From Corallococcus soli (lineage in GTDB: Bacteria > Myxococcota > Myxococcia > Myxococcales > Myxococcaceae): a stretch of 64,000 nt of DNA. The DNA is taken from the NCBI RefSeq assembly GCF_014930455.1, contig NZ_JAAIYO010000004.1:124001-188000 (forward strand). The letters are read 5' to 3'. A program made the translations under genes and the position numbers. Positions 1 to 64,000 of the stretch are shown here, piece by piece. Each line of letters opens with the position of its first letter. Position 1 is the first letter of the stretch. The notes under the pieces were generated by a model. That model saw nothing but the letters and a program-made list of their open reading frames with translations. It ran no database searches and was not told where the DNA came from.

Positions 1-748
1 GCACCTGCCGCTCGCGGCCGGAGAAGAGCTTCGGCAGGTCCGCGAAGCCCGCGCCCTGCGAGCCGATGCCCGGCGTGAGCAGCAGCGCGCCGCCCAGGCG
101 CTCCACCACGTCGCGGTCGGCCGGCGGCAGCGTGGCGCCCATCACCGCGCCCGCGGGCAGCACGCCGGGGCCAGCCTTCGCGTTGAGCTCGCGCAGGCCG
201 TCCGCCACGGCCTGGGCCACGGTGCGACCGTCGGCGCCGGTGGCGTTCTGCACGGGCACGCCCTCCGGGTTGGACGAGCGCACGACGACGAAGGCGCAGG
301 CGCCGTGGGCCCTCGCGCGCTCCACCGTCTTCGCGAGCGCGCCCAGGCCCAGGTACGCGGTGAAGGTGGCGGCGTCCACGTCCCAGGCGCTGCCCTCGCC
401 GAAGAGGCCCTCCGCGTAGGCATCCATGGTGGAGCCGATGTCGCCGCGCTTCACGTCCAGCAGCGTGAGGGTGCCCGCCGCGCGGAAGCGCTTGAGCACG
501 CGCTGGAGCACGACGAGCCCTTCGGGGCCGTGGCGCTCGAAGAAGGCGCTCTGCGGCTTCACCACCGCGAGGCTCTCTCCGGCCGCGTCGGCCAGCCGCT
601 CGCAGAAGTCGGACAGGCCCTGCGCGGTGTCCGGCAGCCTCCAGCGGGCGAGCACGTCGCGCGACGGGTCCAGGCCCAGACAGAAGGGGGAGCGCGCGTC
701 GGCGAGCCGGGCGAAGCGCTGGGCGAAGGACTCGGGCGTCGTCGTCAC
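1..748 (-). CDS. pyrF: Orotidine 5'-phosphate decarboxylase, 3' end outside window
   Basis: Decarboxylates OMP to UMP in the last step of pyrimidine synthesis, in the cytoplasm. The translation from a GTG at 748 shows the N-terminal LGLDPSRD stretch and the LLDVKRGDIGST segment. That segment carries the Asp-x-Lys-x-x-Asp catalytic core of the longer 'type 2' OMP decarboxylases. The GTG has a good AGGGAG Shine-Dalgarno at 755-760. The frame runs off the window start after about 249 codons, so the C-terminus is missing. It lies 11 bases behind the SDR gene on the same strand and probably shares its transcript. Family assignment is secure; only the end is unseen. Confidence 0.93.
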   Translation of the reverse strand, partial: MTTTPESFAQRFARLADARSPFCLGLDPSRDVLARWRLPDTAQGLSDFCERLADAAGESLAVVKPQSAFFERHGPEGLVVLQRVLKRFRAAGTLTLLDVKRGDIGSTMDAYAEGLFGEGSAWDVDAATFTAYLGLGALAKTVERARAHGACAFVVVRSSNPEGVPVQNATGADGRTVAQAVADGLRELNAKAGPGVLPAGAVMGATLPPADRDVVERLGGALLLTPGIGSQGAGFADLPKLFSGRERQV

Positions 749-759
749 GGAGGGCTCCC

Positions 760-1521
760 TCACTTCAGCCGGCGCGCGGTGGCGTCGAACAGCGGGTTGG
801 GCATCGCCTTGAGCACGCGCATGGAGGCGGACACCTGCCAGGGGAAGCTCACCTCCGCCTGGCCCGCGAAGATGGCGCGGCCCATGCGCTCCACCGCGTC
901 CTCGGTCTCCATGAGGAAGGGCATGGGGAAGCGGTTCTTCGCCGTCAGTTCGCTCTTCACGAAGCCCGGGTAGACGCAGGTGACGCTGACGCCGGTGCCC
1001 TTCAGGTCCACGCGCAGGCTCTCCAGGAAGGTGGCGAGGAAGGCCTTGGACGCCGAGTAGGCCGCGTGGCCCGACAGCCCCCGGTAGCCCGCGAGGCTGG
1101 AGATGCCCACGACGTGGCCCCGGCGGCGCTCCACCATCTGGGGCAGCACCGCGCACAGCGTGGCGGCGGCGCCGGTGACGTTGGTGTCGATGATGGCCCG
1201 CGCCTTGTCCCAGTCCATGCGCTTGCCGTGCGTGGGGCCGCCCACGCCCGCGTTGGCGACGACCAGGTCCAGGCCGCCGCACTCCGCGTCGATGGCGCGG
1301 ATGCGCTCCTGCGAGGCCTCCGCGTGGTTGACGTCCATGACGACGGGCTCCACCGTGGCGCCCGCGGCCTGGGCCTCCGCGGCCAGGGCCTGCAACTGGG
1401 ACAGCCGTCGTCCGGTCGCGAACACACGCAGGCCGTGCCTGGCCAGCCACAGCGCCAGTCCACGTCCCAGCCCGCTCGAGGCGCCTGTCACCAGCGCCGT
1501 CCGGTAGGTCATCTCCGCCAT
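760..1521 (-). CDS. Short-chain dehydrogenase/reductase (classical SDR)
   Basis: A 253-residue NAD(P)-dependent oxidoreductase of the classical SDR family. It shows the cofactor motif TGASSGLG (residues 12-19), NAG at 90-92, a Ser at about 142 and the catalytic YSASK with Tyr155 and Lys159. The length is typical. The ATG at 1521 is preferred over an in-frame start further out because GGAGG precedes it at the right distance. The substrate cannot be told from sequence; the C-terminus resembles SDRs that act on acyl chains or sterols, but that is only an impression. It precedes pyrF on the same strand. Confidence 0.9.
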   Translation of the reverse strand: MAEMTYRTALVTGASSGLGRGLALWLARHGLRVFATGRRLSQLQALAAEAQAAGATVEPVVMDVNHAEASQERIRAIDAECGGLDLVVANAGVGGPTHGKRMDWDKARAIIDTNVTGAAATLCAVLPQMVERRRGHVVGISSLAGYRGLSGHAAYSASKAFLATFLESLRVDLKGTGVSVTCVYPGFVKSELTAKNRFPMPFLMETEDAVERMGRAIFAGQAEVSFPWQVSASMRVLKAMPNPLFDATARRLK

Positions 1522-1663
1522 GCCGTCCTCCAGGGGGTGTCGCAGCCACCGCCTTGTCGCACGGTTGCGCATCCGAGGGCACGCAAAACCCCTCCTTCTG
1601 CCACCGTGGGACGAGGCGCGGCCCCCGGTGCGTGTTCACCGTTGGATGCGGAAGCGAGCGGCC

Positions 1664-2059
1664 ATGTCCCGGTGGAACTGCATCCTCGTGGTGGACGACG
1701 ATCTGGACCTGCTCCGGGCCTACCAGGAGGCGCTGGCCCTGGACGGGCACACGGCGGTGCTGGCGCGCGACGGGGCGGAGGCCCTGCGCCTCTTGAAGCA
1801 GGGGCTGCGCCCGGCGCTCATCCTGCTGGACCTGCTGATGCCCCGCATGGACGCCTGGGAGTTCCGGACGCGACAGCGCGCGGACCCGGCGCTCGCCTCC
1901 ATCCCGGTCATCGTCCTGTACGCGGTGGAGACGGGCTTGAGCGCCATGAAGGCCCTGGAGGTGGAGGGCTTCCTCCAGAAGCCCGTGGACCTGGAGGTGC
2001 TCCTGCGCGCCGTGGCGCCCTACGTGGCGCGCGGCGGGTGGGGCGCCCACCCCCAATGA
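1664..2059 (+). CDS. Stand-alone response regulator receiver domain
   Basis: A 131-residue single CheY-like receiver domain. It has the acidic cluster VVDDDLDLL (residues 9-17), phospho-acceptor Asp56 in LILLDLLMP and Lys106 in FLQKPVD. The residue that is normally Thr or Ser at the end of beta-4 is Tyr86 (VIVLYAV), so the usual hydroxyl switch is replaced. No output domain is present, so it probably acts by protein contact or in a phosphorelay. No histidine kinase is adjacent. An ATG at 1646 is an alternative start. It ends 4 bases before the convergent AsmA-like gene. Confidence 0.85.
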   Translation: MSRWNCILVVDDDLDLLRAYQEALALDGHTAVLARDGAEALRLLKQGLRPALILLDLLMPRMDAWEFRTRQRADPALASIPVIVLYAVETGLSAMKALEVEGFLQKPVDLEVLLRAVAPYVARGGWGAHPQ

Positions 2060-2063
2060 CGGG

Positions 2064-3881
2064 CTAGCGGAAGGGCGGCGCCTGCTGACCCGCGAACCAC
2101 TGCTTCGCGTTCACCAGGTGCAGGCCGTTGTTGCCGGGCCTCAATTCGATGCCGCCCGTCACCGCGCCCAGCGTCGTCAGGAGGGCGCCCGTGATGTTGC
2201 CCTGGACGAGGTCCAGGTGGCCTTCCAGGGAGAAGCCATCGCCCTTCGCCTTCAGCTCGCGCACCTGGAGCCCCCGCTCGTCAATCTGCACCTGCCCCGT
2301 CACCTCCACCTTCGGGATGTTGAGCAGCGAGGTGAGGAAGGAGGGCAGGCGCTTGGACGCGGTGATGAGCGCCACCAGCGGCTGCGTGTCGGTGAGCTGG
2401 CTGGAGAAGCGCGCCGACAGCACCGTGGGCGACAGCGTCAGGCTGGCGCGGGGCAGGCTGAACGTGCCGCTCCAGGCGCGGATGGGCACGGGGCCATTGG
2501 AGGAGACGTTGCTCAGCCGCAGCGTCGTGCCGGCGAGCCCCAGCTCCTTCATGTCCCATGACAGGTGCCGCGCATCCACCTCCACCTCCGCTCGCAGCAG
2601 GACCTTGTTGTTGCCCATGCGTCCGGACACGAGGTCGGTGTCCATGCGCAGCTCCAGGGAGTTGCGCTTCTTCGCTTTCGGGGACCGCTCCTCGGTGCGC
2701 ACCGTGACGTGTCCGGAGTCGACCGCCAGCGTCTGCTCCAGCCACGGATTGAGCAGCCGGAGGTCCAGCGGGCGGCTCTTCGCCACGCGCAGCTCCGGCT
2801 CCAGGTCGAAGCCCGGCTGTCCTTCACGCCTCCGCGCGAGGACGGAGAGGGCGACCTCCGGAACCTCCACCCCGTTGCCCTTGGGGCCGGAGACCTTCAC
2901 GGGCGCGAAGGCGAGGCTGAGCTGGCCCGCGGGCTGTCCCGGACGCTGCTCGTCCATGGACGCCTTGAGGCTCCAGGGGGCCCGGGCGCGCATGGGGCCC
3001 GCCCGCAGGTCCAACTGCGTGCCGGAGGCTTCCAGGCGGCTGCCCGGCTCCAGCATGTTGCGCTCCATGCGCACGTCCAGCTCCAGCCGTCCGCCGCCGC
3101 CGCGCAGGGACACGGGGGCGCTCGCGCCCAGCAGGTCGTTCACCCAGTCCAGCGGCAGCAGGTCCACCTTCGCCTGGGCCTGTCCGCCAATGGCCTTGGA
3201 GAGGTCATAGCCGTCCTGCTCGCCCTGGAAGGGCGCATCCAGCCGGGCGCGGGCGGACAGGGCCTCCAGGCGCGCGACCCGCTTGCCATCCACCTCCAGG
3301 AAGCCCTCCGCCACGCGCACCGACGGCAGGTCCACCTGGATGCGCTCGCGGGACTGGAGGTTGAGCTCCCCCTTGACGTCCAACGCGCCCGCGAAGCGCA
3401 CGCGGCTGAAGTCCAGCTCCCGCACCTCGTGGATCGTCACGTCGCGGAGGTGGATGACCCAGGGGCGCGAGTTCGGATCCGACGGGCCTTCCTCGGGTGC
3501 GGGGGAGGGCTCCATGCGGAAGGTCGCCCCGCGCCCGTCGATGCCGTACACGTCCACGCGCTTGCGCAACAGGCCCGTCAGCGACACACCGGCCGTCAGG
3601 GCGTCCACCTCCACCTTCCACCAGCGCTGGGTGTCCTGGTTGGTGAGGGTGAAGCCCTTGAGGTGCAGCCGGCCCACGGGCCACAGCCACCAGGCGCGCT
3701 GCCAGGACAGCTGCGTGCGGTCCGTGCCCCGGCGCATGATGGCCTGGACGACGCCGACGTTGAGCGCCACGTTGATGAGCACCTCCAGCATCACGACTGC
3801 CACCAGCAGCCACAGCGGGAGGCGCCACCACCGCTTCCCGCGAGGGGCGTTCGAAGCATCCAAAGTCGGGGAGACGGTCAT
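2064..3881 (-). CDS. AsmA/DUF748-like membrane-anchored protein
   Basis: A 605-residue protein with one N-terminal membrane segment (about residues 18-45, rich in Leu, Val and Ala). A long region of beta-strand character follows that looks periplasmic. Layout and sequence style resemble the AsmA / DUF748 group of inner-membrane-anchored proteins thought to bridge or influence the outer membrane, but no motif settles this. The ATG at 3881 directly precedes a sensible membrane anchor; the longer frame adds a Pro/Arg-rich tail with no meaning. It is divergent from the HEAT-like gene (62 bases apart). Confidence 0.6.
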   Translation of the reverse strand: MTVSPTLDASNAPRGKRWWRLPLWLLVAVVMLEVLINVALNVGVVQAIMRRGTDRTQLSWQRAWWLWPVGRLHLKGFTLTNQDTQRWWKVEVDALTAGVSLTGLLRKRVDVYGIDGRGATFRMEPSPAPEEGPSDPNSRPWVIHLRDVTIHEVRELDFSRVRFAGALDVKGELNLQSRERIQVDLPSVRVAEGFLEVDGKRVARLEALSARARLDAPFQGEQDGYDLSKAIGGQAQAKVDLLPLDWVNDLLGASAPVSLRGGGGRLELDVRMERNMLEPGSRLEASGTQLDLRAGPMRARAPWSLKASMDEQRPGQPAGQLSLAFAPVKVSGPKGNGVEVPEVALSVLARRREGQPGFDLEPELRVAKSRPLDLRLLNPWLEQTLAVDSGHVTVRTEERSPKAKKRNSLELRMDTDLVSGRMGNNKVLLRAEVEVDARHLSWDMKELGLAGTTLRLSNVSSNGPVPIRAWSGTFSLPRASLTLSPTVLSARFSSQLTDTQPLVALITASKRLPSFLTSLLNIPKVEVTGQVQIDERGLQVRELKAKGDGFSLEGHLDLVQGNITGALLTTLGAVTGGIELRPGNNGLHLVNAKQWFAGQQAPPFR

Positions 3882-3942
3882 GGAGAGGGCGGGAGCGTAG
3901 CGTGGATGCCCGGGGCCGGAGGGATTGGTAGAACGCCGGGGC

Positions 3943-4518
3943 ATGGACGCGAACATCCAGAGTCACTTCGTCAACCTTCGCGGCCAGGACGCCGACTCCC
4001 GCCAGGCCTCCTACCGGCACCTCATGGCCGTGACGGACGCGCCGGTGGACTGGGCCGCCGACGTCTGGGACGGGCTGCTGGCGCTGCTGAAGGAAGGTGA
4101 CAACCACCAGCGCGCCATCGCGGCGCAGCTGCTCAGCAACCTGGCGAAGAGTGAGCCCAAGCGACTGTTGAAGGACCTGGACAAGGTCATGGTCGTGACG
4201 AAGGACGAGAAGTTCGTCACGGCCCGCCACTCCCTCCAGGCGCTCTGGCGGGCCGCGGTCGCGGACGACGCCCTGCGGGCCGCCGTGGTGGACCGTCTGT
4301 CCAAGCGCTTCCGGGAGTGCTCCACGGAGAAGAACGGGACGCTCATCCGGTACGACATCCTGGAGGTCTTCCGGAAGACCTACGACGTCGTGAAGGACGA
4401 AGCGCTCAAGCAGCTCGCGCTGACGCTCATCGAGTCGGAAGACGACTTGAAGTACCGCAAGAAGTACGCGGGGCTGTGGAAGGACCTCGTGACGAAGACG
4501 CGCGCCGCGAAGGTTTGA
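3943..4518 (+). CDS. HEAT-like all-helical protein
   Basis: A 191-residue soluble protein, no signal peptide or membrane segment. It is made of amphipathic helices in pairs (for example around AIAAQLLSNLAKSEPKRLL and the ARHSLQALW segment), which suggests a HEAT/armadillo-type solenoid and a role in protein binding. No catalytic motif is visible. The ATG at 3943 is chosen because the upstream extension is only six residues without a ribosome site. Function unknown. Confidence 0.75.
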   Translation: MDANIQSHFVNLRGQDADSRQASYRHLMAVTDAPVDWAADVWDGLLALLKEGDNHQRAIAAQLLSNLAKSEPKRLLKDLDKVMVVTKDEKFVTARHSLQALWRAAVADDALRAAVVDRLSKRFRECSTEKNGTLIRYDILEVFRKTYDVVKDEALKQLALTLIESEDDLKYRKKYAGLWKDLVTKTRAAKV

Positions 4519-4580
4519 GCCGCACTCCGCGTGACTCTCCGACGTGAGGCGTTCTAGGGTCCCTCGCCTTGGAGGAAGTG

Positions 4581-5264
4581 ATGCCCTCGATGTCATCCGA
4601 TGTTCCCGCCGCTTCGAAGAAGTCCGTGCTGCCCGGGGTCGCCCTGGGCGTCTCCATCGCCAGCCTGTGCCTCATCTGTCTGTGGCCGGTGGGGCTGGTG
4701 CTGTCCATCGTCGCGATGGTGAAGACGGGCAAGCCGGGGCAGCAAGGCAGGGGGCTCGCCATCGCGGCGCTGATCATCTCCGTGGCCAGCATCTTCTTCA
4801 GCGGCATCATGGCCGCCATCGCCATTCCCAACTTCATCAAGTTCCAGGCGCGCTCGAAGCAGGCCGAGTGCAAGGTGAACCTCAAGTACCTCTACACCTC
4901 CGCGATGACGCGGCTCGCGGAAGACCAGCCCCTGGGGTCCCTCACGGAGCTGGGCTTCGTGCCGGAGCCTGGCAACCGCTATGCCTACGTGCTGAGCCTC
5001 CCGGACTCCTTCGTTCCCGTGAGCGCGCGCTTCACCGCGCTCGACCCGTCCGAAATCCAGACGGCCCTGGACAACGCCGGCGTGGAGCCGGGCGTGGAGG
5101 GCGAATGCCCCGAATGCACCCTGACGGCCGCGTGCGTGGGCAACGTGGACAACGACGACACGCTGGATGTGTGGAGCATCTCCACCGCGGAGCGCACCGA
5201 CGCGGAGGGCAAGGCCATCGCCCCCGGCGAGGCGTATCTCCACGTGAATGACGTCAAGGAGTAG
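4581..5264 (+). CDS. DUF4190-type membrane protein merged with pilin-like region
   Basis: A 227-residue protein with two membrane segments (about residues 17-46 and 58-84) like DUF4190 proteins. The second segment runs directly into AIAIPNFIKFQARSK (about 79-93). That is the end of the N-terminal helix of myxobacterial type IV pilins and pseudopilins. The C-terminal VDNDDTLDVWSIS stretch also looks pilin-like. The prepilin peptidase site (Gly followed by FTLIE) is absent, so it should not be processed like a pilin. ATG 4581 follows GGAGGAAG; an in-frame TTG at 4569 is less likely. Probably an inner-membrane protein with a pilin-type globular head. Confidence 0.75.
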   Translation: MPSMSSDVPAASKKSVLPGVALGVSIASLCLICLWPVGLVLSIVAMVKTGKPGQQGRGLAIAALIISVASIFFSGIMAAIAIPNFIKFQARSKQAECKVNLKYLYTSAMTRLAEDQPLGSLTELGFVPEPGNRYAYVLSLPDSFVPVSARFTALDPSEIQTALDNAGVEPGVEGECPECTLTAACVGNVDNDDTLDVWSISTAERTDAEGKAIAPGEAYLHVNDVKE

Positions 5265-5304
5265 GGTGCCCCCGGACGCCTGACGCGCCGCGCGGGCGCG
5301 GAGG

Positions 5305-5332
5305 CCTCGCGGCGAAGCAGCGCGCCGCGAGG
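5305..5332. terminator. Hairpin between convergent genes
   Basis: A 10-bp perfect inverted repeat, CCTCGCGGCG and CGCCGCGAGG, with an 8-base loop. It lies between the convergent pilin-like gene and the first sulfatase. On the plus strand a pyrimidine-rich stretch follows. It has no long T run, so intrinsic termination is plausible but not certain. Confidence 0.5.
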
Positions 5333-5352
5333 TCCCTGCTCTTTCGAGGGAC

Positions 5353-7722
5353 TCAATCCAGCCGCACGTGTTGCTCCAGGCGTTCGGCCGGGGTCAGCTC
5401 GCGGTTGGCGTTCTCCAGGTCGAACTCGAAGGTGACGTGTTCGATGCGGCCGGTGAACTTGAAGGGCATCCGGTCGCGGTACTTCGGGCTGACCGGCGCG
5501 CGGTTGTCCATGCCCACGTCCATGCACTCCGTGCTGAAGCGGGCGCGCGTCTGTCTTCCCAGGTGCACCTCGCCCACGCCCCGGCCATTGATGAACAGCT
5601 GCACGTTGGCGGGGCCGCCCAGGGTGGTGGACTCGTTGGTGAACACCACCGACAGCTCCACGCGTCCCGACGGCACCTCCTCCGACGACACCGCCTCCGA
5701 GCGGACCATGTCGAAGAAGTTGTAGTGGTACACGAGCCGCTGGTCCTTCACGTACAGCGTCCAGCCGCCCACGTCCCCGCCCAGGCAGATGATGACGCCC
5801 TCCGCGCCGCCCTCCGGGATGTCCACCACCGCCGTGAGGGTGTAGCTGACGTTGTGTGTCTTGGGTGCGCTGCCCTCCGGCAGGTACGTCATGCCCTCGT
5901 AGAACGTCACCCGCTGGCGGCCGTAGAACCAGCTGGGGCGCAGGGACACATCCGCGCGCTCCACGAAGCGGTCGTCCAGCGGGAGCACGTTGTACTTCGC
6001 GGCCTCCACCATGAAGAGGTCCTGCAGCTCGCGCAGCTTCTCCGGGTGCTTCGCGGCCAGGTCCTTCGCCTGACTGAAGTCCTCGCGGAGGTCATACAGC
6101 TCCCAACGGTCATCGTTGAAATCCGCGCTGCCCATGTTCACCCACGGCAGCCGCCCGTGTCGGCAGGAGGCCATCCAACCGTCGTGGTACAGGGCCCGGT
6201 TGGCGAACATCTCGAAGTACTGCGTGGTGCGGTGCCCAGGCGCGTCCGCGTGCTTCGCGTCGAAGGTGTAGGCGAGGCTCGTGCCTTCGATGGGCTTCTG
6301 CGGCACCCCGCCCAGCACCGTGGGCTCGCTGATGCCAATCACCTCCAGCACCGTGGGCAGGATGTCGATGACGTGGTGGAACTGGAAGCGCACGCCGCCC
6401 TTGTCCTCCACCTCGCGGGGCCAGGAGACGATCATCGGGTTGCGCGTGCCGCCGAAGTGGGACGCCACCTGCTTGGTCCACTGGAAGGGCGTGTCTCCGG
6501 CCCAGGCCCAGCCGACGGGGTAGTGCGGTGAAGTGCCCGGCAGACCGATCTCCTCGATGCGCGGCAGGATGTCCTCCAGGTTCGGGACATCGCCGCCCAG
6601 CACGGCCATCTCGTTGAGGGTGCCCGTGAGCGAGCCCTCGGCGCTCGAGCCGTTGTCTCCAATGATGTACATGACGAGCGTGTTGTCCTCCTCGCCCAGG
6701 TCGTGGAGCGTCTCCAGGACGCGGCCCACCTCGTGGTCGGCGTGGGAGAGGAAGTCGGCGTAGTTCTCCATCAGGCGGACGTAGAAGCGCTGCTGCTCGG
6801 GGGTGGCCTCGTCCCAGGCGGGGATCTCCGCGGGGCGCTCGGTGAGCTGCGTGCCCGGAGGAATGACGCCCAGGTCCAACTGCCGCTGCCACACCTGGCG
6901 GCGGTACTCGTCCCACCCCATGTCGAACTTCCCCTTGTGCCGGCCACGCCAGTCGAGCGGCGGCTGGTGCGGCGCGTGCGCGGCGCCGGGGGAGAAGTAG
7001 GTGAAGAAGGGGCGGCCGGGCGCGATGGACTTCTGCTGCGTCATCCACTGGATGCAGTCATCCGCCAGGTCGCGCGTGAGCTGATAGCCCTCCTCCGGCG
7101 TGCGGCTGGCCTCCACGGGCGTCGTGCCCCGGTAGAGCGATGGATAGAACTGGTCCGTCTCCCCTCCGATGAAGCCATAGAAGTAGTCGAAGCCGCGCTG
7201 GGTGGGCCAGTTGTCGAAGGGGCCGGCGGGGCTCGTCTGGTTGTCGGGGACGTTGTGGTTCTTTCCAAACCAGCCGGTGGCGTAGCCGTTCTCCCGCAGG
7301 ACCTCCGCGATGGTGCAGCAGCTCTTCGGGATGATGCCGGTGTAGCCGGGGAAGCCGGTGGCCACCTCCCCGATGTTGCCGGACGACACGCTGTGGTGGT
7401 TGCGGCCGGTGAGCAGCGCGGCGCGGGTGGGTGAACACAGGGCCGTGGTGTGGAACTGGCAGTACTTCAGGCCGCCCCGCGCCAACCGCTCCGCCACCGG
7501 CATCTCCACCAGCCCCCCGAACGCGCTGGACCAGCCGTAGCCCACGTCATCCAGGAGCACGAGCAGGATGTTGGGTGCCTTCTCTGGTGCGCCCTGCAAC
7601 GGTGGGAAGTCCGCCCGGGAGTCCTTGTAGGTGAGCCCGATACGGGTCTTGGGAAAGCGGTATTCGGGACGGGGGTAGACATTGCGGTCCACCCTGCGAG
7701 GAAAGCGCGTCTTCTTCGCCAT
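5353..7722 (-). CDS. Arylsulfatase (CSPTR type, AtsA-like, about 790 residues)
   Basis: Hydrolyses sulfate esters. The 789-residue protein has the alkaline-phosphatase-fold N-terminal domain, with metal ligands in LVLLDDVGYG (about 54-63). The formylglycine motif is C96-S-P-T-R, followed by AALLTGRNHH. There is an IGDNGSSAEG metal-binding segment. A C-terminal beta-sandwich-like domain of about 200 residues is present, as in long AtsA-type arylsulfatases. No signal peptide is seen, so it is predicted cytosolic. Cys96 must be oxidised to formylglycine; an FGE gene lies at 16116-17138. It is 30 bases downstream of the second sulfatase and probably cotranscribed with it. Confidence 0.93.
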   Translation of the reverse strand: MAKKTRFPRRVDRNVYPRPEYRFPKTRIGLTYKDSRADFPPLQGAPEKAPNILLVLLDDVGYGWSSAFGGLVEMPVAERLARGGLKYCQFHTTALCSPTRAALLTGRNHHSVSSGNIGEVATGFPGYTGIIPKSCCTIAEVLRENGYATGWFGKNHNVPDNQTSPAGPFDNWPTQRGFDYFYGFIGGETDQFYPSLYRGTTPVEASRTPEEGYQLTRDLADDCIQWMTQQKSIAPGRPFFTYFSPGAAHAPHQPPLDWRGRHKGKFDMGWDEYRRQVWQRQLDLGVIPPGTQLTERPAEIPAWDEATPEQQRFYVRLMENYADFLSHADHEVGRVLETLHDLGEEDNTLVMYIIGDNGSSAEGSLTGTLNEMAVLGGDVPNLEDILPRIEEIGLPGTSPHYPVGWAWAGDTPFQWTKQVASHFGGTRNPMIVSWPREVEDKGGVRFQFHHVIDILPTVLEVIGISEPTVLGGVPQKPIEGTSLAYTFDAKHADAPGHRTTQYFEMFANRALYHDGWMASCRHGRLPWVNMGSADFNDDRWELYDLREDFSQAKDLAAKHPEKLRELQDLFMVEAAKYNVLPLDDRFVERADVSLRPSWFYGRQRVTFYEGMTYLPEGSAPKTHNVSYTLTAVVDIPEGGAEGVIICLGGDVGGWTLYVKDQRLVYHYNFFDMVRSEAVSSEEVPSGRVELSVVFTNESTTLGGPANVQLFINGRGVGEVHLGRQTRARFSTECMDVGMDNRAPVSPKYRDRMPFKFTGRIEHVTFEFDLENANRELTPAERLEQHVRLD

Positions 7723-7752
7723 GGTGCGGGGCCTCGTTTGAAGGGATGGGTG

Positions 7753-9312
7753 TCAGTGGACGGCGGGCTGCTCCTCGACCGCGGCCTGCTCCTCTTCGGG
7801 GGGGGCCGCGACGGCGAGCGTCGCTTGCTTCTCGCGGGCCCGCTCCAGGGCCTGGTCGATGCTGAAGCTCGCGGGCCGCTGACGGGGAGGGAACCGCTCG
7901 AAGGTCTTCAGGAACTCGCCGACGACAGCCTGGGCTGGCACCAGGGCGAAGCCTCGCTCCGCGAACCACTGGTCGTAATACATGGATGCATTCGTATCCG
8001 CCCGTTCAAACGGATCACTCCGGAGGTTGAAGAGCTTCGGGATGCGCAGCTCCGCCAGCTTCTCCCTCCACACACTCAGGCCATGGGCGCGCTGCTCCAT
8101 GAAGACGATCTTCCATGCGTCGATGCGCAACGCCATGAGGTCACCGTCGTCGCTCCAGTAGAAGAAGCCACGGCGCGGGTTCTCCTCCACCTCCCCCTTG
8201 AGGAAGGGCAGGAGGTTGTAGCCGTCGATGTGGACGTTGAAGGTCTTCTTCCCGGCGGTGTGGCCCTTCATGAGCTTGCCAGCGATGTCGGGCTCTCCGG
8301 CCGCCGCGAGCAGCGTGGGCAGCAGGTCGGTGTGGGACACCATCTCGTTGGAGACGGTCCCCGGCTCGACGACGCCGGGCCAGCGGATGACGCAGGGCAC
8401 GCGCCAGCCACCCTCCCAGTTGGTGTCCTTCTCTCCGCGAAAGGGCGTGCTGCCGCCATCCGGCCAGCTCATCACCTCCGCGCCGTTGTCCGTCGAATAC
8501 ACCACGATGGTGTCGTCGGTGATGCCCAGCGCGTCCAGCTTGTCGAGCAGCGTGCCCACGTGGCCGTCGTGCTCCACCATGCCGTCGGGGTACAACCCCA
8601 GACCCGTGACGCCCTGCGACTCCTTCTTCAGGTGCGTGAAGACATGCATGCGGGTGGAGTTGAACCAGATGAAGAAGGGCTTCTCCTCCGCCTTCGCCTT
8701 GTCCATGAAGTCCAGGGTCGCGCCCAGGAACTCCTCATCCACCGTCTCCATGCGCTTCTTCGTCAGCGGGCCGGTGTCCTCGATGCGCTGCGTGTCGTCC
8801 GGGTTGGCCCAGCAATGCAACACACCGCGCGGGCCGAACTTCTTCCGGAACGCGGGGGCCTTGGGGTAGTCCACGTTCTCCGGCTCCTCCTCCGCGTTGA
8901 GGTGGTAGAGATTGCCGAAGAACTCGTCGAAGCCGTGCACCGTGGGCAGGAACTCGTCGCGGTCGCCCAGGTGGTTCTTGCCGAACTGGCCTGTGACGTA
9001 GCCCAGGGGCTTGAGCAGGTCCGCGATGGTTGGATCCTCGGGCTGGAGGCCCAGCTTCGCGCCGGGCAGCCCCACCTTGGTGAGGCCGGTGCGGATGGGC
9101 GACTGGCCGGTGATGAAGGCGGCGCGGCCCGCCGTGCAGCTCTGCTGTCCATACCAGTCGGTGAAGCGCGCGCCCTCCTTCGCGATGCGGTCGATGTTCG
9201 GGGTGCGGTACCCCATGGCGCCCTGGTGGTAGCAGCTGGGATTGAACCAGCCGATGTCATCACCAAAGATGACCAGGATGTTCGGTTGCTTCTTCGCCTG
9301 TTTCTTCGCCAT
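7753..9312 (-). CDS. Arylsulfatase with CTAGR active-site motif
   Basis: A 519-residue type I sulfatase. Asp residues in VIFGDDIGWF (about 14-23) and a STDNGAEVMSW segment supply the metal site. The nucleophile is Cys59 in SCTAGRAAF, that is C-x-A-x-R rather than the usual C-x-P-x-R. No signal peptide, so cytosolic. ATG 9312 is preceded by GGAGGAG; an in-frame extension to 9468 has no merit. It is similar over its whole length to the sulfatase at 18409-20076. It is the upstream gene of a two-sulfatase transcription unit. The C-terminus is Glu/Ala-rich. The substrate is unknown. Confidence 0.93.
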   Translation of the reverse strand: MAKKQAKKQPNILVIFGDDIGWFNPSCYHQGAMGYRTPNIDRIAKEGARFTDWYGQQSCTAGRAAFITGQSPIRTGLTKVGLPGAKLGLQPEDPTIADLLKPLGYVTGQFGKNHLGDRDEFLPTVHGFDEFFGNLYHLNAEEEPENVDYPKAPAFRKKFGPRGVLHCWANPDDTQRIEDTGPLTKKRMETVDEEFLGATLDFMDKAKAEEKPFFIWFNSTRMHVFTHLKKESQGVTGLGLYPDGMVEHDGHVGTLLDKLDALGITDDTIVVYSTDNGAEVMSWPDGGSTPFRGEKDTNWEGGWRVPCVIRWPGVVEPGTVSNEMVSHTDLLPTLLAAAGEPDIAGKLMKGHTAGKKTFNVHIDGYNLLPFLKGEVEENPRRGFFYWSDDGDLMALRIDAWKIVFMEQRAHGLSVWREKLAELRIPKLFNLRSDPFERADTNASMYYDQWFAERGFALVPAQAVVGEFLKTFERFPPRQRPASFSIDQALERAREKQATLAVAAPPEEEQAAVEEQPAVH

Positions 9313-9526
9313 GTCTTCTCCTCCGCACGCGCCGTGAACGTCTGGATTCCAGGCCGTTCCAAAGGTGGAGTGCGCCGCTGGCCAAGAGGAGACGCGGGGA
9401 GGCGGGAGGCCGCTGCGGTCGCTTCCACCCGACGGCCCTGGATTGCATTGGTGCCCACCGGCGCTCACCCTCCTGGAGAACGCTCTTCATCCGCCGGCGC
9501 CTCACCGACGGGAAGGATGGTGGCGG

Positions 9527-10414
9527 ATGCAGGGCAAGCGGCTCACGGGACCAGTGGAGGCGCTTCGCAACCTGTCGCTGTCGCTGGCGCGCCTGGCCGC
9601 GAGCGAGGCCGCGACCGGCGCGGTGCACGGCTCGGCGGAGGGGCTGCGCAAGGAGATGCCGGAGCTGGATGGCCAGCTGCGGGCGCTCCTCCAGGACGTG
9701 CTCACGGTGCTGGGACGGCTGGCGCACGAGGCCGCCGAGCGCGAGCACGTGGCGCCGGCGGATGCGGCCCACCTGCTGGCGGGCGCGGCGATGGAGGGGG
9801 CGCTGAAGGCCCTGGAGCGGGAGTGGAATGACGGGGGCCTGCCCCTGCACGCCTTCATGGTGCGCATCAACCACCTCTTCGACGAGGCGCTGGAGTTCGC
9901 CCACTCCCGCACCGATGAGATCCGCAAGCCAGGGGAGCGCGCCCAGGCGATGTCCCGGGGCGTGGTGAAGGCGGCCATGGAGCAGCTCCATGAGGCCGTG
10001 CCGCTCCTGCTGGAGGACGCGCGCGCGCTGGCGCCGCTGGGCGAGGAGGTGGCTTCGCGGGTGGGGCAGGGGCTGGTGCGAGGGATGGCGGCGGGCCTGC
10101 GCGAGGAGCTGGCGTCGAGTCCGGCGGTCTCCCGGGATGCGCTGGTGGCTTCGCTGGAGGAGTTCGCGCAGCGCGCTGCCTCCGCGACCGTGCGCGGCGC
10201 GGGCTCGGCGCTCGAGGAGGAGGGGCTGCGCTGGCGGGAGGCCCCGGCGGAGGGAAGGCCCCTGCGGCGCGTGGGCCGGGACTTCACCGCGGGCGTGCTG
10301 GAGGCCCTGGGGTCGCGCCTTCGCCGCCCCCTGCTGGCCATGGCGGGCGCGGGCAGCGCGCTCGTGGTCGTGACCGTGCTCGCCGCGCGCTGGGGCGCCG
10401 GACACCCGCGCTGA
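9527..10414 (+). CDS. Helical protein with C-terminal membrane anchor, unknown function
   Basis: A 295-residue protein with no family that I recognise. Nearly all of it is predicted helix rich in Ala, Leu and Glu. One hydrophobic segment lies close to the C-terminus (about residues 272-290), followed by a short basic end, so it is probably a tail-anchored inner-membrane protein. ATG 9527 has GGAAGGA 10 bases upstream. It is divergent from the sulfatase pair and faces the HAD/transporter operon; whether it works with either is unknown. Confidence 0.7.
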   Translation: MQGKRLTGPVEALRNLSLSLARLAASEAATGAVHGSAEGLRKEMPELDGQLRALLQDVLTVLGRLAHEAAEREHVAPADAAHLLAGAAMEGALKALEREWNDGGLPLHAFMVRINHLFDEALEFAHSRTDEIRKPGERAQAMSRGVVKAAMEQLHEAVPLLLEDARALAPLGEEVASRVGQGLVRGMAAGLREELASSPAVSRDALVASLEEFAQRAASATVRGAGSALEEEGLRWREAPAEGRPLRRVGRDFTAGVLEALGSRLRRPLLAMAGAGSALVVVTVLAARWGAGHPR

Positions 10415-10537
10415 GCCCGTTTGGAGCAGGCGGCGGGCCCCGTCAGCCGACAGTGCCCTGCGACCCGGGGCCCCATGTGCGGAGCCCCCACTTCCCCACC
10501 AGCTTCATCCCGGGCGCAGCGCAGGCGGGGAGAGCAC

Positions 10538-10747
10538 ATGGTGGGGGCTCGCACGCGTCGGAACTGGAGTCTGCTCGGGCTCATGGGGGGCCTGTGCTGC
10601 GCCGCTTCTTGCTTCGCACAGACGACGGAAGCTCCCGCCACCGGGGCGGGGGCGGCTTCCGAGCAGGACCTGGCCAAGGCCACCGATGAACCTGGCCCGG
10701 ACGGGCGCAGCAGGCCCTCCCCGCGCACCTCTCCACTCGCGTTGTGA
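10538..10747 (+). pseudogene. Signal-peptide fragment, probable remnant of an outer-membrane transporter
   Basis: A 69-residue reading frame with a convincing Sec signal peptide (charged start, hydrophobic core SLLGLMGGLCCAAS, then FAQ). It is followed by SEQDLAKATDE. That last segment resembles the first mature residues of 'transporter' outer-membrane proteins of the neuromedin-U/phenol-degradation barrel type. After it the frame turns into low-complexity Pro/Arg and stops. I read this as a decayed or truncated barrel gene; an alternative is a genuine small exported peptide. The start has GGGGAGA upstream. It lies 62 bases before the HAD gene. Confidence 0.5.
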
Positions 10748-10809
10748 AGTCTCCAATCCAGTCGCACCCTCCAGGGGGATGGCTGGGATTGCGCGGAGGG
10801 GAGGCGACC

Positions 10810-11814
10810 GTGGCTCGATTCACGCGGACTGGTGGAGCGTCAAGGCAGGCCTGCCTGCTCTGGTTCCTCGCCTTGTGCGTCGCGGTCCCGGTCCAGGCGC
10901 TCGCGGCGGATCCGCTGCCTTCCTGGAATGACGGCCCGGTGAAGCAGTCCATCATCGACTTCGTCACCCGCTCCACCACGGAGGGCAGCCCTGGCTTCAT
11001 CCCTCCGGAAGAGCGGATCGCCACCTTCGACAACGACGGCACGCTCTGGCAGGAGCAGCCCGTCGTGCAGGGTGTCTTCCTGAAGGAGCAGGTGGAGGCG
11101 TTGGTGAAGGAGGACGCCTCGCTCGCGCGCAAGCAGCCCTTCAAGGCCGTGCTGGAGGGGGATCTGGCGCTGCTGTCGACGATGGACGAGCCTGAGCTGA
11201 TGGCACTGTTCGCGGCCACCCACAAGGGCAAGACGCAGGAGGCCTTCGCCGCCGAGGCGCGCGCCTTCTTCCAGTCCGCCCGGCACCCGAAGTTCGGCGC
11301 GCCGTACACGCAGCTTGCCTATGCGCCCATGCTGGAGCTGCTCCAGTACCTGCGCGCCCATGGCTTCCAGACGTGGATCAGCTCCGGCGGCGGCACCGAC
11401 TTCATGCGCGTCATCTCCGAGGACACCTACGGCATCCCGCCCCAGCAGGTCATCGGCAGCGACCTGAGGGTGCGCTTCGACGACGGGGGCGGCCACGCGG
11501 TGCTGCGGCGCGAGGCGAAGGTGGACCACGTCAACGACAAGGCGGGCAAGCCGGTGGGCATCGGGCAGCACATCGGCCTCCGGCCGGTGTTCGCGGCGGG
11601 AAACGTCCGCTCGGGCGGGGACATCCAGATGCTCCAGTACACGAAGGAGCAGCCGCGTCCGGGCTTCACCCTGCTCATCAACCACGACGACGCGGAGCGC
11701 GAGTTCGCCTACCAGGAGAAGGACGACGCCTCGCTGAAGGCCGCGCGCGTGGGCGGCTGGACGGTGGTCAGCATGCGCCAGGACTGGAAGCGCATCTTCC
11801 CGGAGGGGCGCTGA
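10810..11814 (+). CDS. Exported HAD-superfamily phosphatase
   Basis: A 334-residue protein with a Sec signal peptide (about residues 1-32, ending QALAAD). A HAD domain follows. Motif I is ATFDNDGTLW with Asp74 and Asp76; motif II is in TWISSGGGTDF; the acidic motif is near LINHDDAER. It is expected to be a periplasmic phosphomonoesterase; the substrate is unknown. GTG 10810 is chosen because GGAGGGGAGG lies just upstream and it yields a clean signal peptide. Its stop overlaps the start of the next gene (TGATG), so the two are translationally coupled. Confidence 0.88.
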   Translation: MARFTRTGGASRQACLLWFLALCVAVPVQALAADPLPSWNDGPVKQSIIDFVTRSTTEGSPGFIPPEERIATFDNDGTLWQEQPVVQGVFLKEQVEALVKEDASLARKQPFKAVLEGDLALLSTMDEPELMALFAATHKGKTQEAFAAEARAFFQSARHPKFGAPYTQLAYAPMLELLQYLRAHGFQTWISSGGGTDFMRVISEDTYGIPPQQVIGSDLRVRFDDGGGHAVLRREAKVDHVNDKAGKPVGIGQHIGLRPVFAAGNVRSGGDIQMLQYTKEQPRPGFTLLINHDDAEREFAYQEKDDASLKAARVGGWTVVSMRQDWKRIFPEGR

Positions 11815-12713
11815 TGCACGTCCTGCACGCCATCATCGGCTTCCTGGTGTCGAGCTTCATCGTCGCGCTGGGGTTGACCCAGGGGCTGGCGTGGCACCTG
11901 GAGGACCTGGGCCGGGGCGTGCGTCAGCCGGCGTTCAAGCGCGGGCTGCTGGTGTCGCTGGTGGGGGTGCCGGTGCTGTCCGTGCTCATGGCCAAGGCGC
12001 TGCCCCTTCAACCCGTCGCGGCGAGCGTCATCGCGTTGATGGCGTTCTGCCCGGGGCTGCCCATGTCTCTCAACGTCATCTCCCACCAGAAGGGGAACCT
12101 GCCGTTGGCCCTGGCGCTGTCCATCACCCTGTCGCTCATCGCCATCGTGATGATGCCGCTGTCGCTGGCCTTGCTGGAGAGGCTGTTCCAGCTGGCCATC
12201 CAGCCGCCGTCGTACGACGTGCTCCTGTCCAGGGTCATCCTCCCGTTCCTCGTGCCCTTCACGCTGGGGATTGGACTCCAGAGACTGTCGCCCGTCTGGG
12301 CGCGGCGGCTGCTCAAGCCCGCGAAGCTCTACTTCAACGTCGCGCTGGCCGTCGCCGTGCTGTTGATGATCGCCGCCAGCATCCCGCTGTTGAGGCAGCA
12401 CCTCTCCCCGTGGGTCTACGTCGCGATGCTCGTGGTGACGCTGGGGGCGGCGGCGATGGGCCACGTGGCGGGGAGGCCCCGGCCCCAGGACCGCACGGCG
12501 CTGGCCATCTCCGCGGTGTTCGGCAATCCGGCCTTCGCCTTCTGCCTGGGCGGCAGCACCTACCCGATGAAGGACCTGCTGGGCGTCATGGGGCTGTACC
12601 TGGTGCTGCGCACGTTGGCGCTGCTGCCGTATCAAATCTGGAACAAGCGCCACCAGGCCTCCGAGCATGGCGGCGGACCGTCGCTGCCTTCGGGCCGGCG
12701 GGTCCACGCTTGA
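11814..12713 (+). CDS. Bile acid:sodium symporter (BASS) family transporter
   Basis: A 299-residue integral membrane protein with about nine hydrophobic segments. It has the pattern of the BASS/NTCP fold, including polar breaks such as MAFCPGLPMSLNVISHQ and the VFGNPAFAF segment. Members of this family move organic anions such as bile acids, steroid sulfates or keto acids with sodium. Coupling to an exported phosphatase and its place between sulfatases suggest an anionic substrate released or processed by these enzymes (inference). The start overlaps the HAD stop codon. Confidence 0.8.
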   Translation: MHVLHAIIGFLVSSFIVALGLTQGLAWHLEDLGRGVRQPAFKRGLLVSLVGVPVLSVLMAKALPLQPVAASVIALMAFCPGLPMSLNVISHQKGNLPLALALSITLSLIAIVMMPLSLALLERLFQLAIQPPSYDVLLSRVILPFLVPFTLGIGLQRLSPVWARRLLKPAKLYFNVALAVAVLLMIAASIPLLRQHLSPWVYVAMLVVTLGAAAMGHVAGRPRPQDRTALAISAVFGNPAFAFCLGGSTYPMKDLLGVMGLYLVLRTLALLPYQIWNKRHQASEHGGGPSLPSGRRVHA

Positions 12714-12860
12714 GCGGGCCTGTCGGGGCCGCGACGCGCGCAAGGCACCCCGGTGGGCGATGCCCCGGGACGCGAGCGTCTCCATCCTGCCTCCGTCAGG
12801 GGACCGGGCGCACGCGATGAGCTGGGCGCCGGTGGACGCGGCGCGGGAGGGGGACGGGCC

Positions 12861-14615
12861 ATGAAGGTGTCTTCGGCCACGCTTGGCCACGCCCTGCGGC
12901 GTGCGCTTCCTGGCGCCGAGCAGGCGCGGACGTATCAGCGACGGTGGCTGCGCGCGGACGTGCTGGCCGCGCTCACCGTGGGGGCCATGCTCATCCCGCA
13001 GGGGTTGGCGTACGCGCAGATCGTCGGTGTGCGCCCCGTGGCCGGACTGTACGCGGGCATCTTCGCGATGCTGGCCTACGCGTTGTTCGGCCCGTCGCGC
13101 CACCTGCTGCTGGGGCCGGAGGCGGGCGCCGCCATCCTCACCGCGACCGCGCTGGCCCCCGTGGTCGCGGGGGGAGGCCCGGAGCGGCTGGCGTCGCTCG
13201 CGGCCCTGCTGGCGCTGATGGTGGGTGGCATCAGCCTTCTTGGCGGGCTGTGCCGGGCGGGGGCGCTCGCGGACTTCCTGTCGCGGCCCATCCTCATCGG
13301 CTACGTCAACGGCGCGGCGCTCATCATCATCGGCAGTCAGCTGGCGCGGATGCTGGGACTGGAGCGCAAGTCGAACGCGTTCACGGGGCAGCTCCGGGAG
13401 GTGGCGTCCAACGTGGGTCGCACGCACGTGCCCACGCTGCTGTTGGGCCTGGGCATCATCGCGGCGCTGGTGGCGATGCGGCGCTTCCTGCCCCGCTGGC
13501 CCGCGCCGCTGGTGATGGTGGTGCTCACCACGCTGGCGGCCTCGGTGCTCGAACTGGAGCAAGGGGGCATCAAGGTGGTGGGCAGCATCTCCGCGGAGGC
13601 GCCTGCCCTTGGGTTGCCGTCGGTGGGCTTCGCGGACTTCCGCGCGCTGCTGCCGGCGGCGCTCAGCCTCGCGCTGGTGAACTACGCGAGCTCCGTGCTC
13701 ACGGGCCGCATCTACGCGGACCGGTTCGGCTACCGCCTGAACGCCAACCAGGAGTTCTTCGGGCAGGCGGCGGCGAACCTGGTGACGGGCCTCACGCAGG
13801 GGTTCCCGGTGACGGGCAGCGATTCGCGCACGGCGGTGAACGCGTCCATGAAGGGGCACACGCAGCTGGTGGGCGTGGGCGCGGCGGTGGTGGTGCTGGT
13901 GTTCACCCTCTTCTTCACGCCGCTGCTGGCGAAGCTGCCGCTGGTGACGCTGGGGGCCATCGTCATCGTCGCGGCCGTGTACCTGCTGGAGGTGCAGCCC
14001 ATCACCCGGCTGTGGCGGGTGCGGCCGGTGGAGGCGGTGCTCGCGGTGGTGACGATGCTGGGCGTGCTGCTGCTGGGCATCTTGCAGGGCATCCTCATCG
14101 CGGTGGCGCTGGCGCTGGTGGACCTCATCCGCCGCGCGGCCCACCCCCACGACGCCGTCCTGGGCGAGCGCGAGGGCGTGCCCGGCTGGCATGACGTGGA
14201 GGGCCACGCGGACGCGGAGACGGTGCCCGGGCTGGTCGTCTACCGCTTCGACGCGCCCCTCTTCTTCGCCAACGCCCGGTTCCTGCGCGAACAGGTGCGC
14301 AAGCTGGTGGCGGAGTCCCGCGCCCCGGTGAAGTGGTTCGTCCTGGATGCGTCCTCCGTGTTCGACCTGGACGTCACCGCGGCGGAGGGGCTGGAGAAGC
14401 TGCGGCACGAACTGGAGGAAGAAGGCATCGTGTTCGTGGTGGCGCAGGCCCGCGCGCCGATGCGCTCGATGCTGCGGCGCTCGGGGCTGCGGTCCCTGTT
14501 CGGCAAGGAGCGCTTCTTTCCTACCGTGGGCGCGGCCGTGCGGGCCTTCCTGGCGGAGGAGGGGCCCCGGGAGCCTGTCGCGGAGGCGGACCTCCGGCCT
14601 CCTCCGGTGCACTGA
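12861..14615 (+). CDS. SulP family anion permease with STAS domain
   Basis: A 584-residue inner-membrane transporter. The Sulfate_transp domain starts at about residue 20 and has MLIPQGLAYAQI and GLYAGIFAMLAYALFGPS early on. About 10-14 membrane helices end near residue 440. A cytosolic STAS domain follows, with VLDASSVFDLDVTAAEGL. SulP proteins carry sulfate, bicarbonate or dicarboxylates. In this sulfatase-rich setting sulfate is the natural candidate, but that is inference. ATG 12861 follows a GGGAGGGGG ribosome site. Confidence 0.92.
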   Translation: MKVSSATLGHALRRALPGAEQARTYQRRWLRADVLAALTVGAMLIPQGLAYAQIVGVRPVAGLYAGIFAMLAYALFGPSRHLLLGPEAGAAILTATALAPVVAGGGPERLASLAALLALMVGGISLLGGLCRAGALADFLSRPILIGYVNGAALIIIGSQLARMLGLERKSNAFTGQLREVASNVGRTHVPTLLLGLGIIAALVAMRRFLPRWPAPLVMVVLTTLAASVLELEQGGIKVVGSISAEAPALGLPSVGFADFRALLPAALSLALVNYASSVLTGRIYADRFGYRLNANQEFFGQAAANLVTGLTQGFPVTGSDSRTAVNASMKGHTQLVGVGAAVVVLVFTLFFTPLLAKLPLVTLGAIVIVAAVYLLEVQPITRLWRVRPVEAVLAVVTMLGVLLLGILQGILIAVALALVDLIRRAAHPHDAVLGEREGVPGWHDVEGHADAETVPGLVVYRFDAPLFFANARFLREQVRKLVAESRAPVKWFVLDASSVFDLDVTAAEGLEKLRHELEEEGIVFVVAQARAPMRSMLRRSGLRSLFGKERFFPTVGAAVRAFLAEEGPREPVAEADLRPPPVH

Positions 14616-14619
14616 CGCC

Positions 14620-14838
14620 ATGCCATGCACAAGCCAGCGGGGCAGGGGAGGGGTGTTGGCGGCCGGGATGCTCCCTTCGGCGCCGGCGCAGGCCGGGCTG
14701 CCCGTGTCCGCGCGGAGCCACCAGGTCCGCTACTTCGAGGCCACCGTGCTGATTGGCGCCAGCTTCGCGCGCATCGACACGCGGGAGACGGTCGGCGAGG
14801 TCGGCGTGGACGACGACAGCGACGCGGAGGCGAAATGA
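14620..14838 (+). CDS. Small protein coupled to ThrE-type exporter
   Basis: A 72-residue reading frame right after the SulP stop. Its stop overlaps the exporter start (ATGA at 14835-14838). It has a short hydrophobic, Ala/Pro-rich segment that could be a weak signal peptide, and an acidic tail (GVDDDSDAEAK). Overlap and codon usage like its neighbours are the support; no homology is recognised. A later ATG at 14668 region gives a shorter form. It may serve only for translational coupling. Confidence 0.45.
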   Translation: MPCTSQRGRGGVLAAGMLPSAPAQAGLPVSARSHQVRYFEATVLIGASFARIDTRETVGEVGVDDDSDAEAK

Positions 14839-16112
14839 GACGGGACCCACCCTTGGCCGTGCCGGTGGACGAGGAGGCCGCGTCGGCCTTCCTGCTCGAC
14901 CTCGCGCGGGCCCTGCACCTGGCCTACCAGCCGTCGCTCCTGGTGGAGGCGCGCGTGAAGCGGGCCGCGAGGGCCTGGGGGCTCCAGGTGGAGGTCTTCA
15001 CGCTCCAGAGCCTGGCGATGACGGAGGTGCTGTCCTCACGGCGTCCGCGTGTGGCCTTCGCGCGGTTGCCCTTCAACCCGCACTGGAACCTGGGCCGGGC
15101 CGCGGCGCTGCTGCGGCTGGCGGACGGCATCGCGGAAGGGGGCGTGCGGCTGCCCGAGGCCCGCGCGGAGCTGGACCGCCTCCTGGCGTCCCATCTGCCA
15201 TATCCCGAGTGGCTCGTGTTCCTGGCGTACGGTGTCTACGGCGCGGCGGTCACCGCCCGGGTGGGTGGGGCGTGGCTGGAGATGGGCGTGGCGTTCGTGG
15301 TGGGTGTCCTCGCGGGCGTCATCCACTTCGGCACGCTGCGCTCGCAGCGCCTGGATTTGCAGAAGAGCTTCGTGGCGGCGTTCCTGGGCACGCTGGTGGC
15401 GTTTGGGTTCACGCTCGTCCTGCCGTCGTTCGACGCCTTGCGAGCCTTGTTCGGGGGCGCGACGTTGCTCGTGCCCGCGATGGTGGTGACGCTGGGCTCG
15501 CTGGAGCTGGCCATGGAGTCGGTGGAGGCAGGGCTGCCCAGGCTCACCTATGGCCTGCTGCGCTTCATGATGATGGGGGTGGGCATCGCGGCGGCGGGGA
15601 CGCTCTGGAGCTTCGCCTGGCCATTGCCGACCCACTTCGTGGTGCAGGCGTTGCCTCCGCTCGTCACGCTGGCGCTGGTGGGGGTGGGCGGCGTGGCGCT
15701 CTCGGTGTGCATGTCCGGACGGCCGCGCGACGTGGGGTGGATCGTCGGCGGGGTGCTGCTCGCGTACGCGACGCAGGCCCTGGCGAAGGCGGTGCTCGGG
15801 GACCGGGGCAGCCCGCTGGTGTCCGCGTTCGTGCTGGGCGTGGCGGGGCTGCTCTACGGGCGCGGGAAGGACCGGATGCCGATGACGATCATCATGCCGG
15901 GGCTGTTGCAACTGGCGCCGGGGTTCGTGGGCACGCAGGCCATCGTCGCGCTGCTGGGCGCGGGGAGCGCGGGCGCGAACGCCCGGCTGTTCGACGTGCT
16001 GCTGGTGGCGCTCCAGCTCGTGCTGGGTCTGGTGTTCGCCTCGGTGGTGGTGCCGCCGCGCTTCCCGGTGAACCGGGAGGACCCGGTTCCCCCGCGCGCT
16101 GGCAGCGCATAG
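14835..16112 (+). CDS. Threonine/serine exporter (ThrE) family protein
   Basis: A 425-residue protein with both ThrE parts fused. The N-terminal cytosolic/ThrE region (about 15-140, with FLLDLARALHLAYQP) resembles PF06738. The C-terminal membrane region resembles PF12821 and ends in the IIMPGLLQLAPGFVGTQA stretch. Around ten membrane helices are visible. ThrE exports small hydroxy amino acids in corynebacteria; many homologues have unknown substrates. It is last in the run HAD-BASS-SulP-small-ThrE and its stop is 4 bases from that of the convergent FGE. Confidence 0.85.
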   Translation: MRRDPPLAVPVDEEAASAFLLDLARALHLAYQPSLLVEARVKRAARAWGLQVEVFTLQSLAMTEVLSSRRPRVAFARLPFNPHWNLGRAAALLRLADGIAEGGVRLPEARAELDRLLASHLPYPEWLVFLAYGVYGAAVTARVGGAWLEMGVAFVVGVLAGVIHFGTLRSQRLDLQKSFVAAFLGTLVAFGFTLVLPSFDALRALFGGATLLVPAMVVTLGSLELAMESVEAGLPRLTYGLLRFMMMGVGIAAAGTLWSFAWPLPTHFVVQALPPLVTLALVGVGGVALSVCMSGRPRDVGWIVGGVLLAYATQALAKAVLGDRGSPLVSAFVLGVAGLLYGRGKDRMPMTIIMPGLLQLAPGFVGTQAIVALLGAGSAGANARLFDVLLVALQLVLGLVFASVVVPPRFPVNREDPVPPRAGSA

Positions 16113-16115
16113 GCG

Positions 16116-17138
16116 CTACGGCGAGGGCGGACGCACGATGCAGCGGAAGCCGATGTGGCTGGCCCCGCTGTCCACGGCCTGGGGCGAGCGCGCGGCGGGG
16201 CGGTAGCGGCGGCAGTAGTTGGGCGCGCACAGGTGGCTGCCGCCCTTGAGGACGCGGCGGGGAATGGGGACGGCGGGCGTGAAGGGATCCTGGCTGTCCT
16301 TGGGCGTGGCGGGGCCGCGCGGGTTGACGGGGATGCAGCACGCCTTGCCCTTGTTGCCCTGATGGCGCTCCTGGAACCAGTCGGAGGTCCATTCCCAGAC
16401 ATTGCCGGCCATCTGGTGGAGGCCGTAGCCATTGGGAGGGAAGGCGCTGACGGGGCAGGTGCCTTCGTGGCCGTCCTCGCGCAGGTTCTGCCAGGGGAAG
16501 TAGCCCTGCCAGGTGTTGGCGCGGTGTTCGCCGCCGGGCGTGAAGTCATTGCCCCAGCAGAACTCGTTGCGGTCCAGGCCACCGCGCGCGGCGCGCTCCC
16601 ACTCCGCTTCGGTGGGGAGGGCCTTGCCGGCCCAGGTGGCATAGGCCTCCGCGTCCTCGTAGGCGATGTGCACGACGGGGTGGTCGCGGCGGTGTTTCAC
16701 GGAGGAGCGGCGGCCCTCCGGGTGCTTCCAGCAAGCTTCGGGGACGTAGCTCCACCAGTTCGCCACGTTGCCCAGGTCCACGGGCCCCTGCGTCTTGTGG
16801 AACACGAGCGAGCCGGGGACGAGCGTCTCCGGGGACGCGCCAGGGTAGTCCGCCGGGTCGAGCGGGCGCTGCGCGACGGTGACGTAGCCGGTGGCCTCCA
16901 CGAAGCGGGCGAACTGCTCGTTGGTCACGGTGTACTTGTCCATCCAGAAGCCGGAGACGGTCACCTGATGGGCGGGGGCCTCCTCCGGATAGTGGTGGTC
17001 GGAGCCCATCCAGTACGTGCCGCCGGGAATCCAGACCATGTCCGGGGAGGGGGCGCGGCCGGGACGCTGTGAGGTGTCGGTGGTGGGCCCGGCGTCCTGA
17101 GCCACGGCGGAACCGCTGAGGTCGTCGTCCCTGTGCAT
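16116..17138 (-). CDS. Formylglycine-generating enzyme (SUMF1/FGE type)
   Basis: Oxidises the active-site cysteine of sulfatases to formylglycine. The 340-residue protein has the FGE-sulfatase domain (about 33-337) with MVWIPGGTYWMGS, LPTEAEWERAARGG and MAGNVWEWTSDW. The redox/copper-binding cysteine pair Cys304 and Cys309 is present in SHLCAPNYC, followed by RRYRPAAR. Keeping both cysteines separates true FGEs from EgtB/PvdO relatives. No signal peptide, so it works in the cytosol like the three sulfatases of this window. ATG 17138 is chosen over upstream in-frame starts, which lack any domain sequence. Confidence 0.93.
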   Translation of the reverse strand: MHRDDDLSGSAVAQDAGPTTDTSQRPGRAPSPDMVWIPGGTYWMGSDHHYPEEAPAHQVTVSGFWMDKYTVTNEQFARFVEATGYVTVAQRPLDPADYPGASPETLVPGSLVFHKTQGPVDLGNVANWWSYVPEACWKHPEGRRSSVKHRRDHPVVHIAYEDAEAYATWAGKALPTEAEWERAARGGLDRNEFCWGNDFTPGGEHRANTWQGYFPWQNLREDGHEGTCPVSAFPPNGYGLHQMAGNVWEWTSDWFQERHQGNKGKACCIPVNPRGPATPKDSQDPFTPAVPIPRRVLKGGSHLCAPNYCRRYRPAARSPQAVDSGASHIGFRCIVRPPSP

Positions 17139-17391
17139 GGCATGGCCCCCGAGGACGCACGGTCCTCCGAGGACAAGATCCGACGTGTGGCAGGGAATGA
17201 CACTCGCTCCGAAGGCCGGCGGGTCTGTCGTGCGTCCAACCCGGGATGGGCCCCTGCCCTGATTCAGCGAGCAGGTCGCGAGTCCCTTCAGTGTCGCCCT
17301 CACCGCGCGCTGTTTGCAGGTAGGAGGAAACCCGCGCAGGGAAACCTGGCCCTTCGGCTCGGGATGCTGGGGGGCCTCTCCGAGGGCCTTG

Positions 17392-17895
17392 ATGAACCGC
17401 GTGGTGTACACCGCTGATGGCGCCGTGCGACAGGCACTGCTGCGCAGGATCGTAAGCGCATGGGTGCTTCCATTCGCTGTGGCGGTGAGCGGATGCACCC
17501 ATGGCTCACGGCCCGAGCGCCGCACCTATGTCATCTCGGAGGGAGAACAAGGCATTGGTGGTTCTGGACATCGCGATTGCGATGCTGAACATGTCGCATG
17601 CTTCACCCGATGCTGGAACTCCATCCCTCCGTTGACGAGTATCAAGGTGGGATCTGGCAAGCACCACGAGTACTGCACCGAGGAGTGCCGGAAGGCGTAC
17701 ATGGAATGCATCGGTGACCTTGAGCCGCTCCCTCAAAAGGGCGATGCGCGTCGGTTTTCAAGGATGGATGAGGCACTTGATTGGTTGAGAGCTCATCGTG
17801 CCGAAGCGACGATTGGAACGGTCGTGGTCATCGCCGGCATGGCGTTCATCGTCGCGGCGGGTGGGGCGGGCGTGCTGATGCTCGCTCCTCTCTGA
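17392..17895 (+). CDS. Cysteine-rich lipoprotein with C-terminal membrane segment
   Basis: A 167-residue protein. A lipobox AVSGC (Cys35) follows a hydrophobic signal. A mature region has spaced cysteines (CDAEHVACFTRC and CTEECRKAYMEC), then a basic helix, then a hydrophobic C-terminal segment (about 142-165). Probably an anchored lipoprotein of a myxobacterial lineage-specific family. Base composition is visibly lower in GC than that of the neighbours. It forms a pair with the next gene (19 bases apart). Function unknown; a toxin/immunity or surface role is possible but unproven. Confidence 0.7.
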   Translation: MNRVVYTADGAVRQALLRRIVSAWVLPFAVAVSGCTHGSRPERRTYVISEGEQGIGGSGHRDCDAEHVACFTRCWNSIPPLTSIKVGSGKHHEYCTEECRKAYMECIGDLEPLPQKGDARRFSRMDEALDWLRAHRAEATIGTVVVIAGMAFIVAAGGAGVLMLAPL

Positions 17896-17914
17896 GGGGT
17901 AGAAAGGTCATTCC

Positions 17915-18295
17915 ATGACGAACTCCAAGGATTTTGAGATGGATGCGGTGCTTCGAATCCTGGACGCGGCCAGCAAGAACTATCCGCCCGGTTCGAAGGA
18001 GGAGGCTGCCGTCCAGCTCGCGGCTGTCTCGTTGCTCTACATCCGCCGCATCAAGAAGCTGGAGGAGTTCCTGGCGTATCACCAGGAGTTTTCCGAACCC
18101 GCGTCCGTTGTCTCCGTCGCTCAGGACTTCACGACACAAGAGGAGGCGGATGGGTGGCTGAGCAGTGGGAAGGCGGTTGACGGGAGCCTTGTCAGGATCG
18201 CGGGCCAGGGCTTCCAGGTCATCCAGTTGCCCAACGGCTTGAAGTTCCTGCGCACGCCACTGCCGGAAGAACTGGGGCCTCCCGGTGCGAAGTAG
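17915..18295 (+). CDS. Small soluble protein paired with the lipoprotein
   Basis: A 126-residue protein without signal or membrane segment. The N-terminal half is helical. The C-terminal half has a VVSVAQDFTTQEEADGWLSS segment and short strands. I recognise no family. Like its upstream neighbour it has lower GC than the surroundings, which suggests joint acquisition. It could be the cytosolic partner of the lipoprotein, for instance an immunity or regulatory protein (inference). Confidence 0.65.
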   Translation: MTNSKDFEMDAVLRILDAASKNYPPGSKEEAAVQLAAVSLLYIRRIKKLEEFLAYHQEFSEPASVVSVAQDFTTQEEADGWLSSGKAVDGSLVRIAGQGFQVIQLPNGLKFLRTPLPEELGPPGAK

Positions 18296-18361
18296 CTCCA
18301 CCCTGGCGTGACTGGTGGTCGGGCGTTGTACCCATCGCGCACCTTGAGCTGGGAGGGCCCA

Positions 18362-18394
18362 CGGGCGGTGACGGCTCCATCCCGTCACCGCCCG
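18362..18394. terminator. 13-bp hairpin between convergent genes
   Basis: Perfect inverted repeat CGGGCGGTGACGG and CCGTCACCGCCCG with a 7-base loop. It lies between the end of the small protein gene and the end of the third sulfatase. It very likely ends transcription from at least one side; there is no T run. Confidence 0.55.
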
Positions 18395-18408
18395 CGAAGG
18401 ACCGGCCG

Positions 18409-20076
18409 CTACGTGTGCGATTGCTGGAAGCGGTGGATGAACTGCTCCACCTCGTTGGCCAGCGACATCACCTGGTCACCGATGCTCGGCTGGCTCTCCT
18501 GCTTGCGCGCCTCCTTCATCTTCTCCTTCACGCGATCCTTCATTGGCCCGATGCTCAGGCTGCCCGGGGCCTGGCTGGGCAGGAATTCGATGAGACTCTC
18601 CGCGAACTGCTTCACCAGCATCTGCGCGGGCACGAACGTGAACATGCGCTCGCCGTACCACTGTGTGTACATGCCCGAATGCGGCCCGTACTCGAACGGG
18701 TCCGAGCGCAGGTTGATGAGGTAGGGCCACGCCGGGCTGAAGCGCTTGCCGCTGAACCACATGTCCGGGCCTTCGCCGTCCTGGTAGCTGAAGATGATCT
18801 TCCAGTCGTTGTAGCGCACCGCCGCCAGGTTGCCGCTGTCGAGCACGTAGATGAACTCGTGCCGGTTGCCCGGCGCCGTGCCGGCCAGCAGCGCGTTCTG
18901 GTCATACCCGTCCAGGTGGACCTTGAAGGTCTTGTCCCCCACCTTGTGGCCCTGCTTGCACTTCTCCACGAGGTCCGTGGGGCCGCCCGCCGCCGCCACC
19001 ATCGTGGGCATCCAGTCCTCGTGCGCGAAGATGTCGTTGATGACGCGCCCCGGCTCCACCACGCCCGGCCAGCGCACCACGCACGGCACGCGCACGCCGC
19101 CCTCCCACGTCGAGCCCTTCTCGCCGCGGAAGGGGCTGTTGCCGCCGTCCGGCCAACCCATCTTCTGCACTCCGTTGTCGCTGGAGAACACCACCATCGT
19201 GTTGTCCGCGATGCCCAGCTCGTCCAGCTTCGCCAGCAGCGCCCCGACGATGTCGTCCAGCTCCCGCATCGCGTCCGCGTAGAGCCCATGGCCCGTCGCG
19301 TTCTGGTACTTCTCCTGGAGGTAGGTCCAGACGTGGCAGCGCGTGGTGTTGTGCCAGAGGAAGAACGGCTTGTCCTCCTTCACCGCGCGCTCCATGAAGT
19401 CCAGCGTCCCCTTGAGGAACTCACCGTCCACCGTCTCCATGCGCTTCTTCGTCAGCGCGCCGGTGTCCTCGATGCGCTGCTTGCCCACGAGCCCCCAGCG
19501 CGGGTCCTCGGTCACGTCGTTGCGGTCGGTGGCGTACGAGTGCAGCACGCCGCGAGGCCCGAAGCGCTCCTTGAAGGCCGGGTCCTTCGGGTAGTCGGGG
19601 CACTCCGGCTCGTTCTCCGCGTTCAGGTGGTAGAGATTGCCGAAGAACTCGTCGAACCCGTGCATCGTCGGCAGGTAGGGGTTGGAGTCGCCCAGGTGGT
19701 TCTTGCCGAAGTGGCCACAGGTGTAGCCCAGCGGCTTGAGCATCTCCGCGATGGTGGGGTCGGAGTCCTGGAGGCCGTACTTCGCCCCCGGCATGCCGAT
19801 GGTGGTGAGCCCCGTGCGCAGCGGGTTCATGCCCGTGATGAACGCCGCCCGGCCCGCGGTGCAGCTCTGCTGGCCGTAGCAGTCCGTCATCAACGCGCCT
19901 TCCTTCGCGATGCGGTCGATGTTGGGTGTCTTGTAGCCCATCATCCCCTGGTTGTAGGCGCTGATGTTCCAGAAGCCGATGTCGTCACCCCAGATGACCA
20001 GGATGTTGGGTTTGCGCTTCCCGTGCTTGCCGTGCCCGTTGCCGTTGCCCGTGGACTTCTTGCCTGCGGTCGCCAT
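18409..20076 (-). CDS. Arylsulfatase with CTAGR active-site motif (second copy)
   Basis: A 555-residue sulfatase, close relative of the one at 7753-9312. It has VIWGDDIGFWN for metal binding (about 27-37), Cys72 in SCTAGRAAFITG, a CGHFGKNHLGD segment and SSDNGVQKMGW. The N-terminus is Gly/Asn/His/Lys-rich but not hydrophobic, so it is cytosolic. ATG 20076 follows GGGGGAGG. The shared C-x-A-x-R motif and shared insertions (MHGFDEFFGNLYHLNAE) mark the pair as paralogues. It lies downstream of the outer-membrane protein gene on the same strand. Confidence 0.93.
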   Translation of the reverse strand: MATAGKKSTGNGNGHGKHGKRKPNILVIWGDDIGFWNISAYNQGMMGYKTPNIDRIAKEGALMTDCYGQQSCTAGRAAFITGMNPLRTGLTTIGMPGAKYGLQDSDPTIAEMLKPLGYTCGHFGKNHLGDSNPYLPTMHGFDEFFGNLYHLNAENEPECPDYPKDPAFKERFGPRGVLHSYATDRNDVTEDPRWGLVGKQRIEDTGALTKKRMETVDGEFLKGTLDFMERAVKEDKPFFLWHNTTRCHVWTYLQEKYQNATGHGLYADAMRELDDIVGALLAKLDELGIADNTMVVFSSDNGVQKMGWPDGGNSPFRGEKGSTWEGGVRVPCVVRWPGVVEPGRVINDIFAHEDWMPTMVAAAGGPTDLVEKCKQGHKVGDKTFKVHLDGYDQNALLAGTAPGNRHEFIYVLDSGNLAAVRYNDWKIIFSYQDGEGPDMWFSGKRFSPAWPYLINLRSDPFEYGPHSGMYTQWYGERMFTFVPAQMLVKQFAESLIEFLPSQAPGSLSIGPMKDRVKEKMKEARKQESQPSIGDQVMSLANEVEQFIHRFQQSHT

Positions 20077-20138
20077 GCGTGGACCTCCCCCTCGCGGTTT
20101 CACTGCCGTGCAAGGTGAGGGCTGCCTCCGGAGCGCGC

Positions 20139-20161
20139 CCCGTCCCCGGGTAGCGGACGGG
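20139..20161 (-). terminator. Short hairpin behind outer-membrane protein gene
   Basis: CCCGTCC and GGACGGG, 7 bp, loop of 9 bases. It lies between the barrel gene stop (20192) and the sulfatase start (20076). Weak candidate terminator or pausing site. Confidence 0.3.
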
Positions 20162-20191
20162 CATCCCTGGCGGTGAGACGCACGGCCCCCG

Positions 20192-21235
20192 TCAGAAGAT
20201 GTAGCGCAGGATGAGCTGCGCGTAGGTGAGCGTGGTGTCGTCCGACTCCAGCGTCTGGCCTTCCGCGCCCAGGGTGCGGCGGGGCGCGGCGTCCAGCGTG
20301 GCCGCCCCGCCCAGGCCCACCTGGAGGTGCGGCCGTCCGGAGTAGTAGACGCCCAGCGCCAGGCCGTGCGAGTTGAGCGTGTGGTCCGGCAGGTCCACCT
20401 CCGTCCGCCACCCGGTGGTGAAGAGGTATTCGCCCATCACCGCGACGGGGATGCCCAGCGCGGGCTTCAGGTCCGCCGTCAGCGCCGCGGCCAGGTTGAC
20501 GCGGACCGCCTCCGTCTTCTGCTCCACGCGGGCGCCCGCGACGGCGTCGAAGGGCCTGCGCGTCAGCCACGCGTACTCCGCGACGGCGGAGGCCTGGAGG
20601 GAGAAGCTGGGGCCCAGGGCCTGCGCCAGGAGCGCGCCGCCCGTGGCGGACTTCTCCGTCGAGGGCACGAGCAGGTATTCGCGGATCTCTCCATTCAGCA
20701 CGTCCTGGAACGTCAGCAGCGGGTTGTTGGTGATGGCCTGGATGAAGGGCTGCAACGTCAAGTGGCGCTCCTTGGAGAGGGCGCCCAGGGCGCGCAGGGA
20801 GAGCTGGGTGCCGCTCGCTTCATTGCGCAGCAGTCGCAGCACCAGGCCTGCCTGCCCCATGGTGTCGAGCGAGCCGCCGTCCGAGGCCAGCGACACCACG
20901 TTCGCGCCGACGACGCTGGTGGCCCGGCCAAAGAGGCTCAGGCCCAGCCAGTCCGTGAGGCGCACGCCCACGTCCAGGGTGGACTGCACGCCCAGCAGCC
21001 ACAGGTCCCTCCGTTCAATGTCGCTGGTGGGCAGGTTGGGCACGCTGTAGCGCGCCACCCCCTCGCGGACGCCCACGTGCGTGGTGACCAGCGCGCTCTG
21101 CTGGAGGATGGGGAGCTGGAAGGTGTGACCGCTGAGCTGCCGCTCGCGCGGAGGGCTGCCTTCGTCCGACGACACCGCCCGGGCGGTCATCACGGGGGCA
21201 AGGAGCAGGGCCAGGAGCAGGTGCAGGGTTCGCAT
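20192..21235 (-). CDS. Predicted outer-membrane beta-barrel protein
   Basis: A 347-residue protein with a clean signal peptide (LHLLLALLLAPVMTARA). Alternating-hydrophobicity strands run throughout and the chain ends in AQLILRYIF, the terminal aromatic residue favoured by the BAM machinery. No pore loop or family motif is recognised. It is 77 bases downstream of the antiporter gene on the same strand. It could let anions or amino acids of this island through the outer membrane (inference). Confidence 0.7.
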   Translation of the reverse strand: MRTLHLLLALLLAPVMTARAVSSDEGSPPRERQLSGHTFQLPILQQSALVTTHVGVREGVARYSVPNLPTSDIERRDLWLLGVQSTLDVGVRLTDWLGLSLFGRATSVVGANVVSLASDGGSLDTMGQAGLVLRLLRNEASGTQLSLRALGALSKERHLTLQPFIQAITNNPLLTFQDVLNGEIREYLLVPSTEKSATGGALLAQALGPSFSLQASAVAEYAWLTRRPFDAVAGARVEQKTEAVRVNLAAALTADLKPALGIPVAVMGEYLFTTGWRTEVDLPDHTLNSHGLALGVYYSGRPHLQVGLGGAATLDAAPRRTLGAEGQTLESDDTTLTYAQLILRYIF

Positions 21236-21312
21236 GTCTGGCAACCTGCGAAGACACGAGCGGCGCGGGTATCGCCCGTGCCGCCCTTGCGCCCGTCCGG
21301 GGGTGGACGTCT

Positions 21313-23154
21313 TCAGCCCATCAGCGCGAAGAGGTAGCAGATGAGCGTGAGCAGCAGGTTCGACACCGCGAACGTCACCGGATAGCCGATGGCCGGGATG
21401 ATGCTCCCGGTGGCCTCCTGCGCGGCGCGCATGCCGGCGCTGTTGCAGCGCGCGCCCGCGACGGCGCCCATGAGCACCGCCGTGTTCATCTTCATCACGT
21501 ACTGGCCCACCATCCACGCGATGACGGGCGGCACCAGCGCGGCGACGAGGCCGACGATGAGGATGGGCGCCAGGGTGCCCCCCGCGACGGCGCTCGCCAC
21601 GCCCGCGCCCGCGTTGATGCCCAGGATGGCGATGAAGACGTTGAGGCCCAGGTCCTCCAACAGCTCGCGCGCCGCCTCCGGGAAGGGCCCGCCCAGGGCC
21701 GGGTTGTGGGTGCGCAGGATGCTCAGCGCGATGCTCACGATGAGCAGGCCCACCGCGGAGCCCAGGCTGAACTTCACCCCGCCCACGGGCACGGTGATCG
21801 CGCCCAGGAGCGCGCCCAGCGCCACGCCCAGCGCCAGGGTGATGATGTCCGTCACCAGGCTGGGGCGCACCACCTTGCCCACGCGCTTCTGGAGCGCGTC
21901 CAGGCGCCGGCGGCTGCCGGTGACGCGCAGCACGTCGCCCCGGCGGATGACCACGTCGCGGGCGATGGGCAGCTCGTCGCCGCCGCGGAACAGCGCATTG
22001 AGGTAGAGGCCGTGGCCCTCGTGCAGGGCGATCTCCCCCAGGGTGTGGCCCACGAGGTCCGACTTGTGCGCGACGATCTCCATCGTCTCGAAGCGGATGT
22101 CGCGCAGCCGCGAGTCCTCCACCTCCGGGCCGATGCGCTGGGGCCCGGTCATCAAGAGCCCCACCGGCCCGGCGACGGCGACCTCGTCGCCCCGGTGCAG
22201 CACCAGGCCGTCTTCTGGCAGGTAGACGCGGCCCGCGTGCAGCACCCGTTCAATGCCGACACGTGGGGCCTGCGGGCTCAGCTGCGAAAGCGAGCGGCCC
22301 TCCACCTCCGGGTTCTCCACGCGGAACACGCGCACGTCCACCGGCATGCTGCCCCGGAGGAAGGATTCAGCGGTGCCGGGCAGGGCGGACTGATGTTCGC
22401 CCGCGAGCACCTTCTCCATCGCCTTCGCGTCCACCGCCGCGTCCCGGCCGAACATGCTGGGCAGCACCTTCGTCATCACGGTGAAGAGCACCATGCTGAT
22501 GGAGTAGAGCAGGGCGTAGGACGTCGTCAGGTTCGCGCGGGCCGCCTCCAGCGTCGCGCCCGCCGGGAGCTTCACCCCGCCGCCAGCCAGCGCCGACTGC
22601 GCCGCGCCGAAGCCCGGCGTGGCGGTGTTCGCCCCGGACAGGATGCCGGCCAGCAGGCCCGGCTGGAGGTCGAAGACGAACTTCGACAGGTACACCAGCA
22701 CCGACGACAGCAGCGGCACCAGCAAGGACAGCACCAGCAGGTGCCGCCCCTCGCGCTGGAGGCCGCCAATGAACTGCGGCCCCACCTTCATGCCGATGGC
22801 GAAGATGAAGAGGTTGAAGAACACCGTGCTGGTGAACTCCGGGATGGCGTAGGTGACGTGGAACGCCTGGAAGGCCCAGAGGCTCACCACCAGACCCAGC
22901 AGCAGCGTGGCCGCGGTGGAGCCCAGCCCCACGCCCTTCACCTGCACCTTGCCCAGCGCATAGCCGCCCGCGACGATGAGGAAGAGCAGGATGAAGGGCT
23001 GCTGGCCCAGGGCGTTGAGCAACCTCCCGAAGACGCCATGGGGGTGGGGCTGGCCCGCGCCGGGCGGAGGCGCGCCCTGGGCGAAGGCGACGACCGCCAA
23101 CCCCAGGGCCGCCGCGCCCACCAACAGGGCGGTGTGGCGTGTGATGACTCGCAT
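21313..23154 (-). CDS. Aspartate:alanine exchanger (AAE) family antiporter with RCK_C domains
   Basis: A 613-residue protein with two membrane halves of about five to six helices (about 50-255 and 430-613). Two TrkA_C/RCK_C regulatory domains lie between them (about 265-430). This is the layout of AspT and the YidE/YbjL group. AspT swaps aspartate for alanine. Directly behind a glutamate decarboxylase (24-base gap, GAGGGAG ribosome site between) a glutamate/GABA exchange is more likely here (inference). Unusual is a signal-peptide-like N-terminus followed by a Pro/Gly-rich stretch before the first core helix. Confidence 0.85.
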   Translation of the reverse strand: MRVITRHTALLVGAAALGLAVVAFAQGAPPPGAGQPHPHGVFGRLLNALGQQPFILLFLIVAGGYALGKVQVKGVGLGSTAATLLLGLVVSLWAFQAFHVTYAIPEFTSTVFFNLFIFAIGMKVGPQFIGGLQREGRHLLVLSLLVPLLSSVLVYLSKFVFDLQPGLLAGILSGANTATPGFGAAQSALAGGGVKLPAGATLEAARANLTTSYALLYSISMVLFTVMTKVLPSMFGRDAAVDAKAMEKVLAGEHQSALPGTAESFLRGSMPVDVRVFRVENPEVEGRSLSQLSPQAPRVGIERVLHAGRVYLPEDGLVLHRGDEVAVAGPVGLLMTGPQRIGPEVEDSRLRDIRFETMEIVAHKSDLVGHTLGEIALHEGHGLYLNALFRGGDELPIARDVVIRRGDVLRVTGSRRRLDALQKRVGKVVRPSLVTDIITLALGVALGALLGAITVPVGGVKFSLGSAVGLLIVSIALSILRTHNPALGGPFPEAARELLEDLGLNVFIAILGINAGAGVASAVAGGTLAPILIVGLVAALVPPVIAWMVGQYVMKMNTAVLMGAVAGARCNSAGMRAAQEATGSIIPAIGYPVTFAVSNLLLTLICYLFALMG

Positions 23155-23178
23155 GGGAGTGCTCCCTCGCCTTGAAGC

Positions 23179-24570
23179 TCAGTGGTGGTAGCCGGAGGCC
23201 TCTTCCTGCGACATGGGCGTGCCCACCGGGTGGCGGCGGAAGTGTTCGATGCAGCCGATGAGGTCATGCACCAGCAGCGTGGCCAGGTCCCGGCTGACGC
23301 CGTGGCGCACCAGCACGCGCTGCACCACCAGGTCCTGGAGGTCCGCGGGCATGGGATAGGCGGGCACCTGCCAGCCGCGCTCGCGCATCCGGTCCGCCAG
23401 GTCATAGAGCGTGAAGCCGGGGTTCACGCCGGCCTTCAGCGTCCAGCACACGCCGGGCACGCCGCCCCGGCCGTCGTAGAGGATGTCGAAGAGGCCAATC
23501 TGTTCGATGGCCAGCGCCATGAAGTTCGCGGTGTCCGAACAGGCCTGGTGGACGCGCCGGTAGCCCTCCTTCCCGAGCCGGAGGAAGTTGTAGTACTGGA
23601 TGACGATCTGCCCGCCCGGCCGCGAGAAGTTCAGCGCGAACGTCGGCATGTCCCCGCCCAGGTAGTCCACGCGGAACACCAGCTCCTCCGGCAGGTCGCT
23701 CTTGTCGCGCCACACCGCCCAGCCGCAGCCCAGCGGCGTCAGCCCGAACTTGTGGCCGGACGCGTTGATGGACTTCACCCGTTCAATGCGGAAGTCCCAC
23801 ACCACCTTCGGGTGGATGAAGGGCGCGATGAAGCCGCCGCTCGCCGCGTCGACGTGGATGGGGACGTCCAGCCCCGTGCGGCGCTGGAGGTCGTCCAGCG
23901 CGTCCGCGATCTCCTTCACCGGCTCGTAGACGAGGTTGAAGGTGATGCCCAGCGTGGGCACCACGCCGATGGTGTTCTCGTCGCAGCGCTTGAGCACCTC
24001 TTCGGGCGTCAGCGTCGTGCGGCCGGGGGCGAGCGGCACCTGGCGCAGCTCCACGTCGAAGTAGCGGGCGAACTTGTGCCAGCAGATCTGCACCGGGCCG
24101 CAGATGAGGTTGGGCTTGTCCGTGGGCTTGCCTTCCGCCTCGCGGCGCTTGCGCCAGCGCCACTTGAGCGCCAGGCCTCCCAGCATCGCCGCCTCGCTGG
24201 AGCCGGTGGTGGAGGTGCCGATGGTGTCGTTCGCCTCGGGCGCGTGCCAGAGGTCGGCGAGCATGTTCACGCAGCGCGTCTCAATCTCCGCGGTCTGCGG
24301 GTACTCGTCCTTGTCGATCATGTTCTTGTCCAGGCACTCGTCCATCAGCCGGTGCACCTGGGGTTCGGCCCAGGTCTGGCAGAAGGTGGCCAGGTTCTGT
24401 CGTGAGTTGCCGTCCAGCAGCAGCTCGTCGTGCACCACCGCGTAGGCGTGGTCCGGGCTGTGCTCGCCCTCGGGGATGCGGAACTTGGGCATCGGGATGG
24501 AGAGGTCGGGGGATGCGTAGACGTCGTCGTTGATGCGGTCGCGGACTTCGTCCTTTCCATGCAGGGACAT
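23179..24570 (-). CDS. gadB: Glutamate decarboxylase (PLP-dependent)
   Basis: Converts glutamate to GABA and CO2 with consumption of a proton. The 463-residue length matches E. coli GadB (466). It has [27 protein letters not shown] and the PLP lysine K274 in [13 protein letters not shown]. The chain ends in GYHH; in E. coli GadB a C-terminal His closes the active site at neutral pH, so pH gating may be kept. ATG 24570 has AAGGAG upstream. It is first in a unit with the antiporter and is divergent from the glutaminase (204-base shared promoter region). Confidence 0.95.
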
Positions 24571-24774
24571 GCGCACTCCTTGGCGGCGGGCGGGGCTGCT
24601 CCGCTTGGTGAAATGGCGCGCGTCCGTGGGGCCCGCGTCGTCCCGCGGTGTGGAGCGGCCGGGGGCGCGTGCCCCCGTTCCAGCCGAAGGCCGTGCGTTG
24701 CCCGACAGCGGGCTGCGTCCCCAGGGTGAACGCGGCGCCGGCAGCCGCCGGACGCATGAAGGGGAGGACGTTCC

Positions 24775-25935
24775 ATGTCGAAGTCCCTGGGCAGCAGGAA
24801 GCGGCGGGCCGCCACGGCGCTCGTGTGTGTGATGGGGTTGCTGGGCGTGCCAGGGGTGGGGTTTGGCCAGCAGCCCACCCCCGCGCAGGCACCGAAGGCG
24901 CAGCCCGCGCGCAAGACGCCGCCGGCTGCCGCCGACGCGGAGGTGTCCGCCGCGGAGGCGAAGGACGCACTGCAGCGGGCGCACTCCCGCTTCAAGGGCG
25001 TGAAGGAGGGCAAGAACGCGGACTACATCCCCTCGCTGGCGAAGGTGGACCCCGGCCTCTTCGGCATCGTGCTGGTGACGGTGGATGGGCGCGTGTACTC
25101 GGTGGGGGACTCGGAGTCCCCGTTCGCCATCGAGTCCGTCTCCAAGCCCTTCACCCTGGCGCGCGTCCTCCAGGACGTGGGCGCCGCGAAGGTGGAGAAG
25201 AAGATTGGCACCAACGCCACCGGCGAGCCCTTCAACTCCATCACCGCCATTGAGCAGAACAAGGAGGCGAACCGGCCGCCCGCGGGCAACCCGCTGGTGA
25301 ACGCGGGCGCCATCACCGCGGTGAGCATGGTGCCGGCGAAGAGCGCGGACGAGCGCTGGACGCGCATCCATGACACGCTCAACGACTTCGCCGGGCGCGA
25401 GCTCCCCGTGAACGAAGAGGTCTACCGCTCCGAGTCCGCCACCAACACGCGCAACCGGGCCATCTCCTGGCTGCTCAAGTCCTACGACGCGCTGCCTGGA
25501 GACCCCATGGAGGCGCTGGACGTCTACACGCGGCAGTGCTCCGTGAACGTCACCGCGAAGGACCTGGCCATCATGGGCGCGACGCTGGCCAACGGCGGGA
25601 TGAACCCCGTCACCGGCAAGCGCGTGGTGGACTCCGATAACGCCCAGAAGGTGCTGTCGCAGATGCTCACCACCGGCCTCTACGAGAACTCCGGGGACTG
25701 GTCCTTCACCGCGGGCCTGCCGGCCAAGAGCGGCGTGGGCGGTGGGATTGTCGCGGTGGTGCCGGGCCGCTTCGCGGTGGCGACGTTCTCCCCGCCCCTG
25801 GACAAGGCAGGCAACAGCGTGCGCGGCCAGAAGGCGGTGGAGTCCATCATCACGGAGCTGGGCGGGGACATCTTCTCCTCGGGCGGCGCGAAGCAGGCGG
25901 CCCGCTCCGGCGGAGGAGTGTCCGGCTCGCGATAG
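24775..25935 (+). CDS. glsA: Glutaminase with signal peptide
   Basis: Hydrolyses glutamine to glutamate and ammonia. The C-terminal 320 residues are a serine-dependent beta-lactamase-related glutaminase. Ser121 and Lys124 form the S-x-x-K dyad in IESVSKPF, followed by [10 protein letters not shown] and the [13 protein letters not shown] segment. Unlike E. coli YbaS/YneH it begins with an apparent Sec signal peptide (about 1-31) and a Pro/Ala linker to about residue 55, so it should act in the periplasm. ATG 24775 follows GGGGAGG. It is divergent from gadB and would supply glutamate for it. Confidence 0.93.
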
Positions 25936-26034
25936 GCGCAAGGCACCCGGGGGGGCGGTGTCGTGCGCCCCCTCGCTCCCCACCATGGCTCGGGCTCCCG
26001 CGTCCGGGAACCTGGGGCGGTGGGGAGCGTGGGC

Positions 26035-27216
26035 ATGCGCAAGCGGTGGGGATGGGCGGGGCTGCTGGGCGTGCTCGTGGCGTCAGCCGTGGAGGCCGCG
26101 GACGCGAAGGACGAAAAGCCTCCGAAGGTGGAGACGCCGAAGGGGGACAAGGGCTTCGCCATCGCGTCCGACGACGGCAACTACCGGCTGGGCGCGGGCC
26201 TGCAGAGTGGCTACAAGCTGGAGCCCGTCTGGCAGGACGGCGAGTCGAAGTCGCGCACGGCGTTCCCGTTCCTGCGCCCGCGCATCTACGGCAACGTGTA
26301 CCGGCCGTGGATAAGCTTCTGGACGTCGCTGGAGCTGGCGTCGCCGCTGGCGCCCTACCTGCTGGACTCCTACGTGGACCTGCAACCGTGGAAGGTCGCG
26401 GGCGTGCGCGTGGGCCAGCACTACACGCCGCTCAGCCGGCATGAGTCGCTGGGGCCGCAGCAGATCCTCTTCCCCGAGTTCGCGCCGGTGGCGAACTACT
26501 TCTGGACGGGCCGCGACAAGGGCGTGACGTTCATGGGGACCACGGACACGCTGGAGTACTACGCGGGCATCTACGGAGGCTCGCCGCTGCGCTCCATCAC
26601 GTCGGACCCGGGGCGGTGGGTGTCCAATGCGCGGCTCACCGTGAGCCCCATGGGCCCCATGGGCTACGGCGAGCTGCCGTACATCATGTCGGATGAGAAG
26701 GGCGCGCCGCTGCGCGTGTCCTTCACGGTGCAGGGCGCGGGCGGCAAGGTGGAGCGCCGCGACGAGAACTTCAACGTGGAGACGGGCGGCTTCGACATCA
26801 CCGACGAGGGCGTGCGCAAGTTCGCCACCGGCGGCGTGGACTTCATGCTCCAGGCCCAGCGCTTCACCTTCTTCATGGAGGCGTACCTGGAGCGCACGAA
26901 CCCCGAGGAGACGGGTTCGAGCTACACCAGCGTGGGGGCGTGGGCCCAGGCCGACTACGTCTTCTACAAGAAGGTGCTGGACGCGGGCGTGCGTCTGTCC
27001 TGGCTGGACGCGAGCCGCGAACTGACCGACGACACGCTCTACATCGCGGAGGCGCAGCTCGCGTGGTTCGTGGACGCACCCATCCTCGCCATCAAGCTGC
27101 GCTACCAGCACGCGCACCAGGCCTCGCCGGATCCCGCGTTGCTGGGCGCGGTGAACCTGGCGAAGGAGGCGGGCACGTCCAACCTCCTCACGCTCCAGCT
27201 CAATCTGGCGTTCTGA
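26035..27216 (+). CDS. Outer-membrane porin (phosphate/anion-selective porin-like)
   Basis: A 393-residue exported barrel. Signal peptide about 1-22, then a Lys/Asp-rich stretch, then strands with the [15 protein letters not shown] and [12 protein letters not shown] style of OprP/OprO-like porins. It ends in LTLQLNLAF with the terminal Phe. ATG 26035 has GGGGAG upstream. It lies 99 bases behind the glutaminase gene and is probably cotranscribed. It may admit small anions or amino acids. Confidence 0.75.
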
Positions 27217-27306
27217 CGGACGGCACCGGGCAGTCGTTGGCCGCGAGTCCCGTCAGCCTGAAGCTGCAATCACGGCCAGTCGGGCCTGTTCGAGCCCGGG
27301 AAGACT

Positions 27307-28335
27307 TCAGCGCACGCTGGCCCAGAAGGGCTGGAGCGCCTGACGGCTGGCGGCCAGCGCGTGGCGCGCGTCCGCGTTGGTGTGGCCGGTGGCGAAGCTG
27401 TCGTCGCGGCCCGCCAGCACCTCGATGCACGCGTGCACGGAGTTGGACAGGCCCTCCAGCGAGTAGCCCCCCTCCAGGCACAGCACCAGCTTGCCGCCGC
27501 AGACCTCCTCCGCCAGCTTGCGCACGGAGGTGCACATCGCCGCGAAGCCGCGCTCGGTGACGTCCATGCCGCCAATGGGGTCGTCGCGGTGCGGATCAAA
27601 GCCCGCGGAGACGAGGATGAGCTGGGGCCGGTACGCCTGGGCGACGGGCAGCAGCAGCTCCTCGAAGATCATCCCGTAGTCGGCGTCGGTGTTGCCGCCG
27701 GGCAGGCCGCAGTTGACGGTGAAGCCCTGGCCCTCGCCCCGGCCCACCTCCGGCGCGGCGCCGCTGCCCGGGTAGTAGGGGAACTGGTGCACGGACTGGT
27801 AGAGCACGTCGCGCCGGCCCCAGAACGCCGCCTGGGTGCCGTTGCCGTGGTGCACGTCCCAGTCCAGCACCAGCACGCGCTCCGCGCCCAGCCGCCGTCC
27901 GGCCTCCGCGGCGACGGCGGCGTTGTTGAACAGGCAGAAGCCCATGGCCCGGTCCGGCTCCGCGTGGTGGCCCGGGGGCCGCACCAGCGCGAACGCGTTC
28001 CTCGCCTTGCCCGCGAGCACCGCCTCCACGGCCTGCACCGCCGCGCCCGCCGCCAGCCGCGCCGCGTCCACGCTGTCCGGGGACACGAAGGTGTCACCGT
28101 CGATCTCCGCGCTGTGCCCGTTCAACTTCGCGAGCGAAGCCAGCAGCTCCGGCGAGTGCACCGCCGCCAGCTCCGCGTCGGTGGCGGAGCGGGGCTGCGC
28201 CATCACCGTGCCCGCGATGGGCGCGCGGGCCAGCAGCTGGAGGATGCGCCGCAGCCGGGCGGGGGACTCCGGGTGGCCCTCGCCGGGGTCGTGCTGGAGG
28301 AACAGCGGGTCGGTGAGCAGCAGCGTCGCGGTCAT
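27307..28335 (-). CDS. Histone-deacetylase-family amidohydrolase
   Basis: A 342-residue zinc enzyme of the HDAC/AcuC/APAH family. It has [14 protein letters not shown], the RPPGHHA active-site histidines, and [11 protein letters not shown] and [14 protein letters not shown] with the zinc ligands. The family removes acetyl or acyl groups from lysine, polyamines or small amides. Two in-frame starts (28356 and 28335) are close; the inner one begins at the conserved fold. Divergent from the chemoreceptor gene. Confidence 0.9.
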
Positions 28336-28444
28336 CGTACGGACGACCTTACGCATCCTGGGGCCAGGAACCCAGCGCCGGGGTCGGTTCGGAAGGGGCC
28401 GCTCCTTGCCCTGGGTGCCACACCCTCCCTACAGTGCGCGGGCC

Positions 28445-30514
28445 TTGGCACGTCGCCTCAAGAAACCCGGTCTCCGGGGCATCCTCCTGGGTTCTTTCGG
28501 CCTCGCGTTGGCCGTCGTCCTTGGAGCGCTCTACTTCGTCGTCCCCTGGCAGGTGGAGGACTACCTGAAGGAGCGCTTGCGCGCTCACGCCCGTGCGAAG
28601 GCACAGGAGGTGGGTGCGCTGCTCATGGCACGGGGGGGCATCCGGTCGGCTCCCAGCCTGGAAGGCATCTACAGCCAGGACGAGGACTTCAGCGTCGTGG
28701 CCCTCGTGGATGACCAGGGCTCAATCCTGGCCACCCACCCCACGCAGGCACCGGCGTGGTTCCGGAAGGCCCTGGAGGATCGCACCGAAACGGAGTCCGG
28801 GCCTCCGCCTCCGCTGAACGGGCTGGCGTTCCCCAACGGCAACGAGGCGGTGTCCGTCGCCGTGGCGCCCGCGAGCGGTGTGCCCGGGGAGGTGGTGGTG
28901 GTGGTGAACCTGTCGCGGCTGGACGACGTGCTCCAGACGCTGCGCCACACCGTGCTGCTGGCCTTCCTGGTGGGGCTGGTGCTGTTCCTGCTGGTGGCGT
29001 TCCTCATCTCCCGCGCGTTCATCCTCCAGCCGCTGGACACGATGATGTCCATGGCGCGCAAGCTGGCGGAGGCCGACCTCACCGGCCGCGCGGAGGTGCG
29101 CAACAGCACGGACGAGCTGGGCCAGCTGGCGGAGGCGCTCAACCGCATGGCGCAGAGCTGGCGCGACACGCTGGGCCGCGTGCGCGGCGTGTCCGACGTG
29201 GTGGCGGGCGTCATCGAGCAGATCCACCGCACCGGCACCACCGTGTCCTCCGGCGCGGGCACCGTGCAGTCGCGCGTGGAGGAGACGTCCTCCTCCATGG
29301 TGGAGATGATGGCGTCCTTGCGCGGCATCGCGGAGAACGTGGAGGTCCTCTACCAGAGCGCGGAGGAGAGCAGCTCCTCCATCATGGAGATGGCCGCCAC
29401 CAACGACGAGGTGGCGGAGAACGTCCAGGCCATGGCCGCCAGCGTGGAGGAGACGACCAGCGCCATCGAGCAGATGACGTACTCCATCAAGGAGGTGGCC
29501 AAGAACATCGAGGACCTGTCCGCCTCCACCGAGGACACCTCCTCCGCCATCAGTGAGATGGACGCGGCCATCGGCCAGGTGGACGCCAACGCCAACGAGA
29601 CGGCCCGCCTGTCCGAACAGGTCTTCGAGGACGCGCAGACGGGCGTGGAGGCCCTGCGCAAGACGCTGTCCGGCATCGACCGCATCAAGGACACCAGCCG
29701 CACCGCCGCGGGCGTCATCGACAGCCTGGGCCGGCGCATCTCCGAGATCGGCAACATCCTCAACGTCATCGACGACGTGGCGGAGCAGACGAACCTGCTG
29801 GCCCTCAACGCCGCCATCATCGCCGCGCAGGCCGGCGAGCACGGCAAGGGCTTCGCGGTGGTGGCCGAGGAGATCAAGGACCTGGCCGAGCGCACCGGCG
29901 CGTCCACCAAGGAGATCGCGGAGCTCATCCGGGGCGTGCAGGAGGAGAGCCGCAACGCCGTGGTGGTGATGAACCAGGGCTACAAGAGCGTGGAGGAGGG
30001 CGTGCAACTGGGCCGCGAGGCGGAGGGCGCCCTGCGGAAGATCAACGACAGCACGCAGAAGTCCACGCAGATGGTGAAGGCCATCGCCCGCGCCACGGTG
30101 GAGCAGTCCCGGGGCAGCAAGCAGGTGACCGCGGCCATCCACCGCATCTCCGCCACCGTGCAGATGATCTCCCAGGCCTCCAACGAGCAGGCCCGGGGCG
30201 GCGAGCAGATCATGAAGAGCGCGGAGCGGATGAAGACGCTCACCCAGCACGTCCAGCGCTCCAGCCAGGAGCAGGCGCACGGCAGCAAGCAGATCACCCG
30301 CTCCATCGAGAGCATCAACGAGATGGTCACCCACCTGAACCGCGCCCAGAAGGAGCAGACCAAGGGCAGCGAACAGGTGCTCAAGGCGGTGGAGACCATC
30401 AAGGGCGTGTCCGAGCACCAGACGCGTTCGGTGCGCCAGTTGGAAGAAGCCATCGACAACCTGACGCGGCAGGCGGAGATCCTCCGCGCCGAAGTGCGAC
30501 GCTTCCGCGTCTGA
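28445..30514 (+). CDS. Methyl-accepting chemotaxis protein
   Basis: A 689-residue transmembrane receptor. TM1 about 13-34, a small periplasmic sensor of about 130 residues (CACHE-like in size), TM2 about 168-192, HAMP about 190-245, then a very long methyl-accepting coiled coil. The signalling tip is [20 protein letters not shown]. The coil after the tip carries many Gln-Gly-Ser repeats. There is no CheR-docking pentapeptide at the C-terminus (ends RRFRV). The start is most likely the TTG at 28445, since no ATG precedes TM1 in frame nearby. No che genes are adjacent, so it must signal to a distant array. Confidence 0.9.
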
Positions 30515-30544
30515 CGTCCCTTGGAAGAAGGCAGCCTGTCCCCC

Positions 30545-31840
30545 ATGCCCGCCGAACCCGCCGCTCCCCGCACCGTCTCCGAGCGCGCCGTGGTGCTGCT
30601 CATCGGCGCGGTGCAGTTCGTCAACATCCTGGACTTCGTGATGGTGATGCCGCTGGGCCCCGACTTCGCGAAGGGGCTGGGCATCGAGTCGTCGCACATC
30701 GGCACCATTGGCGGCAGCTACACCGCCGCCGCGAGCGTGGCGGGGCTGGTGGGCGGCTACATGCTGGACCGCTTCGACCGCCGCAAGGCGCTGGCGGTGT
30801 GCATGCTGGGGCTGGTGGCGGCCACGGCGGCGGGGGGCCTGTCCACGGGGCTGTCCACGCTGCTGCTGACGCGGGTGTGCGCGGGCCTCTTCGGCGGGCC
30901 GGCGACGGCGCTGTCGCTGTCCATCATCGCGGACCTCATCCCGGCGGAGCGCCGGGGCCGGGCGCTGGGCGCGGTGATGGCATCCTTCTCCGTGGCGTCC
31001 GTGCTGGGCGTCCCCATGGCCCTGAAGGTGGCGGAGGTGGGCGGCTGGCGGCTGCCCTTCTTCGCGGTGGCGGCGCTGGGGCTGGTGGTGGCCACGGCCG
31101 CGCTCCTGCTGCTGCCGCCGGTGCGCGGCCACCTGGGCCAGGGCGGCGGCGCGGCCCGGGCGCCGGGCGTGGGCGCGCTCCTGGGCCGCACCGACGTGCA
31201 GCTGTCCTACCTGATGACGGCGCTCGTGATGATGAGCGGCTTCATCGTCATCCCCAACATCTCCGCCTACCTCCAGCAGAACCTGGGCTACCCGCGCGAC
31301 CGGCTGTGGTTCCTCTACTTCGTGGGCGGCATCGTGAGCTTCGTCACGCTGCGGCTGACGGGGCCGCTGGTGGACCGCTTCGGCTCCTTCCGCGTGGGCA
31401 CGGCGGGCGTGCTCCTGGCCGCGTGCGCCACCTACGTGGGCTTCATCTCCTATCCGGCGTGGCTGCCCATCCCGCTCGTCTTCATGGGCTTCATGCTGGC
31501 CATGGGGATGCGCAACGTGGCGTACAACACGCTCACCTCCCGCGTGCCGGACAACCCGGTGCGCGCCCGCTTCATGTCGTTGCAGTCCGCGACGCAGCAC
31601 ATGGCGTCCGCCCTGGGCGCCTTCCTGTCCTCCCGCCTGTTGATGGACCTGCCGGACGGGACGCTGGGCGGAATGGGGACCATCGCCTGGGTGTCCATCG
31701 GTTTGTCGCTGGGGGTGCCCGGCATGTTGTGGGTGGTGGAGAAGCGGGTCCGCTCGCGCGAGCAGGCCCTGGCCCTGGCAACACCCGCCTCCCAGGGGCT
31801 GGCGGTGCCGCTGTCCTCCCCGGCGAACCCCCACACCTGA
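30545..31840 (+). CDS. MFS transporter (drug:H+ antiporter-like)
   Basis: A 431-residue protein with 12 membrane helices. The MFS signature GGYMLDRFDRRKAL lies between helices 2 and 3, and the FVNILDFVMVMPLGPDFA first helix resembles AraJ/Bcr-type efflux proteins. The substrate is unknown. ATG 30545 is followed by a short Pro/Ala start; a TTG at 30521 is possible. It follows the chemoreceptor by 30 bases. Confidence 0.88.
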   Translation: MPAEPAAPRTVSERAVVLLIGAVQFVNILDFVMVMPLGPDFAKGLGIESSHIGTIGGSYTAAASVAGLVGGYMLDRFDRRKALAVCMLGLVAATAAGGLSTGLSTLLLTRVCAGLFGGPATALSLSIIADLIPAERRGRALGAVMASFSVASVLGVPMALKVAEVGGWRLPFFAVAALGLVVATAALLLLPPVRGHLGQGGGAARAPGVGALLGRTDVQLSYLMTALVMMSGFIVIPNISAYLQQNLGYPRDRLWFLYFVGGIVSFVTLRLTGPLVDRFGSFRVGTAGVLLAACATYVGFISYPAWLPIPLVFMGFMLAMGMRNVAYNTLTSRVPDNPVRARFMSLQSATQHMASALGAFLSSRLLMDLPDGTLGGMGTIAWVSIGLSLGVPGMLWVVEKRVRSREQALALATPASQGLAVPLSSPANPHT

Positions 31841-31945
31841 GTGAGGCTTTTTGCCCCAGGGCCGCACCGGGGGCCCGCCCGCCCGCCCCCTCCCCACGGT
31901 GCCGGTCGGTCGCTGGACGTCCACTGGCGGTTGCGCGAGCCCGCT

Positions 31946-31964
31946 CCCGGGGCGATAACCCGGG
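31946..31964. promoter_or_regulatory. CCCGGG inverted repeat before tatB
   Basis: CCCGGG, seven bases (GCGATAA), CCCGGG, 30 bases ahead of the tatB start. It could be a stem in the leader RNA or an operator. The only evidence is symmetry and position in the 153-base gap. Confidence 0.25.
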
Positions 31965-31993
31965 AACTCCCTTCAAGGGGACTCTGAAGACCC

Positions 31994-32527
31994 ATGTTCA
32001 ACATCGGCGCAGGCGAAATGGTGTTCATCCTGGTGGCCGCGCTGATCGTGCTCGGCCCCCAGCGGTTGCCTGAGCTGGCGCGGGCCATCGGCAAGTTCAT
32101 GCGCGAGTTCCGTCGCCAGACGGACGACGTGCGCAACGTGGTGGAGCGCGAGTTCTACGCGATGGACGAGGAGTTCAACCGCGAGCTTCCGGCCCGCCCG
32201 GGCACGCGCGTGCCGTCCCCGCCGCCGGAGCTGACGGGGGGCCTGCACCACCTGCCGGATGGCTCCCTGCCCAACATGCTCGCGGAGCCCGCGCCGTCGC
32301 TCACCGCGCCGTTGGAGCCCGCGCACCTGCCCGCACCCGAAGCGGCGGTGGAGTCCCACGGGCCGTCCGCGGAGGCGGCCGCCCTGGCGGTGGCCACCGG
32401 TCCCCAGGCTTCGCCGGAAGCGGAGGGTGACGCGGCAGGGACGGAGCCGCGCCCTGGCGCGGATGGCCTTCCGCAACTCGCCCCCATCCCGGGCACGGTG
32501 GCGCGCAACGCGCCGAAACGGAGCTGA
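31994..32527 (+). CDS. tatB: Sec-independent translocase subunit TatB
   Basis: A 177-residue Tat component. One N-terminal membrane helix starts at once (MFNIGAGEMVFILVAALIVLG). The GPQRLPELARAIG hinge and an amphipathic helix to about residue 60 follow, then a long Pro/Ala/Glu-rich tail. The conserved Glu at position 8 and the length speak for TatB rather than TatA. Together with TatC it recognises twin-arginine signal peptides; one such substrate in this window is the dioxygenase at 59318. tatC follows after 39 bases; no tatA is adjacent. Confidence 0.88.
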   Translation: MFNIGAGEMVFILVAALIVLGPQRLPELARAIGKFMREFRRQTDDVRNVVEREFYAMDEEFNRELPARPGTRVPSPPPELTGGLHHLPDGSLPNMLAEPAPSLTAPLEPAHLPAPEAAVESHGPSAEAAALAVATGPQASPEAEGDAAGTEPRPGADGLPQLAPIPGTVARNAPKRS

Positions 32528-32566
32528 GCCCTGAACCGCCAAGGGGTTGATTTCAACGATCTGCGC

Positions 32567-33772
32567 ATGAGCCTGTCGGAGCACCTGACGGAGCTGCGCA
32601 CGCGGCTGGTGAAGTGTTCGCTCGCGGTGCTCGTGCTGGGCGCCGCGTCGCTGCTCTTCGCCAAGCCCATCTTCGGTCTGCTGATGCGGCCGGTGCTCGA
32701 CGCGCTGCCCGCGGACGGCCGGTCGCTCGTCTACACATCCGGCATCGAAGAAATCAACGTGCTGATGAAGGTGGGCGTGTACTGCGGCATCTTCCTCACC
32801 ACGCCCGTCATCCTCTGGCAGATCTGGGGCTTCGTGTCGCCCGGGCTCTACCCGGAGGAGCGCAAGTACGCGTCGCCCTTCGTGATGCTGGGCTCGGTGG
32901 CGTTCCTCGTGGGCGCGATGTTCTGCTACTTCCTGGTGCTGCCCTCCATGTTCAAGTTCCTCCTGAGCGAGGAGGAGACGCTGGCGCTGGAGCAGCGCGT
33001 GGACACCGCGAGGCTGGGCGCGGAGGACGCGCTGCGCTTCCTGCGCATTGGCGAGGTGGAGCGCGCCGGGCACCTGGCGAAGCAGACCAGCGCCGCGCTG
33101 ACGGCCGCGGGGCAGGGCCAGGTGAAGGACCCGGAGGTCGCGACCGCGAAGAGCGTGGAGCTGACCGCGCGCCTGAAGGGCCTGGGCGACCTGCTGGACG
33201 CGGCGTCGGACGGGCTGGGCGTGCCCGCGCGCGGCGTGCTGCGCGCGGCGGTGGAGAAGCGGGTGGAGGCGGTGAACGCCTTCGGCCGGCAGGACTACGT
33301 CGCGTCGGAGGTGGCCATGGACCAGGCGGCGAGCCTGCTCGCGGGCGTGGCCCCCACGCGCGCGGAGGAGATGTCCGGCCTGTGGCGGCTGGAGAAGGAG
33401 CTGGCCCGGGGGCACGCGGAGGCGGAGGCGGCGCGCTGGACGCGGCCCATGCTGACGATGAACGAGCAGCTGTCGCTGGTGCTGCTGCTCATCCTCGCCT
33501 TCGGCGTCATCTTCGAGCTGCCGCTGGTGATGGCGCTGCTGGGCATCGTCGGGGTGGTGCAGTCGAAGTGGCTCTTCCGCTACCAGCGCCACGCGTTCGT
33601 GGTGTGCCTCATCGCGGCGGCCATCCTGACGCCCACGGGCGACGTGGTGAACCTGTCGCTCATGGCCGGCCCCATGCTGCTCTGCTACGAGCTGGGCGTG
33701 CTGGCGGTGTGGCTCATCGAGAAGCGCCGCTCGAAGTCGGAAGCCTCCACGGACATCACCCCGGCGGCGTAG
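32567..33772 (+). CDS. tatC: Sec-independent translocase TatC with large periplasmic insertion
   Basis: Core Tat receptor. The protein starts MSLSEHLTELRTRL and shows TM1-TM3, with GFVSPGLYPEERKY in the second cytosolic loop. The core resumes with MNEQLSLVLLLILAFGVIFE and ends after AILTPTGDVVNL. It has 401 residues against about 250 in most bacteria. The difference is an insertion of about 155 residues (roughly 137-293) in the loop between TM3 and TM4, which is periplasmic in the known topology. The insert is charged and helical (for example RVDTARLGAEDALRFLR). The catalytic frame of TatC is otherwise complete. Confidence 0.93.
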   Translation: MSLSEHLTELRTRLVKCSLAVLVLGAASLLFAKPIFGLLMRPVLDALPADGRSLVYTSGIEEINVLMKVGVYCGIFLTTPVILWQIWGFVSPGLYPEERKYASPFVMLGSVAFLVGAMFCYFLVLPSMFKFLLSEEETLALEQRVDTARLGAEDALRFLRIGEVERAGHLAKQTSAALTAAGQGQVKDPEVATAKSVELTARLKGLGDLLDAASDGLGVPARGVLRAAVEKRVEAVNAFGRQDYVASEVAMDQAASLLAGVAPTRAEEMSGLWRLEKELARGHAEAEAARWTRPMLTMNEQLSLVLLLILAFGVIFELPLVMALLGIVGVVQSKWLFRYQRHAFVVCLIAAAILTPTGDVVNLSLMAGPMLLCYELGVLAVWLIEKRRSKSEASTDITPAA

Positions 33773-33784
33773 ACTCTCGCGCGC

Positions 33785-34876
33785 ATGAAGAGCTTCTCCG
33801 CGCGGCTGATGGTGGACCTGAGGTACCTGCGCGCGCTGTCGCGGAGGTTCCGCAGCACGCTGCTGCTGGCGGCGGTCATCTTCGGGCTGGGGCCGCTGCT
33901 GTTCCAGTGGCGCTTCGTGGGGCCGGGCGGGGAGCGCATCGCCTACGGGGAGGCGTTGCACCACGTCTACTTCCTGCTCTTCGGTCAGCCGTCGCTGCCG
34001 TACGTGGACGACTGGCTGGTGGAGAGCCTGAACATCCTCATCCCCCCCGTCAGCATCGCGCTGGTGGTGGATGGCGTGGTGCGCTTCGCGTACCTCTTCT
34101 TCGCCCGGCACAAGAACGACAAGGAGTGGGTCACCGTGGTGTCCGAAACGATGAAGGGCCACGTCGTGGTGTGCGGGGCGGGGCGCGTGGGCTACCGCGT
34201 GGTGACGCAGCTGCGGGAGATGGGCAAGGACGTGGTGGTGGTGGAGAAGCGCGAGGACGCGACGTTCGTGTCCGCGCTGCGGGATGAGAACGTGCCGCTG
34301 CTCATCGACGACACGCGCAGCCCGCTGTGCCTGCCGCGCACGCACGTGAAGCACGCGTCCGCCATCGTCTGCGCCACGGACGACGACCTGGCGAACCTGA
34401 ACATCGCGCTGGACGCGCGCAGGCTCAACCCGGGCATCCGCGTGGTCATCCGCCTGTTCGACGACGACCTGGGCGCGAAGGTGCGCGACACGTTCAAGGC
34501 GGAGGCCCTGTCCAGCTCCTCGCTGGCCGCGCCCGCCATGGCGCTGGCGGCGCTGGACCCGCGACTCGTGCACTCCTTCCGCATTGGCAAGCACCTGATG
34601 GTGGTGTCGCTGTTCGTGGCGCGTGAGGGCCTGCCGGGCATGAACGTGTCCCAGGTGCGCGACCGCTTCGGAGGGCTGGCCCTGTCACTCATCCGGGGCG
34701 CGGAGGAGACGCTGCACCCTCAGGGGGACGTGGTGTTCCAGCCGGGAGACCAGGTCACCATCCAGGCGTCCTATCCGGAGTACTGCGCCCTGAGGGCCTT
34801 CACCGGCGAGGGGGAGGCGCCCGCGTACGCGGACCACGACAACTTCCTCATGCCCGGCTACCGCCCCACGGGGTGA
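33785..34876 (+). CDS. RCK/TrkA-N protein with two membrane helices but no K+ filter
   Basis: A 363-residue protein with two helices (about 25-42 and 82-107). A Rossmann-type RCK_N domain (VVVCGAGRVG at 127-136) and a TrkA_C domain (about 275-350) follow, the plan of Kch/MthK-like channels. In the pore-loop position it has LLFGQPSLPYVDD instead of T-V-G-Y-G-D. It is therefore either a non-potassium or non-conducting relative. It follows tatC by 12 bases and is probably cotranscribed with it. Confidence 0.8.
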   Translation: MKSFSARLMVDLRYLRALSRRFRSTLLLAAVIFGLGPLLFQWRFVGPGGERIAYGEALHHVYFLLFGQPSLPYVDDWLVESLNILIPPVSIALVVDGVVRFAYLFFARHKNDKEWVTVVSETMKGHVVVCGAGRVGYRVVTQLREMGKDVVVVEKREDATFVSALRDENVPLLIDDTRSPLCLPRTHVKHASAIVCATDDDLANLNIALDARRLNPGIRVVIRLFDDDLGAKVRDTFKAEALSSSSLAAPAMALAALDPRLVHSFRIGKHLMVVSLFVAREGLPGMNVSQVRDRFGGLALSLIRGAEETLHPQGDVVFQPGDQVTIQASYPEYCALRAFTGEGEAPAYADHDNFLMPGYRPTG

Positions 34877-35033
34877 GCGTCCATCACGGACTCCTGTCCG
34901 GGAGCCGATTCCACGCCTCGGCATGCGGCCAGCAGCATTGCTCCGGTCGGCGACACGCCCTTAAGAAGTCGGTTCATCGGGCGCTTCCTCCCGTGATGGG
35001 ACGGAGCCCCCCAATGCCGGGAGAAGCTGCCAG

Positions 35034-35903
35034 ATGCCGACAGGCCGTACCGCGACCGTTGGATTCCAGGCAGGCGTCCGTCGGTCCTTCTCGGTGGGAG
35101 CGGACGTCGCGTGGGAGGGGTGGGGTGAAGGCCTGGGATTGTCGCGCTGGGTGGGCACGATCCATGAGCCGCTGGAGGACGGGGCGTTGGCCTCGCTGCC
35201 GGATGGGACGCGGGTGACGGTGGTGCGGTGCGTTCCGGCGAAGCAGCTGCGCCTGCGGCTGGAGCGCGAGGAGTGGGGCCGGGCGCGCACCGTCCAACTG
35301 CGCCTGATTCCCTCCGTACACGGCATCACCGTGGCGCTGCACGCGGAGGGGCTGCCGGATGCGGGCGTCCGCGAGGAGTTGTTGGCGCGGTGGACGCATG
35401 CCCTGGAGTCCTGGGAGGCCTTCTCCGGACGGCACGTGGCGGTGAGCCGGTCGGGTCCTCCGACGCGCGATCCCGCAGGGGGCAAGGAGGCGCAGGAGAC
35501 CCCCTCCCTGGAGAAGGGACTCGCGGAGAGGGGCGCGGCCGACCTGAAGGCGGCGGGACCCGCAGGGGGCGCCCGTGGGGTGAAGCAGAGCGCGGCGCGC
35601 GGGGCGAAGAAGTCCGTGTCCGCGAAGCCCCCCAGTGGTGTGAGGAAGGGCGTGAAGAAGGGCGTGGCCGCGAAGTCCCGTGGTGGCGTGAAGAAGGGCG
35701 TGGCCGCGAAGCCCCTTGGTGGCGTGAAGAAGGGCGTGAAGAAGTCCGCGGAGGCGAAGCCCCGCGGTGGTGTGAAGAAGTCCGTGTCCGCGAAGCCCCG
35801 CGGTGGTGTGAAGAAGTCCGTGGCGGCGAAGCGCGCTGGCGGCGCCAGGAAGGCGCCTGGCAGGAAGACGGCCGCAGCGAAGAAGACGCGGACCCGGAAG
35901 TAG
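35034..35903 (+). CDS. SRPBCC-like domain fused to histone-H1-like basic tail
   Basis: A 289-residue protein. Residues about 15-135 resemble an AHSA1/SRPBCC ligand-binding fold (FSVGADVAWEGWGEGLGLSRW and LLARWTHALESWEAF near the end). After an acidic linker the last ~115 residues are Lys/Ala/Gly-rich repeats of the type GVKKSVSAKPRG. They resemble the C-terminal tails of eukaryotic histone H1 and bacterial HctB/AlgP-like proteins and should bind DNA non-specifically. No signal peptide. ATG 35034 is chosen by the start of the fold. Isolated between the RCK gene and the convergent methionine operon. Confidence 0.75.
   Translation: MPTGRTATVGFQAGVRRSFSVGADVAWEGWGEGLGLSRWVGTIHEPLEDGALASLPDGTRVTVVRCVPAKQLRLRLEREEWGRARTVQLRLIPSVHGITVALHAEGLPDAGVREELLARWTHALESWEAFSGRHVAVSRSGPPTRDPAGGKEAQETPSLEKGLAERGAADLKAAGPAGGARGVKQSAARGAKKSVSAKPPSGVRKGVKKGVAAKSRGGVKKGVAAKPLGGVKKGVKKSAEAKPRGGVKKSVSAKPRGGVKKSVAAKRAGGARKAPGRKTAAAKKTRTRK
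35556..35900 (+). repeat. Degenerate tandem repeats coding for KKS/KKG-VAAKPRGGV units
   Basis: Inside the SRPBCC/H1-like gene the DNA repeats units of about 36 to 50 bases. Each codes for a Gly-Val-Lys-Lys core and an Ala-Lys-Pro segment. Copy number is likely to vary between strains. Confidence 0.8.
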
Positions 35904-35967
35904 GCGGGGCCACGGGCGGGGTGCTGTTCCAAAGCGGCGCCCCAGACCGTGTCCCTGTGCGCCGCCG

Positions 35968-38481
35968 TCACCGTCCGCGCAGGCCCTGGGCAATCTTCAG
36001 GATGTCCGCGAGCACGCCCGCCGCCGTGACGGGGCCTCCCGCGCCCGCTCCCTGCACCAGCAGCGGGTGGTCCGCGTAGCGCTCCGTGGAGAAGGCCACG
36101 AACGCCTCCGAGCCGCGCAGCCGCGTCGCCGGGTGCTCCTTCGCCACGGCCACCGGCCCCACGCGCAGCACCGGCCCGTCCTTCGCGGCGGGGTCGATGC
36201 GCGCCAGGTAGCGCAGCACCTTGCCCTCCGCGCGCAGGCCCTCGATGCGCGACGTGAACGTGCGGTCCAGCTTCTCCAGGCTGGTGAGGAAGCGCTCCAC
36301 GTCGGCCTCCTCCAGGTACTCGCGCGGCACGAAGGGCTCCACCTCCACGTCCTCCATCGACAGCTCCAGGCCCTGCTCGCGCGCCAGGATGAGCGCCTTT
36401 CGCGCCGCGTCCGTGCCCGCCAGGTCCTCGCGCGGGTGCGGCTCCGTGAAGCCCAGCTCGCGCGCGGTGCGCACCGCCTTCGACAGCGGCACGCCGTCCA
36501 TCAACTGCTGGCTCAGGTAGCCGAGCGTCCCGGAGAAGGAGCCCTCCACGCCGTGCACCCGGTCCCCCGTGCGCACCAGGTCCTTCAGCGTCTGGATGAC
36601 GGGCAGGCCCGCGCCCACCGTCGTCTCGTAGTGGTACGCGCGGTGGTTCAGGCGCGCGGTGCTTCTGAGCCGCTCCCACACCTCGCGCGGCTGCGTCAGC
36701 GGCTTCTTGTTCGCCGCCACGACGTGGATGCCGCCGCGGAAGGCCTCCAGGTACAGCGCCTCCATGCCGTCCGCCGCGGTGCAGTCCACCAGCACCGGCA
36801 CCGGCAGCCGCCGCAGCGGCTCCAGCAGCGCCTGCACCACGGGCGGTGACGCTCCCTCGGGCACCGCTTCAATGCGCTCGCGCCACTGGTGCAGCGGGAT
36901 GCCCTCCGGCGAGAAGAGCACCCGCCGGCTGTCCGCGAGCCCCACCAGGTTGAGCTGGATGCCGTGCTCCTGCGCCAGCGTCTGTTGCAGCGTGCGCAGC
37001 TGCTCCAGCAGTTGGCTGCCCACCACGCCATGGCCCAGCACCAGCAGGCTCACCTCCTCGTGGGCGAAGTGGAAGGCCGCGTGCACCGTGCGCACCGTCA
37101 GCGCCGTCTCCCCTCCATCCACGATGAACGAGATGGAGCGCGCGCTGGCCGTCTGCGCGATGGCGCGCACGTTGATGCCCAGGGCACCCAGCGGCTGGAA
37201 CAGGCGGCCGGCCACGTTGGCGCCCTGGCCCATCGCCTCCGCCACCAGCGCCACCTGCGTCACCGGCGCGCGCACCTGGGGCGGCAGCAGCGCGCCCCGC
37301 TCCAGCTCCGGCGCCAGCTCACGCCGCAGCACCTGCTCCGCGCGCGCCGCATGGGCCTTGTGCAGCACCACCGCCACCGAACGGCCCGGCGACGACTGCG
37401 CCGCCATCCACGCGTCGATGCCCGCCGCCTCCAGCGCCTGCAACGCGCGAGGCCCCACCGGCCGCGCCGCTTCCTCCGCGCCGCCCTCCAGCCCCAGCAG
37501 CGCCAGGTCCTCCAGCGACACCACGCAGGTGGGCACGCTGCCGTCGCCCGCGCCGGGCACGTCGATGAGGGTGCCGGGCTCGTCGGGCTGTTGCAGGTGG
37601 CGCACGCGCAGCGGGATGTCCGCGTCGCGCAGCGTGGACAGCGCGCGCGGGTGCAGCGTGGGCAGGCCCAGGTACACCAGCTCCAGTGCTTCGGTGTAGC
37701 TCAGGTGCGGCACCGGCCGTGCGTCCGCGACGTGGAGCGGATCCGCCGTCATCACCCCTGGCACGTCCGTCCACAGGGTCAGCGGCGTGCCCAGCAGCAC
37801 GGCCAGCACCGCCGCCGTCTCGTCCGCGCCACCGGAGCCCAGCGTGGTGGAGCGCCCGTCGAGCGACACCCCGCGCCCTCCCGCATGCAGCGTCAGCCGT
37901 CCCTCCCAGGTGGGCCGCAGCGTCGCCACACGCGCGCGGGTGTGCTCCCGGTCCACGCGCGCCTGTCCGGGCTCGCCCTCCGTCACCGTCCAGTCCGCCC
38001 CGTCCACCTCCAGCGAAGGCACGCCCCGCGCTCCCAGCAGCCGTCCCAGCAGCGCCGCCGTCAGCCGCTCGCCCGCGCCCTGAACCACGTCCTCCAGCGC
38101 CGGGCGTCGCTCGCGCACGAGGCTGGCGCCATCCAGCGCGCGCCGCGCGGGCTCCAGCAGCGACGCCAGCGTGCGCGTCCCCTCCGCCTCCACCGACGTG
38201 GAGCCCGGAGGCGCGCCCAGCCGGCGCTCGGCCTCCTCCAGCATCAACAGGCCGCGCGCCAGGAGGCCATCCAGCTCCTGTCGCGCCAGCACGGCGTTGC
38301 CCTTCAACGCGATGGACAGCGCGGCCTCCAGGCCCGTGGACAGCCACGGCGGCGACGAGACGATGGCGGCGCGCGTGGTGCCCGCGTCGCGGCGCGACAG
38401 GTGCGTGGCCACGGACGCGAGGCCCAGGGCGGTGTCGAGCAGGAAGGGCGCGTAGCGGGTGATGCTCACGGGGGCAGTCAT
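35968..38481 (-). CDS. thrA: Homoserine dehydrogenase with degenerate aspartokinase domain
   Basis: An 837-residue protein with the ThrA/MetL layout: aspartokinase-like domain (1-310), ACT region (about 320-470), homoserine dehydrogenase (about 476-837). The dehydrogenase part looks intact: VLGHGVVGSQL for NADP (481-491), AANKKPLT, YHYETTVGAGLPVI and EGSFSGTLGYL. The kinase part keeps LWTDVPGVMTADP but its N-terminus reads ITRYAPFLLDTALGLAS where active kinases have K-F-G-G-T-S-V. Kinase activity is therefore doubtful. The start overlaps the metX stop by 4 bases (ATGA). It supplies homoserine to MetX. Confidence 0.88.
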   Translation of the reverse strand: MTAPVSITRYAPFLLDTALGLASVATHLSRRDAGTTRAAIVSSPPWLSTGLEAALSIALKGNAVLARQELDGLLARGLLMLEEAERRLGAPPGSTSVEAEGTRTLASLLEPARRALDGASLVRERRPALEDVVQGAGERLTAALLGRLLGARGVPSLEVDGADWTVTEGEPGQARVDREHTRARVATLRPTWEGRLTLHAGGRGVSLDGRSTTLGSGGADETAAVLAVLLGTPLTLWTDVPGVMTADPLHVADARPVPHLSYTEALELVYLGLPTLHPRALSTLRDADIPLRVRHLQQPDEPGTLIDVPGAGDGSVPTCVVSLEDLALLGLEGGAEEAARPVGPRALQALEAAGIDAWMAAQSSPGRSVAVVLHKAHAARAEQVLRRELAPELERGALLPPQVRAPVTQVALVAEAMGQGANVAGRLFQPLGALGINVRAIAQTASARSISFIVDGGETALTVRTVHAAFHFAHEEVSLLVLGHGVVGSQLLEQLRTLQQTLAQEHGIQLNLVGLADSRRVLFSPEGIPLHQWRERIEAVPEGASPPVVQALLEPLRRLPVPVLVDCTAADGMEALYLEAFRGGIHVVAANKKPLTQPREVWERLRSTARLNHRAYHYETTVGAGLPVIQTLKDLVRTGDRVHGVEGSFSGTLGYLSQQLMDGVPLSKAVRTARELGFTEPHPREDLAGTDAARKALILAREQGLELSMEDVEVEPFVPREYLEEADVERFLTSLEKLDRTFTSRIEGLRAEGKVLRYLARIDPAAKDGPVLRVGPVAVAKEHPATRLRGSEAFVAFSTERYADHPLLVQGAGAGGPVTAAGVLADILKIAQGLRGR

Positions 38482-39815
38482 GAAGTCTTCCGGGCGCGGA
38501 CGCCGGCAGGGGAGGAGGGGCGGGCATCACGGCCCACGCCCGGGGGCAGGGCCAGGGCGCGCAGCAACAGGGGCGCGAGCGCGTCCCATTCGATGAGGAA
38601 GCCGTCGTGGCCGTGCACGCTGCACAGGGCCGCGTATTCGGCGTGCAGGCCCTGCGCGCGCAGGCGCCGGGACAGCGTCACCATGTGTTCGGGCGGGAAG
38701 AGCTGGTCGCGGTCGATGCCGATGCTCAGCGTGCTCGCGCGGATCCGGTCCAGGCCGGGACCGCCGCGCGGCGTGGGCACGCGCGCCAGGTCGTGGTGGT
38801 CCATGGCGCCTAGCAGCGCCAGGTAGGAGCGGGCATCGAAGCGCGCCTCCAGCTTCGCGCCCTGGTGCTCCAGGTAGCTCTCCACCGGGTACAGCGCTCG
38901 CGAAGACCACGCCTGCGGGCGCTTCTGGAGCGCGTCCAGGCCGGCCTCCGCGCGGTAGGTGAGCGTCGCCAGCTGACGCGCCAGCTCCAGGCCGCGCCGG
39001 GGGGACTCCGGGTACTCCGGATCCAACAGGATGGCCTGCCGGGCCACGTGGTTCCAGCCCACCACCCACGCGGACGCCGACTCCGCCGTGGCGATGGGCA
39101 CCATGCGCTGGAAGCGCTCCGGCGCGAGCGCCGCGAGGCACAGCACCACCATGCCGCCCAGCGAGCCGCCAGTGACGAGCGCCACCTCCTCGATGCCCAG
39201 CGCGTCCAGCGCCGCGAGGATGGAGCGCGCCTGGTCCCACGGCGTGAGGGTGGCGGGGAGGCTGCGCTCATCCAGGCGCAGGTCGCCCTTGGCCAGCACC
39301 GGTGACGGGCCGAAGCGGGTGTCGTCGGTGCGCAGGGGGAAGCCTTCGTCCGCGGGGCCGAAGGTGCCGTAGCAGGAGCCCTGGTTGTTGAAGCACAGCA
39401 GGCGCACGCGCGAAGGGTCCAGCGGCCGGCCCTTCCCGATGACGGGCTCCCACCAGCCGCCCTCGCCCCCCGCGTGCATGTCTCCGGTGAGCGCGTGCAC
39501 CAGCAGCACGGTGGGCACGGGGTCGGGCGCGCGTCGCGGACCGTCGCGACGTGCATCGGCGGCGGCGTCCCGCAACTCGGAGGCGGAGCGCCGCACGACT
39601 TGAAGCCTGCCCGCGCGCGTCGCCTCTTCCGAATGCACGCGCGAGCGCGACCGCAGCCACGCGAGGTCCTCCGGGGGCCCCCACCACCAGCCGCGCACCA
39701 GGTGGGGCGCCACGCGGGCGCCGGCCTCCAGGGGCAGGTCCGGCAGCGACAGGTCGAAGACGCGCGGTGTTTCGGCGCGCGCGGGGAGCTCCACGGGATT
39801 CCTCACGGGTCGCAT
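38478..39815 (-). CDS. metX: Homoserine O-acetyltransferase (MetX family)
   Basis: Acylates homoserine for methionine synthesis. A 445-residue alpha/beta-hydrolase-fold enzyme with VLLVHALTGDMHAGG, FNNQGSCYGTFGP, nucleophile Ser218 in GGSLGGM, and the catalytic His in SVHGHDGFLIEW. About 40 extra residues (roughly 60-100) sit before the core. Middle gene of metY-metX-thrA; 4 bases separate it from metY. Acetyl versus succinyl donor specificity cannot be read safely from sequence. Confidence 0.92.
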   Translation of the reverse strand: MRPVRNPVELPARAETPRVFDLSLPDLPLEAGARVAPHLVRGWWWGPPEDLAWLRSRSRVHSEEATRAGRLQVVRRSASELRDAAADARRDGPRRAPDPVPTVLLVHALTGDMHAGGEGGWWEPVIGKGRPLDPSRVRLLCFNNQGSCYGTFGPADEGFPLRTDDTRFGPSPVLAKGDLRLDERSLPATLTPWDQARSILAALDALGIEEVALVTGGSLGGMVVLCLAALAPERFQRMVPIATAESASAWVVGWNHVARQAILLDPEYPESPRRGLELARQLATLTYRAEAGLDALQKRPQAWSSRALYPVESYLEHQGAKLEARFDARSYLALLGAMDHHDLARVPTPRGGPGLDRIRASTLSIGIDRDQLFPPEHMVTLSRRLRAQGLHAEYAALCSVHGHDGFLIEWDALAPLLLRALALPPGVGRDARPSSPAGVRARKTS

Positions 39816-39819
39816 GGCG

Positions 39820-41226
<1,407 letters not shown>

Positions 41227-41277
41227 CTAACGACGCTCTTCGGCGGGGATGCGAGAGCGGAGGCCCGGAACGACGAA

Positions 41278-41305
41278 GCCCACCGACCCTCGCGGGTGGG
41301 TGGGC
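41278..41305 (-). terminator. Attenuator-type hairpin in metY leader
   Basis: Read on the minus strand: GCCCACC, mismatch, ACCC, tetraloop GCGA, GGGT, mismatch, GGTGGGC. This gives an 11-bp stem capped by a GNRA loop. It lies about 31 bases after the leader peptide stop and about 170 bases before metY, and is followed by TTCGTCGTT. It has no strong T run, so it might act with Rho or as a pause. Confidence 0.5.
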
Positions 41306-41366
41306 TCCGGTGGCTCGCCAGGGGCAGGCTGTGCGTCAGCCGGCCGCGGCGGGCTTGGGCCCACCC
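41298..41366 (-). promoter_or_regulatory. Candidate antiterminator pairing in metY leader
   Basis: The 8 bases GGGTGGGC at 41366-41359 lie inside the leader peptide gene just after its Met/Cys codons. They pair perfectly with GCCCACCC at 41305-41298, the 5' arm of the downstream hairpin. The two pairings exclude each other, as in amino-acid attenuators. A ribosome stalled at the Met/Cys codons would leave the first arm free. Confidence 0.5.
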
Positions 41367-41410
41367 GGAACAAGCATCGAACACATGCACATGGCGGAGG
41401 TGACGAACAT
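41336..41410 (-). CDS. Met/Cys-rich leader peptide of the metY operon
   Basis: A 24-residue frame starting at ATG 41410 with MFVTSAMCMCSMLV and ending PAAAG before TGA at 41336. Three Met and two Cys sit within six residues (MCMCSM, 41392-41375). That is what a peptide sensing sulfur amino acids should contain. No Shine-Dalgarno precedes the ATG, but the predicted transcript start lies only a few bases upstream, so it may be translated as a leaderless message. An upstream in-frame ATG at 41434 would lie inside the promoter. Found by reading the metY leader; not a database match. Confidence 0.55.
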   Translation of the reverse strand: MFVTSAMCMCSMLVPGGPKPAAAG

Positions 41411-41420
41411 TCTGCGAATA

Positions 41421-41449
41421 GAAGTAGCGAGCATGCCACGCACTGTCAA
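41421..41449 (-). promoter_or_regulatory. Candidate sigma-70-type promoter of the metY operon
   Basis: On the minus strand a perfect -35 box TTGACA (41449-41444), a 17-base spacer and TACTTC (41426-41421) as a poor -10 box. The predicted start at about 41414 lies 4 bases before the leader peptide ATG. It overlaps the first codons of the plus-strand hydrolase remnant. Confidence 0.5.
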
Positions 41450-41912
41450 GCCACCCCCTGGAACGAAGCTGCTGGCCTGCCTCGTCACCTGTCTCCTCGC
41501 GGGCGCGTGTTCCCGGCCCGCGCCGCCCACCGCCATGACCTTGCGAAAGACGTTCCGCACACAGCTGGACGTCTCCGTGCACGGGAAGACGGGCACGGCG
41601 CTGGACCGCGCCACGGGGCCGGAGCTGTGGATGCGCAACCCGGTGAGCTTCGTGGAGTCCCTGCGCGTGCCCACGCAGATCATCGAGGGCGCGGAAGAAG
41701 GCAACACCGGCGCGTTCGAACCCCTGCGCAAGGCGGCGAAGGGCGCGCCGCTGTCGTTCCTCGCCGTGCCCGGCGCCACGCACTTCAGTGTGCTCGCGCC
41801 CGTGACGGAGCTGCTGGCGCGCAAGCTCGCGGAAGCGCCAGCGGAGGCACCGGCGGTGAGCCTCACGGACGCGGAGGTCCGTGAGGCGATGCGCGTCGAA
41901 CGCGACAGGTGA
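41433..41912 (+). pseudogene. Truncated alpha/beta-hydrolase lipoprotein
   Basis: A 159-residue frame. It has a lipoprotein signal (KLLACLVTCLLAGAC, Cys26), about 25 residues of mature sequence, then the last third of an alpha/beta hydrolase: LWMRNPVSFVESLRVPTQII, EGAEEGN, and the catalytic-His region VPGATHFSVLAPVTELL. The central part with the nucleophile elbow (G-x-S-x-G) is missing, consistent with an internal in-frame deletion of roughly 150-200 residues. Probably inactive. Its start overlaps the opposite metY promoter. Confidence 0.6.
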
Positions 41913-41919
41913 GGTCCGC

Positions 41920-42546
41920 TCAGCGCACCCGCGCGTTCGCGGGGTAGGGCGGCAGCGCGCCCTGGAAGCCCGGCTGCGCCTTCACGCGCTTCAGCCACGC
42001 GAGCACGGCCGGGTACGGCGTCAGCGCCACGCCCGCGTCCGGCGCGAGGTGCACGTACGCGAACAGGCCCAGGTCCGCGACGGTGTAGCGCTCCTCCACC
42101 AGGAACGTGCGGGTGCCCAGGTGGCGCTCCAGCACCTCCAACGCGCGCACGCCGCCGGAGACGCGCTGACGGAACACCTCCGGTTGCAGGGGCTCGCGGC
42201 CGGTGAGCCGCCAGTAGCGCGCGGTGCCCAGGTTGGGCTCCACCGCGTTCTGTTCGAAGAACAGCCACTGGTGCACCTGCGCTCGCGCGAAGCGGTCCTC
42301 GGGCAACAGGCTCGTGCCCTCCGCGAGGAACAGCAGGATGGCGTTGGACTCCGCCAGGAACCGTCCCGGCTCCGGCTCCAGCACCGGGATGCGGCCGTCC
42401 GGGTTCTTGTTCGCGTGGAAGTCGGCGGTGTGGCTCTCGCCCGCGAAGATGTCCACCGGCACCAGCTCGTACGCGATGCCCAGCTGCGCGAAGAGGGTGC
42501 GGACCTTGTAGCCGTTCGCGGAAGGAAGGAAGTCGTAGAGGCGCAT
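41920..42546 (-). CDS. Glutathione S-transferase family protein
   Basis: A 208-residue cytosolic GST. The thioredoxin-like N-terminal domain (about 1-78) has FLPSANGYKVRTLFAQLG, NPDGRIPVLEPEPG (cis-Pro) and ESNAILLFLAEG. The helical C-terminal domain ends with the N-capping VADLGLFAYVHL region. The likely role is conjugation or detoxification. It starts with ATG 42546 and ends 7 bases from the convergent hydrolase remnant. Confidence 0.9.
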   Translation of the reverse strand: MRLYDFLPSANGYKVRTLFAQLGIAYELVPVDIFAGESHTADFHANKNPDGRIPVLEPEPGRFLAESNAILLFLAEGTSLLPEDRFARAQVHQWLFFEQNAVEPNLGTARYWRLTGREPLQPEVFRQRVSGGVRALEVLERHLGTRTFLVEERYTVADLGLFAYVHLAPDAGVALTPYPAVLAWLKRVKAQPGFQGALPPYPANARVR

Positions 42547-42656
42547 CCAGGCTCCAGGCCAGGAGGAAGATGCCTGCGACCCTACGGCGCCCCATCCACC
42601 CGGGGCACTCCGCTTCTTGCGGTGGAATCGCCGCGAGAAGCGGGAGCGGACCAGGA

Positions 42657-43625
42657 CTACGGCGTAGGGGTGGCCTCGTTCCAGACCTCGGAGACGCGGC
42701 CAATCTGATCGAACGCGCAGTGCACGGCGCCCGCGATGACCTTGTCGTTCACCGGGAACTGGAGCCCGGTGAAGTAGGACTCGGCGGCCCGGATGTCGTC
42801 GATGAGGTAATCCTGGTCGCCGTAGGTGAAGTAGAACTTCGTGCTACCGCGCAGCGACGCTTGGCTCGCATCCCAGTCCATGCTCCCCGACCACGGCTTC
42901 TCGCCGCCGCAGCTGAGCGCGTAGACGCCCGGGTAGCGGTCGCCGTAGCGCGGCAGGAAGCTGGCGGTCAGCTGGATGGAGCCGCCCGACGAGCCGCCGA
43001 AGTAGATGGGCCCGTTCAGGATGTCCCAGCTCCGGCGCACCGTTTCGATGATCTCCGCCAGCGCCGCCGCGTTCTTGCCCTCCAGGTCGCGATCCGCGTC
43101 CGTCGCTTCGGTGGAGCAGTCCGTGCGCTCCGGGGTCGTCCACCAGGCGCACTTGTTCGGCGCGAGCGCCGCCACGTAGAGCGTGTTGTGCCCGTAGGTC
43201 CAACCGCCGTGGGTGAACAGCGCGCGGGGGTTGCCGCCGTTGTAGGCCGAGGCGCCATCCCCGTGCAGGTAGATGGCCAGCTTCATGGGCGCGGCCGCGA
43301 TGCCCGCCTGGGGCTCGATGATCTTCACCCGCGCCGCGCCGACCTGCGCCTCGCAGAACGACAGGGTGCCCGCGTCCGTCTGCGTCGTCCCCGTGGTGAT
43401 GCAGGGCAGCTTGCCGGCGCCCCGCGAGCTGCCCGAGCCCGCGTCCGTGCCGGCGTCCACCTGCGTGCCCGCGTCGGTGCCCGCATCCACACCCGCGTCC
43501 GTCCCAGCATCGGTGGCGGTGCCCGAGTCGGCGGTGCTGCCCGCATCGGGCGTAGGCTCATCAGGGTCGTCCGAACACGCGGACAGGCCCAGGGCAAGGA
43601 CGGCGGCGAGGACGAGACGGGGCAT
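42657..43625 (-). CDS. Lipoprotein esterase/PHB-depolymerase-like with DAG linker
   Basis: A 322-residue protein. Lipobox LSAC (Cys17), then a low-complexity TDAGTDAGVDAG linker to about residue 65 that would reach away from the membrane, then an alpha/beta-hydrolase domain with YLHGDGASAYNGG (oxyanion region), nucleophile in YFGGSSGGSIQL, and a late His in AGAVHCAFD. Such anchored esterases with Asp-Ala-Gly spacers are common in myxobacteria. The substrate is unknown. Divergent from the P450 gene. Confidence 0.82.
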   Translation of the reverse strand: MPRLVLAAVLALGLSACSDDPDEPTPDAGSTADSGTATDAGTDAGVDAGTDAGTQVDAGTDAGSGSSRGAGKLPCITTGTTQTDAGTLSFCEAQVGAARVKIIEPQAGIAAAPMKLAIYLHGDGASAYNGGNPRALFTHGGWTYGHNTLYVAALAPNKCAWWTTPERTDCSTEATDADRDLEGKNAAALAEIIETVRRSWDILNGPIYFGGSSGGSIQLTASFLPRYGDRYPGVYALSCGGEKPWSGSMDWDASQASLRGSTKFYFTYGDQDYLIDDIRAAESYFTGLQFPVNDKVIAGAVHCAFDQIGRVSEVWNEATPTP

Positions 43626-43660
43626 GTGACTCAGGGGAGGGAAGGGGGAGGCGGTGCCTC

Positions 43661-43689
43661 TGTTCAGACGCCAGTATACCGGGTATAGA
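43661..43689 (+). promoter_or_regulatory. Promoter with overlapping palindromic operator before P450
   Basis: A perfect palindrome TATACC-G-GGTATA at 43675-43687 stands out by its AT content. Its right half overlaps a good -10 box TATAGA (43684-43689). A weak -35 TGTTCA lies 17 bases upstream (43661-43666). This is the layout of a repressor-controlled promoter; GntR- or TetR-type regulators bind such sites. No regulator gene is adjacent. Confidence 0.5.
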
Positions 43690-43716
43690 ATTCCAGCCCG
43701 GAGAGGAAATTATTCC

Positions 43717-44904
43717 ATGAGCGGACGCGTGAACCTGATGGCCCCGGAGGTCCGGGCCAATCCCTACCCCGTCTACGCGGAGCTGCGGCGCAACGCTCCG
43801 GTGTGTCAGGTGGAGCCAGGTGGCCTCTGGGCGCTCACGCGCTTCGAGGACGTGTCCGCGGCGTTCAAGAACCCGCAGGTGTTCTCCTCGGCGGGGGTGC
43901 GCGCCGTCACGGCGCCCCCGTGGCTGGGCCACAACCCGTTCTCCGAATCCATGATCGTCATGGACCCGCCGCACCACATGCGGCTGCGCGCGCTGGTGAG
44001 CCGCGCGTGGACGCCCACGGCGGTGAACCGGCTGGAGCCTCGCATCCGGAGCTTCGCGCAATCCCTTGCCGAGCGGCTGCACCCGGAGCGGGAGGTGGAC
44101 TTCGTGGATGCCTTCGCCATGCCGCTGCCCGCCAGCGTGATTGGCGAACTGTTCGCGTTGGATCCGCGGATGACCGCCCGCTACAAGCGCTGGTCGGTGG
44201 ACCTGTCCAGCGTGTCCGGGACGACGGAGAAGGACACCCACCGCCACGAGTCCATCCGCGCCACGGTGCGCGAGATGGAGGACTACCTGTCCCAGGTGGT
44301 CGCCGACCGCCGCCGCCAGCCCCAGGACGACATGGTGTCGGACCTGGTGCAGACGCGCGTGGACGGCGAGGCGCTCTCCGACACGGAGCTGATGAGCTTC
44401 CTGTTCCTGCTCGTCGTCGCGGGGCTGGAGACCACCGTGCAGCTCGTCAGCCACTGCGTGCGCATGCTGATGGAGCACCCGCACCTGCTCGCCCGCCTGC
44501 GGGAGAACCCGGCCCAGCTCCCGCGCTTCGTGGAGGAGGTGCTGCGCTTCGAGCCCTCCGTGCACGGCCTGGTGCGCGTCACCACGAAGGCGACGGAGGT
44601 GGCGGGCGTGGTGATTCCGGAGGGCGCGCGCGTGGCGCTGATGGTGGGCTCCGCGTGCCGCGACGGCGAGCGCTTCAAGGACCCGGACACCTTCGACATG
44701 GACCGTGAGGGCGTGAACAACTTCCCCTTCGGCCACGGCATCCACTTCTGCCTGGGCGCGCCCCTGGCCCGGCTGGAGGCGCGCGTGGGGCTGGAGGTGC
44801 TCCTGTCCCGCTTCACGCGCTTCACGCCCGCGGGCCCGGTGAAGTGGAACACCTCCCTCACCGTGCGCGGCCCGCTGACGATGCCCCTCATCCCGCACGC
44901 CTGA
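43717..44904 (+). CDS. Cytochrome P450
   Basis: A 395-residue soluble bacterial P450. It has MDPPHHMRLRALVSRAWTP, the oxygen-binding I-helix AGLETT (235-240), the E-x-x-R of EVLR (274-277) and the heme ligand Cys345 in FPFGHGIHFCLGAPLARLE. All catalytic elements are present. The substrate is unknown; class and length resemble CYP107-type monooxygenases. No ferredoxin is adjacent. ATG 43717 follows GGAGAGG. Expression is probably controlled by the palindrome overlapping its promoter. Confidence 0.95.
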   Translation: MSGRVNLMAPEVRANPYPVYAELRRNAPVCQVEPGGLWALTRFEDVSAAFKNPQVFSSAGVRAVTAPPWLGHNPFSESMIVMDPPHHMRLRALVSRAWTPTAVNRLEPRIRSFAQSLAERLHPEREVDFVDAFAMPLPASVIGELFALDPRMTARYKRWSVDLSSVSGTTEKDTHRHESIRATVREMEDYLSQVVADRRRQPQDDMVSDLVQTRVDGEALSDTELMSFLFLLVVAGLETTVQLVSHCVRMLMEHPHLLARLRENPAQLPRFVEEVLRFEPSVHGLVRVTTKATEVAGVVIPEGARVALMVGSACRDGERFKDPDTFDMDREGVNNFPFGHGIHFCLGAPLARLEARVGLEVLLSRFTRFTPAGPVKWNTSLTVRGPLTMPLIPHA

Positions 44905-44910
44905 GCGCGC

Positions 44911-45759
44911 TCACGCCTCGATGTCGAACGCGAGCGACACGCGCTCGCTGGGCTCCACGTGCAGCAGGCCCTCGCCGGTGGCCAGCGCCCCGGCGGCGGC
45001 GGTCCACGGCTCCACGCAGACGAAGTCCTTGCCCTGCAACGTCCACACGACGAGCAGCCGGAACTCCGGGCTCCACGACAGCTTCACCGGCGGCAGGCCC
45101 GGCCCGCGCGAAAGCACCGTGCCCGGGCCCTTGTGGTCGCGCAGGTGCATGTCCACCTCCGCCTGCGTGAGGTCCAGGCCGGTGAAGGGCACCTCCTTCT
45201 TCTCCCGGTTGTCCCACGCGTGCGTGGCGTCCGTCTCCACGCGGGCCTGGGCCTTGTTCGCCTGCGGCACGCGGAAGTAAGGGTGGTAGCCCAGGTGCAG
45301 CGGCAGGGGCCGCGTGTCCCGGTTCTCCAGGTCGAAGTCGATGGTGAGCCGGCTGCCCACCAGCGAGAACGTCAGCTGCGCGTCGAAGGCCCACGGGTAC
45401 TGGCGCAGCGTCTCCTCCGACGAGGTGAGCCCCAGCACCAGCAGCGAGCCCTCCGCCTGCCGCACGGTCCACGGCAGCCGCCGCGCGAAGCCGTGCTGCG
45501 GCAGGGTGTATGCCTTGCGGTCCGCCGGGTACGTGTCCCCGGGCAGGGGACCGGCGATGGGAAAGAGCACGGGGATGCCCCCGCGCACGTTCTTCGTGAG
45601 GTCGGCGACGGTGCCCTCGTCCAGGAAGAGCACCTCCTCGCCGTCCACCACCATGCGCGTGACGAGCGCGCCGCGCGTGGGGATGACCTCCACGCGGCAC
45701 GCGCCATCCTCCAGCGCGTAGGTGTCCAGCCCCGCGATGCCCGGGAACGGTCCGCTCAT
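44911..45759 (-). CDS. Aldose 1-epimerase family protein
   Basis: A 282-residue protein of the GalM/YeaD fold. It has His residues in LPQHGFARRLPW and LHLGYHPYF and a Glu in VCVEPWT, the positions of the acid and base of mutarotases. It lacks a signal peptide. It resembles the D-hexose-6-phosphate mutarotase branch in length. It follows the P5C dehydrogenase by 4 bases on the same strand. Confidence 0.85.
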   Translation of the reverse strand: MSGPFPGIAGLDTYALEDGACRVEVIPTRGALVTRMVVDGEEVLFLDEGTVADLTKNVRGGIPVLFPIAGPLPGDTYPADRKAYTLPQHGFARRLPWTVRQAEGSLLVLGLTSSEETLRQYPWAFDAQLTFSLVGSRLTIDFDLENRDTRPLPLHLGYHPYFRVPQANKAQARVETDATHAWDNREKKEVPFTGLDLTQAEVDMHLRDHKGPGTVLSRGPGLPPVKLSWSPEFRLLVVWTLQGKDFVCVEPWTAAAGALATGEGLLHVEPSERVSLAFDIEA

Positions 45760-45763
45760 GGGA

Positions 45764-47419
45764 CTAGATGGCCCCTTCCTTCGGGTCGCTGTCCATGAAG
45801 GGGTAGGGCACCTGCGCGGGCGGCACGAAGTTCTCCTTGATGGTGCGCGGGCTGCTCCAGCGGAACAGGTTGACGATGGAGCCCGCCTTGTCGTTCGTGC
45901 CGGACGCCCGGCTGCCGCCGAAGGGCTGCTGGCCCACCACCGCGCCCGTGGGCTTGTCGTTGATGTAGAAGTTGCCCGCTGCGCCGCGCAGGCTGCTCAT
46001 CATCATCTCGATGGCCTTGCGGTCCCGCGCGAAGATGGCGCCGGTCAGCGCGTAGCTGGCGGCCTGGTCGCACTCCTTCAGCGTCTCCTCCAGCTTCGCG
46101 TCCGGGTAGACGTACAGGCCCACGAGCGGCGCGAAGATCTCCTCCGTCATGATGCGGTGGCGCGGGCTGTGGCACTGCACCAGCGTGGGCTGCACGTACC
46201 AGCCCTCGCTCTTGTCCGTCCCGCCGCCCGCGATGATGGTGGCGTCGCCGCCCGTCTTCGCCAGGTCGATGTACGACGACACCTTCTTGAACGAGCGCTC
46301 GTCGATGACGGCGCCCATGAAGTTCCGGAAGTCCGCCACGTCGCCCATCTTGATTTCACCGATGAGCGCCTGCAGGCGCGGCTTCAGCTTGGGCCACAGC
46401 GACTCCGGCACGTAGACGCGGCTGGCCGCGGAGCACTTCTGGCCCTGGTATTCGAAGCCGCCGCGCACGATGGCGACCGCGAGCGCCTCCAGGTCGTCCG
46501 CCGCGGACGGGTGCGCGAAGATGAAGTCCTTGCCGCCCGTCTCACCCACCAGCCGGGGGTACTGCTTGTAGCGGCTGATGTTCTCGCCCACGGTGCGCCA
46601 CAGGCTGTTGAACGTGGGCGTGGAGCCGGTGAAGTGGATGCCGCCCAGGTGGGGGCTCGCCAGCACCGGGTTGCCCACCGTGGGGCCGTCGCCGGGCAGC
46701 ATGTTGATGACGCCGTCGGGCAGGCCCGCCTCGCGCAGCAGCTCCAGGCCGTACCACGCGCTCAGGGCCTGCGTGGAGGACGGCTTCCACAGCACCACGT
46801 TGCCCATGATGGCGGGCGCCACGCACAGGTTGACGGCGATGGAGGTGAAGTTGAACGGCGTGATGGCGAAGACGAACCCGTCCAGCGGCCGGTAGTCCGT
46901 CAGGTTCCACGTCTGCGCGGAGCTCTCCGGCTGGATGGACAAGATCTGCTGCGCGAAGTGGACGTTGTAGCGAAGGAAGTCGATGAGCTCGCACGCCGCG
47001 TCGATCTCCGCCTGGTGCGCCGTCTTCGACTGGCCCAGCATGGAGGACGCGTTGAGCAGCGGGCGGTAGCGCGTGGCCAGCAGCTCCGCGGCGCGCAGGA
47101 AGATGGCCGCACGCGCGTGGAAGGACATCCGCGCCCAGTCCTCCTTCACGCTCAGGGCGTTCTGGATGGCCTGCTCGACGTGGCTGGCGTCCGCCTCGTG
47201 CAGGGTGGCCAGCACGTGCTGGTGCCGGTGCGGCATGCGCACCGTGTCCGTCTTGCCGGAGCGGAGGTGCTTGCCGCCGATGACGACCGGGATCTCCAGC
47301 TTCTCACCGCTCATGCGCTTGAGCGTGGCCTGGAGCTCGGCGCGCTCGGGCGTGCCGGGGGCGTGGGAGAGGACGGGCTCGTTCTTGGGAGCCGGGACGC
47401 GGGGGAAGGCGTTGAGCAC
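45764..47419 (-). CDS. pruA: 1-pyrroline-5-carboxylate dehydrogenase (ALDH4-like)
   Basis: Oxidises glutamate semialdehyde (from proline) to glutamate with NAD. From a GTG at 47419 it has 551 residues, matching animal mitochondrial ALDH4A1 in length and sequence: APKNEPVLS near the N-terminus, AITPFNFTSIAVNL, general base Glu293 in VGETGGK, nucleophile Cys329 in FEYQGQKCSAASR, and QQPFGGSRASGTNDK. The frame stays open 39 codons further but that part has no family match; GAGG precedes the GTG. Heads a unit with the epimerase. Confidence 0.93.
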   Translation of the reverse strand: MLNAFPRVPAPKNEPVLSHAPGTPERAELQATLKRMSGEKLEIPVVIGGKHLRSGKTDTVRMPHRHQHVLATLHEADASHVEQAIQNALSVKEDWARMSFHARAAIFLRAAELLATRYRPLLNASSMLGQSKTAHQAEIDAACELIDFLRYNVHFAQQILSIQPESSAQTWNLTDYRPLDGFVFAITPFNFTSIAVNLCVAPAIMGNVVLWKPSSTQALSAWYGLELLREAGLPDGVINMLPGDGPTVGNPVLASPHLGGIHFTGSTPTFNSLWRTVGENISRYKQYPRLVGETGGKDFIFAHPSAADDLEALAVAIVRGGFEYQGQKCSAASRVYVPESLWPKLKPRLQALIGEIKMGDVADFRNFMGAVIDERSFKKVSSYIDLAKTGGDATIIAGGGTDKSEGWYVQPTLVQCHSPRHRIMTEEIFAPLVGLYVYPDAKLEETLKECDQAASYALTGAIFARDRKAIEMMMSSLRGAAGNFYINDKPTGAVVGQQPFGGSRASGTNDKAGSIVNLFRWSSPRTIKENFVPPAQVPYPFMDSDPKEGAI

Positions 47420-47589
47420 GCGAGGACCTCGGGACAGGAGAAGAAAGGTGGGCAAGGTATAGCCCTCCCGCACGTCCAGGTCAGCGACAGATGCCCGGGC
47501 CGTCCGCGCCGCGACACCGGGAGGCGCCGCCCCCACGCGTCACGGGCAGGGCAAAAGCCTCCTGCCCCCCGGACGGCCTGACCCTCGGC

Positions 47590-47988
47590 TCAGGCCTCGC
47601 CCGCCGCCTTGGCCGTCGCGCCCCGCGCCCGCTGCAACACGGCGTGCAGCTGCGCGATGAGGTACGGCGGCTTCACGGGCTTGACCAGGTACGCGTCCGG
47701 CTGGGGCTGCGCGGGGTCCAGGTCCACGCGCGGCGCGTAGCCGCTGACGAACACCACCGGCAGGCGCGCCAGGGACGGTTCGGCGCGCACGCGGCGGCAC
47801 AGCTCATAGCCGTCGATGCCGTCCATGTTCACGTCCGACAGCAGCACGTCCGGCGTCTCCGTCAGCGCGTGCGCGAGCCCCGCCTCGCCGTCGGCCGCCA
47901 CCGTGCAGTCGAACTCACCGGACAGCAGCAGCCGCAGCGTCTCGCGCATGGTCCAGGAGTTCTCGACGATGAGGACCTTGGGCTTCAC
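47590..47988 (-). CDS. Receiver-domain protein with altered acidic pocket
   Basis: A 132-residue CheY-like protein from GTG 47988 (GGGAG upstream). It has phospho-acceptor Asp52 (LLSDVNMDGIDGYEL), Ser82 and Lys103 (YLVKPVKPP). The N-terminal acidic pair reads EN (IVENSW, residues 8-11) instead of DD or ED, so one magnesium ligand is lost. It may be phosphorylated poorly or act unphosphorylated. No output domain. Upstream of pruA by 170 bases. Confidence 0.85.
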   Translation of the reverse strand: MKPKVLIVENSWTMRETLRLLLSGEFDCTVAADGEAGLAHALTETPDVLLSDVNMDGIDGYELCRRVRAEPSLARLPVVFVSGYAPRVDLDPAQPQPDAYLVKPVKPPYLIAQLHAVLQRARGATAKAAGEA

Positions 47989-48135
47989 GGCGCTTCGACT
48001 CCCGGGAGGGGACCGCGGACAGCAGGGGGCACGACGGCACCAGCATCCCCCCACCGTGCGCACCGGGCAAGAGGTCCCCCTTCACCCGGAGGAATTCATG
48101 AAAGCCTCCACCTTACGGGTTTGCCTCCAACACCC

Positions 48136-48420
48136 CTATGCCTCCGGCGGGGGATTCACGAGCCCGCGCCGGGAAACCTCGGAGTCCGGCTCCTCGTCGC
48201 CTCGTGCCTCCCGCTCGGGCACCTGTTCCTCCGTCCATGCCTCGCCGCGCTCCACGCCCGCCTCCCAGGCGGTCTCCTCCAGCGGGCCCGGGTTGACGTC
48301 CGGCGCGCGGGCGGCCTGCGAGCGCTCGCGGCTCAGCTCCGCGGCGGCGCGATCCTGGGCGTCCTCCATCTGGCCCCGGTTGCGAGGCTGGAAGTTCTTG
48401 CGGTCCTTGTCGTCGGCCAT
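48136..48420 (-). CDS. Small acidic protein, unknown function
   Basis: A 94-residue hydrophilic protein rich in Glu, Asp, Arg and Pro, probably disordered, with no signal or membrane segment. ATG 48420 is preceded by GGAGG at the right distance and begins MADDKDRKNFQPRNRGQ. Neither homologue nor motif is recognised; the ribosome site and composition support it as a real gene. Confidence 0.65.
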   Translation of the reverse strand: MADDKDRKNFQPRNRGQMEDAQDRAAAELSRERSQAARAPDVNPGPLEETAWEAGVERGEAWTEEQVPEREARGDEEPDSEVSRRGLVNPPPEA

Positions 48421-48631
48421 GGTGTGCCTCCAGGCGGTTTCGCCGTCGCGGAAGGAGCCCTGCGTGGGGCGCGAACCGGCATCCGGCAGGAAGGTGGGCC
48501 TCGCGGGAGCGCCCGGGCAACGACGGGCCCTGGAAGCCCGCCTGCCTGGCCGCCCAGGGACGAAGGGCGCCGTCCCTGTCGCGCCGCAGCCCGGCTCCGA
48601 GGCTCCGGCAAAACGACCCTGACGTCTGCCT

Positions 48632-49303
48632 TCAGCGGGGGGCCCGTGGCAGGCCCCGGGCCAGGGGCTGGGAGGCTTCCTGGGAGAGGCGCTGGAGCTC
48701 CGGGGCGATGTCGGCCGTGGGCGCGGCGATGCTGCACCGCGCGCCGCCGTGCACCAGGCCCACCACGCGCATCCGTGCGTCCACCAGGGGCGCGCCGGAG
48801 TCACCCGGGATGCCGTGCATCGTGGTGAAGAGCGCGGCGGGCACATCCGGCAGCGAGGGGCAGCGGCCCAGCCGCTCCAACTGGACCTGCTGCGGCGCTC
48901 CGGGGCGATCAAACCGGCCGGTGAAGACGAGCGGTTCGCCGGGCGTGGGCAGCGCGTCCGCCACCTCCAGCGGGGCCACCGGCGCCTTCGCCTCCAGCTC
49001 CAGCACCGCCAGGTCCCGGCCGCGATCCACGAACACGTAGCGGCCCTCCAGCCGTCGCCCGTCCTCGAAGTTCGTGTGCTCGGGCCCGGCGTCCTGGCCC
49101 CGCGCGACGCAGTGGGCCGCGGTGAGCACGTGGCGCCCGGAGCCCACCACCACGCCCGCGCAGTGGCCCTCGCCCAGGGTGACGGTCGCCGCCGCCGCTT
49201 TCTGGAGGTCCTGGGCCTCCGGGTCCACCGGCTGACCGCAGGCCATCCAGGCCGTGACGGCCACGAAGGCCACGGTCACTCCGCCCCGCTTCCATGCACG
49301 CAT
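48632..49303 (-). CDS. Trypsin-like serine protease, probably a lipoprotein
   Basis: A 223-residue chymotrypsin-fold protease. It has His64 in TAAHC, Asp97 in DRGRDLAVL and Ser169 in GIPGDSGAPL. The hydrophobic start ends in TAWMACGQP, where Cys22 could be a lipobox cysteine. It is therefore secreted or membrane-anchored. No propeptide is evident. ATG 49303 has AGGGGGAAG upstream. Divergent from the kinase/ATPase gene. Confidence 0.88.
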   Translation of the reverse strand: MRAWKRGGVTVAFVAVTAWMACGQPVDPEAQDLQKAAAATVTLGEGHCAGVVVGSGRHVLTAAHCVARGQDAGPEHTNFEDGRRLEGRYVFVDRGRDLAVLELEAKAPVAPLEVADALPTPGEPLVFTGRFDRPGAPQQVQLERLGRCPSLPDVPAALFTTMHGIPGDSGAPLVDARMRVVGLVHGGARCSIAAPTADIAPELQRLSQEASQPLARGLPRAPR

Positions 49304-49564
49304 GCCGCTTCCCCCTGGGGTAGGGGCCGTGGGCCCCGTGCCTGGAAGAAGGGTGTGCATGCGTCCCGGTGCGTTGGGGCCGGAGGGCCGGAAGCGGCCC
49401 CCCAGCAGGCGTTCGGGCGGCGGGGCGCGCCTTCCTCCGGCAGGACGGGGGCGTGATGTCCAGGAGCATGGAGTGCACCTGCTCGGATGTCCCGGAGGCG
49501 GTGTCACTGAAACGTGCTATTGCTCCGACGTCTGGATTCCGGCGCAACCGCCGGCCCCTAGCGC

Positions 49565-52500
49565 GTGAGCGACGACGAGAAGACAACGGTCCTGGACGAG
49601 CGCACCCGGCCTCCGAGCACGTGGGGGGACCGGCTGCGTACGCCCATCACCCTGCCGGGGGCGGGCATCGGGGAGCGGCGTTCCCTGGAGCCGGGCATGG
49701 TCGTCACCGGGCGCTACCGCGTGGAGTCGCTGCTGGGCGAGGGCGGCATGGGCCGCATCTGGCTGGCGGACGACCTCCAGGAGCGCCGGCGCGTCGCGCT
49801 CAAGGAGATGCACGTCCCGGCGGAGCTGTCCGCGGCGAAGGTGGAGGAGCTGGTGCTGATGTTCCGGCACGAGTTCTTCGCCATGAAGAAGCTCCAGCAC
49901 CCGTCCACGCTCAAGGTCTTCGACTGGGGCATGACGGAGGCCGGCAACCGCTTCATCACCATGGAGGTGGTGGGCGGCCACGACCTGAGCACGCTGGTGC
50001 GCGAAGCGCCGCTGGACACGCGCACGCTGTACCGGGTGCTGATCCAGATGGCGCAGGTGCTGGCGTTCATCCACTCGCGCCTGTACGTGCACTGCGACAT
50101 CAAGGCCAGCAACGTGCGCATCACCGAGTCCGGCGCGGTGAAGCTGATGGACTTCGGCGTGATGCACCAGCTGGGCACGCCCAGCCCCGGCAAGCTCAAG
50201 GGCACGCTGGAGTACCTGGCGCCGGAGTGGCAGCGGGGCGCGAGCATCGACGGGCGCGCGGACCTGTACTCGCTGGGCGTGATGGCCTGGTACCTGGCCA
50301 CGCGCAAGCTGCCCTTCAAGCGCAGCAACCCCGCGGTGCTGCTGGCGGATCACCTGACGCGCCCGCCGCCGCGCCCCTCCACGCTCTGCGCGGTGGACCC
50401 GCAGCTGGAGGAGATCATCCTCCTGCTCATGGCCAAGGATCCGCGCGAGCGCTTCCAGGACGCCAGCGAGCTGCTCGAAGCGCTCTGCCACGCGAGCGGC
50501 GAGCCGTCCCCGGAGGAGCCGCTGTCGGCGCGCGCCAGCTACCTGCACGTCCCGGAGGTGGTGGGGCGCGAGGCGGAGCTGGAGGGGCTGATGAACGGCC
50601 TGGCGGAGGCGGACTGGGGCCAGTCGCGCGCGGTGCTCGTGGGCGGGCCCGCGGGCGTGGGCAAGACGCGGCTGCTCCAGGAGTTCGAGCTCCAGGCGAA
50701 GCTGGCGGAGCTGCCCTTCGGCCGGGGCCAGTGCCGCGCGGAGGGGCTGGCGCCGCTCGCGCCGGTGGCGCAGGCGCTGCGCAGCATGGTGCCGCACACG
50801 CCCGCGGAGCTGATGGACCGGCTGGGGCCCCGGCTGGCGCGCCTGCTGCCCCACCTGTCGTCGGAGGTGCACGAGGACGAGGTGCACGAGCGGGCCTTGC
50901 GCGAAGGCGCGGAGGAGAAGGGCGCGTTCTTCGAGGCGCTGTCGGAGTGGACGCACACGCTGGGCGGGCGGCAGTCGTTCGTGCTGTGCTTCGAGGACCT
51001 CCAGTGGGCGGACAGCGCGTCGCTGGAGGCCATCAACGTCATCATCCGCGCGCTGCACGGCACGCGCGGCATGGTGGTGGGCACGTTCCGCTCCGCGGAG
51101 CTGTCGCGACTGAGCCTCGCGTTCCAGACGGTGGACGAGAAGCTCACCTCGCGCGTGGACCTGGAGCCCCTGTCCGCGGAGAACGTGGGCACGCTGGTGG
51201 AGCTGGTGCTGCCCGGGCTGGAGATGCCGGAGGGCTTCGTCACGCGGCTGCACGAGACCACGGGCGGCAACGCCTTCTTCGCCACCGAGTGCCTGCGCAT
51301 GCTGGTGGAGGCGGGCGCGCTCAAGCGCGTGGGCGGCCGGTGGGAGGCGGAGGAGGGGCTGGGGACGCGGCGGCTGCCGGACAGCATCCAGGAGGCGGTG
51401 CTGGTGCGGCTTGCGAGCGCGCCCCCGGAGCAGGTGACGCTCCTGCGCAAGCTGGCGCCCGCGGGCCGCATGCTGGACCTGCCGCTGGTGCGCGCGCTGG
51501 CGGGGCTGCCGGAGGCGGAGCTGTTCGCGGTGCTGGACGGCATCGTGGAGCGGCAGTTCCTCCAGGACGTGGAGGGCCGGTACGTCTTCACGCACGACAC
51601 CGTGCACCAGGCCGTCTACGACAGCACGCCGGAGGTGGAGCGCCGGTCGCACCACGGCCTGGTGGCGCGGGCGCTCCAGGCGCTGCCCGTGGGCCGCGCG
51701 GGGCTGGTGCGCGCGGTGGGCTGGCACTACGCGCGCTCGGACGCGCCCGCGGAGGCCATCCAGCCGCTGCTGGAGGCGGGCAGGGCGGCCATCGAGGCGG
51801 AGGCGCTGCTGGAGGCCACGCTGCTCTTGAAGGAGGCGGCGGGGCTCCTGGAGTCCGCGCCGGACTTCCCGGGGCGCTCGGAGCAGCTGCTGCGCACCTG
51901 GGTGTCGCTGGTGGAGGTGGGCTACTCCAGCGACCCGCCGACGTCGGTGGCGTACGCGGAGCGCCTCTTCGCGCACTGGGCTGCCACGGTGGACGTGGAG
52001 GCCGGGCGCCGCGAGGCGGCGGCGCGGCTGGCGTCCGCGCGCACGGCCACGGCCGCGGAGCACGAGGAGCTGCTGTGCCCGCTGTTCCGCGAGGTGTCCG
52101 CGGGCGCGCGCATGACGCCGGTGGACGTCTTCTGGAAGCGCTCGGAGCTTCAAATCCTCCAGGGCATGTCGCTGGCCATCCTGGGGCGCACGCAGGAGAT
52201 GGAGGCGCTGCTGTCGAGCGCGTCCGCCGAGCACCCGGAGGACTCGCCCTACCTGGCCGGGATGTCCATCGCCCGCGCGACGCTGAGCGCGTACACCGGC
52301 TGCTGGTCCGGGGGCGTGGTCGAGCAGCGTCGGCAGGTGAAGCGGCTGCGCGACTTCCGCGACGCCGTGGGCCGCCCGCCCCGGCGGCTCGCGTGGGCGC
52401 TGGGCATGGGCGGCTACCTGCTCAACGTGAACCTGGCCCTGCGCGGCGAAGCGCTGGACGAGGACGTGCTGCGCGACGGGCTCGCGGTGGCGCAGGCCCA

Positions 52501-53293
52501 CGGCTTCACCGACGTGCGCGCCTACCACCTGTTCACCCAGGTGACGCGCGCGGCCTTCACCGGGGACGGGGCCGCCTTCGCGCCGGCCCTGGCGCAGAAG
52601 ACGGAGCTCATCCGGCGGCTGGGCAGCCCCCGGCTGATGGAGCGCAACCTGGCCCTCTTCACGCCGCCGTACTACCTGGAGCGCGGCGAGCACGAGCTCG
52701 TCGCCGCGGTGGTGGCGCGCGGCGAGGCCCTGGCGCGGGTGCTGCCCCAGGACCGCTGGTTGCAGGCCCACGTGCAGGTGTACCAGGCGTGCCGCGACGT
52801 GCTCTTCGAGGACGCGGCCGCCGCGCGCGAGTCGCTGCCCCGCGCCCTGGAGGCCGCGCGCCAGGGCGGCCTGCGCATGGAGACGCTGGTGCACGTGTAC
52901 CAGGCGCGCTTCGAGCGCGACCAGGGCCGGCTGCCCGCCGCGCTCGCCGCCGCGCAGACGGCGCTCGCGCGCGCTTTGGATCCGGTGCTCGCCAACCCGT
53001 GGGATGAAATCCTGGCCCGCCGCGCGCTGGCGCCGCTGGTGTCCAAGGAGGAGGGCGACGCGCACCTGCGCCACGCGCTCATCCTGGCGGAGGCCACCGG
53101 CAACGTGCTGCAGATGGGGCTCGTGTACCTGCAACACGCGGAGCGGCACGGCACGCACGAGGAGGTGATGCTGGAGCTGGAGATCGCCGAGCGCGCCTTC
53201 GGCAACGCGAAGGCCACGCACCTCCAGTCGCTCGCCAGCTCCCTGCGCGGCCCGCTGTCGCGCCAGCCCGGAGCGCTGAAGCAGAGCGCCTGA
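49565..53293 (+). CDS. Ser/Thr protein kinase fused to AAA ATPase and helical repeats
   Basis: A 1242-residue cytosolic signalling protein. The kinase domain (about 50-310) has GEGGMG, Lys80, the catalytic loop HCDIKASN (176-183, Cys in place of the usual Arg) and DFG (196-198). An AAA/STAND-type ATPase follows, with GGPAGVGKT (360-368) and FEDLQWAD as Walker B. About 700 residues of TPR-like helices complete it. The plan matches PknK-like kinase/ATPase proteins common in myxobacteria. GTG 49565 is the start. Likely input is sensed by the helical region; targets unknown. Confidence 0.93.
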   Translation: MSDDEKTTVLDERTRPPSTWGDRLRTPITLPGAGIGERRSLEPGMVVTGRYRVESLLGEGGMGRIWLADDLQERRRVALKEMHVPAELSAAKVEELVLMFRHEFFAMKKLQHPSTLKVFDWGMTEAGNRFITMEVVGGHDLSTLVREAPLDTRTLYRVLIQMAQVLAFIHSRLYVHCDIKASNVRITESGAVKLMDFGVMHQLGTPSPGKLKGTLEYLAPEWQRGASIDGRADLYSLGVMAWYLATRKLPFKRSNPAVLLADHLTRPPPRPSTLCAVDPQLEEIILLLMAKDPRERFQDASELLEALCHASGEPSPEEPLSARASYLHVPEVVGREAELEGLMNGLAEADWGQSRAVLVGGPAGVGKTRLLQEFELQAKLAELPFGRGQCRAEGLAPLAPVAQALRSMVPHTPAELMDRLGPRLARLLPHLSSEVHEDEVHERALREGAEEKGAFFEALSEWTHTLGGRQSFVLCFEDLQWADSASLEAINVIIRALHGTRGMVVGTFRSAELSRLSLAFQTVDEKLTSRVDLEPLSAENVGTLVELVLPGLEMPEGFVTRLHETTGGNAFFATECLRMLVEAGALKRVGGRWEAEEGLGTRRLPDSIQEAVLVRLASAPPEQVTLLRKLAPAGRMLDLPLVRALAGLPEAELFAVLDGIVERQFLQDVEGRYVFTHDTVHQAVYDSTPEVERRSHHGLVARALQALPVGRAGLVRAVGWHYARSDAPAEAIQPLLEAGRAAIEAEALLEATLLLKEAAGLLESAPDFPGRSEQLLRTWVSLVEVGYSSDPPTSVAYAERLFAHWAATVDVEAGRREAAARLASARTATAAEHEELLCPLFREVSAGARMTPVDVFWKRSELQILQGMSLAILGRTQEMEALLSSASAEHPEDSPYLAGMSIARATLSAYTGCWSGGVVEQRRQVKRLRDFRDAVGRPPRRLAWALGMGGYLLNVNLALRGEALDEDVLRDGLAVAQAHGFTDVRAYHLFTQVTRAAFTGDGAAFAPALAQKTELIRRLGSPRLMERNLALFTPPYYLERGEHELVAAVVARGEALARVLPQDRWLQAHVQVYQACRDVLFEDAAAARESLPRALEAARQGGLRMETLVHVYQARFERDQGRLPAALAAAQTALARALDPVLANPWDEILARRALAPLVSKEEGDAHLRHALILAEATGNVLQMGLVYLQHAERHGTHEEVMLELEIAERAFGNAKATHLQSLASSLRGPLSRQPGALKQSA

Positions 53294-53321
53294 CGGGCGC
53301 CGTCCTGGGTAGGATGGCCCC

Positions 53322-53978
53322 ATGGCCCCGTCCCCCCTGCGCTTCTGCCTGGACTACCTGTCACCGTATGCCTACCTCGCCTGGCTGCGGATGCCCGCCC
53401 TCGCGGCGCGCCACGGGCGCACGCTGGAGCCGGTGCCGGTGCTGCTCGCGGGGCTGCTCAACGCGGTGGGCTCCATCGGGCCCGCGGAGATCCCCGCCAA
53501 GCGCGTCTACGTCTTCAAGCAGACCTTCCGCATCGCGCACGAACAGGGGGCCCCGTTCACCCCGCCGCCCTCGCACCCGTTCAACCCGCTGCTGTCCCTG
53601 CGCGTGACGGCGGCGGTGGACGACGTGGAGGCCCGGACGAGGCTCGCCACCGCGCTCTATGCGGCGGCGTGGGGTGAGGGCCGGGGCATCGAGACGCCGG
53701 AGCAGGTGGGCGCGGTGCTCCAGCAGGCCGGCTTCGACGCGCAGGCCCTGCTCGCCCGGGCGGCGAGCCCGGAGGTGAAGGACCGCGTGCGCCGCAACAC
53801 CGACGAGGCGCTGGCCCAGGGCACCTTCGGCGTGCCCTCCGTGCTGGTGGACGGAGAGATGTTCTGGGGCGTGGACTCGCTGGGCCACCTGGAGCGCTTC
53901 CTGGAGGGCCGCGATCCGCTCACCCCGGACGCCCTGGCGCGCTGGCAGCACCTGCCCTCCACCGCGTCGCGTCGCTGA
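53322..53978 (+). CDS. 2-hydroxychromene-2-carboxylate isomerase / DsbA-fold protein
   Basis: A 218-residue kappa-class GST-like protein. FCLDYLSPYAYLAW at the start holds the Ser that activates glutathione. The helical insertion and the cis-Pro region GTFGVPSVLVDGEMFWG are complete. It isomerises hydroxychromene carboxylates in naphthalene degradation; many homologues have other or unknown substrates. It follows the kinase by 28 bases. Confidence 0.88.
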   Translation: MAPSPLRFCLDYLSPYAYLAWLRMPALAARHGRTLEPVPVLLAGLLNAVGSIGPAEIPAKRVYVFKQTFRIAHEQGAPFTPPPSHPFNPLLSLRVTAAVDDVEARTRLATALYAAAWGEGRGIETPEQVGAVLQQAGFDAQALLARAASPEVKDRVRRNTDEALAQGTFGVPSVLVDGEMFWGVDSLGHLERFLEGRDPLTPDALARWQHLPSTASRR

Positions 53979-53998
53979 GCGCCGGAGGCCCCCGGTCC

Positions 53999-54649
53999 AT
54001 GAACGTCCTCGGTCAGTTGGGATTCGTCGTCGCGAGCCTCGTGCTGGCGGGCGTGCTGCTGTCGCTCAACTTCTGGCGCGCGCTGCTCTTCTTCTTCCCC
54101 GGCACGGTCCGCATCGAGCCGGAGGCCCCCGCGGACCAGATGGACCTGCCGGAGGCGCTGGCCCCCCTCGCCGGCCAGCTCCAGGCGCTGGGCTTCACCC
54201 CCCTGGGCAGCCACGAGGAGAAGCCGCTCCTTCAGGGGGCCACCCGCTCCTACACCTGGGCCCACCCCGGCGAGCGCGTCTTCGCCACCCTGCACCTGGG
54301 CAAGGAGGAGCTGCCCCGCCTCTACCTGCTCACCCCCCTGGCCTCCGGGGGCTTCGTCGTCACCGCCAGCTACCGGCGCCCCGCCCTGGACCTGCCCGGC
54401 TACCGCTCCGGTTCCCTGGAGGACGCCTCCCCGGAGCGCCTGTTGCGCGCACATGTGCGCCGACTGGACGGGTTGGGTCCGGCGGAGCCGGGCGCCTTCA
54501 CCTGGGAGGGCCGGGTCCAGGCCGGGCGGGCCTGGTACCAGGGCCTTGGCCGCAGGGAAATCCGCCGGCAGAACCTCCAGGGAGTGTTGTGGACGGCCAT
54601 CGCGCTTGCCATCGTCGCCGGCGCCTTCCTGGGCAGGCGCGCGGGCTGA
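53999..54649 (+). CDS. Membrane protein with two helices, unknown function
   Basis: A 216-residue protein with a hydrophobic N-terminal helix (about 6-35) and another close to the C-terminus (about 194-211). A soluble domain of about 150 residues with aromatic and charged strands lies between them. No family recognised. It lies 20 bases behind the isomerase gene. Confidence 0.75.
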   Translation: MNVLGQLGFVVASLVLAGVLLSLNFWRALLFFFPGTVRIEPEAPADQMDLPEALAPLAGQLQALGFTPLGSHEEKPLLQGATRSYTWAHPGERVFATLHLGKEELPRLYLLTPLASGGFVVTASYRRPALDLPGYRSGSLEDASPERLLRAHVRRLDGLGPAEPGAFTWEGRVQAGRAWYQGLGRREIRRQNLQGVLWTAIALAIVAGAFLGRRAG

Positions 54650-54721
54650 GGCGGCCACCGCGTCTTGCTCGTCACGTCGTGCGTGCACCGCGCCGCCCGG
54701 AAGAGTAGGGAGTCGACCACC

Positions 54722-55918
54722 ATGAAGAGCGTGTCCAAGAACGAGGAAATCTACTTCCTGTCCGGCAAGCGCACCCCGTTCGGTACCTACGGCGGCAGCC
54801 TCAAGGACCTGAGCGCCACCGACCTGGCCGTGGAGTCCGCGAAGGCGGCCCTGGCGCAGGCGGGCGTGTCCCCGGAGCAGATTGAGCATGTGGTGTACGG
54901 CAACGTCGTCCAGACGAGCTCGGACGCCATCTACCTGCCGCGCCACGTGGGCCTGCGCACGGGCGTGCCCGTGCCGGTGCCCGCGCTGGGCGTCAACCGG
55001 CTGTGCGGCTCCGGCTTCCAGGCCTTCGTCACCGCCGCGGAGATGATGCTGACGGGCGGCGGGGAGTGCGTGCTGGCGGGCGGCACGGAGTCCATGAGCC
55101 AGGCGCCCCACGTCATCCGCGGCGCGCGCTGGGGCATCCCCCTGGGCAAGGGCGGCCTGGAGGACATGCTCTGGACGGCCCTGACGGACAGCTACACCGG
55201 GCAGGCCATGGCGCTCACCGCCGAGCAGCTCGCGGTGGACTACGGCCTCACCCAGGACGACGTGGACCAGTACGCGGTGCTCACCCAGAAGCGCTTCGCC
55301 GCCGCGCAGGAGGCCGGCCGCCTGGGGGATGAGATCGCCCCGGTGACGCTCAAGGGCAAGAAGGGCGACACGGTGGTGTCCAGGGACGAGCACAACCGTC
55401 CGGAGACCACGGTGGAGACCCTGCGCAAGCTGCCCAAGGTCTTCAAGAAGGACGGCGTGGTGCACGCAGGCGCCGCCAGCGGCATCTGCGACGGCGCGGG
55501 CTCCATGGTGATGGCCACGCGCAGCTTCGTGGAGAAACACGGCCTGAAGCCCGTGGCGCGGCTGGTCAACTGGGGCGTGTCCGGGTGCGACCCGAAGATC
55601 ATGGGCATTGGACCCGCGCCGGCCATCCGCAACCTGCTCCAGCGCGCGGACGCGAAGCTGTCCGACGTGGACCTCTTCGAGGTCAACGAGGCCTTCGCGC
55701 CGCAGTACCTGGCGGTGGAGAAGGAGCTGGGCCTGCCACGCGACGCGACCAACGTCAACGGCGGCGCCATCGCCGTGGGCCACCCGCTGGGGGCCTCCGG
55801 GGCGCGCATCACCATGACGCTGGCCTACGAGCTCAAGCGGCGGGGCGCTCGCTATGGTATCGGCTCTGCCTGCATCGGTGGCGGCCAGGGCATCGCCGTG
55901 CTGGTCGAGGCGCTCTAG
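54722..55918 (+). CDS. Acetyl-CoA C-acyltransferase (thiolase)
   Basis: Condenses or cleaves acyl-CoA. 398 residues with the full thiolase set: acyl-accepting Cys in NRLCGSGFQA, His in GGAIAVGHPLGASGAR and proton-donor Cys in SACIGGGQG. Degradative (FadA) versus biosynthetic use cannot be decided; no beta-oxidation partner is adjacent. ATG 54722 follows AGGGAG. Confidence 0.93.
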   Translation: MKSVSKNEEIYFLSGKRTPFGTYGGSLKDLSATDLAVESAKAALAQAGVSPEQIEHVVYGNVVQTSSDAIYLPRHVGLRTGVPVPVPALGVNRLCGSGFQAFVTAAEMMLTGGGECVLAGGTESMSQAPHVIRGARWGIPLGKGGLEDMLWTALTDSYTGQAMALTAEQLAVDYGLTQDDVDQYAVLTQKRFAAAQEAGRLGDEIAPVTLKGKKGDTVVSRDEHNRPETTVETLRKLPKVFKKDGVVHAGAASGICDGAGSMVMATRSFVEKHGLKPVARLVNWGVSGCDPKIMGIGPAPAIRNLLQRADAKLSDVDLFEVNEAFAPQYLAVEKELGLPRDATNVNGGAIAVGHPLGASGARITMTLAYELKRRGARYGIGSACIGGGQGIAVLVEAL

Positions 55919-55974
55919 GCGCCGCTGGGTCGGGGACGGGGTACGGGGCAGACGACTTCCGGACGGGACGTGAG

Positions 55975-56190
55975 ATGAGCAACGAGGTGGACGCGAAGAC
56001 GGCCCGCGAGCGGGCCAAGGCCATCGCCGAGCAGCGCCGCGCCGAGCGCCGCAACCGCAAGCGCCGCTGCGTGGTGTGTGGCGTGGAGGAGAGTGACAAG
56101 ACGCCCCTGACGGCCCACCCCGAAGGCATCGGTCCCGCCTGCAAGGACGAGGTGACGTGTCAGGCCCGCCGCGCCGCCTCGGGCCGCTGA
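55975..56190 (+). CDS. Small basic protein with zinc-ribbon-like cysteines
   Basis: A 71-residue protein. The first 30 residues are a Lys/Arg/Ala-rich helix. They are followed by CVVCG (Cys32, Cys35) and Cys56 and Cys62, which could bind one zinc. It may bind nucleic acid. GGACGGGACGTGAG precedes ATG 55975. It lies 56 bases behind the thiolase gene. Confidence 0.7.
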   Translation: MSNEVDAKTARERAKAIAEQRRAERRNRKRRCVVCGVEESDKTPLTAHPEGIGPACKDEVTCQARRAASGR

Positions 56191-56210
56191 CACGCACCTC
56201 CCGCCCCCGC

Positions 56211-56238
56211 TCCGCCCGCCCGAGTGTTGGCGGGCGGA
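56211..56238 (+). terminator. 10-bp GC hairpin after small protein gene
   Basis: TCCGCCCGCC, loop of 8 bases, GGCGGGCGGA. It starts 20 bases after the stop at 56190. No T run follows. Confidence 0.5.
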
Positions 56239-56323
56239 CGGTGGCTTCCGGCTCCCCGGGGGCCCGGGCGCCCGGGCAGCGCACGCCCCGGGCAGCAGCA
56301 GGCCGGATTGTCGGGCCCGTTTC

Positions 56324-56352
56324 TTGATGGCGCCCGCGACTCGGGGTAAACG
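56324..56352 (+). promoter_or_regulatory. Candidate promoter of the 65-residue protein
   Basis: TTGATG, 17 bases, TAAACG, ending 30 bases before ATG 56383. Spacing is ideal and the -35 box is close to TTGACA; the -10 box is poor. Confidence 0.3.
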
Positions 56353-56382
56353 TTCGTAATCTCTGGTGACACGAGGGTTGGA

Positions 56383-56580
56383 ATGGGCGTTATCAGCTTC
56401 ACGGGAGTCAAGGTGTTCTCCACCACGCTCGCGCGCGATCGCGAGAACATGGGCGAGAACATCACCAAGTGGCTGAAGGAGAACTCCGGCGTGGACATCG
56501 TGGACAAGATCGTCACGCAGTCCTCGGACAAGGAGTTTCACTGTCTGACCATCACGCTCTTCTACCGCCACAAGGTCTGA
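56383..56580 (+). CDS. Small soluble protein, unknown function
   Basis: A 65-residue protein starting MGVISFTGVKVFSTT, alpha/beta in character, with a central RENMGENITKWLKEN helix. No signal or membrane segment and no family recognised. It is preceded by a terminator and a candidate promoter, so it may be a single-gene unit. It reads well codon by codon and is not a shadow of another gene. Confidence 0.65.
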   Translation: MGVISFTGVKVFSTTLARDRENMGENITKWLKENSGVDIVDKIVTQSSDKEFHCLTITLFYRHKV

Positions 56581-56714
56581 GCTCCTCGACCGGCGTGTGA
56601 AGGCGGGTTGGAGGTGAGGGCGCTTCTCCCTGGAGACATCAGGGTGGGGCGCCCTTCATCGTTTCTGCGATTGGGGTTGCGGACCGGGCGGTGTTCCACC
56701 ACCTTTGGGCCTCT

Positions 56715-57449
56715 ATGCGACCCATGCGGGGCTTCAACGGTGGCGGAGGCGGCGGCTTTGGCGGCGGCTTCGTCGGCCTGGAATCGATGGCGGCCAAGCT
56801 GGCGGTGGCGCTGGTGGCGTTCTCCGCCCTGTACCTGGCGACACGCGGCGGGCAGGGCGCGCTGCTGCTGCTCAACCCCTACGACGTGCTGCGCGGCCGC
56901 GTGTGGGAGCTGTTCACCTACGCGTTCATCGCGCCGGACCCGCTGGGCATCATCTTCGGCGGCATCATCATCTGGTCCATTGGCGGCTTCCTGGAGTCCA
57001 CCTGGGGTGCGCGGCGCCTGCTGATGGCGTCGGTGGGCATCACGGTGTTCGCGGGCCTGCTGACGGTGCTGCTGGCGCTGGTGATGCCCATGGCGAGCGC
57101 CTACGCCGGCGGCTCGGTGATGACCACGGTGCTGTGGGTGGCGTACGGGCTCGTCATCGGCCGGGGGCAGGCGAACTTCTGGGGCATCCCGCTGACGGGC
57201 AACTGGTTCGCGGCCATTGGCGCGGGCTTCACCGTGCTGCGGCTGCTCACCGCGCCGTCCTGGCAGTTCCTGGCGCCGGAGCTCATCAGCCTGGTGCTGG
57301 TGTTCGCCTACGTGCGCGGCGCGAGCCCCAAGCGGCTCTTCCTGCACCTGCAGCACTGGCGGCTGCAGCGCCAGCTGCGCGACCGCTCCAAGCACCTGCG
57401 CGTGGTGGGCAAGAACCGCCCGCCGGACCGCGACCAGTTCCTCAACTGA
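56715..57449 (+). CDS. Rhomboid-like membrane protein without catalytic residues
   Basis: A 244-residue protein with six hydrophobic segments after a Gly-rich start. NPYDVLRGRVWELFTYAFI and the GGFLESTWGARRLL segment match the L1/TM2-TM3 pattern of rhomboids and TMEM115/derlin-like relatives. The protease motif G-x-S-G and the TM6 His are not present, so it should not cleave proteins. The C-terminus is a basic tail. GTG 56691 is an alternative start. Probably a membrane chaperone or substrate-binding pseudoprotease (inference). Confidence 0.7.
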   Translation: MRPMRGFNGGGGGGFGGGFVGLESMAAKLAVALVAFSALYLATRGGQGALLLLNPYDVLRGRVWELFTYAFIAPDPLGIIFGGIIIWSIGGFLESTWGARRLLMASVGITVFAGLLTVLLALVMPMASAYAGGSVMTTVLWVAYGLVIGRGQANFWGIPLTGNWFAAIGAGFTVLRLLTAPSWQFLAPELISLVLVFAYVRGASPKRLFLHLQHWRLQRQLRDRSKHLRVVGKNRPPDRDQFLN

Positions 57450-57484
57450 CGCCCACCGGCCCCCGGGCCGGCGCGTGCCTCCTC

Positions 57485-57522
57485 CACGGGCCTGCTGACG
57501 CGCGAGCGTCGGTGGGCCCGTG
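57485..57522. terminator. Two-step hairpin between convergent genes
   Basis: CACGGGCC (57485-57492) pairs with GGCCCGTG (57515-57522). Inside it GACGC pairs with GCGTC around a GCGA loop. It lies in the 82 bases between the rhomboid-like gene and the sigma-54 activator and is symmetric enough to work both ways. Confidence 0.55.
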
Positions 57523-57531
57523 CCGCGTCCG

Positions 57532-59190
57532 CTAGTGCGCGGCCTCCGGGTGCCCGTACTGCTTGAGCTTGCGGTAGAGCGTGGCCACGCCGATGTCCAG
57601 CTGCTCCGCGGTGCGCGAGCGGTTGCCGCCGTTCTGGGCCAGCACCGCGAGGATGTACTCCTTCTCCATGTCCTCCAGCCGGCGCGGGTTGCCGGTGGGC
57701 ACCATGCTGGGGGGCGCGGCGCGCACCTCCTCGGGCAGATCTTCGCGCTCCACGCGCGGGCCCTCGCACAGCACCACCGCGCGCTCGATGGCGTTGCCCA
57801 GCTCCCGCACGTTGCCGGGCCAGGGGTAGCGCAGGAGCTGATCCGCCGCGTCCGGGGACAGGCCGCTCACGCGGCGGCCCAGGCGCTCTCCGGCCTCGGC
57901 CAGCAGCAGCCGGGCCAGGGGGAGGATGTCCTCCTTGCGCTCGCGCAGGGGCGGGATGCGCAGCTCGATGACGCGCAGCCGGTAGAAGAGGTCCTGGCGG
58001 AAGTGGCCCAGGCGCACCTCCTCGGACAGCTCGCGGTTGGTGGCGGCCACCACGCGCACGTCCACCTTGCGGCTGAGGTTCTCCCCCACGCGCCGCACCT
58101 CGCGCTCCTGGAGCACGCGCAGCAGCTTGGCCTGCATGGCGGGGGGCACCTCGCCCACCTCGTCCAGGAAGAGGGTGCCGCCGTGGGCCGCCTCGAAGAG
58201 GCCGGGCCGGTCGTGCGTGGCGCCGGTGAAGGCGCCCTTCGCGTGGCCGAACAGCTCGCTCTCCAGCAGGCTCTCCGTCACGGCGGCGCAGTTGACGGCG
58301 ATGAAGGCCTTGTGGGCGCGGCCGGACTCGTCGTGGATGAGCCGCGCGATGCGCTCCTTGCCCACGCCGCTCTCGCCGGTGACGAGGATGGTGGTGTCCA
58401 CCTTCGCCGAGCGCCGGGCCAGGTTGAGCACCTTCTGCATCGCGTCCGCGCGGGCCACCATGCCCGCCGGGTCCTCCTTCATGCCGGACACCCGCGCCAG
58501 CGACTGCCGCTTCGCGCGCAGCTTGCGCTCCGCCTGCCGCAGGGCCTCCGTCACCTGGCCGAGCACGCCCTCCATGCACTGCGTCTCATAGAAGCGCAGC
58601 AGCTCCGCGCACTCGGTGCTCCACTCCTCGGCGGGCCGGCCGACAATCTGGCAGAGCGCGTCCCCCTTGCCGACGCACTTCTCCTCCGCGCAATAGATGG
58701 GCTTGCCGTTGCAGTAGCTCAAGTACCCGGACGCGAAGCCGGTGAGGCTCCAGCACACCGGCTGGTCCGCCTGGCCCAGGTGGAGCAGGTGCTGCTCGGC
58801 TTCATAGGAGTCGCGCCACTGCGCCTCCGCGAAGGGCGCCGGTCCGTCCTTCTCCGTCCGCTCGATGCGCTCCACGCGCACCTGGCCCATCAGCGTGTGC
58901 AGCCGGCCGCCCGCCCGGCGCCACTCGGCCTCGTCCGTCCACGGCACCGCCGTGCGCATCGCCTCCGCGGTGCGCCAGCCGTGTGCGTAGCCCAGCCGCG
59001 TGAAGATGCCGCGCGCCGCCGTCATCCCCATGATTCCGACAATCTCCGAGCGCAGCAGCCCCAGCGCCACCGGATCCATCAGCAGGACCCGCTGCCCGGC
59101 GAAGTGGATGACGCCCCCCTTCGGCTCGAACGCCAGCAGCTCCCTCAGGTCCAGCCCTTCCAGCCCAGCCACGGTGACTCCCGGATCCAT
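57532..59190 (-). CDS. Sigma-54-dependent activator with V4R sensor domain
   Basis: A 552-residue enhancer-binding protein of XylR/DmpR plan. It has an XylR_N-like region (about 10-110), a V4R ligand/metal domain with cysteines (CNGKPIYCAEEKC, 160-172, and Cys180), an AAA+ domain with Walker A GESGVGKE (272-279) and the sigma-54 loop GAFTGA (319-324), and a Fis-type HTH at the end. XylR relatives sense aromatic compounds. It is divergent from an extradiol-type dioxygenase gene that carries a -24/-12 promoter, its obvious target. Confidence 0.93.
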   Translation of the reverse strand: MDPGVTVAGLEGLDLRELLAFEPKGGVIHFAGQRVLLMDPVALGLLRSEIVGIMGMTAARGIFTRLGYAHGWRTAEAMRTAVPWTDEAEWRRAGGRLHTLMGQVRVERIERTEKDGPAPFAEAQWRDSYEAEQHLLHLGQADQPVCWSLTGFASGYLSYCNGKPIYCAEEKCVGKGDALCQIVGRPAEEWSTECAELLRFYETQCMEGVLGQVTEALRQAERKLRAKRQSLARVSGMKEDPAGMVARADAMQKVLNLARRSAKVDTTILVTGESGVGKERIARLIHDESGRAHKAFIAVNCAAVTESLLESELFGHAKGAFTGATHDRPGLFEAAHGGTLFLDEVGEVPPAMQAKLLRVLQEREVRRVGENLSRKVDVRVVAATNRELSEEVRLGHFRQDLFYRLRVIELRIPPLRERKEDILPLARLLLAEAGERLGRRVSGLSPDAADQLLRYPWPGNVRELGNAIERAVVLCEGPRVEREDLPEEVRAAPPSMVPTGNPRRLEDMEKEYILAVLAQNGGNRSRTAEQLDIGVATLYRKLKQYGHPEAAH

Positions 59191-59210
59191 TCAGACTGAG
59201 GGGCTTCTCT

Positions 59211-59258
59211 ATCATTCTGAGAGCATTTTCGCAGGGGCGGAATTGGACTCCCAATGAT
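59211..59258. promoter_or_regulatory. Candidate upstream activator sites
   Basis: Two symmetric elements: ATTGG-ACTC-CCAAT (59242-59255), and the arms ATCATT (59211-59216) and AATGAT (59253-59258). They are AT-rich against a GC-rich background and lie 30-80 bases before the -24 element, where enhancer-binding proteins sit. Confidence 0.4.
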
Positions 59259-59285
59259 TCCATGGGGTTGGCGCGTCGACTGTAC

Positions 59286-59301
59286 TGGCCCTGGGGTTGC
59301 A
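59286..59301 (+). promoter_or_regulatory. Sigma-54 (-24/-12) promoter
   Basis: TGGCCCTGGGGTTGCA agrees with the TGGCACG-N4-TTGCW consensus except at two positions. The GG and GC cores are at the exact spacing. The predicted start is about 59312, only some 6 bases before the dioxygenase ATG at 59318. Confidence 0.6.
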
Positions 59302-59317
59302 GTAGAGGGTGCCCATC

Positions 59318-60193
59318 ATGGGTTCCGAACTCGACAGACGCGGGGTGCTGCAGGGCGTGGCGGCCGCCGGGGTGGCGGGGGTGATGGGCGCGGGGCCCAC
59401 GGTGGCCCGGCAGGTGGCGCCAGCGGTCTTCGTGTCGCACGGCTCACCGATGACGGCGCTGGACTCGGACGCGTACCCGCAGGCGCTCAAGCGGCTGGGT
59501 GACAGCGTGGGCGCGGTGAAGGCGCTGGTGGTGGTGTCGGCGCACTGGGAGACGGAGGCGCGCGTGCACGTCACCGCGATGGCGGCGCCTCCGCTCGTCT
59601 ACGACTTCTACGGCTTCCCGGAGGAGATGTACCGGCTGCGCTACCCGGCGCCCGGCGCGCCGGAGCTGTCCCTGGACGTGGTGGCCCGGCTGCAGGCGGC
59701 GGGCGTACCGGCGGTGGCGGAGGCGTCACGCGGCCTGGACCACGGCGTCTGGGTGCCGCTGCGCCATGCCTTCCCGGAGGCGCGCGTGCCGGTCATCCAG
59801 GTGGCGCTGCCGGCGGGCGCGTCCCCCGCGGACGTGGCCAGGATGGGCGAGGCTTTGCGTCCGCTGCGCGCGGACGGCGTGCTACTGATGGGCAGCGGCG
59901 GGGTGGTCCACAACCTGCGCCGGGTGAATTTCAGATCCAAGCTGGCGTCCGTGGAGCCATGGGCGGCCGAGTTCGACGCGTGGGTCGCCGAAAAACTTGT
60001 CGCACGAGACTTCGTCGGGCTTCAGTCATGGATGGGCGCACCGAATGCGCGGGTCGCGCATCCATCCGCCGAGCACTGGTTGCCCATCTACTTCGTCCTC
60101 GGAGCCGCCCTCGCCGAGGACCGTCTCACCCCGGTGTTCGAGGGTTTCCATCACGGAACCTTGTCCATGCGCAGCTTCGCGCTGCGCGCCTGA
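59318..60193 (+). CDS. LigB/DODA-type extradiol dioxygenase with Tat signal
   Basis: A 291-residue class III extradiol dioxygenase of the YgiD/4,5-DOPA dioxygenase group. It has metal ligands in SHGSPMTAL (His41) and SAHWET (His76), a further His in GLDHGVWVPL (His142), and HNLRR. In front is a twin-arginine signal, DRRGVLQG (residues 6-13), followed by a hydrophobic AAAGVAGVMGAG stretch, so it should be exported folded. ATG 59318 has AGAGGG upstream. It cleaves catecholic rings; the substrate is unknown. Expected to be switched on by the divergent activator. Confidence 0.87.
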   Translation: MGSELDRRGVLQGVAAAGVAGVMGAGPTVARQVAPAVFVSHGSPMTALDSDAYPQALKRLGDSVGAVKALVVVSAHWETEARVHVTAMAAPPLVYDFYGFPEEMYRLRYPAPGAPELSLDVVARLQAAGVPAVAEASRGLDHGVWVPLRHAFPEARVPVIQVALPAGASPADVARMGEALRPLRADGVLLMGSGGVVHNLRRVNFRSKLASVEPWAAEFDAWVAEKLVARDFVGLQSWMGAPNARVAHPSAEHWLPIYFVLGAALAEDRLTPVFEGFHHGTLSMRSFALRA

Positions 60194-60226
60194 ACCTCGC
60201 AGTTCGCAGTCCTGGGAGTCCACACC

Positions 60227-60856
60227 ATGAAGATGACCCTGAAGTCCGCCATCACCCTGATCGCCGTCGCCGCCCCCTCGTTCGCCTTCGCGGCGGCGTA
60301 TGACATCGACGGGTCGCACTCCTCCGCCGACTTCTCCGTGAAGCACATGATGGTGTCCAACGTGAAGGGCAACTTCAAGGTGCAGTCCGGCACGGTCAAC
60401 ATCGACGACAAGGACGTGACCAAGTCCACCGTCGAGGCCGTCCTCGACGCCGCCTCCATCAACACCTCGGAGCCCAAGCGCGACGAGCACCTGAAGAGCC
60501 CTGACTTCTTCGACACGGCGAAGTTCCCCACCATCACCTTCAAGTCGACGAAGGTCGCGAAGGCCGGCAAGGACAAGCTGAAGGTCACCGGCGACCTGAC
60601 GCTGCACGGCGTGACGAAGCCCGTCGTGCTGGACGTCGTGGGCCCGACGCCGGAGATCAAGGACGCGTTCGGCGGCATGCGCCGTGGCGTCGAGGCGACC
60701 ACGAAGATCAACCGCAAGGACTTCGGCCTGGGCTGGAACAAGGCGCTGGAGGCCGGCGGCGTGGCGGTGGGCGAGGACATCTCCATCGTGCTCGCGCTGG
60801 AGCTGACCCCCAAGAAGGACGCGGCGGCGGCGCCCGCGGCGAAGGACACGAAGTAG
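60227..60856 (+). CDS. YceI family periplasmic protein
   Basis: A 209-residue lipocalin-like protein with a Sec signal peptide (about 1-23, ending SFAFAA). The YceI core follows: DIDGSHSSADFSVKHMMVSNVKG, split over residues 26-48, GDLTLHGVTKPV and RRGVEATTKINRKDFGL. These barrels bind polyisoprenoid-type lipids in the periplasm. The C-terminus is Lys/Ala-rich. It is 33 bases behind the dioxygenase and ends at a strong terminator. Confidence 0.92.
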   Translation: MKMTLKSAITLIAVAAPSFAFAAAYDIDGSHSSADFSVKHMMVSNVKGNFKVQSGTVNIDDKDVTKSTVEAVLDAASINTSEPKRDEHLKSPDFFDTAKFPTITFKSTKVAKAGKDKLKVTGDLTLHGVTKPVVLDVVGPTPEIKDAFGGMRRGVEATTKINRKDFGLGWNKALEAGGVAVGEDISIVLALELTPKKDAAAAPAAKDTK

Positions 60857-60898
60857 TCCTCCGCGTCAGCTCGCCGGCCCCGGGTCGGTGAAATGAAG

Positions 60899-60931
60899 AG
60901 AGGGGCCTCGGTGACGAGGCCCCTCTTTTTT
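60899..60931 (+). terminator. Strong intrinsic terminator
   Basis: A 12-bp stem (core AGGGGCCTCG and CGAGGCCCCT, GTGA loop) followed by a run of six T. It ends the dioxygenase-yceI unit and may also serve the convergent repeat-protein gene. Confidence 0.9.
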
Positions 60932-60959
60932 GTGCGGAGCCTGTCCCGACGGGAGGCCG

Positions 60960-63900
60960 TCAGCCCTCGGCGACGGCCTGCACGCTGGCGCGGTAGATGA
61001 AGATGCGCGCGGTGTTGGTGCGGTTGTCGGCGGGGATGACGAAGAAGCCCGGGGTGGGGCCCTTGAAGTCCTGGGAGAAGCCGGCGACCTGACGCCCGTC
61101 GTTGAAGGTGACGCGAATCTTGGAGCCCTCCGCCTGGGGCTGACGCGCGCCCGCCGCGAGCATGAAGAAGATGGCCTTCACGCGCTTGCCGGGGATGCGC
61201 TCGGGGGCGAAGCCGCTCTGCTGCTCCAGGGAGATGACCTCCTCGAGCAGGTCCGCGTCGCGGATGGTGCCGCGCTTCACCTGGCCTTCGATGGTGTGGA
61301 TGATGACGCGGTGCTCGCCCTCCACGAAGGAGTGGGTGGAGGGCGGGAACCCGGCCGCCGCGTGCGCACCGAAGAGGGCATCCTCGGTGGGGCGCAGGTG
61401 GTTGGAGGACGCTCCGCCCATCGCCACGGGCGCGGGAGAGGCCTGAGCGGGGGCGGCGCTCCGCAGGGGCGGGCTCGCCGGGAGGACGGCCGGCGCCGGC
61501 CGGGCCGCCGCGAGCGACAGGGCCGGAGGAGGAGGCGGCGGGGGCGGCATGGCCGCGACGGGCAGGGCGGGCTCTTCCTCCACCAGCTCGATGTCCGCCA
61601 GGGGTTCGGCTTCGGGCTCCAGCTCCTCGACGTCGAGGGCAGGCTGGGCGGCCCAGGCCGGCTCCGGGGTCTCCAGGGGCGCGGCGTCGGAGAGGGGCTC
61701 CACGTCCACGGCGGGCTCTTCCCAGGACGAGGACTCGGCCGGCACGGCGGGCTGTTCAGCCCAGGCGGGCTCCAGCGGGCTCAGGCCGGTGAGGGAGACC
61801 TCTTCCTCGGCGACGGGCTCGCTCCAGTTGGAGGCCTCGGCCTGCGGGGCCTCCCAGGCGGCGTGGGCGGGCGCGGGCTCGGAGGCCATCCATTCCGGCT
61901 GGGCTTCCTGGGGCGCGCCCCAGGTGGACCTGGCGGCCGGGGCTTCCTGGGCGCTCCACTCAGGGGTGGCCGGAGGAGAGGACCACTCGGAGGCGGCTTC
62001 CTCGACCGGGGCGTCCCAGGCGGGCTGGGCCTCGGTGGAGGGCTGGGCCCAGGCGGACGCCGACCCGTCGGGAGCTTCTTCGGTGGAGGCCCATTCGGAC
62101 TGCGCGGCGACGGGAGCGGCTTCCTCCGTGGCCCACTCCGGCTGGGCTTCGATGGGGGCTTCCTCGGCGGAGGCCCACTCCGACTGCGCGGCGGCGGCGG
62201 GTTCGGAGCCGTCCGCGGCCCACTCCGGCTGGGCTTCGACGGGCGCGGCTTCTTCGGTGGAGGCCCACTCCGACTGCGCGGCGACGGGCTCGGATCCGTC
62301 CGTGGCCCATTCCGGCTGGGCTTCGATGGGAGCGGCTTCCTCCGTGGAGGCCCACTCCGACGCCGACGTTCCGGACTCGTCCGAGTTCCAGGCGGGCTGC
62401 GCGGTGACGGGAGCAGCCGCGTCCGTGGCGGACCACGGCTGCGGTGAGCCGGGAGTCACTTCCCCGGTGGTAGCCCACTCCGGCTGGGCTTCGATGGGCG
62501 CTGCTTCTTCGGTGGAGGCCCACTCGGACTGCGCGACCGCAGGCGCGGTCTCTTCAGCCGTGGCCCATTCGGGCTGGGCTTCGAGGGGGGCTGCCTCTTC
62601 CTCGCCTGCCCAGGCGGACTGCGCGGCGACGGGGGCGGTTTCTTCGGACGTCGCCCACTCCGGCTGTGCCTCAATGGGGGCTTCTTCCGAGGAGGCCCAT
62701 TCAGACTGCGCGGCGACAGGCGAGGACGCTTCCGAGGAGGCCCATTCAGGCTGGGCTTCGACGGGCGCGGTCTCTTCGGCAGCAGCCCAGTTTGATTGCG
62801 CGGAGACGGGCGCGGCTTCTTCGGTGGAGGCCCACTCCGGCTGCGCCTCGATGGGGGCTTCTTCCGAGGCAGACCATTCGGACTGAGTGGCGACAGGAGC
62901 GGCTTCCTCCGTGGCCCACTCCGGCTGAGCCTCAATCGGCGCAGCCTCGTCCGCCGAGGTCCACTCCGGCTGCGCTGCGACGGGCGCTGCTTCTTCGGAC
63001 GTCGCCCACGCGGACTGCGCGGCAACGGGCGCAGCCTCTTCAGTCGTCGCCCACTCCGGCTGAGCCTCGATGGGCGCAGCCTCTTCAGCGGTGGCCCACT
63101 CCGGCTGAGCCTCAATCGGCGCCGCCTCTTCAGCGGTGGTCCACTCCGACTGCGCTGCGACGGGCGCATTCTCTTCGGCGGTGGTCCACTCAGGCTGAGC
63201 GGCAACGGGCGCTGCTTCTTCGGACGTCGTCCACTCCGGTTGAGCGGTAACGGCCGCTGCTTCTTCAGTCGTGGCCCACTCGGGCTGCGCTTCGACGGCC
63301 GCTGCTTCTTCGGTCGTGGCCCACTCGGGCTGCGCTTCGACGGCCGCTGCTTCTTCGGAGGTGGCCCACTCGGGCTGCGCTTCGATGGGCGCCGACTCTT
63401 CGGACGTCGCCCACTCGGGCTGCGCCTCGATGGGCGCGGCTTCTTCCGTGGAGCCCCACTCCGAAGACTGTGCGGCGGGTGCTGCTTCGCCCGGCGCGGC
63501 TTCCTCGGACGTCGCCCACTCCGGCTGCGCCTCGATGGGCGCCGCTTCTCCAGACGGATCCGCCCACTCCGCGGAGGCCGTCTCCGACGTGGCCCACTCC
63601 GCCTGCGCTTCAATCAGCGGTGCTTCCTCGGCCTGAGCAGTGCCCTCTGTCTGGGCGTTGCCTGCGGCCAGGTTCGCGGAGGACGTGGCCCACGCAGTCT
63701 CCTCCACCGGGGTTTCCCACTCGGCGGCCGGCACTTCGGTCGCGGTCTCTTCCCCGGTGGCCCCTTCCGGCTGCGCATCGAGGGGCAGGGCTTCGCCGGA
63801 GTCATCGGCCGCAGCCCATTCCGGCTGCGTGGCGATGGTGGCGGACGCGTCCTCCGACGTGCCCCACCCGGCGGACGTCCCGGTCTCGGTGGACTGTTCG

Positions 63901-64000
63901 GACGAGGCGGTGTCGGACCATTCCGACGCAGCGCCTTCCTGCTCCGGGGTGGCCCACGCGGCCTGGGGGTCGGTCGTGCTCGCGTCTCCGGCGGAAGCAG
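60960..64000 (-). CDS. Giant Trp-repeat protein, N-terminus outside window
   Basis: Open to the window end: at least 1013 residues, with no plausible start inside. From the N-terminal side it consists of some 40 degenerate 15-residue repeats of the form EEAAPIEAQPEWATS (Trp almost invariant, strongly acidic, no Lys), then a Pro-rich linker. The last ~130 residues are globular: HRVIIHTIEGQVKRGTIRDA, RIPGKRVKAIFFML and TFNDGRQVAGFSQDF. That C-terminal domain resembles a myxobacterial small beta-domain of unknown role. No membrane segment is seen. Likely an extended scaffold or adaptor. Confidence 0.8.
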   Translation of the reverse strand, partial: ASAGDASTTDPQAAWATPEQEGAASEWSDTASSEQSTETGTSAGWGTSEDASATIATQPEWAAADDSGEALPLDAQPEGATGEETATEVPAAEWETPVEETAWATSSANLAAGNAQTEGTAQAEEAPLIEAQAEWATSETASAEWADPSGEAAPIEAQPEWATSEEAAPGEAAPAAQSSEWGSTEEAAPIEAQPEWATSEESAPIEAQPEWATSEEAAAVEAQPEWATTEEAAAVEAQPEWATTEEAAAVTAQPEWTTSEEAAPVAAQPEWTTAEENAPVAAQSEWTTAEEAAPIEAQPEWATAEEAAPIEAQPEWATTEEAAPVAAQSAWATSEEAAPVAAQPEWTSADEAAPIEAQPEWATEEAAPVATQSEWSASEEAPIEAQPEWASTEEAAPVSAQSNWAAAEETAPVEAQPEWASSEASSPVAAQSEWASSEEAPIEAQPEWATSEETAPVAAQSAWAGEEEAAPLEAQPEWATAEETAPAVAQSEWASTEEAAPIEAQPEWATTGEVTPGSPQPWSATDAAAPVTAQPAWNSDESGTSASEWASTEEAAPIEAQPEWATDGSEPVAAQSEWASTEEAAPVEAQPEWAADGSEPAAAAQSEWASAEEAPIEAQPEWATEEAAPVAAQSEWASTEEAPDGSASAWAQPSTEAQPAWDAPVEEAASEWSSPPATPEWSAQEAPAARSTWGAPQEAQPEWMASEPAPAHAAWEAPQAEASNWSEPVAEEEVSLTGLSPLEPAWAEQPAVPAESSSWEEPAVDVEPLSDAAPLETPEPAWAAQPALDVEELEPEAEPLADIELVEEEPALPVAAMPPPPPPPPALSLAAARPAPAVLPASPPLRSAAPAQASPAPVAMGGASSNHLRPTEDALFGAHAAAGFPPSTHSFVEGEHRVIIHTIEGQVKRGTIRDADLLEEVISLEQQSGFAPERIPGKRVKAIFFMLAAGARQPQAEGSKIRVTFNDGRQVAGFSQDFKGPTPGFFVIPADNRTNTARIFIYRASVQAVAEG
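62040..63640 (-). repeat. 45-bp coding tandem repeats (15-residue units)
   Basis: Near-regular 45-base units (some 42 or 48) with a conserved GCCCACTCCGGCTG-type segment on the plus strand. They code for the Gln-Pro-Glu-Trp core of the giant protein. Neighbouring units are often nearly identical, which suggests recent expansion. Confidence 0.85.

Follow-up and report, generated by a model that had tools for sequence, protein, structure and literature searches.

The classical ribosome-mediated attenuators are the trp, his, thr, leu, ilv and phe leaders, and methionine genes are thought to be controlled by repressors, SAM/SAH riboswitches or T-boxes. In mycobacteria, leaderless short ORFs carrying polycysteine codons have been described as attenuators (Canestrari et al. 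2020, as presented in PMC9031893 and PMC13236596). Mycobacterial Cys leaders, lacking a conserved terminator hairpin, were also predicted in a study that reported no RNA element for methionine in Actinobacteria (PMC1262725). The main text of an analysis of methionine regulation in Proteobacteria (PMC4239095) refers neither to leader peptides nor to attenuation or myxobacteria. No methionine leader-peptide attenuation was found in the literature searched, where subscription journals are poorly covered and absence is not proof.

Here we analyze a leader upstream of metY in Corallococcus soli, within a stretch of 64,000 nucleotides (the window). This leader is very probably a ribosome-mediated attenuator of the metY-metX-thrA operon that responds to methionyl-tRNA supply and is leaderless or nearly so. 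As in the classical attenuators, its ORF carries codons for the pathway product, antiterminator and terminator-like hairpins exclude each other, and the switch falls at the control codons in silico. Unlike them, its control residue would be Met with optional Cys, its start is predicted to be leaderless, the antiterminator 5′ arm lies in the ORF directly after the control codons, the stop codon lies in the antiterminator, and the U-tract here is weak. With the mycobacterial polycysteine attenuators it shares sulfur-amino-acid codons in a (here predicted) leaderless short ORF before sulfur genes. However, the mycobacterial system uses Cys runs only, whereas the metY leader has Met codons and a conserved alternative-hairpin switch, and it lacks the defining consecutive-Cys run, Cys being variable and Met invariant.

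Results

The metY Leader and Its Operon

The promoter, leader ORF and operon comprise the following features.

41444..41449, minus strand: −35 element TTGACA, perfect hexamer, read directly
41421..41426, minus strand: probable −10 element TACTTC, predicted, 17-nt spacer after TTGACA
41336..41410, minus strand: leader ORF MFVTSAMCMCSMLVPGGPKPAAAG, 24 codons, stop codon at 41338-41336
39820..41109, minus strand: metY, O-acetylhomoserine sulfhydrylase (TIGR01326)
38478..39815, minus strand: metX-like homoserine O-acetyltransferase (TIGR01392, score below cut-off)
35968..38481, minus strand: predicted thrA-like aspartokinase-homoserine dehydrogenase

The perfect minus-strand TTGACA (41449-41444) and the 24-residue frame with MCMCSM (ATG at 41410) that a sequence-only reading had pointed out are both present, and the gene identities, TIGR01392 again falling below cut-off, agree with the metY-metX-thrA order that it gave. 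The three genes nearly abut, and 226 nt separate the leader stop from the metY ATG (41109). Putative control codons are M7, C8, M9, C10, S11 and M12. On the minus strand, 10 nt can be read directly between TACTTC and the ATG (41410-41408), and given the usual discriminator of 6-9 nt the 5′ UTR would measure 0-4 nt. A sigma-70 scan does not report a promoter ahead of the leader ORF because the −10 element is poor. Every Met-type metY leader has TTGAC at a fixed 37-41 nt ahead of its start. A divergent plus-strand frame, MPRTVKPPPGTKLLACLVTCLLAGACSRP... (window 41434-41884), starts inside the metY promoter, overlaps TTGACA and has a lipoprotein-like signal that is not kept in relatives such as L004.

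Alternative Structures of the Leader RNA

The RNA segments of the leader are listed below.

41359..41366, minus strand: segment A, GGGTGGGC, antiterminator 5′ arm, in the leader ORF directly after the Met codons
41348..41354, minus strand: segment B, GCCCGCC, partner of A in the protector hairpin or of TGGCG in the antiterminator
41316..41351, minus strand: inner antiterminator helices, CGCCG 41351-41347 with TGGCG 41320-41316, GGC with GCC, and GGCTG 41341-41337 with CAGCC 41331-41327
41298..41305, minus strand: segment C, GCCCACCC, antiterminator 3′ arm and 5′ arm of the terminator-like hairpin
41276..41307, minus strand: terminator-like hairpin C:D, GAGCCCACCCACCC-GCGA-GGGTCGGTGGGCTT, with GCGA loop
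41267..41277, minus strand: interrupted U-rich tail TTCGTCGTTCC, 6 T of 11
41234..41259, minus strand: hairpin F, CGCTCT...AGAGCG, whose counterpart in other genera masks the metY Shine-Dalgarno sequence
41125..41233, minus strand: C-rich extra stretch from F to metY, g1 and g5 only, a candidate site for Rho loading

Segment C is common to A:C and C:D, and the two pairings are mutually exclusive. The perfect 8-bp complementarity between GGGTGGGC (41366-41359) and GCCCACCC (41305-41298) had been recognized from the letters alone and is correct, but the antiterminator extends beyond 8 bp because inner helices stack inside the A:C pairing. One of these, GGCTG/CAGCC, wraps the leader stop codon, which thus lies within the antiterminator. 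The hairpin had likewise been read as 11 bp with a GCGA loop; the loop is as described, but the stem is interrupted rather than clean, with 7-9 bp, a small internal loop and 3-4 bp. GCCCGCC (41354-41348) is a second in-frame partner of GGTGGGC, and the resulting A:B protector dominates in the ribosome-free state in 8 of 18 leaders, a set to which the window leader does not belong. In the genera tested, C:D has an equilibrium advantage of 13-29 kcal/mol over A:C, and the switch must be kinetic because C:D is far more stable once D is present.

Conservation and Covariation in Myxococcaceae

The search for MetY relatives covered 96 Myxococcaceae genomes, fewer than half of which have close orthologs (E < 1e-120). 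The arrangement of promoter, ORF and hairpin precedes metY or metX in most Myxococcaceae examined; 28 distinct metY leaders, spread over six genera, keep it despite diverging upstream sequence. Leaders of g1, g3, g5, g6, g7 and g19 share TTGAC, followed after 37-39 nt by an ATG that opens a frame of 22-25 codons, and in most g19 genomes, which are without this metY, the Met leader precedes a MetX-like gene. When a covariance model was built on g3/g6/g7 leaders, 57 of the 96 genomes gave a match at E < 1e-10, one of them (G048) Cys-type. Applied to 195 genomes of the phylum, the same model gave as new matches only two weak ones, G121, which has a Cys-type leader ORF, and G133, which was dropped for want of a leader ORF. 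A search for a second leader in the window's own genome returned only a cspA-type terminator as another match, and this candidate was rejected.

The comparison across relatives, set beforehand as the test that could refute the sequence-only reading, finds the short frame kept and Met codons in 32 of 32 distinct core Met-type peptides, every one with M-x-M or M-x-K, where x is S, C, Y, W, R, L or Q. GG, and P at +4, are also invariant across the 32. Cys is common but inconstant, being absent from orthologs such as MTSLLAMRRMSM... and MISVARNSRRMLM...; the proposed sensing of Met or Cys is thus upheld for Met and weaker for Cys. On this pattern Met, which is invariant, is the first control residue and Cys perhaps a second.

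Covariation was counted on 44 distinct leaders in a model-fitted alignment, since MAFFT misaligned the inner stems and its alignment of all leaders was set aside; fitting to a structure favours such counts. In these leaders 94.5% of antiterminator pairs are standard, and double-changed cells number 79 versus 31.3 ± 6.4 in shuffles. The covariation score is 0.231 (0.125 when shuffled), none of 500 shuffles scores as high, and slid pairing partners reach at most 0.035, so the compensatory stem changes that had been anticipated do occur in the antiterminator. The inner helices carry compensatory changes between genera. Within the close leader group alone covariation was not found, and the A:C pairing is backed by conservation, not covariation, because A and C hardly vary. 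Judged by these sequence comparisons, the layout exceeds chance, being conserved while upstream sequence diverges and having an antiterminator that covaries.

Several leaders depart from this arrangement. In genome G026 (L007 / L032) a deletion of about 50 nt removes C:D entirely but spares the leader ORF and metY, reflecting either a real loss of attenuation or a MAG assembly error. The g26 metY leaders L122 (1988) and L124 (2030) have the same promoter-to-ATG spacing with short frames, MSVHQNDSRVFF... and MNVFKSDNWSFL..., that are without Met/Cys runs and end about 25 nt ahead of metY. Palindromes, for example TCCGTCATGACGGA or TCCGCCATGGCGGA, lie near or overlap the −35 element upstream of metY in L029, L030, L031, L112-L115 and L122-L124; they are likely to be a repressor operator in g3, g6 and g26, and are not seen in g1.

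Ribosome Position and the Switch Point

The ribosome footprint was masked codon by codon and the A:C probability computed before D is transcribed. Across 18 orthologs this probability stays near 1 for every A-site position as far as the first Met of the last MxM, and it drops to 0 no more than one or two codons beyond the final Met. The window leader switches between M12 and P15 with four footprint sizes, and in the distant leaders L118-L121 and L125, with CCCGGG arms in place of GGTGGG, the switch is at the last Met pair.

In the modelled window leader, A:C still forms before D is made when no ribosome is present, and with a ribosome at the stop codon its probability is 0.20-0.96 depending on the footprint; both results are a weakness of the simple model. 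The OFF state must therefore need ribosome movement and release, or a later win by C:D.

Peptides of L118-L121 end in ECCPSCCR-like Cys runs after segment A. In the model, a ribosome on this terminal run leaves A free clearly in L118 and L120, only late in L119, and not in L121, and Cys shortage may be a second input in leaders of this type.

Paralogous Leaders with Cys Codons

The Met-leader model also recovered paralogous leaders with Cys runs, such as MTFAPATACCCCDAPAVGACPPVA, that have the same A, C and D segments. A model of these Cys-type leaders matches 40 genomes at E < 1e-23, and none in the window's genus at that threshold. TTGAC again lies about 40 nt ahead of the leader start, the U-tracts are mostly good, and the C:D helix covaries (0.168 versus 0.096, 0 of 500 shuffles as high). 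Of five g19 Cys leaders, four switch exactly behind the final Cys of CCCC (0.92-0.99 at C12 and 0.00-0.01 at codon 13), and the fifth, L154, does so one codon later; g3 Cys leaders fit more loosely, switching one or two codons early. These leaders are closer in codons to the mycobacterial polycysteine system, but have a hairpin switch.

After the start, Met leaders average 2.9 Met and 1.6 Cys residues, and Cys leaders 0.4 Met and 3.5 Cys. Behind the Cys-type leaders lie genes for a sulfate-type solute-binding protein and permease (ABC), for a porin and binding protein, or for DUF4395. The control codon tracks gene function, since leaders that share the switch but carry Cys runs stand before sulfate-transport genes, among others, and, on the gene assignments made here, this match is the strongest support for codon-specific attenuation.

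In L139, L141 and L147 a gene for a haem-type periplasmic binding protein follows the Cys-type leader by about 414 nt. A pattern search for poly-Cys leaders gave mostly noise and few real examples. It found a distant poly-Cys leaderless frame before sulfite reductase and CysH, with a canonical T-rich terminator (L257, G047:C701). Another poly-Cys leaderless frame (L256, G001:C2) precedes a region with an FMN monooxygenase (SsuD-like).

Similar Leaders in Other Phyla

Among metY loci outside Myxococcaceae, 12 of 79 have Met/Cys-rich leader ORFs, versus 3.0 in shuffles. Such an ORF lies ahead of metY in 19 of 24 Acidobacteriaceae (the family of Terracidiphilus gabretensis) and in 17 of 27 members of the Bacteroidota family of a Sphingobacteriales MAG; mononucleotide shuffles for both targeted families give about 0.7. 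In L035, L042 and L088 the start is spaced from a TTGACA, the codons are of the MCM type, an arm reading GGACCCxTCCG or similar complements the terminator 5′ arm, and the modelled switch falls at the last Met/Cys codons; a separate version of the device exists in Acidobacteriaceae, with L035 ending in a T7 tail. Two candidate cross-phylum matches were dropped, L105, which has a SAM riboswitch within, and L102, which reads like an S-box riboswitch region.

Discussion

We infer that transcription begins at or almost at the leader AUG, and that a ribosome would initiate on this 5′-terminal codon. When methionine is short, it would pause on the Met codons of MCMCSM with its footprint ending just before A, so that A could pair with C once C is transcribed; the long antiterminator would then block C:D and the operon would be expressed. 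When methionine is plentiful, the ribosome would cover A and then stand at the stop codon, A:C would be barred, C:D would form and expression would be off. C:D would act either by ending transcription, intrinsically or with Rho, or by triggering the masking of the metY Shine-Dalgarno sequence by F.

The window tail TTCGTCGTTCC is weaker than that of a textbook terminator, yet in line with other hairpin tails of the window, and Rho-independent termination at this hairpin is not secured by its sequence. Such a poor U-tract favours a translational output, in which a stall releases D, D pairs with the F 5′ arm and the metY Shine-Dalgarno sequence is thereby unmasked, C:D being a switch hairpin and not a terminator. 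The leader would then resemble ermC-type translational attenuators in its chain of alternative hairpins and possible Shine-Dalgarno masking at the end, although the ermC inducer is an antibiotic-stalled ribosome and masking here is confined to some genera. In g3, g6, g7 and g19 the Shine-Dalgarno sequence GAGGAG does sit in F; in 13 of 16 leaders F is cheaper to open when A:C has formed, only then can D pair with F5, and one D:F5 position is T.G, A-T or C-G by genus. The difference in opening cost is absent from L022, L023 and L030, however, and the good U-tracts of Cys-type and acidobacterial relatives count against a translational output. Moreover, F lies about 125 nt from the metY start in the window's genus and therefore cannot mask the Shine-Dalgarno sequence there; as a universal output masking was rejected, since it holds in part only. 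We regard translational attenuation as possible but doubtful. Termination by Rho that loads onto the C-rich RNA separating F from metY, under the control of the same leader-peptide sensor, would suit g1 and g5, where about 110 nt of C-rich, G-poor leader follow F, but g3, g6, g7 and g19 keep the switch without such a stretch, and this output is unlikely.

Other explanations replace the sensor itself. The invariant GG and P at +4 in 32 peptides could mark a nascent peptide arrested by Met or SAM, as in TnaC or CGS1, with the conserved C-terminal GGPxPxxxG as sensor, and in the window model A can likewise become free when a ribosome stands at the stop codon. Yet A, B and the inner stem are made by the very codons for GG, P and the peptide end, the switch is the same in Cys-type and distant Met-type leaders whose C-termini differ, and an arrest triggered by high Met would switch on a biosynthetic operon, which is the wrong direction; we consider this account very unlikely. 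A new riboswitch, for SAM or another ligand, whose aptamer overlaps the ORF by chance would fit the good conservation of the leader RNA within genera and the fact that a SAM-I/IV riboswitch (RF01725) stands in for the Met leader before metY in three Myxococcaceae genomes (L116, 3377-3492; L117, 2798-2918; L127, 2744-2864). Though it serves the same pathway, SAM-I/IV senses SAM, whereas the metY leader is without an aptamer and is predicted to sense translation of Met codons. As the sequence-only reading had maintained, no SAM-riboswitch pattern is seen: there is no Rfam match at gathering in the window and none in the leader even at E up to 10, which argues against an aptamer, and SAM-I/IV was not found in the window's genus. 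Met codons conserved around a varying middle residue, and a Met/Cys swap by gene function, are also unexpected for an aptamer, and a riboswitch is extremely improbable. The window sequence alone could be a coincidence, a fortuitous short frame beside an ordinary hairpin, but conservation, covariation and recurrence in other phyla refute this reading, which may be practically dismissed.

Behind SAM-I/IV in L116, L117 and L127 lie very short Cys-rich frames, MCRCYLP, MMCHPLN and MCCCRPPQR, each running to a stop codon, and these loci possibly have a riboswitch and a Cys leader in tandem.

Ribosome-mediated attenuation by Met codons may belong to something broader. We suggest tentatively, and with rather less than even confidence, that sulfur-amino-acid leader peptides form a widespread unnamed attenuator class in Myxococcota, Acidobacteriota, Bacteroidota and perhaps others, which would control metY and sulfur-uptake genes and exchange Met and Cys codons by gene function. 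In some myxobacteria (L118-L120) a single ORF might take two inputs, through Met codons ahead of A and Cys codons behind it, with either stall freeing A.

A Met-codon attenuator, if true, would add methionine to the amino acids that are sensed via ribosome pausing, and would do so in leaderless translation, whose initiation step requires Met-tRNA too. The exchange of Met for Cys codons seen in nature offers a ready-made test of specificity. Such a device would also explain methionine control where a SAM-I/IV riboswitch is not found, this genus included.
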